Part shown: positions 1 through 38,920 of the stretch, piece after piece
Layout: the number at the start of each line of letters is the position of its first letter
Numbering within the stretch: position 1 is the stretch's first letter
Assembly (NCBI GenBank): GCA_029055345.1
Contig: JAIDDJ010000060.1
Span: 1 to 38,920 of the forward strand
Reading direction: 5' to 3'
From: Muribaculaceae bacterium
GTDB taxonomy: Bacteria > Bacteroidota > Bacteroidia > Bacteroidales > Muribaculaceae
Length of the DNA: 38,920 nt
Notes under the pieces: model-generated
What the model was told of the DNA's origin: nothing
The model's database searches: none
The model's input: the letters and a program-made list of their open reading frames with translations, nothing else
Program-made: the position numbers and the translations under genes

Positions 1-374
1 AATGTTCTATATGGTTCAAGTGAACCGAATTTATTTAATTTTTAACCCCGTCCATTTTTAGTGGACAGTAGTGATATATTATATAATTCCGGGGTTCGTT
101 GCATTGTCCACGATTTTTTGGATTTATTGCAGTCAGCAGTAGTGCGAGCGCCAACCGAGTGGTACACGCCATAACCAAATGGATAGAGTGGAAACTCGGA
201 CAAATAGTCGATTCCACCAAAACAACCGTCTGCCGACCGAGCGAGAAATATCGAAAGATATTCTGACACGCAGAGGCTTGGTAAAGCGTCTTGACTCTTA
301 TAGGATCAGACACTCATTGAAAACAAATTAAACCGCTGTATATCGAACGGCATTTATGGTGGTGTGAGAGGAAC
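1..374. other. Left-edge stretch with no assignable gene
   Basis: I find no gene I can support here. Two overlapping minus-strand open frames (35-313 and 42-269) exist, but neither encodes a motif I recognise and they exclude each other, so at most one could be a remnant. A short inverted repeat GTCCA/TGGAC lies at about 50-66. The stretch is AT-rich at the far left. It lies beyond the 3' end of the glycogen operon and could hold the edge of a neighbouring gene or a degraded one. Confidence 0.4.
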
Positions 375-416
375 GGAAACGAAAGTAGGTCAGAAAACTT
401 TCGTTTCCCGACCTAC
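375..416 (-). terminator. Hairpin with overlapping second stem, 3' of GH57 gene
   Basis: A perfect 12-bp stem (375-386 with 397-408) has a 10-nt loop. The loop segment 387-391 is complementary to 410-414, and the second pairing can extend to 385-391 with 410-416. The two helices could be alternatives or form an H-type pseudoknot. The element starts about 30 nt after the GH57 stop codon, so it is a natural 3'-end structure for the glycogen operon. There is no run of T after it, so intrinsic termination is unproven; it may instead protect the transcript 3' end. Confidence 0.5.
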
Positions 417-446
417 TCGAATGTTATTATTCTTTTGCGAGGTGCG

Positions 447-1859
447 TTATTTGGCTTTCTTGGCGCAGGTGCGCTTTTTGGGTGCCGCTTTTTTCTTCGG
501 AGCTGCCTCTTCCTTGACTTCTTTAACTTCAACTTCTTCCTTGGCGGGAAGGTTGTCGTCATGAATGATATTGGTCCGAAGGGTTTTCACTTCCTTATTT
601 AGGGACTCTATTTCTGAAGCTTGGTTGCGGATGGTGAGAAGGAGCGAGTTGAGCTCCTCGTTGTCGATGCTTTCAGGATATTGCTCATCAACGCGTACGA
701 GGAAGTCAGCGAGCACATTCATATAGTTGGTAAACGCCGAGAATGGAGAGTCGTAGGGGCTGAATGCCGCGTGTGAGGCTCCGTCATCCTTGTTCTTGGT
801 GCTCATATAGTAGAAATGATCGCTGCTCTGGAGATATTCCCAATCCATCTTCAGACGACGATCTGTGCAGAGACTTACGCGTTCTGCTACACCGTAAAGT
901 TTGCGCAACGCTTCGCGCTGTAAGTCATTTCCTTTCCATGCAGAAACGTCACGAGCTTCATCAATATCAGAAATTGGATAAGGAACTGAAAGTTCGTCGA
1001 CCGGTTTCATCTTTGCTGTCACCTCCGAAGGGGTTGCAAACACAATGTTGCGCTCGGCAGCAAAGCGTGGAAGTGCCTTCATGAATTGGAAGATACCAGT
1101 TCCGGCAGGTAGGAAGGAGCCGAAAGTATCCATGCTGAAATAGAGGTTTACTGCCTGCTCTTCTTCGGGAAGGGCTGCAATCCAATCCATATACTTGTCA
1201 GCGTTCAACGGATATTCAGGCCATGAAGGGTTGTTGAAATTGCGGGCGATATCATCGCTGAGCTTATCATTGGTCAGAAGCAGTTTAAGCTTCGGAGCCG
1301 TGGCTGACTTGTAAATATAGTTAGGTGATTTCCAACCAAGCACGTGCTTCGCGCCGGCTGTCAGACAGCTTTTGAACCCCATACCGCTGATGAGCATTGC
1401 AATGTCATCATCGTAGATCAATTCAGTATTGGCGAAGGTCTTGGTCTTTACGCCGAGAGTGCGGTAGATTAAGTCGCTTTCCAGTTTCACCTCGCGTATA
1501 AATTCCTCCGGATCTTCAAGGGATGCAAGCGAATGCGCAAAAGTTGTGGAAAGGAACTCCACATTGCCGGTGTCGGCAAGTGCCTTCAGCTTGTCGATAC
1601 ATTCAGGAACATATTGCTGCAACTGTTCAAGAGCAGTTCCTGATATAGATATAGCACATTTGAAAGCACCGTTAGATTCGCGAATCATATCCATGATCGT
1701 GTCGCACATGGGCATATACGAAACCTCTGCAAGACGGGAGATAATCTCATCGTCGGCAAAATCATCGTAATAATAATGGTCATTTCCAATGTCAAAGAAA
1801 CGATACCTCTTCAGCCGGTATGGCTGGTGAATTTTAAAATAGAAACAAACGTTCTTCAT
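447..1859 (-). CDS. GH57-family alpha-glucan hydrolase-like protein
   Basis: This 470-residue protein belongs to glycoside hydrolase family 57, whose members are alpha-amylases, 4-alpha-glucanotransferases and branching enzymes. Visible motifs are HQP at 11-13, GNVEF at 98-102, and TFANTE ending at Glu146, the expected nucleophile. The fourth motif reads FSMDTFG at about 241-247. By my alignment the usual acid/base Asp of the D-x-E-x-FG pattern is Ser242, so activity may be altered or lost. After about residue 400 comes a probable coiled coil and then a Lys/Ala/Glu-rich tail ending in KKAK, not part of the core family. No signal peptide, so cytoplasmic. It is the last gene of an operon with a glycosyltransferase and a debranching enzyme, pointing to storage glucan metabolism. 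Family call is firm; exact reaction is not. Confidence 0.88.
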   Translation of the reverse strand: MKNVCFYFKIHQPYRLKRYRFFDIGNDHYYYDDFADDEIISRLAEVSYMPMCDTIMDMIRESNGAFKCAISISGTALEQLQQYVPECIDKLKALADTGNVEFLSTTFAHSLASLEDPEEFIREVKLESDLIYRTLGVKTKTFANTELIYDDDIAMLISGMGFKSCLTAGAKHVLGWKSPNYIYKSATAPKLKLLLTNDKLSDDIARNFNNPSWPEYPLNADKYMDWIAALPEEEQAVNLYFSMDTFGSFLPAGTGIFQFMKALPRFAAERNIVFATPSEVTAKMKPVDELSVPYPISDIDEARDVSAWKGNDLQREALRKLYGVAERVSLCTDRRLKMDWEYLQSSDHFYYMSTKNKDDGASHAAFSPYDSPFSAFTNYMNVLADFLVRVDEQYPESIDNEELNSLLLTIRNQASEIESLNKEVKTLRTNIIHDDNLPAKEEVEVKEVKEEAAPKKKAAPKKRTCAKKAK

Positions 1860-1959
1860 ATCTTGTGAAAGAGTTTATCAATTAATAATCGGGCCTGGGC
1901 CCCGGTTGTGCGGTTAATCAGGCGAGCAACCGTATGACCGCAGTAAATTAGGTAATCTG

Positions 1960-3225
1960 TCAATTGCGGCTTTCGATTACTTTCTTATAGATATCGATCA
2001 CCTTCTTACCGGCCTTTTCCCATGTGATTCCATGGATTTCTTCGATGCCGCGGTCGCGGAGCTCCTTATGTAGAGCCGGGTAAGTGGTCAGGGCATGCAT
2101 TGCATCGGCCATAGCGTCAATGTCCCAATAGTCGGTCTTGATGACATTGTCAAGGATTTCCGCGCAGCCGCTCTGCTTAGAGATTATTGATGGAACGCCC
2201 ATCTCCATAGCCTCGAGAGGAGAAATGCCGAAAGGCTCAGACACGGAGGGCATCACATAAACATCCGAATCAGCCAGCATTTCATATACCTGCTTGCCGC
2301 GCAAGAAGCCAGTAAAGTGAAAGCGGTCCGCGATATTTCGTTTAGCCACGAGCCGAATCATATCATCCATTTTGTCGCCGGAGCCTGCCATCACGAACCG
2401 TACATTCTTGTTTTTACGGAGCACCTTTGCGGCCGCTTCGACAAAATATTCCGGACCTTTCTGCATTGTGATACGCCCGAGGAAAGTAATCACCTTATCC
2501 TTACGTTCGGTTTTCGGAAGCGACAGGAGATCATCGCTGAGAGGGATCACCGCGTTATGGACTGTAGTGACCTTGTCGGGAGAAATGCCATATTTCTCAA
2601 TGACGGTGCGCCGGGTAAGTTCAGATACCGTTATAATGTGATCGGCATTGTTCATGCCATCTTTCTCGATGGCGAATACCGTTGGATTCACATTTCCGCG
2701 CGAGCGGTCGAAATCTGTGGCATGCACGTGAATAACCAGCGGTTTGCCAGTGATATTTTTCGCATGAATGCCGGCCGGATAAGTTAGCCAGTCATGGGAG
2801 TGAATGATGTCGCAAGGAATAGTGCGGGCTATCACTCCGGCCACAATTGAATAATTATTGATTTCCTCAATCAGGTTATCAGGATAACGACCCGAAAATT
2901 CGATACATCCGAGGTCGTTAAGCCTCATGTAATTGAAGTCGGCATAGATATGGTCGCGCAGGTCGAAATAGGTCTGCGGATCCATTACTTTTCCGATGCG
3001 GCTTTCTACATACTCGCGGCTTACATCGCGCCAGGCCACAGGAGTGCAGTTGGCGCCGATGATATTGGCGAATCCTTTCTCCTCGTCGCCCCAAGGCTTA
3101 GGGATAACGAAAGTGATATCCATATCGCCGTTATTGTGCATACCCTTGGTAAGACCGTAGCTTGCCGTCCCAAGGCCTCCGAGGATATGAGGGGGAAATT
3201 CCCACCCGAACATTAGTGCTTTCAT
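1960..3225 (-). CDS. Glycogen synthase-like glycosyltransferase (GT-B fold)
   Basis: A 421-residue GT-B glycosyltransferase. The N-terminal half carries the glycine loop GGLG at 16-19 that binds the donor phosphates, and HSHDW at about 142-146. The C-terminal half carries MQKG at about 254-257 and the E-x7-E pair Glu330/Glu338 in EPFGISPLEAMEMG, typical of retaining GT4/GT5 enzymes. Its place between a glycogen debranching enzyme and a GH57 protein suggests it elongates alpha-1,4-glucan, as annotated for equivalent Bacteroides clusters. It is shorter than E. coli GlgA (about 477 residues). The ATG lies 3 nt after the upstream stop codon, so the two genes are probably translationally coupled. 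The donor (ADP- or UDP-glucose) cannot be read from sequence. Confidence 0.88.
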   Translation of the reverse strand: MKALMFGWEFPPHILGGLGTASYGLTKGMHNNGDMDITFVIPKPWGDEEKGFANIIGANCTPVAWRDVSREYVESRIGKVMDPQTYFDLRDHIYADFNYMRLNDLGCIEFSGRYPDNLIEEINNYSIVAGVIARTIPCDIIHSHDWLTYPAGIHAKNITGKPLVIHVHATDFDRSRGNVNPTVFAIEKDGMNNADHIITVSELTRRTVIEKYGISPDKVTTVHNAVIPLSDDLLSLPKTERKDKVITFLGRITMQKGPEYFVEAAAKVLRKNKNVRFVMAGSGDKMDDMIRLVAKRNIADRFHFTGFLRGKQVYEMLADSDVYVMPSVSEPFGISPLEAMEMGVPSIISKQSGCAEILDNVIKTDYWDIDAMADAMHALTTYPALHKELRDRGIEEIHGITWEKAGKKVIDIYKKVIESRN

Positions 3226-3228
3226 CTT

Positions 3229-5199
3229 TTATACGTTTTCTTCGGTTTGGGATAATAATTTGCTCATACGGTTCACGGTGCGGATGGTGCTGAGAATCTC
3301 GCCGACATTCTTAGCGGTAGAGACAGCGCCACGTCCGGTGTATGGAGGATTACCGTCATACATTTCTGAAAGGGAGCCGATGCATCCTTCCGACATCTCC
3401 TCTTCATAACCGATAAGCATTCGTTCGATAAAAGAGAGACCGCTCACGCCAAATACCTTGAAATAGGCATCGGCATAGAAGCCGAAAAGCCAAGGACGAG
3501 CCGGGCCCTGATGAACGGTATATTCACGTTCGGTCGGATTACCTACATATATCGGACGATAATCGTGGCTTTTGGGGCTTAATGAGCGGAGGCCCTTTGG
3601 TGTAAGGAGTTCGCGCGTACAGAAATCCAGCACTTTCTTCCGCTGACGACGGTCGAGCGGTGAATACTCCAAGCCAATCGCTATAGCCATGTTCGGACGC
3701 ACCTCAAGATCAGTATAAGTGCCGTTTACATAATCATACAGATAACCGAAATCATTGAGGAATGTCTGAACAAACGCATCTCCGCATCGCTTCTCAAGAT
3801 CGTGAAGGCGATCGAGTTCCTCACCTTGAATCTCCGCGCTTTCGAGCATCGAGATAAGGAATCGGATTGCATTATACCATAAGGCGTTGAATTCCAAGAT
3901 ATAACCGGTGCGCGGAATAATCGGACGTCCATTTATCGAAGCCGAGAGCCAGGTAACAGGTGTATTTGTACCTTCCGTGCTCAGAAGTCCGTTGTCGTGG
4001 AGTTTGAGGTTACGGATTCGGGAATCCATAATGCATCCCACAAGGTAACGGACATTATCAAGATATTTCTTACGGCATTCATGCACGTCGGTATACCGTC
4101 GGTATTGCTGAATAGCCCAGATTGTCCAAAGAGGAATGTCAGGAAGATCAATATCCTTTATTACGGGATCTGTTGCGCCCGTTTCGATATAATTACGGAG
4201 ACTCTCGATGAAAGTGGAGAGGATAGTATGGTAGTCTTCCTCATGGTCAATGGCGAGAGTACATCCCGGGAGGGCGATAAGCTCATCCCTTCCCCGCACG
4301 TTATACCATGGATAACCGGCCATAATATACATGCCCCGGTCATTCTTTAGATAAAACTGTTTAGCGGCGTTTTTAAGGCAGTTATAAAAACTTGTGCGGC
4401 AGGTGCGTGTCTTCAGTTCCTCTGTATAAATTTTCTCGAAAGTGGAGGGGTCCGTTTCAAAAGTCGAAGCCGAGAAAATGATAGATTCCCCTTTTTTGAT
4501 TGGCAGTTCGAAGTAACCCGGAACCCACAAATCTTCCTTATAAGGAATCCCGCGGTCGCGATCCTTATAATATTCCACCCCCTTATACCAGTTCGGGTCA
4601 TCTATCCAGGCAGCTTCCTTGTTGAACTGCATGAACAATTCAGGATATCCCTGATACAGGCAAGTGGCGATACCATTAGGTACGTGGCGGATATCCTTAT
4701 TGATTGCCGGGTTCTCCATCACGAGAGCATTGGCATCCCTGAAGGCGAGGAAGGGGCGGAAACGCAGCGTTGTCGGTGAATGCGCCTCAAGCAGCGTATA
4801 CTTGATTAGGATGCGGTTTTCGTGGGAGATGAACACCTTCTCCTTGGTCATAATCACTCCGCCAACGCGGAAAGTGAGTTTTGGTACAGACTCGCAGGTA
4901 AATTCCCTGATATACTTGTGACCATTGGGGCTGAAAACGTTGTCGCCATATTGGTGCAGACCAAGGTTGAAAGATGCTCCATGCTGGATCACCGATTCAT
5001 CAAGCGACGACAGAAGCACGTGGGCCTTGTCGTCCATCTCGGGAATCGGGATTACCAGTAGACCATGCTGTTTGCGCGTGTTGCAACCTACGATTGTCGT
5101 GCAATGATAGGCGCCCGACATATTCGTGCGCAGCATCTCCTTGGGTAACGATTGCTCCAGGTTGATCATAAGATTCTTGTCAAATTTAAGATAGCTCAT
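3229..5199 (-). CDS. Glycogen debranching enzyme (amylo-alpha-1,6-glucosidase, GH133 type)
   Basis: This 656-residue protein matches the bacterial/archaeal amylo-1,6-glucosidase layout. An N-terminal beta-sandwich-type domain (about residues 20-250) has GDE_N features (NTRKQHGLLV near the start). An (alpha/alpha)6 catalytic domain follows from about residue 290, with the signature AGYPWYNVRGRDELIALPG. It would hydrolyse alpha-1,6 branch points of glycogen in the cytoplasm. It is the first gene of a three-gene operon, 3 nt ahead of the glycosyltransferase. A perfect Bacteroidetes -7 box lies about 90 bp upstream. The signature lacks the W-G-R-D form common in the family (here VRGRD). Family assignment is confident. 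Confidence 0.88.
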   Translation of the reverse strand: MSYLKFDKNLMINLEQSLPKEMLRTNMSGAYHCTTIVGCNTRKQHGLLVIPIPEMDDKAHVLLSSLDESVIQHGASFNLGLHQYGDNVFSPNGHKYIREFTCESVPKLTFRVGGVIMTKEKVFISHENRILIKYTLLEAHSPTTLRFRPFLAFRDANALVMENPAINKDIRHVPNGIATCLYQGYPELFMQFNKEAAWIDDPNWYKGVEYYKDRDRGIPYKEDLWVPGYFELPIKKGESIIFSASTFETDPSTFEKIYTEELKTRTCRTSFYNCLKNAAKQFYLKNDRGMYIMAGYPWYNVRGRDELIALPGCTLAIDHEEDYHTILSTFIESLRNYIETGATDPVIKDIDLPDIPLWTIWAIQQYRRYTDVHECRKKYLDNVRYLVGCIMDSRIRNLKLHDNGLLSTEGTNTPVTWLSASINGRPIIPRTGYILEFNALWYNAIRFLISMLESAEIQGEELDRLHDLEKRCGDAFVQTFLNDFGYLYDYVNGTYTDLEVRPNMAIAIGLEYSPLDRRQRKKVLDFCTRELLTPKGLRSLSPKSHDYRPIYVGNPTEREYTVHQGPARPWLFGFYADAYFKVFGVSGLSFIERMLIGYEEEMSEGCIGSLSEMYDGNPPYTGRGAVSTAKNVGEILSTIRTVNRMSKLLSQTEENV

Positions 5200-5286
5200 G
5201 ATAACTTAGATATTTGTGGGATTGATTTTATAATTAATATATTAAGCAATGACTATATTATCGAAAGAGGTCTTGACTTTCTTCTA

Positions 5287-5318
5287 CAAAAATATGAAGA
5301 AAAAGTGATTTCGGCAAT
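5287..5318 (-). promoter_or_regulatory. Predicted Bacteroidetes promoter of the glycogen operon
   Basis: Read on the minus strand, 5294-5287 is TATTTTTG, an exact match to the Bacteroidetes -7 consensus TAnnTTTG. About 20 bp upstream is ATTG, a partial match to the -33 TTTG box. The predicted start site near 5280 gives an untranslated leader of about 80 nt before the debranching enzyme ATG at 5199. The flanking DNA is AT-rich and lies between two genes of the same strand. Confidence 0.45.
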
Positions 5319-5358
5319 ATGTTTTTGAGCAGTTTTTTTATACAAATAGTATCAATGC

Positions 5359-6768
5359 TCAATTTTTTATATCATTTGCAACATTTGTATCATCGGCCAT
5401 AATCTGCTTGATCAGTTCCGGGTCGGGAAGTTGCAGATCTTTCATAAGTAAGCCTGAAAATTCATTATAAGCCGCGGTGCGCTGCGGTTCGATTTGAGCG
5501 AGCATATCCTTATAAAGTTGCTTGAAATCGGAGATAAATATCGTAACACCCACGTTATCGAAAGCCTTTAGAAAGTCGGCAACCGTGAAATTCTCGCTTT
5601 CGACAGCCGAAGAAATTCCGATTGTGCGGTCAGGCAATGTCACATCATATATTAGTTTTGCTTCCTTGAGCTTTTCTACAATGCGACCGACAATTCTGAT
5701 TGGAAGGTAATATCTGACTGCAATCTGCTGCATGGTGAGCGGCTTGAGTCGGTTGTGAAACCTCTTGACGGTAACGGCCATTACAATGAGGGCTACATTA
5801 TGCCATCCGCGGTTGGAGATTGCGCTCTCGTCGCCCATAAGATTGAACGTGAACACATTCTGCATGGAATATGCAATCATACATCCTGTCAGTAGCACCA
5901 GCCATGAAAGCTGCAGCCAGATAAGCAGTAAGGGTAGGAAAGCGAAAGATCCATATATGGCATTATATTTCGAGACGTAAATCTGACCGTTAAGGAAGAG
6001 AATCTGAAGAATCTGGAAAGAGACGGCAGCCAGGAGAGCGGCGACCGCTGCATATTTGAATTGAACCTTAGTGTTCGGTATCAGATAATAAGAGAGTGCG
6101 AAAGCGAGCCAGCACAAAAAGAGCGGGGCGAGTTCAAGCGACCAGTTGACCACAGGTGTCAGAAACGGGAGCTTGAGGTTAGCTTGAATCACGCTCGACA
6201 TGAAGATGGATACACCCGAAGAGCAAATCATCAGCACCGGAATCATGAGGCAGATAGCAATATAATCGGTGAATTTCTGATATAAGGTTCGGGATGTTGT
6301 TACGCCCCATATTGAATTGAAAGTATCCTCAATAGAAGACAGCAGTGAAATAACGGTCCATAGCAGCACAACGATACCGACTCCGACGAACACACCCTGT
6401 GTGGCTGAATTTAGATAAGAATCTACAAAGCTTAAGGCAGTGGTTATCACTCGATCCTGCGAAGGGAACATCTGGTAAAGCTGGCCTTGAAGGGCATCCT
6501 GCAGCCCGAAGCCTCGTCCGATAGCAACGAGAAGCGCGAAAGCCGGCACGACCGACAGCACGGTCTGATAAGTCAGCGACATCGATTTATTCTGGAGGCT
6601 TGAATTGAAGAATGCGCTGAGAGTAAGGTTGATTGTCTTCACCATGCGCGTGCCTGCCGTGTTTTTAGGATCGGACCAGACACCATCGGTGACATATGCA
6701 TAAGTTTTCTTAGCCTTGAAAGCTAAATTGCTGAAGAAGCCATCTTTCTTCTGGGAGTCATTTTTCAT
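5359..6768 (-). CDS. YihY/BrkB-family inner membrane protein
   Basis: A 469-residue integral membrane protein of the YihY (BrkB) family, once misnamed ribonuclease BN. Residues about 50-320 hold some six hydrophobic segments with family features: SMSLTYQTVLSVVPAFALLVAIGRGFG near the start, then the segments around VGIVVLLWTVISLLSSIE and LLLIWLQLSWLVLLTGCMIAY. The last 150 residues are soluble, with a winged-helix-like stretch (LTMQQIAVRYYLPIRIVGRIVEKLKEAKLIYD) seen in longer Bacteroidetes members. The family's function is unsettled. It lies downstream of rnpB with a duplicated 31-bp segment in its leader. I saw no strong promoter between rnpB and this gene, so it may rely on read-through. Confidence 0.85.
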   Translation of the reverse strand: MKNDSQKKDGFFSNLAFKAKKTYAYVTDGVWSDPKNTAGTRMVKTINLTLSAFFNSSLQNKSMSLTYQTVLSVVPAFALLVAIGRGFGLQDALQGQLYQMFPSQDRVITTALSFVDSYLNSATQGVFVGVGIVVLLWTVISLLSSIEDTFNSIWGVTTSRTLYQKFTDYIAICLMIPVLMICSSGVSIFMSSVIQANLKLPFLTPVVNWSLELAPLFLCWLAFALSYYLIPNTKVQFKYAAVAALLAAVSFQILQILFLNGQIYVSKYNAIYGSFAFLPLLLIWLQLSWLVLLTGCMIAYSMQNVFTFNLMGDESAISNRGWHNVALIVMAVTVKRFHNRLKPLTMQQIAVRYYLPIRIVGRIVEKLKEAKLIYDVTLPDRTIGISSAVESENFTVADFLKAFDNVGVTIFISDFKQLYKDMLAQIEPQRTAAYNEFSGLLMKDLQLPDPELIKQIMADDTNVANDIKN

Positions 6769-6792
6769 GAGTCGTCGGTATTGAAAAGATAA

Positions 6793-6854
6793 CGTGAGAG
6801 GAGAGACAATTCACTAATATAACCGTGAGAGGAGAGACAATTTACTAATATAAC
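6793..6854. repeat. 31-bp tandem duplication between rnpB and the YihY gene
   Basis: 6793-6823 and 6824-6854 are two head-to-tail 31-bp copies differing at one base (6812 C, 6843 T). They lie directly after the rnpB terminator hairpin and in the leader of the YihY gene on the minus strand. On that strand each copy begins GTTATATTAG. The near identity suggests a recent slippage duplication. Confidence 0.9.
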
Positions 6855-6888
6855 AAGGGGACGGCTCAAATGTTAAGAGTCGTCCCCG
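6855..6888 (-). terminator. Terminator-like hairpin after rnpB
   Basis: An 11-bp stem (6857-6867 with 6877-6887, one G-U pair) closes a 9-nt loop, 8 nt beyond the mature 3' end of RNase P RNA on the minus strand. The following bases are T/A-rich (TTGTTATATTAG) rather than a clean T run, so termination may be partial and leave read-through into the YihY gene. Confidence 0.65.
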
Positions 6889-6895
6889 AAAGAAA

Positions 6896-7260
6896 ACAGT
6901 GATGCTATAAGCCGGGTTATGTACTCCAGACGGGCCGGAGTGTCTGTCATTTATCTATGCGGCCGTTTGCACGGCTCGCTAAAGCAGTCTACCCCCCGAC
7001 AATGGACGGGCAATCCTTTGCTGCCGGTGTATTTGACCTTGCAACTCGCAGGTTGTGCGGCCCGGCATGTCACCATGCCGGCCGGTGGGCTCTTACCCCG
7101 CCTTTTCACCCTTACCTTCCGAATGGAACGGAAGGCGGTAATTTTCTGTCACATTAACCCCGACGTCGCCGCCGGCTTTCCGTTAGAAAATGCGATGCCC
7201 TGCGTTGCCCGGACTTTCCTCTTTATGCCTCTTGCATAAAGCGACAGACCGCATCACTGT
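6896..7260 (-). ncRNA. rnpB: RNase P RNA (class A)
   Basis: The catalytic RNA that removes tRNA 5' leaders. On the minus strand the diagnostic segments are GAGGAAAGTCCGGGC near the 5' end (7220-7206), GGTAAGGGTGAAAAGGC and GGTAAGAGCCCACCGG in the middle, AGATAAATGAC, and ACATAACCCGGCTTAT near the 3' end. The ends pair in a perfect 10-bp P1 helix (7251-7260 with 6896-6905), which sets the boundaries at about 365 nt. A hairpin terminator follows. The 5' end overlaps the last 7 nt of the upstream kinase-like coding sequence, so the RNA is either cut from a common transcript or has a promoter inside that gene. Confidence 0.96.
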
Positions 7261-7889
7261 CGAATTAATATGTCGCGCACACTCTTCAGAATTGCTTCAT
7301 CCGATATGCGTGAGGAGTCGAACGACAACGAATAATTGTTGGCGCGACCCCATGATTTCCTGTTTGTAAAGTAATTATAATACGATTCCCGTTCGCGGTC
7401 GCGACGGTTCGCGATTTCAGTGGCCTGCTCGATATCTGATGTCTCTCCGCGGCTGATAATATTCCGCGCCCTGACTTCAATGGGAGCATGAATGAACAGC
7501 GAGACGACATTAGGATGGTCGCGCATCACATAATCGGCCGTTCTCCCCACGATGACACAAGATTCCTTCGAGCAAATATCCTTGATCACTCGGCTCTGAT
7601 ACTCATAAATTTTCTCCGGACTCATCGGCGCCTCGCTTATATTGGCTGTGGGAGCACCATATGTGAACGACAGAATCGAGCGCATGAACGACGGTCGGCG
7701 CTCATCCTTCGATGCGAAAATATCCGGGTTGTAGCCAAGGCGCGACGCAGCCTTATCAAGTAGACTCCGGTCATAATAGGATACCCCCAGCGCATCGGCA
7801 AGCATCTTGCCTATACGCCGGCCACCACTACCGTATTCGCGACCTATCACTACCAAAAAAGGCCCTTTATCTTCGCCGGATACTTCCAT
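7254..7889 (-). CDS. Cytidylate kinase-like protein
   Basis: A P-loop kinase-type protein with FLVVIGREYGSGGRRIGKMLA near its N terminus, typical of the cytidylate kinase-like family (PF13189), found in many anaerobes beside a genuine cmk. The nucleotide substrate is not established. I chose the ATG at 7889 (211 residues). An upstream TTG at 7919 would add 10 residues, but a -7 box at 7917-7924 would place transcription start downstream of it. The stop codon lies inside rnpB, overlapping it by 7 nt. The gene diverges from the 8018 gene across a compact shared promoter region. Confidence 0.82.
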   Translation of the reverse strand: MEVSGEDKGPFLVVIGREYGSGGRRIGKMLADALGVSYYDRSLLDKAASRLGYNPDIFASKDERRPSFMRSILSFTYGAPTANISEAPMSPEKIYEYQSRVIKDICSKESCVIVGRTADYVMRDHPNVVSLFIHAPIEVRARNIISRGETSDIEQATEIANRRDRERESYYNYFTNRKSWGRANNYSLSFDSSRISDEAILKSVRDILIRQ

Positions 7890-7916
7890 AATTGCTTTAT
7901 TTCTTATTCTTTTCTG

Positions 7917-7924
7917 CAAATTTA
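7917..7924 (-). promoter_or_regulatory. -7 promoter box for the kinase-like gene / rnpB
   Basis: Minus strand TAAATTTG exactly matches TAnnTTTG. Transcription would begin near 7911, leaving about a 22-nt leader before the ATG at 7889 and ruling out the upstream TTG start. I see no clear -33 TTTG at the expected distance. Confidence 0.45.
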
Positions 7925-7938
7925 ATTAAATTTTTTAT

Positions 7939-7946
7939 TACTTTTG
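7939..7946 (+). promoter_or_regulatory. -7 promoter box for the 8018 operon
   Basis: TACTTTTG matches TAnnTTTG exactly. It lies back to back with the minus-strand box at 7917-7924. The transcript leader would contain an inverted repeat GCCGCC/GGCGGC (7970-7975 with 7993-7998), 20 nt before the start codon. The -33 box is weak. Confidence 0.45.
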
Positions 7947-8017
7947 CATTTGTTTTTGAAAAATGCAACGCCGCCCTAATAGTTTTTTATCAGGCGGCCA
8001 TTTGAAAATACAGCAGT

Positions 8018-8404
8018 ATGATGGATATAAATGCTTTGTCCGAGGACCAAGAAGCCCTTGAGGAGGCAGGTTTGGATGCCTATCAATATCTGATCGATCA
8101 TTGCGAGACATGTGGCGATGAAATCTCCGAGCATATAGCGAGGTTACGTAGCGTAGACAGCACGGGGCAGTTCCTTGCCAGCGCGGCCCGATACCTGGCG
8201 GCCCTCGACAGGGAGAGATTTGAGCCCTGGCTGACCTCCATTATCGAGGGCGCAATTGAAAAAGACCGCGAACGCCGATATATCGGATCGCTCCTTCAGG
8301 CTATCTGGGGAGAGGATTATATGGAAAGAGCCGAGGAACTCAAGGCTTCCGACAATAATTTCAGGCGTATCTACAAGCGGATTTTTCCTGAAGAAACGAT
8401 TTGA
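8018..8404 (+). CDS. Uncharacterised acidic protein with a CxxC pair
   Basis: A 128-residue protein I do not recognise. It is acidic, predicted mostly helical, with no signal peptide or membrane segment. A single HCETCGDE motif at about residues 28-35 gives a CxxC pair that could bind metal or be redox-active, but there is no second pair, so a complete zinc site within one chain is not evident. It lies 3 nt upstream of a cyclophilin gene and is almost certainly co-transcribed and possibly translationally coupled with it. A hairpin lies in its leader. ATG 8018 and ATG 8021 are both possible starts. Confidence 0.7.
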   Translation: MMDINALSEDQEALEEAGLDAYQYLIDHCETCGDEISEHIARLRSVDSTGQFLASAARYLAALDRERFEPWLTSIIEGAIEKDRERRYIGSLLQAIWGEDYMERAEELKASDNNFRRIYKRIFPEETI

Positions 8405-8407
8405 AAA

Positions 8408-9202
8408 ATGAAAAAATATATTCTTGGCCTAATAGTTATGGTTATGGCAATGACAAACGCTCACGCCGAGCCGGTTATAGATATCAAGACCACGCTTGGC
8501 GATATAAAAGTGAAATTATATGACGACACTCCAATACATCGTGATAATTTCCTCAAACTTGTAAAAGAAGGATATTACGACGGAGTGCTGTTCCACAGGG
8601 TAATTAAGGATTTTATGGTGCAGACCGGAGATCCGAATTCCAAGACTGCCGACAGCACTACAATGCTTGGCAGTGGCGACCCGTCATATACTCTCGAAGC
8701 AGAGATTCTCTATCCAAAACATTTCCACAAATATGGGGCGCTTGCGGCAGCTCGGACAGCCGATCAAGTGAATCCCGAGCGCCGTAGCAGCGGTTCTCAA
8801 TTCTATATCGTAACGGGAGAAAAGCAGTCACCCCGAACGCTTGATATGATGGCAGAGCGCGCAAACCACGAGCGCAAGCAGGCATATTTCAACCGGTTGT
8901 GTAAAGAACATATGGAAGAAATCAGGGCATTGCAGACCGCAGGCGACCGCGAGGGGCTTGAGGCGCTGAGGCAGCAGCTTATAGCAAAGACTGAAGCTGA
9001 TGTCAAAGACGAGGCACTCCCTGAGGAAATTAGGAAAGCCTATATAGAGCAGGGAGGTACTCCCCATCTGGACGGACAGTATACGGTTTTCGGTGAAGTT
9101 GTGGAGGGAATGGATGTTGTAGAGAAAATCCAGAATGTCCCGACCGGAAGAGCCGACCGGCCTAAAGAAGATGTTCGGGTCCTAAAGATGACTGTGGAAT
9201 AA
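8408..9202 (+). CDS. Secreted cyclophilin-type peptidyl-prolyl isomerase
   Basis: A 264-residue protein with an N-terminal signal peptide (hydrophobic segment ending near AHA, about residue 20), then a cyclophilin fold: DIKTTLGDIKVKLYDDTPIHRDNFLKLVKEGYYDGVLFHRVIKDFMVQTGDP, with the catalytic-type Arg in FHRVI. SSGSQFYIVTG and GQYTVFGEVVEGMDVVEKI complete the fold. An insert of about 70 residues (roughly 145-215, charged, helical) sits between core strands and is longer than in minimal cyclophilins. It probably assists folding of exported proteins in the periplasm. It is second in an operon with the unknown 8018 protein. Confidence 0.92.
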   Translation: MKKYILGLIVMVMAMTNAHAEPVIDIKTTLGDIKVKLYDDTPIHRDNFLKLVKEGYYDGVLFHRVIKDFMVQTGDPNSKTADSTTMLGSGDPSYTLEAEILYPKHFHKYGALAAARTADQVNPERRSSGSQFYIVTGEKQSPRTLDMMAERANHERKQAYFNRLCKEHMEEIRALQTAGDREGLEALRQQLIAKTEADVKDEALPEEIRKAYIEQGGTPHLDGQYTVFGEVVEGMDVVEKIQNVPTGRADRPKEDVRVLKMTVE

Positions 9203-9220
9203 AGACGGCATAACTTGAAT

Positions 9221-9240
9221 AAAACATTTCCAAATGTTTT
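9221..9240. terminator. AT-rich perfect palindrome after the cyclophilin gene
   Basis: AAAACATTTCC followed by AAATGTTTT forms a 9-bp stem with only 2 nt between the arms, 18 nt after the stop codon. It could terminate the 8018-9202 transcript, but the tight loop and lack of GC make it weak. Its right arm overlaps the -33 box of the next promoter. Confidence 0.35.
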
Positions 9241-9269
9241 GAGCTGCCTTGCATAGAAAATTACATTTG
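9238..9269 (+). promoter_or_regulatory. Bacteroidetes promoter P1 of the DUF349 gene
   Basis: TTTG at 9238-9241, a 20-bp spacer, then TACATTTG at 9262-9269 match both boxes of the Bacteroidetes housekeeping promoter with ideal spacing. Predicted start near 9276. Confidence 0.7.
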
Positions 9270-9271
9270 TG

Positions 9272-9303
9272 TTTGGCAATCTGAATAAATTGTTTTAAAT
9301 TTG
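9272..9303 (+). promoter_or_regulatory. Bacteroidetes promoter P2 of the DUF349 gene
   Basis: TTTG at 9272-9275, a 20-bp spacer, then TAAATTTG at 9296-9303 form a second full match directly after P1. The string TTTGGCAAT occurs at 9272-9280 and again at 9300-9308. Predicted start near 9310. The leader contains an imperfect GC-rich hairpin at 9319-9348. Confidence 0.7.
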
Positions 9304-9377
9304 GCAATTAAATAGAGTCGGCCGGGATTGTTCCCCAATTCCCGTCCGAATTCTGAAAGGCAATACGTAACTCATAA

Positions 9378-11267
9378 ATGATTATGAACGAGTCTGAAAA
9401 GGCAGCTCCTGAAATGGAGGCTGTAACCCCCGTTGAAACAGCGAAAGAAACAGAATGCACCCTTGCATCCTCCGATGTATGTGTCGAGACAGAAGATCCG
9501 GCAGAAATGATAGCTTCAGTAGCAGAAGCTGAAAGCGAGGATGAGAAGGTGGCGAATGCCCGCCGTTTCAATGCAATGACTAAAGAGGAACTCAGAGATA
9601 CCCTCAAGGAAATTGTAGAGAGTGACAACATGGAAGCTCATCGCGAAGTGACCTCCATCAAGCAGGCATTCTTTAATTTGAAAAGCCGTGAGAACATGGA
9701 AGCTCTCAACGCCTTTGTAGAGGAAGGGAATGAGCCCGGTGATTTTTCGGCCGAGCCGGATGAAGTAGAGAACGAGCTCAAGGAGCTTTATTCTCAATTC
9801 AAGGAAAAGCGTGCGGCCTATATTGAGGCTGAAGAGCAGCGTCGCGCACTTAATCTTGAAAAGAAGCAGGAGATTATCACCCGTATGGAGGAAATCGCCG
9901 GCGATATCGATAATGTCAATACCAAGTTCCCTGAGTTTCAGCAACTCCAGCAGGATTTTAAAGCTATAAAGGACGTAACTCCATCTGCCGAAACTGAAAT
10001 TTGGAAGCAGTTCCAGAGCGTGGTGGAAAGATTCTATGATAATCTGAAAATAAATAAGGAGCTCAGAGACTTCGATTTCAAGCGGAATCTGGAGTCAAAA
10101 AAGGTTCTGATAGAGGAAGCCAGAAAGCTTGAGACGCTGACTGATCCGATAGCTGCATTCCGTGCCCTGCAGGGTCTCCACGACCAGTGGAGAGGCATTG
10201 GTCCGGTTGCGAAGGATATTCGCGAACAGCTCTGGGATGATTTCAAGCAGGCTTCAACAATCATAAACAAGCGCCATCAGGACTATTTCGAACAGCGGAA
10301 GGCTGCCGAGCAGGCCAATGAGGAAGCCAAGACTAAGCTCTGCGAGGAAATAGAGGCAGTTGACCATTCGGAGTTCAAATCGTTCGCCCAATGGAATGAA
10401 GCCACAGACAAAATCATCGAACTTCAGAAAAAGTGGAAAGAATATGGGTTTGCATCGCGCAAGGCCAATACGATACTTTACAATAGATTCCGCAAGGCCT
10501 GTGACGATTTCTTCGAGGCTAAGACTGCATTCTTCCAGAAGACCAAGGACGAGTTGAATTCCAATCTTGAGAAAAAAACAGCGCTATGCGAAAAGGCCGA
10601 GGCTCTCAAGGAACTTGACGATGTAAAAAAAGCAACAGATGAGATAGTTAAGCTCCAGGCCCAGTGGAAGGCAATTGGAAGCGTGCCCAGAAAGGTAAGC
10701 GATGCAATCTGGCAGCGGTTCACAACGGCTTGCAATTACTTCTTCGATGAGCGCAAACGTCTCAGCAAGGAGCGTCATCGCGAAGAGATGGAGAATCTTG
10801 AAAAGAAGCGCGAAATCATGGCCAAACTTGCAGCTCTGCCTAAAGATGGCGATCGTAAGGAAGTCATGCCTCAGGTAAAGGAGCTTCAGGCCGAATGGCA
10901 GAACGCCGGATTTGTGCCTTTTAAACTCAAGGATAAGCTCTATGCCGAATACCGCGAAATATGCGATGCCCTTTATGACGCCTACAACCAGCGCGAATCG
11001 CGTAACCGCATGGCTTCATTCCAGACAAAGCTTTCTGAAATCAAGAACGATGGTAATAAAGTAATGCGCGAACGCGACAGGCTTTTGCGTATTTGTGAAG
11101 CGCGTAAGACAGAACTCAAGACTATTGAGAACAACATGGGATTCTTCAGCGTGAAGTCTTCCGCAGGCAATTCGATGGTCAAGGAGATGGAGAACAAGAT
11201 AAAGCGCATCAAGCAAGATATAGAGGAACTTCAGCAGAAGATAGCCCTGCTCGATGCCGAAGAATGA
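9378..11267 (+). CDS. DUF349 repeat coiled-coil protein
   Basis: A 629-residue, highly charged, helical protein without signal peptide. From about residue 130 it carries several DUF349 repeats of some 60-70 residues, recognised by W-K-x-F / F-x-x-A-C-x-x-F-F patterns (for example EIWKQFQSVVERFYDN, ILYNRFRKACDDFFEAK, AIWQRFTTACNYFFDERK). The C-terminal 50 residues are a coiled coil. The first 100 residues are Glu/Ala-rich and low complexity. DUF349 proteins are widespread in Bacteroidetes; their function is not settled. Two strong tandem promoters suggest high or doubly controlled expression. The gene is monocistronic, with a terminator after it. The start could also be the second ATG at 9384. 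Confidence 0.88.
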   Translation: MIMNESEKAAPEMEAVTPVETAKETECTLASSDVCVETEDPAEMIASVAEAESEDEKVANARRFNAMTKEELRDTLKEIVESDNMEAHREVTSIKQAFFNLKSRENMEALNAFVEEGNEPGDFSAEPDEVENELKELYSQFKEKRAAYIEAEEQRRALNLEKKQEIITRMEEIAGDIDNVNTKFPEFQQLQQDFKAIKDVTPSAETEIWKQFQSVVERFYDNLKINKELRDFDFKRNLESKKVLIEEARKLETLTDPIAAFRALQGLHDQWRGIGPVAKDIREQLWDDFKQASTIINKRHQDYFEQRKAAEQANEEAKTKLCEEIEAVDHSEFKSFAQWNEATDKIIELQKKWKEYGFASRKANTILYNRFRKACDDFFEAKTAFFQKTKDELNSNLEKKTALCEKAEALKELDDVKKATDEIVKLQAQWKAIGSVPRKVSDAIWQRFTTACNYFFDERKRLSKERHREEMENLEKKREIMAKLAALPKDGDRKEVMPQVKELQAEWQNAGFVPFKLKDKLYAEYREICDALYDAYNQRESRNRMASFQTKLSEIKNDGNKVMRERDRLLRICEARKTELKTIENNMGFFSVKSSAGNSMVKEMENKIKRIKQDIEELQQKIALLDAEE

Positions 11268-11287
11268 AAAAATGAATTAATTATATC

Positions 11288-11332
11288 GCGGATGCGACCT
11301 CCGGAGAAGGGGCCGTATCCGCTTTGATTTTT
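11288..11332 (+). terminator. Terminator after the DUF349 gene
   Basis: GCGGAT (11288-11293) pairs with ATCCGC (11317-11322), with further imperfect pairing inward, followed by TTTGATTTTT. It lies 20 nt after the stop codon. Confidence 0.65.
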
Positions 11333-11342
11333 ACATTGTAGC

Positions 11343-11386
11343 ACAGACATCTATTAATAATTAAACAGAAATCTATTAATAATTGA
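11343..11386 (+). repeat. 22-bp tandem repeat abutting a start codon
   Basis: 11343-11364 and 11365-11386 are direct repeats identical at 20 of 22 positions. The second copy ends one base before the ATG at 11388, so the translation initiation region of the Sel1 gene is itself duplicated. Copy-number change here would alter leader length and possibly expression. Confidence 0.85.
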
Positions 11387-11387
11387 A

Positions 11388-12200
11388 ATGACAAAAATAA
11401 GGATATTCATAACGATAGCTACCATAGCCCTATTGTCATCAGTGGCTGCCGGCAAAGTAAAGACCAATCCTATGCCGGAGGTCGGCCTTACGGACTACTA
11501 CGATTATCTTGCCAAAGCCGACCAAGGAGATGTTCAGGCAGCCCGCATAATTGGGAATTGTTATTTGACAGGAAAGGGTATAGATAAAGATGCCAAGCAG
11601 GCCTGGAAATGGTATGCCAAAGCTGCCGGGAAAGGAGATCTGGAAGCGCGCTATCGCGTGGCATGTCTTTATCGTGATGGCATTGGAGTAAAGAAAAATG
11701 AGGCCGAAGCAGCTTATTGGTTTGGAAAAGCTGCCTCCAATGGTCATGCTTTAGCATTGTTGAATCTGGCAGACTGTTACGCAAATGGTCGTGGCATTCA
11801 GAAAGACCAGAGGATTGCCTCGGAGAATTATTGGCGTGCCGCCGATAGAGGAGTGGCTGAGGCCGCTTATATTATTGGCTTAAGGCTGAGAGACGGCATT
11901 GGAATCACACAGAATCTACCCATGGCGTTGAAATTTTTCCGTCAGGCAGCAGAATTCGGGTATGAGGATGCTGCCGAGATGGCCACGCTGCTTGAACTCG
12001 AAGGAGTGAAGCTCCCTGAGAAAACCAAGGTCAAAAAATCATCACCTTCTCCGGCATCAGGAAATAATGCTAAGGCTTCGGGGAAGAATCCTGTAAAAAA
12101 GGCTAAAAGCGGAAAAACTGTGGCTAAGAAAGGTGCATCGAAGGCACATCATTCATCCGGGAAATCCTCAAAGAAAGGGAGCAAAAAATCAAAAAAATAA
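11388..12200 (+). CDS. Secreted Sel1-repeat protein with a lysine-rich tail
   Basis: A 270-residue protein with a signal peptide (hydrophobic residues about 5-22). About four Sel1-like repeats (residues about 45-200) follow the A-x-x-x-L-G-x-x-Y-x-x-G-x-G pattern, e.g. AARIIGNCYLTGKGIDKD and ALLNLADCYANGRGIQKD. The C-terminal 65 residues are Lys/Ser/Ala-rich and end in KKGSKKSKK, probably disordered. Sel1 repeats form alpha-solenoids that bind protein partners; no partner can be named. It is separated by only 19 nt from serB and is probably co-transcribed with it. Confidence 0.85.
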   Translation: MTKIRIFITIATIALLSSVAAGKVKTNPMPEVGLTDYYDYLAKADQGDVQAARIIGNCYLTGKGIDKDAKQAWKWYAKAAGKGDLEARYRVACLYRDGIGVKKNEAEAAYWFGKAASNGHALALLNLADCYANGRGIQKDQRIASENYWRAADRGVAEAAYIIGLRLRDGIGITQNLPMALKFFRQAAEFGYEDAAEMATLLELEGVKLPEKTKVKKSSPSPASGNNAKASGKNPVKKAKSGKTVAKKGASKAHHSSGKSSKKGSKKSKK

Positions 12201-12219
12201 CTTATTCAGCAGGCTTACG

Positions 12220-13437
12220 ATGACAGAACTCATTCTACTCAATATAACAGGAGCCGACAAAAGCGGTATAACGGCGGAATTGACAGATATACTGGCGCGC
12301 TATGACGCAAAGATTCTCGATATTGGTCAGGCCGATATCCATCATTCATTGTCGCTCGGTATCCTGATAAAGACCGACAGCCACAAGAGCGGGGATATTC
12401 TAAAAGAACTCCTTTTCAAGACAAGAGATTTGAATGTGCAGGTCCACTTCAATTTAGTTTCGGAGTCAGATTATAACGAATGGGTGAGCCGTCAGGGTAA
12501 GAACCGTTATATTGTTACGGTTCTGGGTCGTGAGATCACAGCACGCCAACTTGCTGAAGTTACCAAAATCATAACTGCCCAGGGACTTAACATAGAAACC
12601 ATCGTGCGCCTGACCGGTCGAATGCCTCTTGATGAAAGTCAACAGCCGTTGACCAAAGGATGCATCGAATTGTCGGTCAGGGGAACACCCAAGGATTTAG
12701 AGTCAATGCAGGGAGATTTCATGCGCCTTGCATCGTCACTGAATTTCGACATATCTCTGCAGGAAGACAGTATGTATCGCCGTTCTCGCAGGCTGATATG
12801 CTTTGATATGGATTCCACACTCATCCGCACAGAAGTGATTGATGAACTTGCTGACAGGGCCGGAGTGGGGCCGGAGGTGAGGGCGATTACGGAGTCAGCT
12901 ATGAGGGGTGAGATTGATTTCAATGAGAGTTTCCGTCGTAGGGTAGCGCTCCTCAAGGGTCTTGACGTGTCGGTAATGAAAGAAATAGCTGAAAATCTCC
13001 CGATAACCGAGGGTGTGGAGAGAATGATGGATGTCCTCAAAAGATCCGGTTACAAGACGGCTATCCTTTCCGGAGGCTTTACTTATTTCGGTAATTACCT
13101 GAAGCAAAGGTTCGGCTTCGATTATGTCTACGCCAACGAACTTGAGATTGGCCCCGATGGTAAACTTACCGGGAGATATTTAGGAGACATAGTGGATGGC
13201 CGCAGGAAGAAGGAATTGCTAAAACTTATAGCTCAGGTTGAGAATATCAACATCGCCCAGACTATAGCTGTAGGGGATGGAGCCAACGACCTTCCCATGT
13301 TATCAACCGCAGGACTCGGCATAGCTTTCCATGCCAAGCCCAAAGTAAAGGCCGAGGCAAGCCAAAGCATATCTACCACCGGCATTGACGGAGTGCTATA
13401 TTTCCTTGGATTCAAGGATTCATATATGCAGCAGTAA
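12220..13437 (+). CDS. serB: Phosphoserine phosphatase with N-terminal ACT domains
   Basis: Catalyses the last step of serine synthesis, O-phosphoserine to serine, in the cytoplasm. The 405-residue protein starts with two ACT-like regulatory domains (about residues 3-90 and 97-180), common in Bacteroidetes SerB. The HAD phosphatase domain has motif I DMDST with nucleophile Asp196 and Asp198, motif II in AILSGGF, and motif IV GDGANDLPM. I chose ATG 12220, which gives MTELILLNITGADKSG, the natural start of the ACT domain. The open frame extends back to 12133, but that part overlaps the Sel1 gene and has no conserved sequence. The ACT domains suggest amino-acid feedback, as in the wider family. 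Confidence 0.93.
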   Translation: MTELILLNITGADKSGITAELTDILARYDAKILDIGQADIHHSLSLGILIKTDSHKSGDILKELLFKTRDLNVQVHFNLVSESDYNEWVSRQGKNRYIVTVLGREITARQLAEVTKIITAQGLNIETIVRLTGRMPLDESQQPLTKGCIELSVRGTPKDLESMQGDFMRLASSLNFDISLQEDSMYRRSRRLICFDMDSTLIRTEVIDELADRAGVGPEVRAITESAMRGEIDFNESFRRRVALLKGLDVSVMKEIAENLPITEGVERMMDVLKRSGYKTAILSGGFTYFGNYLKQRFGFDYVYANELEIGPDGKLTGRYLGDIVDGRRKKELLKLIAQVENINIAQTIAVGDGANDLPMLSTAGLGIAFHAKPKVKAEASQSISTTGIDGVLYFLGFKDSYMQQ

Positions 13438-13468
13438 TAATCCCAAGAATAAACTTTTTTACATATTC

Positions 13469-15922
13469 ATGAAGGCACATAATCTATACAGACGGATTCT
13501 ATTTATTTTATCATTCGTAGCCACAACCTCGGCGTTATATGCGCAGAATATCGGCAACTCAGGCTCCAACGATGAGGAACTTGAAGAGATTTTCGCACCG
13601 GCCGATGGCGCTCCATTACCCGAGTTGCCGTCGTTTGAGCCGGCGCTCAACACGCTTTCCCGTCCTACGGGCCGGGAGTCTGTAGGACTTGTATTGAGCG
13701 GTGGTGGCGCCAAGGGTATAGCCCATGTGGGAGTCATTAAGGCTCTCGAAGATAACGATATCCCTATCGATTTCGTTACCGGAACTTCAATGGGCTCGAT
13801 TGTAGGAAGCCTCTATTCTTGCGGCTGGTCACCTGAGAGAATGCTTGAATTCTTTACCACTCCTGATTTCCTTGACTGGAGTCAGGGAATCATTGACCCC
13901 AAGAACATATATTATTATTATAAGCCGACTCCCTCGCCGCAATGGGTATCTGTCAATCTGAGTTTTAAGAAGAAGGAGTCGCTTCCGACTCAGATTATCC
14001 CAACGAGTCTTATCAGTCCGTTGCCGATGAACATAGAGTTTCTCAAACTGTATGGCCCATATTCGGAGCAATGTGATGAGAATTTTAATAAGCTTTTTGT
14101 TCCTTTCCGGTGTGTGGCCTCCGATATCTACCACAAGCACAAGGTTGTGTTCGGAAAGGGTTCGTTAGGCCAGGCGGTTAGGGCATCCATGAGTTTCCCG
14201 ATGGTCTTCCGCCCCATCAAGGTAGATGGTATATTACTTTATGACGGAGGTATTTACGATAATTTCCCCGTCAATGTGATGGAAGAGGATTTTGATCCGG
14301 ATTTCATAATCGGTGTTTCGGTATCCGGAGCGGACACAAAGCCGAGAAGCGGGGATATGTATAGTCAACTTGAGGATATGATTATTCAGAACAACGACTA
14401 TTCGTTGCCTGCTAAGGAAGGTGTGAAAATACAGGTTCCGGTGTTGGATTTCGGTGTCTTGCAATTTGACAAGGCCCGTACTATCTATGAAATTGGTTAT
14501 GAGACCGGACTTTCGATGGTGGATTCGATAAAAAAACGACTAAGTGCCCGAGTCCCATTGGAAGAGGTTACCAGAAAACGGGAAAAATTCCGTGCTGACA
14601 CGCCGGCCTTGATGTTTGATTCCGTAGAGGTGAACGGTTTGAAAGGAAGCCCCGCGCGCTATCTGAAATATCTCTTTACCAACGATTCAGACAAGCCGTT
14701 TGGAATCGAGCGGACGGTTCAGGCATATTATCGGGCCGTTACTGACGGATCGCTCAGCAATCTTGTGCCGGAACTTAAATTCAGGGCCGATGGTCATAAC
14801 ACGCTTGTGCTCAACGCCACTCCACGGCGGCCCTGGACTCTTGGAGTGGGAGGATATCTGACCACCTCCACGAATTCGATGCTGTATTTCACCGGCGGTT
14901 ATCATACGATGGGACACAATTCACTTGATGTTTCCGTTAGTGCGTGGCTCGGTCAGGCGTACATAGCAGGAATGCTGAGTGCAAAGTTCGCGCTCCGCTC
15001 AAAGATTCCCTCTTATTTCGAATTGCAGGGGGTGTTGAGCAGGCAGAAATTCTATCAGAATGAAGAATTCTTTTTCAAGGACTCCAATCCGATGTTCATC
15101 ACGGAGATAGATAATTTCGTAAGGCTGAATTATTCCTGGGCTATCGGAAGGACAATGAAGGGTTATGCGAGTGTTGCAGGCGGTTATATCTCCAATTCAT
15201 ATTATCCTACCGACCTTTCAGAGTTAGTCGGTGATGATGTTGACCGAGATGTAGTTCAGTACAGGGTCGGAGACCTACGCCTCGGAGTGGAAGCCAACAG
15301 CCTTGATTATCAGATGTATCCTTCATCGGGGCGACAATGGGTGGCTAATCTGGATTTGAGTTATCAGTCGTCAAGGTTCCGTCCCGGAGAAGCGAATGCT
15401 GCAGGAGGCAATTTCTGGAATACGAAACCCGTTGCATCGCTTGAAATTTACTGGCGCCATTTCTTCCCGGCGGGAAAGCATTGGGCATTTGGATTAATGG
15501 GTAATGCTTACACCACCCTTCAGCAACTCGACCAGAATTATACCAATACCAAAGTTCATGCCCCTGCCTTTGCTCCCACGCCATCATCGCAGAACTATTT
15601 CAACATGGCATTCCGGTCAAACAATTATGTGGCTGCGGGCTTCATTCCGATGTGGATGCCGGCCAAGAGAGTGCAGATAAGAGGTGATTTTTATGCTTAT
15701 TGCCCGGTCAGGCACCTTGAAGACACAGGCCGTTTCAATGTGGCCCGTTATAACGGTTGGTTCAGGGATCCGCAATTCCTCGGAGAAGTTGCCCTGATTG
15801 TGAATCTTCCCTTCGCCAGCGTTTCCGCTTATGGCAATTATTTGTCATCGCCTGCAAGGAACTGGAATTTCGGCATTTCATTCGGACTTCTGTTCAAGGC
15901 TCCGCGTCTTCTGGTGAGATAG
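13469..15922 (+). CDS. PlpD-like patatin phospholipase with beta-barrel (type Vd-like)
   Basis: An 817-residue outer-membrane protein. A signal peptide (about residues 1-25, ending ALYAQ) is followed by a patatin domain (about 70-290) with oxyanion loop GGGAKG at 78-83, nucleophile Ser107 in GTSMG, and Asp259 of the DGG dyad motif. A POTRA-like segment starts near residue 371 (FDSVEVNGLKG). The C-terminal 350 residues alternate polar and aromatic residues as in a BamA/Omp85-type barrel. This order matches type Vd autotransporters (PlpD). It would act as a lipase at or outside the outer membrane. I chose ATG 13469 because it gives the signal peptide. It follows serB by 31 nt, and its 3' end overlaps convergent apbE by 29 bp. 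Confidence 0.9.
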   Translation: MKAHNLYRRILFILSFVATTSALYAQNIGNSGSNDEELEEIFAPADGAPLPELPSFEPALNTLSRPTGRESVGLVLSGGGAKGIAHVGVIKALEDNDIPIDFVTGTSMGSIVGSLYSCGWSPERMLEFFTTPDFLDWSQGIIDPKNIYYYYKPTPSPQWVSVNLSFKKKESLPTQIIPTSLISPLPMNIEFLKLYGPYSEQCDENFNKLFVPFRCVASDIYHKHKVVFGKGSLGQAVRASMSFPMVFRPIKVDGILLYDGGIYDNFPVNVMEEDFDPDFIIGVSVSGADTKPRSGDMYSQLEDMIIQNNDYSLPAKEGVKIQVPVLDFGVLQFDKARTIYEIGYETGLSMVDSIKKRLSARVPLEEVTRKREKFRADTPALMFDSVEVNGLKGSPARYLKYLFTNDSDKPFGIERTVQAYYRAVTDGSLSNLVPELKFRADGHNTLVLNATPRRPWTLGVGGYLTTSTNSMLYFTGGYHTMGHNSLDVSVSAWLGQAYIAGMLSAKFALRSKIPSYFELQGVLSRQKFYQNEEFFFKDSNPMFITEIDNFVRLNYSWAIGRTMKGYASVAGGYISNSYYPTDLSELVGDDVDRDVVQYRVGDLRLGVEANSLDYQMYPSSGRQWVANLDLSYQSSRFRPGEANAAGGNFWNTKPVASLEIYWRHFFPAGKHWAFGLMGNAYTTLQQLDQNYTNTKVHAPAFAPTPSSQNYFNMAFRSNNYVAAGFIPMWMPAKRVQIRGDFYAYCPVRHLEDTGRFNVARYNGWFRDPQFLGEVALIVNLPFASVSAYGNYLSSPARNWNFGISFGLLFKAPRLLVR

Positions 15923-16889
15923 GAAGAAGATGTTGCCAAACTGTGGAATCGGCTAAAACGAGAAGCGTAGGATAGCCAAGGTTCTCAGCAAGTTTCTTAG
16001 CGCGTGCCGACCTCAGAGCCATCATTGCCGTGGCCAGTGCATCGGCTTCCATAGTAGTAGGGGCAATTACCGAAGCACTCAATATATCGGTGACAACAGG
16101 CCGGCCTGTGGTCACCGATATTGTATGTCCGGTGCCGGGTGCGCCGTCAGTTGAGAAGTTACGGTAATTACCGGAGGTGGCCAGACCGCAGCCACTGATT
16201 TCAACTATGCATTGAGAATCATGCCGAATGGAGTCGCTGCGTATCGGGCGGTCAATAGATACTCTCCATTTATTTCCGGAAGGACTTTTGCCGCCACAGC
16301 GAATTTCACCACCTATCTCGACAAGGTAGTTGCTCACACCGTTTCGCTCAAACATCTCTGCCACCATATCGCATCCATAACCCTTCGCTATGGCTGAGAA
16401 ATTGAATGAAATTCTTCTGTCTTCCTTGATGAGGGTACCATTTTCAATTTTTGTTCGGGCGATACCGGTTATATTGAGCAGAGAATCTATGCGCAGAGTG
16501 TCGGCTGTGGCCTTATGTCCTTTCCCGAACCCCCATGCGTCAATAAGAGGTCCCAGAGTAGGGTCGAACGCACCGTCTGATATTCGATTAACCCGGCGTG
16601 CCATCTCATAAACAGTAGCAAAATGTCCGTCGACCGGTATTGAGTCACCGTTGTTCACTTTTGATACGAGCGATGTGGAATCAAATACATTCAAAGATTG
16701 TCCGACAGTATTGAACGCAGCCAGTATGCTGTCTGAAAGGTCGCGGTCGCTTTCATAAGTCACATGATATGAAGTATGCCAGACCATGCCCTCAGCTTTA
16801 CGATAGCTTTTCACGCACGCAGAAGTTATTATAAGAAGCAGAAGAGAGGCAAGAGCCGTAAATGCCGATATTCGATTCATAATTTTCAT
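15894..16889 (-). CDS. apbE: FAD:protein FMN transferase lipoprotein
   Basis: ApbE enzymes attach FMN covalently to Thr/Ser of partner flavoproteins such as NqrB, NqrC and RnfG outside the cytoplasmic membrane. The protein has family motifs WGFGKG, SAIAKGYGCDMVAEMFE, YLVEIGGEIRCGGK, TSGNYRNF, GHTISVTTGRPV and ADALATAMMAL. The N terminus is a lipoprotein signal with Cys in ITSAC. I chose ATG 16889 (331 residues); the frame opens at a TTG 15 nt upstream, and ATG 16880 is also possible. A candidate minus-strand -7 box TATTTTTG lies at 16937-16944. The last 29 bp overlap the convergent patatin gene. Its client flavoprotein is not in this window. Confidence 0.93.
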   Translation of the reverse strand: MKIMNRISAFTALASLLLLIITSACVKSYRKAEGMVWHTSYHVTYESDRDLSDSILAAFNTVGQSLNVFDSTSLVSKVNNGDSIPVDGHFATVYEMARRVNRISDGAFDPTLGPLIDAWGFGKGHKATADTLRIDSLLNITGIARTKIENGTLIKEDRRISFNFSAIAKGYGCDMVAEMFERNGVSNYLVEIGGEIRCGGKSPSGNKWRVSIDRPIRSDSIRHDSQCIVEISGCGLATSGNYRNFSTDGAPGTGHTISVTTGRPVVTDILSASVIAPTTMEADALATAMMALRSARAKKLAENLGYPTLLVLADSTVWQHLLPISPEDAEP

Positions 16890-16936
16890 TTTCCATTGAT
16901 TCAAGGCATAAAGATAATTAAAAATTCCGTTTCAAT

Positions 16937-16944
16937 CAAAAATA
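16937..16944 (-). promoter_or_regulatory. -7 promoter box for apbE
   Basis: Minus strand TATTTTTG is an exact TAnnTTTG match, 48 bp upstream of the chosen apbE ATG. No clear -33 TTTG is seen at 19-21 bp, so support is moderate. Confidence 0.4.
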
Positions 16945-17036
16945 AATGTTTTCAACAGCGTTATATAAATATATTCACCTACAGGAATGAAAGTTGAATA
17001 TTATCAGCGTGTTATTGAAACTTAAACGAATAGAAA

Positions 17037-17618
17037 ATGAACGAATCATATGTATTTTTGGCGGATGGCTTCGAGGAGATAGAAGCATTGACGCCGGTTG
17101 ATGTGTTGCGTCGTGCCGGTATTCCGGTTAAGACAGTGTCAGTGATGGACTCAGTAGAGGTAACGGGAGCGCATGGAATTAAAGTTGAAGCCGATACTCA
17201 TTTCAGTGAAGTGGAATTCGGGGCTCCGACATGGTTGATTCTCCCCGGGGGGATGCCGGGCGCGCAGAATCTGCATGATTATGAGCCATTGGCCGCATTG
17301 CTCAAGAAGCAGGCAACCTCGGAAGAGGGTAGAATTGCCGCAATATGTGCTTCACCGGCCGTTGTGCTTGGGGCTGAGGGTTTGCTCAAAGGTAAGAAGG
17401 CTACATGCTATCCCGGATTTGAACGCCTTCTCGAAGGAGCGGAAGTGGTTAAGGCGCCCGTTGTGATCGATGGCAAGTTTGTTCTCGCTCCGGGTCCGGC
17501 TTTGGCAGCGGTATGGTCTCTTGCAATTGTCAAGGAACAGCTTGGTATTGACAAAGCCGCTGAAGTAGCCTCGCAGATGCTTTTCCCGCCGACAGTGCTT
17601 GATCCTTTGATGGATTGA
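17037..17618 (+). CDS. DJ-1/PfpI family protein (YajL/ThiJ-like)
   Basis: A 193-residue DJ-1 superfamily protein. The nucleophile elbow AAICASPAV places the reactive Cys at 104, with the partner Glu in GFEEIEALTP (Glu14). LILPGGMPGA is also typical. DJ-1/YajL proteins are linked to oxidative or carbonyl stress; older ThiJ names do not reflect a thiamine role. The length is that of a single domain, and no signal peptide is present. It lies 18 nt upstream of yigZ, likely in one operon, and diverges from apbE. The A-rich sequence before the ATG is a typical Bacteroidetes start region. Confidence 0.92.
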   Translation: MNESYVFLADGFEEIEALTPVDVLRRAGIPVKTVSVMDSVEVTGAHGIKVEADTHFSEVEFGAPTWLILPGGMPGAQNLHDYEPLAALLKKQATSEEGRIAAICASPAVVLGAEGLLKGKKATCYPGFERLLEGAEVVKAPVVIDGKFVLAPGPALAAVWSLAIVKEQLGIDKAAEVASQMLFPPTVLDPLMD

Positions 17619-17636
17619 TGGAATATCTTATATTCA

Positions 17637-18242
17637 ATGGATGTCTATTATACAATAAAAGGGGAGGGAAGCGGTAAATATACAGAAAAGATGAGCCGCT
17701 TCCTCTCTTTTGCCGTGCCTGTTGATGATGCCGTAAAGGCCAAGGAAATTGTAAAGAAGTATCAGAACGATTATCATGATGCTCGGCATGTTTGCTGGGC
17801 ATGGATGCTTGGTCCCGGACGCACAGACTGGCAGCTTAATGATAACGGAGAGCCTTCCGGCACGGCAGGGAAGCCGATTCTCGGCCAGATCAACAGCTTC
17901 GGTCTGACCAATGTTCTGGTGATAGTGGTGAGATATTTCGGGGGAATAAAATTGGGTACATCGGGCCTGATCGCGGCATACAGGGAGGCGGCAAAACTTG
18001 CTCTTGACGATGCCGGTGTAAAGGAATGCAGGCAAATGTGCAGGCTACTTGTCGAGTTCTCTTATGAGACGGCAGACGGGGTCATGAAGGTGATAAAATC
18101 CGATGGAGTGGAAACAGTTGAAAAGCGGTTTGACAATATGTGCAGTGCGCTGATTGAGTTTCCGCTGGATATGAAAGAAGAGATTACCGGGCGTTTGCAG
18201 AAGGTGGAGGGAGTAATGCTTCAAGAAGTAGCCCAATCATAA
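17637..18242 (+). CDS. yigZ: YigZ/IMPACT family protein
   Basis: A 201-residue member of the YigZ (UPF0029/IMPACT) family. Conserved segments are KKYQNDYHDARHVCWAWMLG, NGEPSGTAGKPIL and VVRYFGGIKLGTSGLIAAYREA, all in the N-terminal IMPACT domain (about 1-125). The C-terminal part is the smaller DUF1949-like domain. Eukaryotic IMPACT modulates Gcn2; the bacterial role is not established, though a link to translation has been suggested. It follows the DJ-1 gene by 18 nt and is probably its operon partner. A GC-rich palindrome lies just after its stop codon. Confidence 0.92.
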   Translation: MDVYYTIKGEGSGKYTEKMSRFLSFAVPVDDAVKAKEIVKKYQNDYHDARHVCWAWMLGPGRTDWQLNDNGEPSGTAGKPILGQINSFGLTNVLVIVVRYFGGIKLGTSGLIAAYREAAKLALDDAGVKECRQMCRLLVEFSYETADGVMKVIKSDGVETVEKRFDNMCSALIEFPLDMKEEITGRLQKVEGVMLQEVAQS

Positions 18243-18252
18243 CAAAAGTTTA

Positions 18253-18283
18253 TGCTGCCGGCAGCGGCATGTGGTTAGTTTTT
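18253..18283 (+). terminator. Possible terminator after yigZ
   Basis: A perfect palindrome GCTGCCGGCAGC (18254-18265) can refold as TGCCG/CGGCA with a 4-nt loop. It is followed at some distance by TTAGTTTTT, 10 nt after the yigZ stop. Confidence 0.45.
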
Positions 18284-18379
18284 CGCGATTTTAGGGCGAT
18301 AAATTGTGAAAATTCAAAAAAAATTACGATATTTGCAGAGAAATTGCGGGGAAATTACCGGATGGCTTCGAGTGTTGAA

Positions 18380-18467
18380 TCTAATCTGTTGAGGATTAGA
18401 AAGATATGCGTTGGGAGTCATTGTGTGTTAAAAATAATCGGGCATTCCCGAAGCGCATTCTCGCTTT
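18380..18467 (+). promoter_or_regulatory. Hairpin-rich leader of the 29-residue basic protein gene
   Basis: The 264-nt gap before the small gene holds three compact hairpins: TCTAATC/GATTAGA (18380-18386 with 18394-18400), CGGG/CCCG with loop CATT (18439-18450), and directly adjacent AAGCG/CGCTT with loop CATTCT (18451-18466). The last two share the loop bases CATT and could stack. If the downstream product is ribosomal, such a leader could be an autoregulatory binding site; this is inference. No exact promoter box was found here. Confidence 0.35.
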
Positions 18468-18506
18468 GGATTGCCTAACCGTTTAATCAATAAAAAAGTA
18501 TAAATT

Positions 18507-18596
18507 ATGCCAAGCGGAAAAAAGAGAAAAGGCCACAAGATGGCAACTCACAAGCGCAAAAAAAGACTGAGAAAGAATCGTCATAAGAAGAAATAA
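18507..18596 (+). CDS. 29-residue basic protein, AURKAIP1/COX24-like (probable ribosomal)
   Basis: A very short gene whose product begins MPSGKKRKGHKMATHKRKKR and continues LRKNRHKKK. Over half of the residues are Lys, Arg or His. The K-M-x-x-H-K-R-K-K-R-L-R-K-x-R core resembles the AURKAIP1/COX24 domain of mitochondrial mS38 and the tiny actinobacterial ribosomal protein bS22. I infer a small-subunit ribosomal protein, from composition and motif rather than a search. The start is unambiguous (A-rich leader TAAATT before ATG). It lies 89 nt upstream of RNase G and may be co-transcribed with it. Confidence 0.75.
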   Translation: MPSGKKRKGHKMATHKRKKRLRKNRHKKK

Positions 18597-18685
18597 ACAC
18601 ATTCTTTTGCGTTTACCGGCAGTGGGGTCAATGGGTGAAATATCGGCCCGTTGGACCCCTCTGTCACGTTTATAATCATTTGTAC

Positions 18686-20311
18686 ATGAAAAGCGAATTA
18701 GTTGTAGATGTCAGCAGGGAGGATATTTCGATAGCCCTCCTTGAGGACTCCCGGCTCGTTTCCCTTCAAAAAGAAAGCCGCAACATCGCCTACGCGGTGG
18801 GTGACCTTTACCTTGCGAAGGTAAAAAAGATTATGCCGGGATTAAATGCGGCATTTGTGGATGTCGGTTATGACAAGGACGCTTTTCTTCATTATCTTGA
18901 TCTCGGCCCTCAATTCGATTCGTATGCCTCATTTCTTGGAGATGCACTCAAGGATAAGCGGACCGTTCCAGCCCTGTCGCGGCGAAAATTATTACCGGAT
19001 ATTCCAAAACAAGGCACTATTCAGTCGGTGCTTCAACCGGGACAGCAGTTGCTTGTCCAGATAGCAAAGGAACCGATTTCTTCAAAAGGCCCGAGATTGA
19101 CCACTGAGATTTCATTCACCGGAAGATATATGGTGCTGATGCCTTTCGGTGACAAGATTTCAATCTCGCAGAAAATAAAGTCTACAGAGGAAAAAATCAG
19201 ACTGCGTCAGCTTATAGGCAGCATCAAGCCCAAGGGATTCAGTGTGATTGTCAGGACTTCGGCGGAGAATAAGAGAGTGGCGGAACTCAATAACGAGATG
19301 CGCACTCTTCTGAAAAATTGGGAGGACTCAATCGCAAAAATGCAACGAAGCACTGCTCCGGCCCTAATATATGAGGAGGATTCCAGAGCGGTCAGTGTGA
19401 TCCGCGATTTGTTCAGTCCAAATTTTGAAAACATTTATGTGAATCACGAAGAGACCTTCACGCAGATTCAGAACTATGTAAGCCTCATTTCTCCCGAGAA
19501 TAAGGAAATAGTTAAACTTTATTCCAAGGATACGCCGATATTCGACAATTTCAATATCACACGTCAAATCAAGAGCAGTTTCGGGAAGACGGTATCGTTC
19601 CGTTCAGGAGCATACTTGATAATAGAGAGTACTGAAGCGCTCCATGTAATTGACGTAAATTCCGGTAACCGAAGCAAAGCTTGTCCGGATCAGGAATCAA
19701 ACGCACTGGATGTCAATCTTAAAGCCGCCGATGAAATAGCAAGGCAACTTCGTCTTCGCGACATGGGCGGAATCATCGTGGTCGATTTCATTGACATGAG
19801 TAAGGCTGAACATCGGCAGCAGCTTTTTGACCATATGAAGGAAGTGATGGCTAACGACCGAGCCCGCCATAATATCCTTCCTCTCAGTAAGTTCGGACTT
19901 ATGCAGATTACGCGCCAGCGTGTTCGCCCGGCACTCGACATAACCACCAGCGAGACTTGTCCCTCTTGTTTCGGTAAAGGTGAAGTGCAAGCTTCGATTC
20001 TTTTTACCGATAAAATCGAGGAGAAATTAGAATATCTCACTGACCATCTTAAGGTGAAAAAATTCACCATGTATATTCATCCTTTTGTGGAGGCCTATAT
20101 AAAAAAGGGCGTATTTTCGCTTTATGGCAAATGGCGCCGTAAATTCGGCCGCTCCTTCAAGATCGTAGCCGACGAATCATTGGCCTACTTGCAATATAAG
20201 GTGATGGACCCGGAGGGTAAAGAGATTGATGTGAAGGAAGAATCCGATATGAACTCAAGCCAAAGCAAAAATAAAGCCAAGGTGAAGCAAAGAGATAATG
20301 AAGAAAACTAA
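18686..20311 (+). CDS. rng: Ribonuclease G (RNase E/G family)
   Basis: An endoribonuclease for rRNA maturation and mRNA decay. The 541-residue protein has an S1-type RNA-binding domain near residues 35-125 (YLAKVKKIMPGLNAAFVDVGYDKDAFLH). The catalytic region has the two metal-binding Asp motifs HVIDVNSG and GIIVVDFIDM, then a zinc-link CPSCFGKG (CxxC) that holds the dimer. It is close to E. coli RNase G in size and lacks the long C-terminal scaffold of RNase E, ending instead in a short charged tail. I chose ATG 18686, which starts MKSELVVDVS; the frame runs 51 nt further up without conserved sequence. A strong terminator follows. Confidence 0.94.
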   Translation: MKSELVVDVSREDISIALLEDSRLVSLQKESRNIAYAVGDLYLAKVKKIMPGLNAAFVDVGYDKDAFLHYLDLGPQFDSYASFLGDALKDKRTVPALSRRKLLPDIPKQGTIQSVLQPGQQLLVQIAKEPISSKGPRLTTEISFTGRYMVLMPFGDKISISQKIKSTEEKIRLRQLIGSIKPKGFSVIVRTSAENKRVAELNNEMRTLLKNWEDSIAKMQRSTAPALIYEEDSRAVSVIRDLFSPNFENIYVNHEETFTQIQNYVSLISPENKEIVKLYSKDTPIFDNFNITRQIKSSFGKTVSFRSGAYLIIESTEALHVIDVNSGNRSKACPDQESNALDVNLKAADEIARQLRLRDMGGIIVVDFIDMSKAEHRQQLFDHMKEVMANDRARHNILPLSKFGLMQITRQRVRPALDITTSETCPSCFGKGEVQASILFTDKIEEKLEYLTDHLKVKKFTMYIHPFVEAYIKKGVFSLYGKWRRKFGRSFKIVADESLAYLQYKVMDPEGKEIDVKEESDMNSSQSKNKAKVKQRDNEEN

Positions 20312-20314
20312 TCG

Positions 20315-20350
20315 AAAGCGGGAATGACAGCAATTCCCGCTTTCTGCTTT
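20315..20350 (+). terminator. Rho-independent terminator after rng
   Basis: A perfect 11-bp stem (20315-20325 with 20333-20343), loop of 7 nt, then TCTGCTTTC, beginning 4 nt after the stop codon. The left arm begins with AAA, so it could also work for minus-strand transcripts of folC. Confidence 0.8.
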
Positions 20351-20429
20351 CATGGATTCGCGTTCCGGTGTATCTTGTCTTATTAACGGTGAACTTATTC
20401 TTTTATCACCGAACGGAGTTCTTTTAATA

Positions 20430-21701
20430 TCAGGATTTTTTGCTCTCTGATGAGGCGAGAAAGTCTGCCACGATGAAAGTGCTTCCGCCTATATATATTA
20501 TATCATTCTCCCCGGCATCTTCACAGGCCGCTCTGACCGCCGTTTCCACACCCGTGAAGCCTGTCGCGTCTAACCCTGACAATCGGCATCTTTCTGTCAG
20601 TTCAGCCCAAGGCATAGCTCTGGGAATTGCGGCCTGCGTGGTGTAATACACGGCATCTTTGGGAAACATAGGCAGTATATGAGCCACATCCTTGTCGCTT
20701 ACGAATCCTAATACGAATCTTAGAGTGGCTTCACTATTCCGCAGTTCCAAAAGATGGCGAAGCTGCTCCAGATTGTATCTTAGCCCGGCTTCATTATGCC
20801 CCGTATCGCATATGATTAGAGGCTCGCTGCTTATTTTTGTCCATCTTCCACGGAAGCCGGTAAGTTTCTCCACATCACTGAATCCCTTTTTCTCAGCTTC
20901 CGGGCTTATAGCGATAGATTGTTTCCGAAGTTCCTCAACAGCGATCCTTGCTGTATTGATGTTTTTTTTCTGGTAAGCGCCTTCCAATGCGCAATTGAGA
21001 GCAGCATTGGCTTGCTTATCAATTTCCCGATATGCCTCGCGAAGCCGGGTTCCTATCTCGGCAGCCCTGTCGCGGAATACCTCTTCTGTCTCTTCTATCG
21101 CTTCGCCTATAACCGCCGGAATGCCGGGCTTGATTATGCCGGCCTTTTCTGCGGCTATTTTGGCAAGGGTATCGCCTAAGAATTGAGTATGGTCAAATGA
21201 TATATTGGTAATGACCGAGAGTATGGGAGTCAGGATATTGGTGGAATCCAGCCGGCCGCCCATTCCGACTTCAATGACAGCGTAGTCCACTTGCTCGGAA
21301 GCGAACCAGTCGAAAGCCATCATCATCGTCAGCTCAAAGAAGGAGGGGCGGTCTCCATCGTAATTACCCCTTTGCCATCTCTCCACAAAATCCACCACTT
21401 TCTTTTCCGGAATCATTCTGCCGTTTATTCGCATTCTTTCTCGGAAATCAACGAGATGGGGAGAGGTATAAAGGGCAGTCTTATAGCCCTGAGCCTGCAG
21501 AACGGCTGCAATAAGGTTTGAGACACTCCCCTTGCCGTTGGTTCCGGCGATATGAATCGCCTTCAACTTTCTTTCGGGGTGTCCGAAATATGCCGCCAGA
21601 GCCTCGCTTCTCTCAAGCCCCGGTTTATATGCTGCAGCTCCCACTCGTGAAAACATCGGGAGCTGCGCAAACAGCCAGTCGATTGCCTCTTTATATTCCA
21701 T
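20430..21701 (-). CDS. folC: Folylpolyglutamate synthase / dihydrofolate synthase
   Basis: A Mur-ligase-like ATP-dependent enzyme that adds glutamate to dihydropteroate and folates. The 423-residue protein has the P-loop GTNGKGSVSNL (about residues 53-63), the family segment TSPHLVDFRERMRING, and VIEVGMGGRLDSTNIL followed by SFDHTQFLGDTLAKIAAEKAGIIKPG with the Mg/ATP residues. The C-terminal domain contains ICDTGHNEAG. The length is normal for the family. The start codon overlaps the end of the upstream transporter gene by 11 nt, so folC is last in a three-gene operon with the two ChrA halves. Confidence 0.95.
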   Translation of the reverse strand: MEYKEAIDWLFAQLPMFSRVGAAAYKPGLERSEALAAYFGHPERKLKAIHIAGTNGKGSVSNLIAAVLQAQGYKTALYTSPHLVDFRERMRINGRMIPEKKVVDFVERWQRGNYDGDRPSFFELTMMMAFDWFASEQVDYAVIEVGMGGRLDSTNILTPILSVITNISFDHTQFLGDTLAKIAAEKAGIIKPGIPAVIGEAIEETEEVFRDRAAEIGTRLREAYREIDKQANAALNCALEGAYQKKNINTARIAVEELRKQSIAISPEAEKKGFSDVEKLTGFRGRWTKISSEPLIICDTGHNEAGLRYNLEQLRHLLELRNSEATLRFVLGFVSDKDVAHILPMFPKDAVYYTTQAAIPRAMPWAELTERCRLSGLDATGFTGVETAVRAACEDAGENDIIYIGGSTFIVADFLASSESKKS

Positions 21702-22302
21702 ATAGCAGATATCCGGCCAAACCGGCCAGTATTATAATCAGAATAGGATGTATTTTTATTGTTTTGGATTTGGTTTGAATCGGGAAATAAACTAAGCAGA
21801 ATGAGGCTGCACATATGGCTATGCTTATCCAAAGTTGCGATACTGTTCCTTCCGGGTTAAAGTTTGCCGAGTTCATGAGCATTATGGCAGCTGAGGCAAT
21901 CAAACCCACCACAACCGGCCTGAGCCCTGAGAAGATGGCCTTGATAGCCCCGCTTTCATTATGCCTCCGTATGAAATGAGAGCAATAAAGCACCAGGAAG
22001 AACGAGGGAACCGTCACAGCCAATGTAGCAAGAATCGAGCCTAAAATTGACCATAACGGACCGGATAAAGCAGGATTGTAAGCCCCGGGGGCTACGAAGC
22101 CTATATAGGTTGCTGAATTTATACCTATTGGTCCGGGAGTCATTTGAGATATGGCCACAATATCGGTGAACATCTGTTCGGATATCCACTTATTGTCTGA
22201 CACCACGATTTTCTCTACCAGTGACAGCATCGCGTAGCCGCCTCCGAAACCGAATATTCCTATCTTGATATAGGCCCAGATAAGTTTCAGATAGATATTC
22301 AT
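21691..22302 (-). CDS. chrA: Chromate transporter-type half protein (second of pair)
   Basis: A 203-residue membrane protein of the CHR family, one half of the 12-helix ChrA. It has the family start GIFGFGGGYAMLSLVE, QMTPGPIGINSATYIGF and about six hydrophobic segments. Split pairs (short-chain ChrA) act as heterodimers in other bacteria, with the halves in opposite topology. The substrate may not be chromate in an anaerobic gut bacterium. Its start overlaps the other half's stop by 4 nt and its end overlaps folC by 11 nt. Confidence 0.88.
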   Translation of the reverse strand: MNIYLKLIWAYIKIGIFGFGGGYAMLSLVEKIVVSDNKWISEQMFTDIVAISQMTPGPIGINSATYIGFVAPGAYNPALSGPLWSILGSILATLAVTVPSFFLVLYCSHFIRRHNESGAIKAIFSGLRPVVVGLIASAAIMLMNSANFNPEGTVSQLWISIAICAASFCLVYFPIQTKSKTIKIHPILIIILAGLAGYLLYGI

Positions 22303-22901
22303 GGCTTAACCTCCTTTTTCTTATTTAATTTACGATTGGCTAATGCCCAGAAAGCATATCCTCCGAGTCCTCCGAGTACGATGTAGAGAATCGGGTTTGA
22401 AACGAATCCGAGGTCAAGTGAAATCATGAGCGCTGTCACCAATGGAATCCAAATGGTCTTCCATGTAAGTTTGGCCGCTTTTGCAGAAGTTATGACCGGA
22501 GCTATGATGAGCGCAACAACAGCCGGACGTATTCCCATGAAAATTGAAGAAATCACCCGGTTGTTTTTAATAATGTCGGGAGTGAGGAAGATAGCAATCG
22601 CGAGTATTATAAGAAAAGAGGGCAGAATCGTTCCTGCGGCTGCAAGCATACTGCCGCGGGTTCCACGCAGTTTGTCGCCGACGGCCGTGGCAATGTTCAC
22701 GGCTAAAATACCGGGCAATGACTGCGCGATGGCGAGCAAATCGAGAAAGTCGTCGCGTTCGATCCAGTGATGTTTATCTACAATCTCGCGTTCGATAATG
22801 GAAATCATGGCCCATCCTCCGCCGAAAGTAAAGGCCCCTATCTTGAAAAAACTGGCAAATAGCTGCCAGTAGATATTACCCGATTTAGTATTGCTTTTCA
22901 T
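22299..22901 (-). CDS. chrA: Chromate transporter-type half protein (first of pair)
   Basis: A 200-residue membrane protein homologous to its downstream neighbour. The equivalent motifs are GAFTFGGGWAMISIIE and AIAQSLPGILAVNIATAVGDKLRG. About six hydrophobic helices and a basic C-terminal tail (NRKLNKKKEVKP) are seen. The two halves are of nearly equal length, consistent with a split CHR heterodimer. It is the first gene of the operon with the second half and folC. No exact promoter box was found upstream; a palindromic dispersed element begins 38 bp before its start. Confidence 0.88.
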   Translation of the reverse strand: MKSNTKSGNIYWQLFASFFKIGAFTFGGGWAMISIIEREIVDKHHWIERDDFLDLLAIAQSLPGILAVNIATAVGDKLRGTRGSMLAAAGTILPSFLIILAIAIFLTPDIIKNNRVISSIFMGIRPAVVALIIAPVITSAKAAKLTWKTIWIPLVTALMISLDLGFVSNPILYIVLGGLGGYAFWALANRKLNKKKEVKP

Positions 22902-22938
22902 TTATTACGTTCTTAGACCTGATTGAATAAAATCCGGT

Positions 22939-23029
22939 AATTCCGGAGTTGCAGATTAGCCTCGGCTATCGTTTAGTGGATTCGGAAACATAGCGGATTA
23001 TGTGACAGAATTGAAAAGCGATAGAGGAG
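22939..23029 (+). repeat. Dispersed 91-bp palindromic element, copy A
   Basis: Aligns without gaps to the minus strand of 30793-30703, with about 69 of 91 bases identical by hand count. It contains nested inverted repeats: CTATCG/CGATAG (outer), GATTC/GAATT, CATA/TATG (inner). One pair is G-U here and G-C in copy B, so the fold is kept. A frame stop in the shared reading frame argues against present coding. It lies between cydB and the transporter operon and is followed after 30 nt by a GC-rich hairpin. Confidence 0.75.
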
Positions 23030-23059
23030 GGTGTTTCTGTGCGAACGAGGTATTACACT

Positions 23060-23097
23060 TTCAACAGGAGCCTCGCTTGAGCGCGGCTCCTGTTGAA
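23060..23097 (-). terminator. 13-bp hairpin after cydB
   Basis: Perfect 13-bp stem (23060-23072 with 23085-23097) with a 12-nt loop, 19 nt beyond the cydB stop on the minus strand. There is only a weak T-rich tail. It may end the cydAB transcript, and it is also the hairpin part of composite element A. Confidence 0.7.
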
Positions 23098-23116
23098 TAT
23101 AATCAGAGAGTGAAAA

Positions 23117-24229
23117 TTATTTGTCCATCTTCCGCCATACATACCAGATATAGGCGATGACAAACGGAATGAAAATGGAAGCATAGCTCATGGCCGTAAG
23201 CGTAAACTCGGTTGAAGACGCATTCCGGATAGTAAGTGAGCTCATCGGATCGGTAAGTGAGGGGAGGAAGGCTGTATCGCCGTATCCGGCAGCCCAGAAC
23301 AGTGAGAGTACGGCAAGTATGGTTCCAATGCCGGTGAACCATACTCCCTTCGTGAAATGTTTGGCAAGAACTGTTCTCAGAAGTCCATACAGAACCAATA
23401 CTACCCCCGCGAGCAGCGTGACAAGTTCCCACCAGTTGCTTGTCATATTGATGAAATATTTATATGAGACTTCCGTAACGCTTACTGTCTGGCCGCCTTT
23501 CGAAACAACGTCATAGCCGTTGGCAGTGAAAAGAAGTGTAAGGAATGCAAGGAAAGCTACCACAAATATTCCTCCATTGATGAAGGCCGAAGCTTTCAAT
23601 CGGTTGAAAAAGGCCTCATCATTATCCTTAAGACGGTTTATCATGTAAAGAGCCGCCTGCATTCTGGCCAAAAAGAGCACCGCTACGCCAAGCACGAGAT
23701 TGCGCCAGCAGAATATGGCCTCGAATCCATGAGTAGGAGCCCATTGGGAGATTACCGGTGAATGGGCAGAAAGAATATTGTCGCGGTTCACAGAGAATTC
23801 ACCTCCGAAGAAAAACATTCCGACTGCGACCCCCAGCAGGATGCAACCGACGCTTCCGTTAATGAATAAAAAAGCATCATAGGTCCCGGTGCCGTAGATA
23901 TTTCCCTTCTTTCGCCTGTATTCGTAGCTGACCGCCTGGAGCACGAAGCTGAAGAGTATCAGAATCCAAAGCCAGTAGGCCCCACCGAAACATGTCGAAT
24001 AGAACAAGGGGAAAGATGCGAAGAAAGCTCCGCCGAAAGTTACAAGAGTAGTGAAGGTCAATTCCCATTTGCTACCCATTGCCCCGAGTATGAAGTCGCG
24101 CTGGTCGGGAGTTTTGCCCAGACCGTATATCATTGACTGGCCACCCTGAACGAAAAGCAGGAACACCAATATCGCACCTAAAACGGATATCAGCAACCAC
24201 CAGTAATTTTGTAGGCATTCAAGTGTCAT
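23117..24229 (-). CDS. cydB: Cytochrome bd ubiquinol oxidase subunit II
   Basis: The second subunit of the quinol:O2 oxidase bd, an inner-membrane complex with very high oxygen affinity. The 370-residue protein has eight to nine hydrophobic segments. CydB hallmarks include FVQGGQSMIYGLGKTPDQRD near the N terminus, LTFTTLVTFGGAFFASFPLFYST, and SYEYRRKKGNIYGTGTYDAFLFINGSVGCILLGVAVG. It follows cydA by 12 nt in one operon. In gut Bacteroidales bd oxidase lets cells remove or respire trace oxygen. No small CydX subunit gene was seen next to it. Confidence 0.95.
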   Translation of the reverse strand: MTLECLQNYWWLLISVLGAILVFLLFVQGGQSMIYGLGKTPDQRDFILGAMGSKWELTFTTLVTFGGAFFASFPLFYSTCFGGAYWLWILILFSFVLQAVSYEYRRKKGNIYGTGTYDAFLFINGSVGCILLGVAVGMFFFGGEFSVNRDNILSAHSPVISQWAPTHGFEAIFCWRNLVLGVAVLFLARMQAALYMINRLKDNDEAFFNRLKASAFINGGIFVVAFLAFLTLLFTANGYDVVSKGGQTVSVTEVSYKYFINMTSNWWELVTLLAGVVLVLYGLLRTVLAKHFTKGVWFTGIGTILAVLSLFWAAGYGDTAFLPSLTDPMSSLTIRNASSTEFTLTAMSYASIFIPFVIAYIWYVWRKMDK

Positions 24230-24241
24230 GGCATTATCTGT

Positions 24242-25798
24242 TTATTGATATAATTCTTCTTTTGATTTTTTCTCCACATAACGGCACATTATGCTCACCT
24301 CTGCCACAAGCAGGATTGTGAACACGGCTGCGAACATCCAGAAAGTCAGGACCACTGATGACACCGGGACATCAGAAATTGCGGCGCATGTGGGCAGCAG
24401 ATCCTGAATTGTCCATGGCTGGCGGCCGACTTCAGCCACTGCCCATCCGGCCTCCGAGCATAGCCACATGAATGGAACCGACAGCATTGCCACCCAATAG
24501 AACCAGCGGCTCTTATCTATCAGATTCTTGCGATATACGAGCAGTAGGGCAACGATGAAGAAGAGAAGGAAGTAAGACCCGAGGATAACCATGATGCGGA
24601 ACATGGTGAAGGTCAGTCCGACAGGCGGAATAGCTTCCTTAACGTCCTTAAAGTAAGCATATCCGAAATAGGGATAATTTGTCTCCAGCTCTTTTTGGGC
24701 AGCAGCCATGGCAATCGTGTCATTAGCCTTGCGCGCGGCATCAAATTCTCCAAGAGCTTTTTGCGCGAGCTTGCCGCGTTCGATGCGTTCCGCGTAGCTT
24801 ACGGTATTGATTGTATCACCGTTGGCATCGATGGATACGCCGTTGATGATGTCGGTGATACCCGGCACGAAAGAATCAATCTTATGATTGGCAAGAATTG
24901 ACAGGCCATAGGGAATCGAGACTTCGAAGAGATATTCGTCCTCATCATTGTTCCATTCCTTATTGGGATTCAACACGGCCACACCGGTCAGTGACTGGCC
25001 TACGTGACCATGATAAAGGCCCTCCATGGCAGCAAGTTTCATCGGCTGATGCCGGGCCACCTGAACAGCTGAGCCGTCACCGGTATACATTGTCAAGAGC
25101 AGGCCTATCAGTCCGAACCATCCTCCGACCTTGATAGAATTGATTGCGAAGTCGCGATTGCGCTTTTTCCAGAGCATATAACAGCTTACTCCGATCACGA
25201 ATACTCCCGCGAGCGCCCAGCCGCTGAACACAGCGTGGAAGAACTTATTGACCGCGATGCCGGAGAAGAGAGCCCAGAAATCTACCATCACATTTCGCAT
25301 CTGCGCCGGGTCGAATTCCATCCCGACCGGATATTGCATCCAGGCGTTGGCCACGAGAATCCATAGCGCTGAAATTGAGGCTCCGATAGCTGTGAGCCAT
25401 GTCGAGGCGAGGTGGAATTTAGGGCTGACCTTATTCCATCCGAAGAACATGACGGCTCCGAATGTGGCTTCCATGAAAAAGGCGACAACGCCTTCAATGG
25501 CAAGCGGAGCGCCGAATATGTCACCCACAAACCATGAGTAATTACTCCAGTTGGTGCCGAATTCAAATTCAAGAATTAGACCCGTCGCTACTCCGATAGC
25601 GAAGTTGATTCCGAAAAGAGTCATCCAGAATTTTGTGGCACGCAGCCAGTTCTCCGATTTAGTCTTCAGATAAAGACTCTCCATGATGGCCACGATTACA
25701 GATAGGCCAAGAGTCAGAGGCACAAAGAGCCAATGGTAAATGGCCGTGACAGCGAATTGTAGCCGTGACCAATCCACAAGACTTGTTAAGTTTTCCAT
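24242..25798 (-). CDS. cydA: Cytochrome bd ubiquinol oxidase subunit I
   Basis: The haem-bearing, quinol-oxidising subunit of bd oxidase. The 518-residue protein shows the haem ligands His22 (YHWLFVPLT, equivalent to E. coli His19) and His188 (KFFHAVFSG, equivalent to His186). FRIMV holds the probable Met ligand, and acidic residues in IEGVVAFFMEATF belong to the proton path. GRQPW is near the C terminus. Between about residues 250 and 390 is a quinol loop of roughly the length in E. coli CydA, with a charged insert. A -7 box lies 36 bp upstream. It diverges from the DUF4494 gene. Confidence 0.96.
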   Translation of the reverse strand: MENLTSLVDWSRLQFAVTAIYHWLFVPLTLGLSVIVAIMESLYLKTKSENWLRATKFWMTLFGINFAIGVATGLILEFEFGTNWSNYSWFVGDIFGAPLAIEGVVAFFMEATFGAVMFFGWNKVSPKFHLASTWLTAIGASISALWILVANAWMQYPVGMEFDPAQMRNVMVDFWALFSGIAVNKFFHAVFSGWALAGVFVIGVSCYMLWKKRNRDFAINSIKVGGWFGLIGLLLTMYTGDGSAVQVARHQPMKLAAMEGLYHGHVGQSLTGVAVLNPNKEWNNDEDEYLFEVSIPYGLSILANHKIDSFVPGITDIINGVSIDANGDTINTVSYAERIERGKLAQKALGEFDAARKANDTIAMAAAQKELETNYPYFGYAYFKDVKEAIPPVGLTFTMFRIMVILGSYFLLFFIVALLLVYRKNLIDKSRWFYWVAMLSVPFMWLCSEAGWAVAEVGRQPWTIQDLLPTCAAISDVPVSSVVLTFWMFAAVFTILLVAEVSIMCRYVEKKSKEELYQ

Positions 25799-25833
25799 AT
25801 TGTTGTGTTTATCCGGTGTTGAGTTGTAATCTG

Positions 25834-25841
25834 CAAAATTA
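25834..25841 (-). promoter_or_regulatory. -7 promoter box for cydAB
   Basis: Minus strand TAATTTTG matches TAnnTTTG exactly, 36 bp before the cydA ATG. The expected -33 position shows only CTTT, so the upstream box is poor, which would fit an activator-dependent promoter but does not prove it. Confidence 0.5.
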
Positions 25842-25934
25842 ATACTTTTTAGTAATTAAAAAAGTTTTTTAAGCTATTTTCTTTCTTTTTTTTAAAAGTG
25901 GAGCGCCTCTATTCTTTTTCTCACTTTATTTTCT

Positions 25935-25942
25935 TAATTTTG
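25935..25942 (+). promoter_or_regulatory. -7 promoter box for the DUF4494-yggS-MFS-tkt operon
   Basis: TAATTTTG matches TAnnTTTG exactly. Transcription would start near 25949, giving a leader of about 21 nt before ATG 25970. This rules out the GTG at 25898 as start. The -33 region is T-rich but lacks TTTG. Confidence 0.5.
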
Positions 25943-25969
25943 CAATGGATATTAAATACACTTTTTGAT

Positions 25970-26410
25970 ATGGCACTTTGGTTCGAATGTAAAGTAAGAT
26001 ATGACAAAACTCAGGAGGATGGTTCGGTTAAGAAAGTTAACGAGCCCTATCTTGTGGACGCATTGACATTTACGGAAGCTGAGGCTCGTATTATTGAAGA
26101 AATGAAGCCTTTTATTTCCGGAGAGTATTCCATTTCATCCGAGAAGAAGACAAGGATTTCAGAAATATTCTTCAATGAAGGAGCCGACCGTTATTATCTT
26201 GTCAAAGTGAACTTCATCACTATGGATGAAAATTCGAAGACAGAGAAAAAGACGGTAAGCCAGATTCTTGTCCAGGCATATGACTTTGAAGATGCCGTAG
26301 CCAAATTCAAGGAAGGCATGAAGGGTACGATGGCCGACTACGAAATCGCCTCTATCGCAGAAACGATGATAATGGATGTGTTCACAGCCAATCTTGCTAC
26401 TGAAGAATAA
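25970..26410 (+). CDS. DUF4494 domain protein
   Basis: A 146-residue cytoplasmic protein of the DUF4494 family, known mainly in Bacteroidetes and without assigned function. It begins MALWFECKVRYDKTQEDG and has an alpha/beta pattern with conserved VDALTFTEAEARI and ILVQAYDFEDAVAKF stretches. I chose ATG 25970, which lies just downstream of a perfect -7 box; a GTG at 25898 would put 24 unrelated hydrophobic residues in front. Its stop overlaps the ATG of yggS (TAATG), so the two are translationally coupled. Coupling to a PLP-homeostasis protein is suggestive but does not define a role. Confidence 0.85.
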   Translation: MALWFECKVRYDKTQEDGSVKKVNEPYLVDALTFTEAEARIIEEMKPFISGEYSISSEKKTRISEIFFNEGADRYYLVKVNFITMDENSKTEKKTVSQILVQAYDFEDAVAKFKEGMKGTMADYEIASIAETMIMDVFTANLATEE

Positions 26411-27081
26411 TGGCTGCTATAAAAGAGGAAATATTAAGGCTTAAAGAGGAGATTCCGGAAGGTGTCACACTCGTGGCGGTGTCTAAATTCCATCCTGCCG
26501 GTGCGATAATGGAGGCCTACGAAGCGGGACAGCGCTGTTTCGGGGAAAGCCGTGTGCAGGAACTACTCGAAAAAATTCCGCAACTGCCCGATGATATCAG
26601 ATGGCATTTCATAGGGCATCTGCAGACCAACAAGGTAAAGAGCTTGATAGGAAAGACCGCGCTCATCGAGAGTGTAGACAGTGTGCGCTTGCTTGAACTT
26701 ATCGATAAAGAATCGGAAAAAGCCGGGATAATTACGCGTGTACTCCTTCAGGTGCACGTGGCTCGTGAAGAAACCAAATTCGGTTTTCTGCCTTCCGAGT
26801 TGCTTGATTATTTCCGCTCGCGCCAATTTGAATCGCTCCGTGCCACCCATATTTGCGGTATAATGGGAATGGCTACAAATACCGATGATGAGGAGCGAGT
26901 CCGTGGTGATTTCCATGAGATATATTCCATCTATAGTTCGATACGCGATGATGTCTCTCTCGGACTCCGAGGATTTGATACGGTTTCCATGGGGATGAGC
27001 GGAGACTGGAAAATTGCGGTTGAAGAGGGGTCTGATATGATCAGAATCGGAACGCGTATTTTTGGCGAACGCCAATATTGA
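26410..27081 (+). CDS. yggS: PLP homeostasis protein YggS/PROSC
   Basis: A 223-residue pyridoxal-phosphate-binding protein with an alanine racemase-like TIM barrel. The PLP Lys is Lys26 in LVAVSKFHP. Other family motifs are CFGESRVQEL, WHFIGHLQTNKVK, VHVAREETKFGF, SMGMSGDWKIAVEEGSDMIRIGTRIFGER. It carries PLP and buffers its level; it has no known catalytic activity. It overlaps the DUF4494 gene by one base and precedes the MFS transporter by 36 nt. Confidence 0.95.
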   Translation: MAAIKEEILRLKEEIPEGVTLVAVSKFHPAGAIMEAYEAGQRCFGESRVQELLEKIPQLPDDIRWHFIGHLQTNKVKSLIGKTALIESVDSVRLLELIDKESEKAGIITRVLLQVHVAREETKFGFLPSELLDYFRSRQFESLRATHICGIMGMATNTDDEERVRGDFHEIYSIYSSIRDDVSLGLRGFDTVSMGMSGDWKIAVEEGSDMIRIGTRIFGERQY

Positions 27082-27117
27082 TTCAACTTAAAACAGAGAC
27101 AACCTAAAAACGATATT

Positions 27118-28488
27118 ATGAAACAGGAAACCGCCGCAGTTGCCGGTAATAAAGGAAATATAGTGGCTATCGTGGCCATGTTCTTCCTTTTTGCAATGAT
27201 TTCATTTGTGACTAATCTGGCCGCACCGCTCGGCACCATATGGAAGAACCATTATGACTGGTCGGGTATGGTCGGTAACTTCATGAACTTCCTCGCCTAT
27301 CTTATTATGGGTATTCCGGCCGGAGCAATGCTCGTGAAAATTGGTTATAAGAAAACAGCCCTGTGGGCAATGGCTATCGGCGCTGTCGGAGTGTTTTTCC
27401 AATATCTGTCAGGAAAGGTCGGCACTGAAACCCCTACATTTGAAGTAGGAGGAGTTCCGGTGATGCTGAACTTCCTGATTTATCTTTTAGGCGCATTCAT
27501 CTGCGGTTTTTGCGTGTGTATGCTCAATACAGTGGTGAATCCTATGCTCAATATGCTTGGCGGCGGAGGAAACCGCGGTAACCAGCTTATTCAGCTCGGT
27601 GGTTCGCTTAATTCACTTGCCGGCACACTGACGCCTCTATTTGTCGGAATGCTGATAGGCGCCGTGACTAAGGACACCTCCATTTCAGATGTGTCGCCGC
27701 TTCTCTGGATAGCCATGGGAGTATTCGTTGTGGCATTTATTATAATTTCCTTCGTAAGGATTCCCGAGCCTCATATCCATAAGAAAGGAGAGGTAAAGGT
27801 GAAAGATAAATATTCGGCCTGGAGTTTCCGCCACACTGTTCTCGGAGTCATAGGAATCTTTTTCTATGTCGGGCTGGAAGTTGGCATTCCGGGAGTGCTC
27901 ATTTTCTATCTGAGTGATTCGGAGGTGTCCGGAATTACTGCCAATGCGACGGCCGTGGCCGGAGCAGTTGCGGCTGTTTACTGGCTCCTCATGCTCGTAG
28001 GGCGTCTTTCATCTTCAGTGATTTCAGGGAAGGTGAGCAGCCGACTGCAATTGATAGTAGCATCTACGGTTGCCATTGCATTGATTGTAGTGGCTATCTT
28101 CATGCCGGTGTCGATACGCGTGTCAATGCCCGCTTATTCAGTGGAAGAGGGCTTCTCGTTCGCTCAGGTGCCTCTTTCGGCATTGCTCCTTGTGCTTTGC
28201 GGACTGTGCACTTCGATTATGTGGGGCTCGATATTCAACCTTGCTGTCGAAGGGCTTGGAAAATATACGGCTCAGGCTTCCGGAATATTCATGATGATGG
28301 TGGTCGGTGGCGGTGTAATGCCATTGCTTCAGAATGCGATCGCTGTCTCCGCCGGCTATATGGTTTCATACTGGCTTGTGGTCGCAATGCTTGCTTACCT
28401 CCTTTTCTATGCCCTCTCCGGAAGTAAGAATGTAAACAAGGAAATTCCGGTGGATGAAATCAAGGATTCAATTCCGGATGCAGTATAA
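27118..28488 (+). CDS. MFS transporter, sugar-type (FucP/GGP-like)
   Basis: A 456-residue inner-membrane permease with about twelve hydrophobic helices and a central charged loop (RIPEPHIHKKGEVKVKDKYSAW, near residue 220). Features resembling the FucP/glucose-galactose porter branch include FVTNLAAPLGTIWKNHYDWS near the start and NTVVNPMLNMLGGGGNRGNQLIQLGGSLNSLAGTLTPLFVG. The substrate cannot be read from the sequence; a sugar is likely because transketolase follows 23 nt later and the genes seem to form an operon. The ATG at 27118 is preceded by an A-rich stretch typical for this group. Confidence 0.85.
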   Translation: MKQETAAVAGNKGNIVAIVAMFFLFAMISFVTNLAAPLGTIWKNHYDWSGMVGNFMNFLAYLIMGIPAGAMLVKIGYKKTALWAMAIGAVGVFFQYLSGKVGTETPTFEVGGVPVMLNFLIYLLGAFICGFCVCMLNTVVNPMLNMLGGGGNRGNQLIQLGGSLNSLAGTLTPLFVGMLIGAVTKDTSISDVSPLLWIAMGVFVVAFIIISFVRIPEPHIHKKGEVKVKDKYSAWSFRHTVLGVIGIFFYVGLEVGIPGVLIFYLSDSEVSGITANATAVAGAVAAVYWLLMLVGRLSSSVISGKVSSRLQLIVASTVAIALIVVAIFMPVSIRVSMPAYSVEEGFSFAQVPLSALLLVLCGLCTSIMWGSIFNLAVEGLGKYTAQASGIFMMMVVGGGVMPLLQNAIAVSAGYMVSYWLVVAMLAYLLFYALSGSKNVNKEIPVDEIKDSIPDAV

Positions 28489-28511
28489 AACTAACTTAAT
28501 TCTTAATATTC

Positions 28512-30539
28512 ATGGACATAAATGCAATGAATTCGGCCGCCGATAATTTGCGCGTGCTGATCACCGCAATGGTGGAGAAAGCTAATTCCGGTCATCCGGG
28601 AGGCTCACTTGGCGCTGCAGATTTCATCAACGTTCTGTATTCGAAATTTCTGGTTTACGACCCGGAAGACCCCCGGTGGTTTTGCAGAGACAGATTTTTC
28701 CTCGATCCGGGTCATATGTCGCCGATGCTATATTCAGTGCTTACATTGGCCGGGAAGTATACGGCCGATGACCTGAAGAATTTCCGTCAGTGGGGGAGTA
28801 TCACCCCCGGTCATCCGGAGCTTGATGTCGAGCATGGGATTGAGAATTCATCGGGGCCTCTTGGTCAAGGTCATGTCTATGCCGTAGGATGTGCAATCGC
28901 AGAGCGTTTCCTCGCCGCGCGTTTCGGAGAGGTGGTTGCCCATAAGACATATGCATTTATTTCAGATGGGGGCATTCAGGAGGAAATCTCTCAGGGTGCC
29001 GGAAGAATCGCCGGGCATTTGGGCCTCCATAACCTGATTATGTTTTATGATGCCAATAATGTTCAGCTTTCCACAACGGTCGATGAAGTCGATACAGAGG
29101 ACATAGCCGCGAAATACCGCGCCTGGGATTGGAACGTTCTGGAAATAGATGGTTCTGACGTAGTGGCGATTTCCGGTGCTTTGAAGCAAGCCATAGAGGA
29201 GTGCCGCCGTCCGACACTCATCATCGGGCGCACAGTTATGGCTAAAAAAGTGCTCGATAATAATGGCGCCTCTCTCGAAGGGGCCGTTTCTACTCATGGG
29301 CAGCCATTGTCTAAGGCCGGGGCTGACATAGATGCGACCATACGTAAAATGGGAGGTAATCCGGAGAACCCTTGGATTATTAGGAACGAGGTGATTGAGC
29401 TGTATGAAAAGCGTGCCGCCGAACTTAAAGAGATAGTGAAGGCCCGTAGGGATGCCTTTGACAAATGGGCTTCTGAAAATCCGGATAACGCGGCGCTCCT
29501 AAAGAGTTACGAGGAAATGGTATTACCGGAGCTTGACTGGGATGATGTGGTCATTAAGGCAGACCAACCAACAAGGGCTGCTTCTGCGGCATGTCTTGGT
29601 TTTCTCGCAGAACATATAGGGAATATGATCGTTGCGAGTGCCGACCTCTGTAATTCAGACAAGACAGATGGATTCCTGAAGAAAACCGGCCAGCTCATGA
29701 AGAATAATTTCTCCGGAGGTTTTCTGCAGGCGGGTGTGGCTGAACTCACTATGGCTTGTATAATGACCGGTATTGTCCTGCATGGAGGAATGTATGCCGC
29801 TTGCGGAACATTCTTTGTGTTCAGTGATTATATGAAACCCGCCATCAGAATGGCTGCATTGATGAAGGTGCCCGTAAAATTCATTTATTCCCACGATTCA
29901 TTCCGAGTGGGTGAAGATGGTCCGACTCATGAACCTATTGAGCATGAAGCTCAGATGCGCCTTCTTGAGCAAATAAAGAATCCTGACGGCACGCCCTCCG
30001 TGCTCGTGCTTCGTCCGGCTGATGGCCCGGAGGTGGTAGCTTGCTACAAGATGGCGATGGAAAATGACAAGACTCCAACGGTCATCATTTGCTCGCGCCA
30101 GAATCTTGAGGATTTGCCGGGTGAGACGCGCAGGCAGGATGCCATGCAGGCCGAAAAGGGGGGGTATGTGGTTAAAGCGGCCACCAATCCTGAAGTGGTT
30201 CTGGTTGCAAATGGTAGCGATGTGGCATTGCTTCTCCATGCATCCGATGAACTTGCTAAGGATGGTATCCAATCGCAGGTTGTTTCCATACCCTCTATTG
30301 GCCGTTTCCTCCAACAGCCGAAAGAATATCGTGACACGGTGATACCTCCGGGAGTCAAGGAGTTTGGTCTGACTTCAGGAATCCCTACAACCCTCTTCCC
30401 CGTGATGAAGGGTAATTACAAAATTGTCGGGTTGGAACGTTTCGGTGCCTCAGCTCCGGCTAAGGTGCTGGAGGAAAAATTTGGATACACCGTTCCGGCT
30501 GTCACAGCACGTATCCGGGAATTTATGACAGAAGAGTAG
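28512..30539 (+). CDS. tkt: Transketolase
   Basis: A thiamine-diphosphate enzyme of the pentose phosphate pathway that moves two-carbon units between sugar phosphates. The 675-residue protein has all three domains. The PP domain has GHPGGSLGAADF, RDRFFLDPGHMSPMLYS, SSGPLGQGHVYAVG and SDGGIQEEISQGAGRIAGHLGLHNLIMFYDANN (Mg/ThDP site). The Pyr domain has the activating Glu in GVAELTMA, then CGTFFVFSDYMKPAIRMAAL and HDSFRVGEDGPTHEP. A C-terminal domain ends the chain. The SDGGIQEE and GVAELTM forms differ from E. coli (GDGCMMEG, GVREFGM) but are usual in Bacteroidetes enzymes. It is the last gene of the operon with a sugar-type transporter. Confidence 0.95.
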   Translation: MDINAMNSAADNLRVLITAMVEKANSGHPGGSLGAADFINVLYSKFLVYDPEDPRWFCRDRFFLDPGHMSPMLYSVLTLAGKYTADDLKNFRQWGSITPGHPELDVEHGIENSSGPLGQGHVYAVGCAIAERFLAARFGEVVAHKTYAFISDGGIQEEISQGAGRIAGHLGLHNLIMFYDANNVQLSTTVDEVDTEDIAAKYRAWDWNVLEIDGSDVVAISGALKQAIEECRRPTLIIGRTVMAKKVLDNNGASLEGAVSTHGQPLSKAGADIDATIRKMGGNPENPWIIRNEVIELYEKRAAELKEIVKARRDAFDKWASENPDNAALLKSYEEMVLPELDWDDVVIKADQPTRAASAACLGFLAEHIGNMIVASADLCNSDKTDGFLKKTGQLMKNNFSGGFLQAGVAELTMACIMTGIVLHGGMYAACGTFFVFSDYMKPAIRMAALMKVPVKFIYSHDSFRVGEDGPTHEPIEHEAQMRLLEQIKNPDGTPSVLVLRPADGPEVVACYKMAMENDKTPTVIICSRQNLEDLPGETRRQDAMQAEKGGYVVKAATNPEVVLVANGSDVALLLHASDELAKDGIQSQVVSIPSIGRFLQQPKEYRDTVIPPGVKEFGLTSGIPTTLFPVMKGNYKIVGLERFGASAPAKVLEEKFGYTVPAVTARIREFMTEE

Positions 30540-30641
30540 ACCATTGCAAGATTCTCAAGATTTCAATCAGTAAAAAGTATTTCTTACCGAATTTAATAGA
30601 ATCAAAATCAATAGAATCTAATCCCCTAACCTATAAATCGA

Positions 30642-30674
30642 AAGTCCCGCCTGGCGCATAGCTCGGCGGGACTT
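30642..30674. terminator. 10-bp hairpin between tkt and the RluA gene
   Basis: Perfect 10-bp stem (30642-30651 with 30665-30674), loop of 13 nt, between convergent genes. No T run on either side. It may end tkt transcripts from the left and the RluA transcript from the right, and it is the hairpin part of composite element B. Confidence 0.6.
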
Positions 30675-30702
30675 GTCGTTGATGATGGTCTCTCAGCTGC
30701 AT

Positions 30703-30793
30703 CTCGTCTATCGCTTTTTGATTCAGTCACATAGTCCGTTATGCTCCTGAATCTGCAAAGCGATATCCGAGGCACATCTACGATCCTGGCATT
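30703..30793 (-). repeat. Dispersed 91-bp palindromic element, copy B
   Basis: The second copy of the element at 22939-23029, on the opposite strand. Its nested arms are TATCGCTTTTTGATTCAG (30709-30726) against 30747-30765, with CATA/TATG inside. It begins within the TAA stop codon of the RluA gene and ends 28 nt before a GC-rich hairpin. A reading frame across it runs on to 30626 without a stop, but I do not consider it a gene. Confidence 0.75.
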
Positions 30794-31478
30794 AAGAAAT
30801 TTTAGTGGATGGAGCCTTCTGGAGAAGAGGCAGGAAATCGGGCAGGGGAGAGGCATCAAGACTGATTTTCTGCTTGTTGACCGGATGCACGAATTCAAGA
30901 TGTCGTGCTTGAAGGGATATGCCCCCGTCTTTATTACTTCTTCGGGCTCCATATTTCAGGTCTCCCTTAATAGGATGGCCTATTCCTGCCAGCATGGCCC
31001 GAATCTGATGCTTCCTCCCGGTAAGTAGCGTGACTTCAAGCAGAGTGTATCTGTCTCCCTCAGCCACCGTTCGATATTTCAGGCGTGACAACTTAGCTTC
31101 AGGATTTTTTGAATCGCTCAAGAACGTCTTGTTTATGCGGCCGTCCGATACAAGCCAATTCTCAAGAGAATCCTCGGGCTTTTGCGGCTTTCCTTCCACT
31201 AAAGCCCAGTAGGTCTTATGGATCTCGCCCTCCCGGAGCATCCTGTTGAGCCTCTCAAGCGCTTTCGAAGTGCGCGCAAACATCACAAGTCCGGATACCG
31301 GCCGGTCTATCCTATGGACAACGCCGCAGAAAACATTACCCGGTTTATTATATTTCTCTTTGAGATATGACTTCAGCATCTCGGAGAGGGGAATATCACC
31401 GGTCTTGTCTCCCTGGACTATTTCTCCGGCTTTCTTATTTACCACGATAATGTGGTTGTCCTCATATACGATTTCCAT
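30792..31478 (-). CDS. RluA-family 23S/tRNA pseudouridine synthase
   Basis: A 228-residue pseudouridine synthase of the RluA family. The active-site motif is HRIDRPVSGLVMFAR (catalytic Asp in HRxD). It starts directly with the catalytic domain (MEIVYEDNHIIVVNKKAGEIVQGD) and lacks an S4 domain, as in short RluA/TruC-like enzymes. LLTGRKHQIRAMLAGIGHPIKGDLKYG is the second family block. Target RNA site unknown. I chose ATG 31478; the frame extends to 31529, but that extension is the terminator hairpin of the protease gene. The start lies only 5-12 nt after that terminator, so a promoter must overlap it or the gene depends on read-through. Confidence 0.9.
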   Translation of the reverse strand: MEIVYEDNHIIVVNKKAGEIVQGDKTGDIPLSEMLKSYLKEKYNKPGNVFCGVVHRIDRPVSGLVMFARTSKALERLNRMLREGEIHKTYWALVEGKPQKPEDSLENWLVSDGRINKTFLSDSKNPEAKLSRLKYRTVAEGDRYTLLEVTLLTGRKHQIRAMLAGIGHPIKGDLKYGARRSNKDGGISLQARHLEFVHPVNKQKISLDASPLPDFLPLLQKAPSTKIS

Positions 31479-31483
31479 ACTAT

Positions 31484-31527
31484 TTAAAAAGGGGCTGAGC
31501 CAAAAATTTTCGTTTTGACACAGCCCC
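31484..31527 (-). terminator. Rho-independent terminator of the C10 protease gene
   Basis: GGGGCTG (plus 31491-31497) pairs with CAGCCCC (31521-31527). Inner pairing of CAAAA with TTTTG extends the stem to about 14 pairs with one mismatch. On the minus strand it is followed by TTTTTAAAT. It lies 31 nt beyond the protease stop and ends 5-12 nt before the RluA start codon. Confidence 0.8.
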
Positions 31528-31558
31528 ATGTCTGGATTAGATATTTTCAGTATTTATT

Positions 31559-34500
31559 TCAGAAAAGAATTCGAGTGGAACCCACCAAGTATAATCCCGG
31601 AGCAGGAACCTTGAATTCATTTCTACCCTTATTGAGCGACAGAACGGTTATCAGGCTGCCGTTGATAGAGTAGACTCTCAGTTCTCTCGCTTCCTCAGAT
31701 ATGATATTGAGCATATCTCCGTCACGGATTATTCTTAAGCCCTCTTCTATCTCGATATCTGATATCTCGGTTGCGAGTTTCAATCCGGTAGCGATTCTGT
31801 CAGGATGCGCGGAAGATGTAGCGTATACACCGAACGGTACGATTTCAGTTTCTTCCTCATCAGTTCCTGATGGAACGAATGCAGAGCCATCTTCATTGAG
31901 CAGATATGCCTCAGAAGCAGGCATTGTAGCCCCCGAATAAGTGGCGTGGAGCGAGAATCCATCGCCCTCTGTCTTGACTTGCGCCGGAGTCGCCGGTACG
32001 GTTCCTTGTGTAGCTGAGAAATTGAATTCTTCAGCAGTAGGCATATTCGCAACGTAAGGAGTGTTGGCGGCTACAGAAGTCTGGCCTTTGAGCTCGTTGG
32101 ATTCTGCATCCGCACCATAGAGTTTCATCACATTCTTTGATTCCGCTCTGGCGGCCGGAGAGATAATCGAAATCTCTGTGCCTGCCGAATTCGTGATTTT
32201 CTCTACATCGAAGGGTATAACCAATGTCTCTACCATATGTGCATTGATATTGAAGTTAACCTTAGTGCCATCAGTGATGGTGAAGGCGTGAGGCAGAGCA
32301 ATAGGATTGCGGTCAACGAAATTAATGTCGGAGGCTGAGGAATAAAGTCGTCCCTCGCGGGTTACTTCGGAACCGTCAGGCTGGATTTCAGTGACTGTGC
32401 CGGCCGACGTTGCGATATAATTTCCGGTTGCTTGAGGAACGGATACACCCTGGTCGAGTATAATCACGCAGTTCGGGTTTACTCCCTTGAAAGCATCGTT
32501 GCTTATATTAGCTGCGCGGCGTGGTTTTGCGTTGCCGGCATTTCCGGCGGCGTCATCAAGCAGGGTCACCGATGTGAGGTTAGTACATCCATCGAATGCG
32601 CCATCGCCGATTTCATCGATACCTGTCAGACGGATTGTCTCCAAGGAAGAGCATCCTGCGAAAGCACCCTCGCCGATGTTATTGACCGAAGATGGAATTT
32701 CAACTGACTGAAGAGAAGAACAGCCGTTGAATGTCCCTGCCGGAATTGTTTCCATTTCCGGGAGAACCACGTTTTCAAGGCTTTCCATTCCTGCAAATGC
32801 ATTTTCAGGCAGTTCGCTCTCAAGCTGAGAGAGGTCAAGGCTTTCGAGGTTACAGAACGCTGCCATGGCAGCGGCAATCTGCTCGGAAGTCATTTCTCCC
32901 GAAAGACCGATTGATGTGATTCCGGCTGCATCAGCCTCTGGTATTGAAGCGATTTCTTCTGCATTCAGCACAGCTCCTTCACCCGGAACGGCGAAGATAT
33001 CGATTGTGCGCGAAGCGTTGGTAAGTTCCACTGTATAGAGTCCATCGGCATCGGCCTCGAGTTCCTGCTGGCCGAGCATTACGCGGGTCTGCATTCCATC
33101 TGCATGCTCTGATGCAAAAGATACGCCGAATCGAACGGTAGAATTCTCAGCGATGTCACGGAGAACGGGAGTAGTGCTATCCGAAGTGTCATACACTTCT
33201 TTATGAATATTAGCTTCATTGGTCACTACCGGCTCACTCACAGTAAAGAGGGAAGATGTTGTAGCAAACGAAAGATCATTCAGATATATCAGACTCAACT
33301 CATGGTCGCTTCCTTTGAGAGTAGTCGATTTTGCCGGGTTTTTGAAGGTGACTGTGATAGTGCCGTCTTCAGCTATGGTAGCCGGCTCGCCGTTGTCAAG
33401 TATAAGACATTTAGATTCCGTGGTCTTAGGTTTGAATTTGCCCACTACATTGATATTTTCCACCGAGACATTGTCTCCAAGGAATGATGCAGCTCTCTGC
33501 ACATCAAAGTCTGGGTCTGTCAGCTCAATGCGGTCAGGATTGAAAGTTACGCCATATACCGGATTCTCCGAAAGAATATTGTAGCCGTGTGCCTGCCAAG
33601 GATTCCCGAAATACGCATCCGTGTATTTAGTGCGATATACATTAAGATATTCTTCTGGCACCACTATAGTTACCTTTTTAGGATCGGCATGGCCTAAGTT
33701 ATAGTACTGAAACCAGAAACTGCTTGTGGTAGAATACGGATTATGGTGGGCTACTATAGTTCTTCCGTTACCGTCCTTCTGCGGCGCACCGGGAATATAG
33801 ATTGTAGTCAGGTTAGGACATCCTTTGAAAGCTTCGTTATTTATCCCATATATATAAGCGCTTGAAGGCTTAATAGGTATACTCCGGAGGGATTTAGGAA
33901 GAACAACTTCCGTAATTAGCGGACAATTCAAGAATATCCCGTCGATAGCCTCAATATTATCCGGCAAGATAATCTTCTCGACCTTAGCTGTCGGAGGAGT
34001 TGATATTGGATTTGCAGGCATGAATGGAGGATGCTGCAGAGTGTACGCGGGTTGTCCGTCAGTACCAATAACGGTTACTCCTGTCAGGTCGAGAGTCTTT
34101 ACTGTCCTGATTGCGAAATCCTGACTGAAGGCACTCTGAAGGTCGGAAGAATAAATATTACCGGTCACTATTACATGCGCCCGTATGCTGGTTGGTGTTA
34201 CTTTCCCGAAAAGTTCTCCGGGATATACCTGATATGTAACGCTTCCCTCTTCTTTGGGGTCGAAGACTTGGACATCGAAATCAAGGTCTTCCATGGCCAC
34301 AAAATCATAATTGATTGTTGCGGCATCTTTCACGACTTCTACACCGTTTACTTTCAGATTGATATGGTGAGCCGGTGAGTTGGGAACAATTTTCAGGGTG
34401 AGGTCACGACCACGGACTGCAGATGCCGGCAAGCCGGAAACAGTCGCATTGTCAATAGCCGGAATGGTGAAATTATACACAGGATTGGTATTGTTGACAG

Positions 34501-37396
34501 CCGGAAGTGCATCCACGATTTCTTCGCCGGCACCGGCCACAACGTTCCAGATTTTCTTCATTGCTGAAGTCACCACGCGAATCTGGTTGCCCTCTCTTAC
34601 GCGAGAGTCCTTAACCATACAGTTCACATTCAGCTTGAAATTATTTCCTGCCCCTGCGCTCCATACGTTGACGGGCGAAATAAATTCCTTGATATTGCCG
34701 TTGGCATCTGTTAAGGCAAGAGCCCAGTAGAACTGGTCGTAGTACTGTGGTATTGAAAGTGCGTTCAGGCGAACAGTGAATTCCTGACCCGGAATCACGT
34801 TGACTGCATCTGAGAACATTCCTATCGACCCGTTGGCATCTGTGAGTTTCCAAGGGGATTTCGTTTCGTCTACAGCGATAGGATCGACCAGATCAAAGTG
34901 TATCATAGTGTTGCCCGAAAGGTTGAAGGAGTAGATTCCTTCAGCGTTTGGAGTCAACAATGTATTGTTGGCGTAAACATCCATACGGCGGTCATCGTCA
35001 ACAAGATATTCAGCCTTGAATGAAACAGTTGAGTTTGGAGTGCTTTCGCCGAGAGTATTCTCAGTTTCGAACATCACCCTATTGTCATCCATAACGGCAA
35101 GCAGACATGAGGAAGTTGCCTGAACCGGATCCACTATGATATTCCCTATGGTCTTCCAGTTCTCAGCAGCCGCATACTTATTCTTAGCGCTTTCAGAGGG
35201 CACATGAAGTGTAGCGGATGCTACTGGCACGCCTGAGAGAACACACCAGTTGATGAACTCCGGATTCTCGCGGCAGACATATATATCGCGCAGTCTGGAT
35301 GCGGCAACGAATATATTGTATTCATATGTCTTGACATTGGCCGGAATCACGATGGACGTGAGGCCGGTCTGGCGGAAGCATCCGTTGTTCATGCGGTTGA
35401 TTGATTTTGGCAATATAGCCTGCGTAAGAGAGCCGAGGCCTCGGAATGCTTCGCGAGGAATTGCATTCGCCTGATCCGAGCCGTGGGCGGTTATGGTTGC
35501 GCCTGAGAGGTCAATACGGTTAAGACGCATTGAATTTCTAATGAACTGGAAGTCGCGCGCATCTATCGTTCCAAATATGGTCAGATCTTTGATAGTTCCC
35601 GATTCCTCTTCCGATATTACTTGCGAAAGAGTTCCCGGTTGACCTACCCAGACACTGCGCTTCTCTTTTACGTCGGAAGCCTTCTGAACAAGTGCGGTAA
35701 TTGTTTGGTCCTCCCTCACATTCTCGATTGTGTAGGTGTTGTTCTGACCCGGAGTAAGCACAACTCCGTTAGCCTTGACGGTAAGAACGTCCGTAAGGGG
35801 ATTTTCAAGAATTGCTGTGAAATTATATGACCAACCCTTTATAACGTTCGGTTCGCCTGTAACATTGACTCCGGCCACACCCGATGGAAGGGCTACATTG
35901 AAAGTGGCAGGAACCGGATTATTGGGATTGAGCTCATTTATAGTAAGAAGTTCACCAGCTACCGGAAGCCAATTGTCGCTTCCGGATGCTTTTGTTACAA
36001 GACGTATACGGTCTGATTCAGCAGCCGTGACACCTGCAGGAAGAGCGCAGTTGCGGAAATCTATATAGCCATTGTAAAGAGTGGCCATCGAAGGAAGCGA
36101 AAGCGATGATTCGTTGCTGAGCAGAGCCTTCATCGCGCCGTTGGATGCGCAGAGTGCTACAGCTATCTTACCTGCAAAGTCATCGTAGGCAAGGTTCTTT
36201 AGATTGCCGGCACGAACTGTGAAAGTCTTTCCCTGAGCAAGCTCTGAGAGGTCAGACCCGAGTCCGCACTGATTGCCGTCGGCAGTAAGGTGCAGAGGTG
36301 ACCATGAAGTGATCTCTCCGTCGGCAGGCTTTATGTTATAGATTATAGTGTTGAGGTTGTTATAATGGTGAGTAGTGCTCACGGTGGGATTGAGGGCGGT
36401 AGAAAGGAAATAACCATTGGCAGCGCCTCCCCATCCCCAGTTAAAGTGGAGATATTCTCCCTCATATCCATCGCAGACGAATGCGTGGCCTGCAGTCACG
36501 TCCTGACCGCAGTAGAGAACCGGACGGCCGGCATCAATTTCAGCCTTTACCAAATTGTCCCATGCTTGCTGAGTGGAAAAGTCAGCGCGTTTCTTAAACG
36601 ACACGCCGGGGTCATAGCCGAAATAATTTGAAAGCGCACCCGGAACGCGCACTTCGTATGCGCTCGAGCCTGACATTCCATATTGGGTGTCGATGCTCTT
36701 GGAAGCATGGAGCATAAGCGTAGCTACCGCCTCTCCTTCAGCCGCAGTGTAACCCGAACGATAATTGTCGTTACGCATATCATTCCAGTTGTATACCGTA
36801 TTGAAATCTACTCCTCCATATGAGCCGGTTCCGCTTTCAGGCCAGTTGTGATATTTCATTATTGTGGCCATCGCCGTGCCGACGCATCCTACGAGGGGAC
36901 GACCCGGTATCAGGTTGTTGAAAGGTGCTTCCTGACTCCAGTTGGCTGTAGATAGAAGTTTTGCTGATGATTGCGAGGCAGCATTATGTGCCATTGCTCG
37001 ACGTGAGTTCAGACTCCGGCTCTGTTGCAACTGAGGAGCAGCCTTCAGTTCTCGCTCGATTCCAGCCATCATCCACTGCATGGGCTCGGGAGTGTTTTCA
37101 GTAGCATAACCGCACTCGAAAGAATAGCCGAGGATGGGGGTAGTGGTATCTTCCGCCGAAACGATCACGAATGCATTCCCATCTGTTGAATTAAACACAT
37201 AATAGAGCGGAGTGCTCGAAGACCCTGCCGAATAAATCGGGTTCGTTGCCACTTGAATTGTGGCTCCTCCGCGTGAATTCATGAATTCCGCTGCGATGCT
37301 CCTTGCATCTTCTACGCTGACAGTGGAGGCTTGGGAGGCCCCAATCGTTCCAATCAAAAGCGCAGGCAGAATTAACCTTCGTAAAGATTTACGCAT
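31559..37396 (-). CDS. Giant secreted C10 (streptopain-like) cysteine protease with BspA-type LRRs
   Basis: A 1945-residue secreted protein. A signal peptide (about 1-23) and a streptopain-type propeptide (about 25-120) precede a C10 peptidase domain with catalytic Cys171 (GCVGTAMATIMKYHNWP) and His304 (GHAFVCDGYEG), then HFNWGWGG. Two copies of a 400-residue module follow (about 365-760 and 848-1290), each with a beta-sandwich-like part, a VTVxG / KANGV part and BspA-type leucine-rich repeats. More BspA/LRR_5 repeats lie near the C-terminal third (NAFAGMESLENVVLPEMETIPAGTFNGC). The end (RVYSINGSLITVLSLNKGRNEFKVPAPGLYLV) resembles a type IX sorting domain. Streptopain relatives cleave host proteins; here the substrate is unknown. 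It is monocistronic with its own terminator. Confidence 0.92.
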   Translation of the reverse strand: MRKSLRRLILPALLIGTIGASQASTVSVEDARSIAAEFMNSRGGATIQVATNPIYSAGSSSTPLYYVFNSTDGNAFVIVSAEDTTTPILGYSFECGYATENTPEPMQWMMAGIERELKAAPQLQQSRSLNSRRAMAHNAASQSSAKLLSTANWSQEAPFNNLIPGRPLVGCVGTAMATIMKYHNWPESGTGSYGGVDFNTVYNWNDMRNDNYRSGYTAAEGEAVATLMLHASKSIDTQYGMSGSSAYEVRVPGALSNYFGYDPGVSFKKRADFSTQQAWDNLVKAEIDAGRPVLYCGQDVTAGHAFVCDGYEGEYLHFNWGWGGAANGYFLSTALNPTVSTTHHYNNLNTIIYNIKPADGEITSWSPLHLTADGNQCGLGSDLSELAQGKTFTVRAGNLKNLAYDDFAGKIAVALCASNGAMKALLSNESSLSLPSMATLYNGYIDFRNCALPAGVTAAESDRIRLVTKASGSDNWLPVAGELLTINELNPNNPVPATFNVALPSGVAGVNVTGEPNVIKGWSYNFTAILENPLTDVLTVKANGVVLTPGQNNTYTIENVREDQTITALVQKASDVKEKRSVWVGQPGTLSQVISEEESGTIKDLTIFGTIDARDFQFIRNSMRLNRIDLSGATITAHGSDQANAIPREAFRGLGSLTQAILPKSINRMNNGCFRQTGLTSIVIPANVKTYEYNIFVAASRLRDIYVCRENPEFINWCVLSGVPVASATLHVPSESAKNKYAAAENWKTIGNIIVDPVQATSSCLLAVMDDNRVMFETENTLGESTPNSTVSFKAEYLVDDDRRMDVYANNTLLTPNAEGIYSFNLSGNTMIHFDLVDPIAVDETKSPWKLTDANGSIGMFSDAVNVIPGQEFTVRLNALSIPQYYDQFYWALALTDANGNIKEFISPVNVWSAGAGNNFKLNVNCMVKDSRVREGNQIRVVTSAMKKIWNVVAGAGEEIVDALPAVNNTNPVYNFTIPAIDNATVSGLPASAVRGRDLTLKIVPNSPAHHINLKVNGVEVVKDAATINYDFVAMEDLDFDVQVFDPKEEGSVTYQVYPGELFGKVTPTSIRAHVIVTGNIYSSDLQSAFSQDFAIRTVKTLDLTGVTVIGTDGQPAYTLQHPPFMPANPISTPPTAKVEKIILPDNIEAIDGIFLNCPLITEVVLPKSLRSIPIKPSSAYIYGINNEAFKGCPNLTTIYIPGAPQKDGNGRTIVAHHNPYSTTSSFWFQYYNLGHADPKKVTIVVPEEYLNVYRTKYTDAYFGNPWQAHGYNILSENPVYGVTFNPDRIELTDPDFDVQRAASFLGDNVSVENINVVGKFKPKTTESKCLILDNGEPATIAEDGTITVTFKNPAKSTTLKGSDHELSLIYLNDLSFATTSSLFTVSEPVVTNEANIHKEVYDTSDSTTPVLRDIAENSTVRFGVSFASEHADGMQTRVMLGQQELEADADGLYTVELTNASRTIDIFAVPGEGAVLNAEEIASIPEADAAGITSIGLSGEMTSEQIAAAMAAFCNLESLDLSQLESELPENAFAGMESLENVVLPEMETIPAGTFNGCSSLQSVEIPSSVNNIGEGAFAGCSSLETIRLTGIDEIGDGAFDGCTNLTSVTLLDDAAGNAGNAKPRRAANISNDAFKGVNPNCVIILDQGVSVPQATGNYIATSAGTVTEIQPDGSEVTREGRLYSSASDINFVDRNPIALPHAFTITDGTKVNFNINAHMVETLVIPFDVEKITNSAGTEISIISPAARAESKNVMKLYGADAESNELKGQTSVAANTPYVANMPTAEEFNFSATQGTVPATPAQVKTEGDGFSLHATYSGATMPASEAYLLNEDGSAFVPSGTDEEETEIVPFGVYATSSAHPDRIATGLKLATEISDIEIEEGLRIIRDGDMLNIISEEARELRVYSINGSLITVLSLNKGRNEFKVPAPGLYLVGSTRILF

Positions 37397-37846
37397 AAAA
37401 CAGTTTAATTAGATTTTGTAACTTATTATGGAAAATAGTAATAATCATCGGTCTTTCCAGGATATAAGAACCGGGATTTCATCCTTCTATCATGGTCAGA
37501 GTCCGTTGATTCTGTTCAGAGAGAGTTTTTGTTCACCTATATAACAACCCAACTCTAAAAAGTTGTGAAATTTTACTAAAATTTTTTCAAAAAGAAAGTA
37601 AACCCTCTTTGGTCGCCTCTTTTTTATATATATTTTCGATTTCTATTAGCTTAGTCACGCGAAAAATAAATTATTTAGATATTCGATTCTTATTGTATTC
37701 ATCATTTATTATATCTAATGTACAATAAATATACGAAAGATAAGGATGGTTTATTACATTTCCCGGCTATTTATGCTTCATCCACTAAATTTTTATCGGA
37801 CGGCAACATGAGATTCTCCATTTGTGTATAGTAAGTTTGCAGCATT
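37397..37846. other. 450-bp AT-rich intergenic stretch upstream of the C10 protease
   Basis: I see no gene. The stretch presumably carries the protease promoter on the minus strand, but no exact TAnnTTTG box was found; the closest is TAGAGTTG at 37557-37550. A pair of inverted 8-mers TTATTGTA/TACAATAA lies at 37690-37697 and 37721-37728. The base composition is markedly more AT-rich than the neighbouring genes. A leader of up to 150 nt or a regulated promoter is possible. Confidence 0.5.
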
Positions 37847-37909
37847 CCAGATAAAATATAAATAGAGCGAAACCATTGTGAAGTTTCGCTCTATTTATAT
37901 TTTATCTGG
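37847..37909 (-). terminator. 27-bp perfect hairpin after the lipoprotein gene
   Basis: 37847-37873 and 37883-37909 are exact reverse complements, separated by 9 nt. The stem begins 5 nt after the lipoprotein stop codon on the minus strand. It combines a GC-containing tip (GAGCGAAAC side) with a long AT-rich base. No T run follows on the minus strand. It is far longer than a usual terminator stem. Confidence 0.75.
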
Positions 37910-37914
37910 TTTTA

Positions 37915-38670
37915 TCAAATCATCGACTTGATGGCTTCAAATTCATCGGCGACATCAGGAGAAGTGATGAAGCCATACTTTTCTATATCCACTTCGGGGA
38001 ACAAACCTGATGAACGCGATTTTGAATCGGTAAGTGGCACGTAAACTATTAAATAAATAATGGTTCTACCGCTCGTTCTAAGACTCATTAATATGCCGGT
38101 CTTTTCATCAGGTGTGCAAAAATAGAACGAGTAGTTTGTTTGATCCACTTTCAGCGGAATGTAACGTTCCAACATAAAGGTAACGATGGCATCCGAGTTC
38201 ACATAGTCACCATCAAGCCCGACTCCTGATGATTTCAATTTATCAGATTCAAATGAATATGAAGTCAACAACTGAGCTCCCGTTCCTTTATAATTTAAGG
38301 AGGTTGATGTTTCTTCATATGGAGTGGCATTCTTCATAAAACTCTTTACAGTAGATTTTGATGCTCCCCACTGAATGCATGGCTCATTGAATACATGACT
38401 TGTCGCGTTGACAGTAAGCTTGAAACTGCCTCTGCTACTTGATATAATCACTTCGCCAACTCTTTCTGCAGTCACAATATTTCCTGTCACGGAAGCAATG
38501 AATTCGTTAGATGAGGACCACTCTACATCGCCTGCATTTGGAATTTCATACGTCGCGTTGCAATTAAGGACTACATCCTGATACTTGTAATCGGGCTCAT
38601 CATCATCACCTCCGCATGAAGGCAGGATAAAACACGATAGAATTGCAAACAGAGTTAAAATTTTCTTCAC
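37915..38670 (-). CDS. Lipoprotein with a BIG2-like Ig domain
   Basis: A 251-residue predicted lipoprotein. The signal peptide MKKILTLFAILSCFILPSC ends at the lipobox Cys19, followed by GGDDDEPD. The acidic residues directly after the Cys fit a lipoprotein export signal as known for Bacteroidetes surface lipoproteins. Residues about 30-90 (YEIPNAGDVEWSSSNEFIASVTGNIVTAERVGEVIISSS) resemble a bacterial Ig-like BIG2 domain. The remaining 150 residues are not recognised. The start is GTG at 38670, the only one that keeps the signal peptide. A hairpin (38698-38745) lies in the leader, and a 27-bp hairpin follows the stop. No neighbours share its transcription unit within the window. Confidence 0.78.
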   Translation of the reverse strand: MKKILTLFAILSCFILPSCGGDDDEPDYKYQDVVLNCNATYEIPNAGDVEWSSSNEFIASVTGNIVTAERVGEVIISSSRGSFKLTVNATSHVFNEPCIQWGASKSTVKSFMKNATPYEETSTSLNYKGTGAQLLTSYSFESDKLKSSGVGLDGDYVNSDAIVTFMLERYIPLKVDQTNYSFYFCTPDEKTGILMSLRTSGRTIIYLIVYVPLTDSKSRSSGLFPEVDIEKYGFITSPDVADEFEAIKSMI

Positions 38671-38697
38671 TGTCTTAAAATTTTAATTGTGTCACCG

Positions 38698-38745
38698 TCA
38701 TTCCTTCGTTGACTTAGGATTAATAAACGAAAAAGCGTGGAATGA
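38698..38745 (-). promoter_or_regulatory. Hairpin in the lipoprotein leader
   Basis: TCATTCC (38698-38704) pairs with GGAATGA (38739-38745), and TTCGTT (38705-38710) with AACGAA (38726-38731), giving 13 pairs interrupted by a 7-nt bulge. It ends about 27 nt upstream of the GTG start. It could control translation or be the 3' end of an upstream transcript. Confidence 0.45.
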
Positions 38746-38758
38746 TTTCTTGTCTATC

Positions 38759-38920
38759 TTCAAGGAGGCATCGCCAAACGCCTGACATAGAATAAACAGT
38801 CCACTCCCACGCCATACCGAATATCGATACCCCTTGCCGGGGTGTGGATATACGACAAGCATGAGCGTTTTGATGACTGCTCTCTCCTTCTATGTTTTGA
38901 AAATTGGCGATTTCCTTGAA
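38759..38920. repeat. Nested inverted-repeat element at the right edge
   Basis: Six pairs of complementary blocks share one centre near 38837: 38759-38766 with 38913-38920, 38770-38777 with 38904-38911, 38785-38792 with 38888-38895, 38797-38801 with 38875-38879, 38821-38825 with 38847-38851, and 38829-38833 with 38839-38843. Together they give one long imperfect hairpin of at least 162 nt, cut by the window end. It may be a structured RNA or a small mobile-element-like inverted repeat. No open frame with recognisable sequence was seen in it. Confidence 0.6.

Follow-up and report, generated by a model that had tools for sequence, protein, structure and literature searches.

A strand-selected hairpin inside the ends of IS5-related MITEs in Muribaculaceae

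What keeps two diverged stretches of one contig folding in the same way? The question arises at two sites in the window, by which we mean the whole 38,920-nucleotide stretch of Muribaculaceae bacterium DNA analysed here (contig JAIDDJ010000060.1, positions 1 to 38,920, forward strand). Positions 22939–23029 (copy A) align without gaps to the reverse complement of 30703–30793 (copy B), with 69 of 91 bases identical (75.8%), and the repeat is real, the runner-up 91-mer within the window scoring 45 on the plus strand and 40 on the minus strand. The nested pairings described in an earlier note on this DNA were present in both, with RNA folds of −25.1 kcal/mol for copy A and −36.2 kcal/mol for copy B. 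That note had read the pair as a two-copy composite element, a 91-bp core plus a spaced GC-rich hairpin, apparently under selection for structure, for which a 3′-UTR role or a place in a REP-like family seemed plausible.

The window copies as decayed MITE ends

Both sites are, almost certainly, decayed left ends from a Bacteroidales superfamily of MITEs that has kinship with IS5-type (DUF4096 plus DDE) insertion sequences. The true element begins outside the 91-bp core, at 22916 in copy A and at 30816 in copy B. Copy A occupies 22916–23054 on the plus strand; BLAST matched it over 22913–23054 to a full MITE (L010) at 78% identity, the trinucleotide TTA at 22913–22915 precedes its terminal repeat, and its right end has been lost. 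Its hairpin folds on the inward strand (22960–23030, plus), with the core at 22985–23006, 69 nt from the element end. Copy B lies on the minus strand at 30689–30816 and matched the same MITE over 30811–30689 at 89% identity; its terminal repeat runs down from 30816, its right end is likewise lost, and its hairpin (30703–30771, minus; from the inverted repeat and the fold) has its core at 30726–30747, again 69 nt from the end. A covariance model of the hairpin (R1) matched copy B at 30684–30789 with an E value of 1e-7 and copy A at 22943–23048 with an E value of only 0.22, which marks copy A as an old relic. A further weak match to this model, at 18267–18356 (E 0.74), was rejected after inspection of the sequence.

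Copy B overlaps a gene for an RluA-type pseudouridine synthase (30792–31529, minus strand; PF00849; reading frame confirmed). At 30792–30818 the terminal repeat of the copy encodes the final seven full codons and the stop of this gene, and matches to the protein in 33 other genomes extend no further than query residue 239 of 244.

The idea that there are just two copies did not survive a search of the same genome, which is itself incomplete (2.03 Mb in 78 contigs, 83% complete). With copy B as query, BLAST returned 46 matches, at up to 95% identity outside the window; four of these rows arise from the palindrome aligning with its own opposite strand, and two cover 22-bp ends only. The covariance model found 59 hairpins, often two per element. 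In 13 of the 46 matches a contig end lies no more than 17 bases away, so the genome count is a floor; the assembly breaks at these repeats. That the repeat belongs to a family is supported, and both the covariance-model search and a search of the host family gave further copies.

Two chief terminal repeats occur in the host genome, GGCTCCATCCACTAAAATTTC and GACCTCATTCAATAAAATCTG. Among 21 element spans located by their ends, 13 measure 331–333 bp, two measure 159 bp and the remainder 243–933 bp. The 3-bp flanks match on both sides in 13 of the 21, almost all being TTA or TAA, so that about half would be expected to agree by chance and the agreement is no more than suggestive of a target-site duplication. 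One element of the host genome (L002) has the same ends enclosing broken transposase pieces that match PF13340 (DUF4096; E 4e-12) and PF01609 (DDE_Tnp_1; E 4e-9), the IS4/5-type domains that place it in the IS5 family. In a relative, an element of about 1.1 kb (L062) is bounded by 34-bp terminal repeats and contains a transposase frame of 242 residues, the last of which look frame-shifted, together with a hairpin inside both ends. The short elements thus have terminal inverted repeats, are present in many copies and have ends in common with autonomous-type elements in the same genome (L002) and in a relative (L062), as MITEs do; the window copies retain the left end only. The link to IS5-type elements explains their mobility.

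The same features give no support to a REP-like family. REP/REPIN elements are high-copy intergenic hairpins, tagged short palindromes associated with Y1 (RAYT) transposases, and the present elements are likewise high-copy intergenic hairpins, but they are longer than REP/REPIN elements, are bounded by terminal inverted repeats and count among their relatives an IS5-type element that has a transposase frame.

In two groups of terminal repeats from other genera, a transposase was sought and none was found. The transposases of L062, L067 and L068, compared with our collected loci (L001–L192), had no match among L074–L192. One terminal-repeat pattern occurred at 104, 27 and 145 sites in three genomes, with no clear autonomous element among the matches listed. 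The genome of Prevotellamassilia timonensis (G717, the source of L127) contains one terminal repeat at 48 forward and 56 reverse sites (up to two mismatches), many of them paired about 185 bp apart: a cultured species thus has a MITE in high copy number.

The GC-rich hairpins that had been counted as part of a composite element are present beside both copies, as described, but are not part of the element. The arms beside copy A (23060–23077 and 23080–23097) are 94% complementary and those beside copy B (30642–30651 and 30665–30674) are 100% complementary. The copy B query covered 170 positions, including the GC-rich hairpin, and its matches elsewhere end at position 122, short of the hairpin; a second copy of the GC-rich stretch beside copy A was sought in the host genome and none was found. 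In a relative (L207), the same gene junction is uninserted and has a hairpin whose flank is that seen at 30642–30674 and whose stem letters differ, from which it follows that the hairpin between the rluA-type gene and tkt (30642–30674) is native. By analogy, the single-copy hairpin adjoining cydB (23060–23097) is probably the native terminator of that gene, outside the element. A spaced GC-rich hairpin as an element part is accordingly ruled out for copy B by the uninserted junction and disfavoured for copy A by its single occurrence in the genome. Another species of the same genus (L209) has a different hairpin-like element, with ends of its own, downstream of the rluA-type gene, perhaps from an independent insertion.

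Conservation of hairpin structure and position

Intact elements have a hairpin of about 106 nt just inside one or both ends, built around the core R-GGAG-tip-YGAC-Y-GA. A search of the host family with a full MITE gave matches in 36 of 198 genomes, frequently limited to the inner 25–40 bases; in the matches that we inspected, stem letters differ and pairing is retained. The covariance model reached further: within the family it hit 121 of 198 genomes, spread over 21 of 30 genera, and it also gave hits in 7 of 198 genomes sampled across the order (two of them from the host family) and in 2 of 296 across the phylum (the host genome included). These multi-genome searches scored 13–19 candidates per genome, and copy numbers from them are floors.

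Searching named genomes with the core pattern gave at least 119 stretches, 91 of which passed the hairpin filters (61 of the 80 listed), the rest having short flanks or failing the tip filter. Of the 80 listed, 66 have titles naming Bacteroidales or a member, the placement of two Candidatus genera among them having been checked; three are titled only ‘uncultured bacterium’ and 11 have titles naming other groups. Among those 11, only one locus from a Verrucomicrobiales MAG (L088) and two from a single Paenibacillus-labelled MAG (L123 and L136) show the outer stem together with a terminal repeat. Cultured species are represented among the core-pattern matches, among them Prevotellamassilia timonensis Marseille-P2831T and Paramuribaculum intestinale DSM 100749. 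In viral contigs, the terminal-repeat patterns found no stretches each, and the hairpin pattern found 10, by pattern match alone.

The resulting collection holds 167 hairpins (154 distinct, 83 non-redundant). Because core letters and the tip stem served as selection criteria, nothing can be drawn from their conservation; no such individual filter applied to the 14 outer pairs. The hairpin score cut-off was 14, below the shuffled median of 16. One probable chance hit (L085) was retained in the counts of isolated mismatches and excluded from the alignment (A2), which comprises 78 rows after four others lying too close to a contig end were also removed.

The earlier suspicion of selection on structure is borne out by this alignment, in which outer-stem covariation stands well above shuffled and slid controls. 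RNAalifold called 14 pairs, in 12 of which both partners vary; the pairs in the tip were themselves selection criteria. Over the 14 outer pairs, 75.7% of cells pair against 50.5% after shuffling, and the covariation score stands at 0.652, compared with 0.224; none of 500 shuffles reached either the pairing or the covariation value. Sliding the partner by one to three columns lowered the covariation score to 0.15–0.28. The pair adjoining the core alternates between A-U (47 rows), G-C (24) and G·U (3), and is flanked by a second G·A mismatch pair (columns 43/72 in 60 of 78 rows and 44/71 in 73 of 78), whose 5′ letters were in no search pattern and whose 3′ letters were part of the core pattern used for the named-genome loci. 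Stem covariation, one mark of a structured RNA, was found. In our judgement, outer-stem letters are too divergent between elements for a common reading frame to be likely. Rfam gave no match above its gathering score, with weak matches far under the cut-offs. Kept in shape while its letters change, the hairpin looks to be a structured component of these transposons that has so far gone undescribed.

Its position is also conserved. Terminal repeats were detected for 134 of the 167 hairpins, and in 109 of these the core lies 69–73 nt from the repeat end, typically about 69 nt. The terminal repeats themselves form groups with little common sequence beyond a T-rich and then A-rich pattern. The spacing is common to these groups, though related copies are not independent.

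The hairpin is not universal among the transposons. The covariance model matched 15 of 30 DUF4096 loci and gave no match in the other 15; some of the stretches are cut by contig ends. One hairpin-free insertion sequence of 904 bp occurs at five sites in two genomes (L066 in G097; L067 and L071–L073 in G092) with 99.6–100% identity. This group shows that not every IS5-type transposase needs the hairpin, which is auxiliary within the broad family.

Strand selection and candidate functions

Mismatches within the stem reveal which strand of the hairpin is under selection. Counted from an alignment that rewarded Watson–Crick pairs only, isolated mismatches comprise 89 G·T against 13 A·C, and 136 G·A against 3 C·T. 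The arms are biased in composition; were the columns independent, 146:100 and 142:71 would be predicted, ratios that the observed ones exceed (P = 9e-10 and 4e-20, values flattered by taking the sequences as independent). Across all stem cells the contrast is milder (103 G·T against 46 A·C). The inward strand is the more stable in 77 of 78 rows, with RNA and with DNA parameters alike, and shuffles attribute to composition 6.1 of the 14.3 kcal/mol by which the strands differ. Selection on a duplex or cruciform would tolerate G·T and A·C equally, so the biased mismatches show that a single strand is selected, namely the strand that enters the element from its end; in two-hairpin elements this holds for each end. 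At columns 49/66, G·U occurs in 59 of 78 rows, G-C in 15, A-U in 4 and A·C in none. Pairs of G with U are more usual in RNA, and these columns lean towards RNA as the folded form.

Taking all of this together, the best overall explanation is that these MITE ends carry a strand-selected hairpin that works as inward-read RNA, to which we give a probability of roughly one half. Judging from sequence, it is about an even bet that the hairpin acts as RNA, within transcripts begun beyond the element and reading into it. Such a transcript, arriving at either end, would fold the hairpin first; what the folded RNA then does is a guess. It might insulate the element end from read-in transcription or translation, and in autonomous insertion sequences it might shield the transposase message in this way; in L062 and L068 the left hairpin precedes the transposase frame. 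Alternatively, a protein might bind to the hairpin RNA. Being part of the mobilised end, the hairpin would be retained by MITEs.

Several results sit awkwardly with the RNA reading. A right-end hairpin, like the hairpin of a single-hairpin MITE, has no transposase message to protect. The near-identical hairpin-free insertion sequences do without the hairpin, as would the DUF4096 loci with no model match. An inward promoter was sought in the terminal repeat and none was consistent; the motif TAnnTTTG recurs at one position in only 7 of 75 sequences and lies inside the stem, so no promoter is claimed. The milder contrast over all stem cells, the share of the strand difference owed to composition and the identical strand preference under DNA parameters also count against it.

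The main rival is that the hairpin acts as single-stranded DNA in the course of replication or transposition: once exposed, the strand whose 5′ end coincides with the element end would fold and be bound by transposase or a host factor. We consider this possible, though clearly less likely than the RNA reading. It would fit the constant spacing between core and element end, whichever terminal repeat is present, the strand-specific selection, the preference of DNA parameters for the same strand in nearly every row and the lack of orientation bias relative to host genes. Against it, the hairpins of two-hairpin elements lie on opposite strands, so that a single exposed strand would offer one good hairpin, and the frequent G·U at columns 49/66 and the hairpin-free insertion sequences weigh on this side too.

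A more conservative alternative treats the hairpin as no more than an extended duplex end, as a cruciform or as two protein sites, preserved through common descent. The elements are indeed related and have a common end architecture, but pairing has been retained despite differing stem letters, and the strong strand bias of the mismatches is not what a symmetrical duplex or cruciform would lead one to expect; we therefore regard it as improbable. We hold out equally little hope for a bolder form of the RNA reading, in which IS5-type transposons of Bacteroidales bear an inward-read structured RNA at each end that is active in transposition, for instance by holding the transposase at the transcribed end. 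Were that so, a DDE transposon would depend on an element-borne RNA.

Orientation relative to host genes speaks to the 3′-UTR role that the earlier note had thought plausible, and gives it no support as the reason for the structure. We used single-hairpin elements alone for this tally, two-hairpin elements being counted twice in it. Among the 58 with a called gene on both sides (simple ORF calls), tandem arrangements run with the hairpin strand in 17 cases and against it in 20 (P = 0.74), 7 elements lie between convergent genes and 14 between divergent ones. This lack of bias argues that the function is the element's own, in expression or movement. That the copies serve the host as 3′-UTR or terminator elements of neighbouring genes is hence the least probable account: both window copies do lie at gene 3′ ends, and according to PMC10969869 messages can be influenced by known MITEs, Correia and ERIC for example, but the tandem counts are balanced, the terminator-like hairpins are separate from the element and copy A is a relic.

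Relation to known elements

The elements resemble the IS5 family (PF13340 and PF01609) and its MITEs in their transposase pieces, terminal repeats and MITE derivatives, and perhaps in a short AT target duplication, and differ in adding a covarying, strand-specific hairpin inside the ends. We did not find such an end hairpin described in the literature that we searched on IS5 elements, nor did we recognise a Bacteroidales end hairpin in the portions consulted of the wider literature, including PMC2864571 and PMC3196728. The Porphyromonas gingivalis MITEs BrickBuilt, MITE239, MITE464 and MITE700 are, in the part of PMC4596501 that we drew on, alike in belonging to Bacteroidales and in having IS5-like terminal repeats and predicted stem-loops. 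In the same account, BrickBuilt, the stems of which arise from 23-nt internal repeats, was found only in P. gingivalis. The terminal repeats of these MITEs differ from those of the present elements. Correia/NEMIS and ERIC elements are also small mobile elements that fold in transcripts, with RNase III processing demonstrated for Correia, as the section used of PMC10969869 describes; they occupy different hosts, whereas the present hairpin covaries at a fixed place inside varied terminal repeats.

Palindromic candidate RNAs of 80–132 bp have been listed in Bacteroidetes, most of them predicted terminators and, in the excerpted text of PMC8040213, without a tie to transposons. Comparing by description, not by sequence, we see a likeness in palindromy and in host phylum, and it is possible that the hairpin was detected earlier among those candidates, without the transposon link.

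Folded MITEs were already known; what is new here is the conservation of structure and not of letters, on one strand and at a fixed distance, inside differing terminal repeats. This suggests that transposon ends could carry a functional single-stranded motif. The hairpin is common in the family and present in cultured species, which makes the idea testable, and in RNA screens of gut bacteria it could pass for a riboswitch or a terminator.

Two further features of the window lie apart from the copies. A class A RNase P RNA is encoded at 6892–7260 on the minus strand, and a short, very basic reading frame at 18507–18596 on the plus strand appears similar to a small protein of ribosomal type that is annotated in Bacteroidota.
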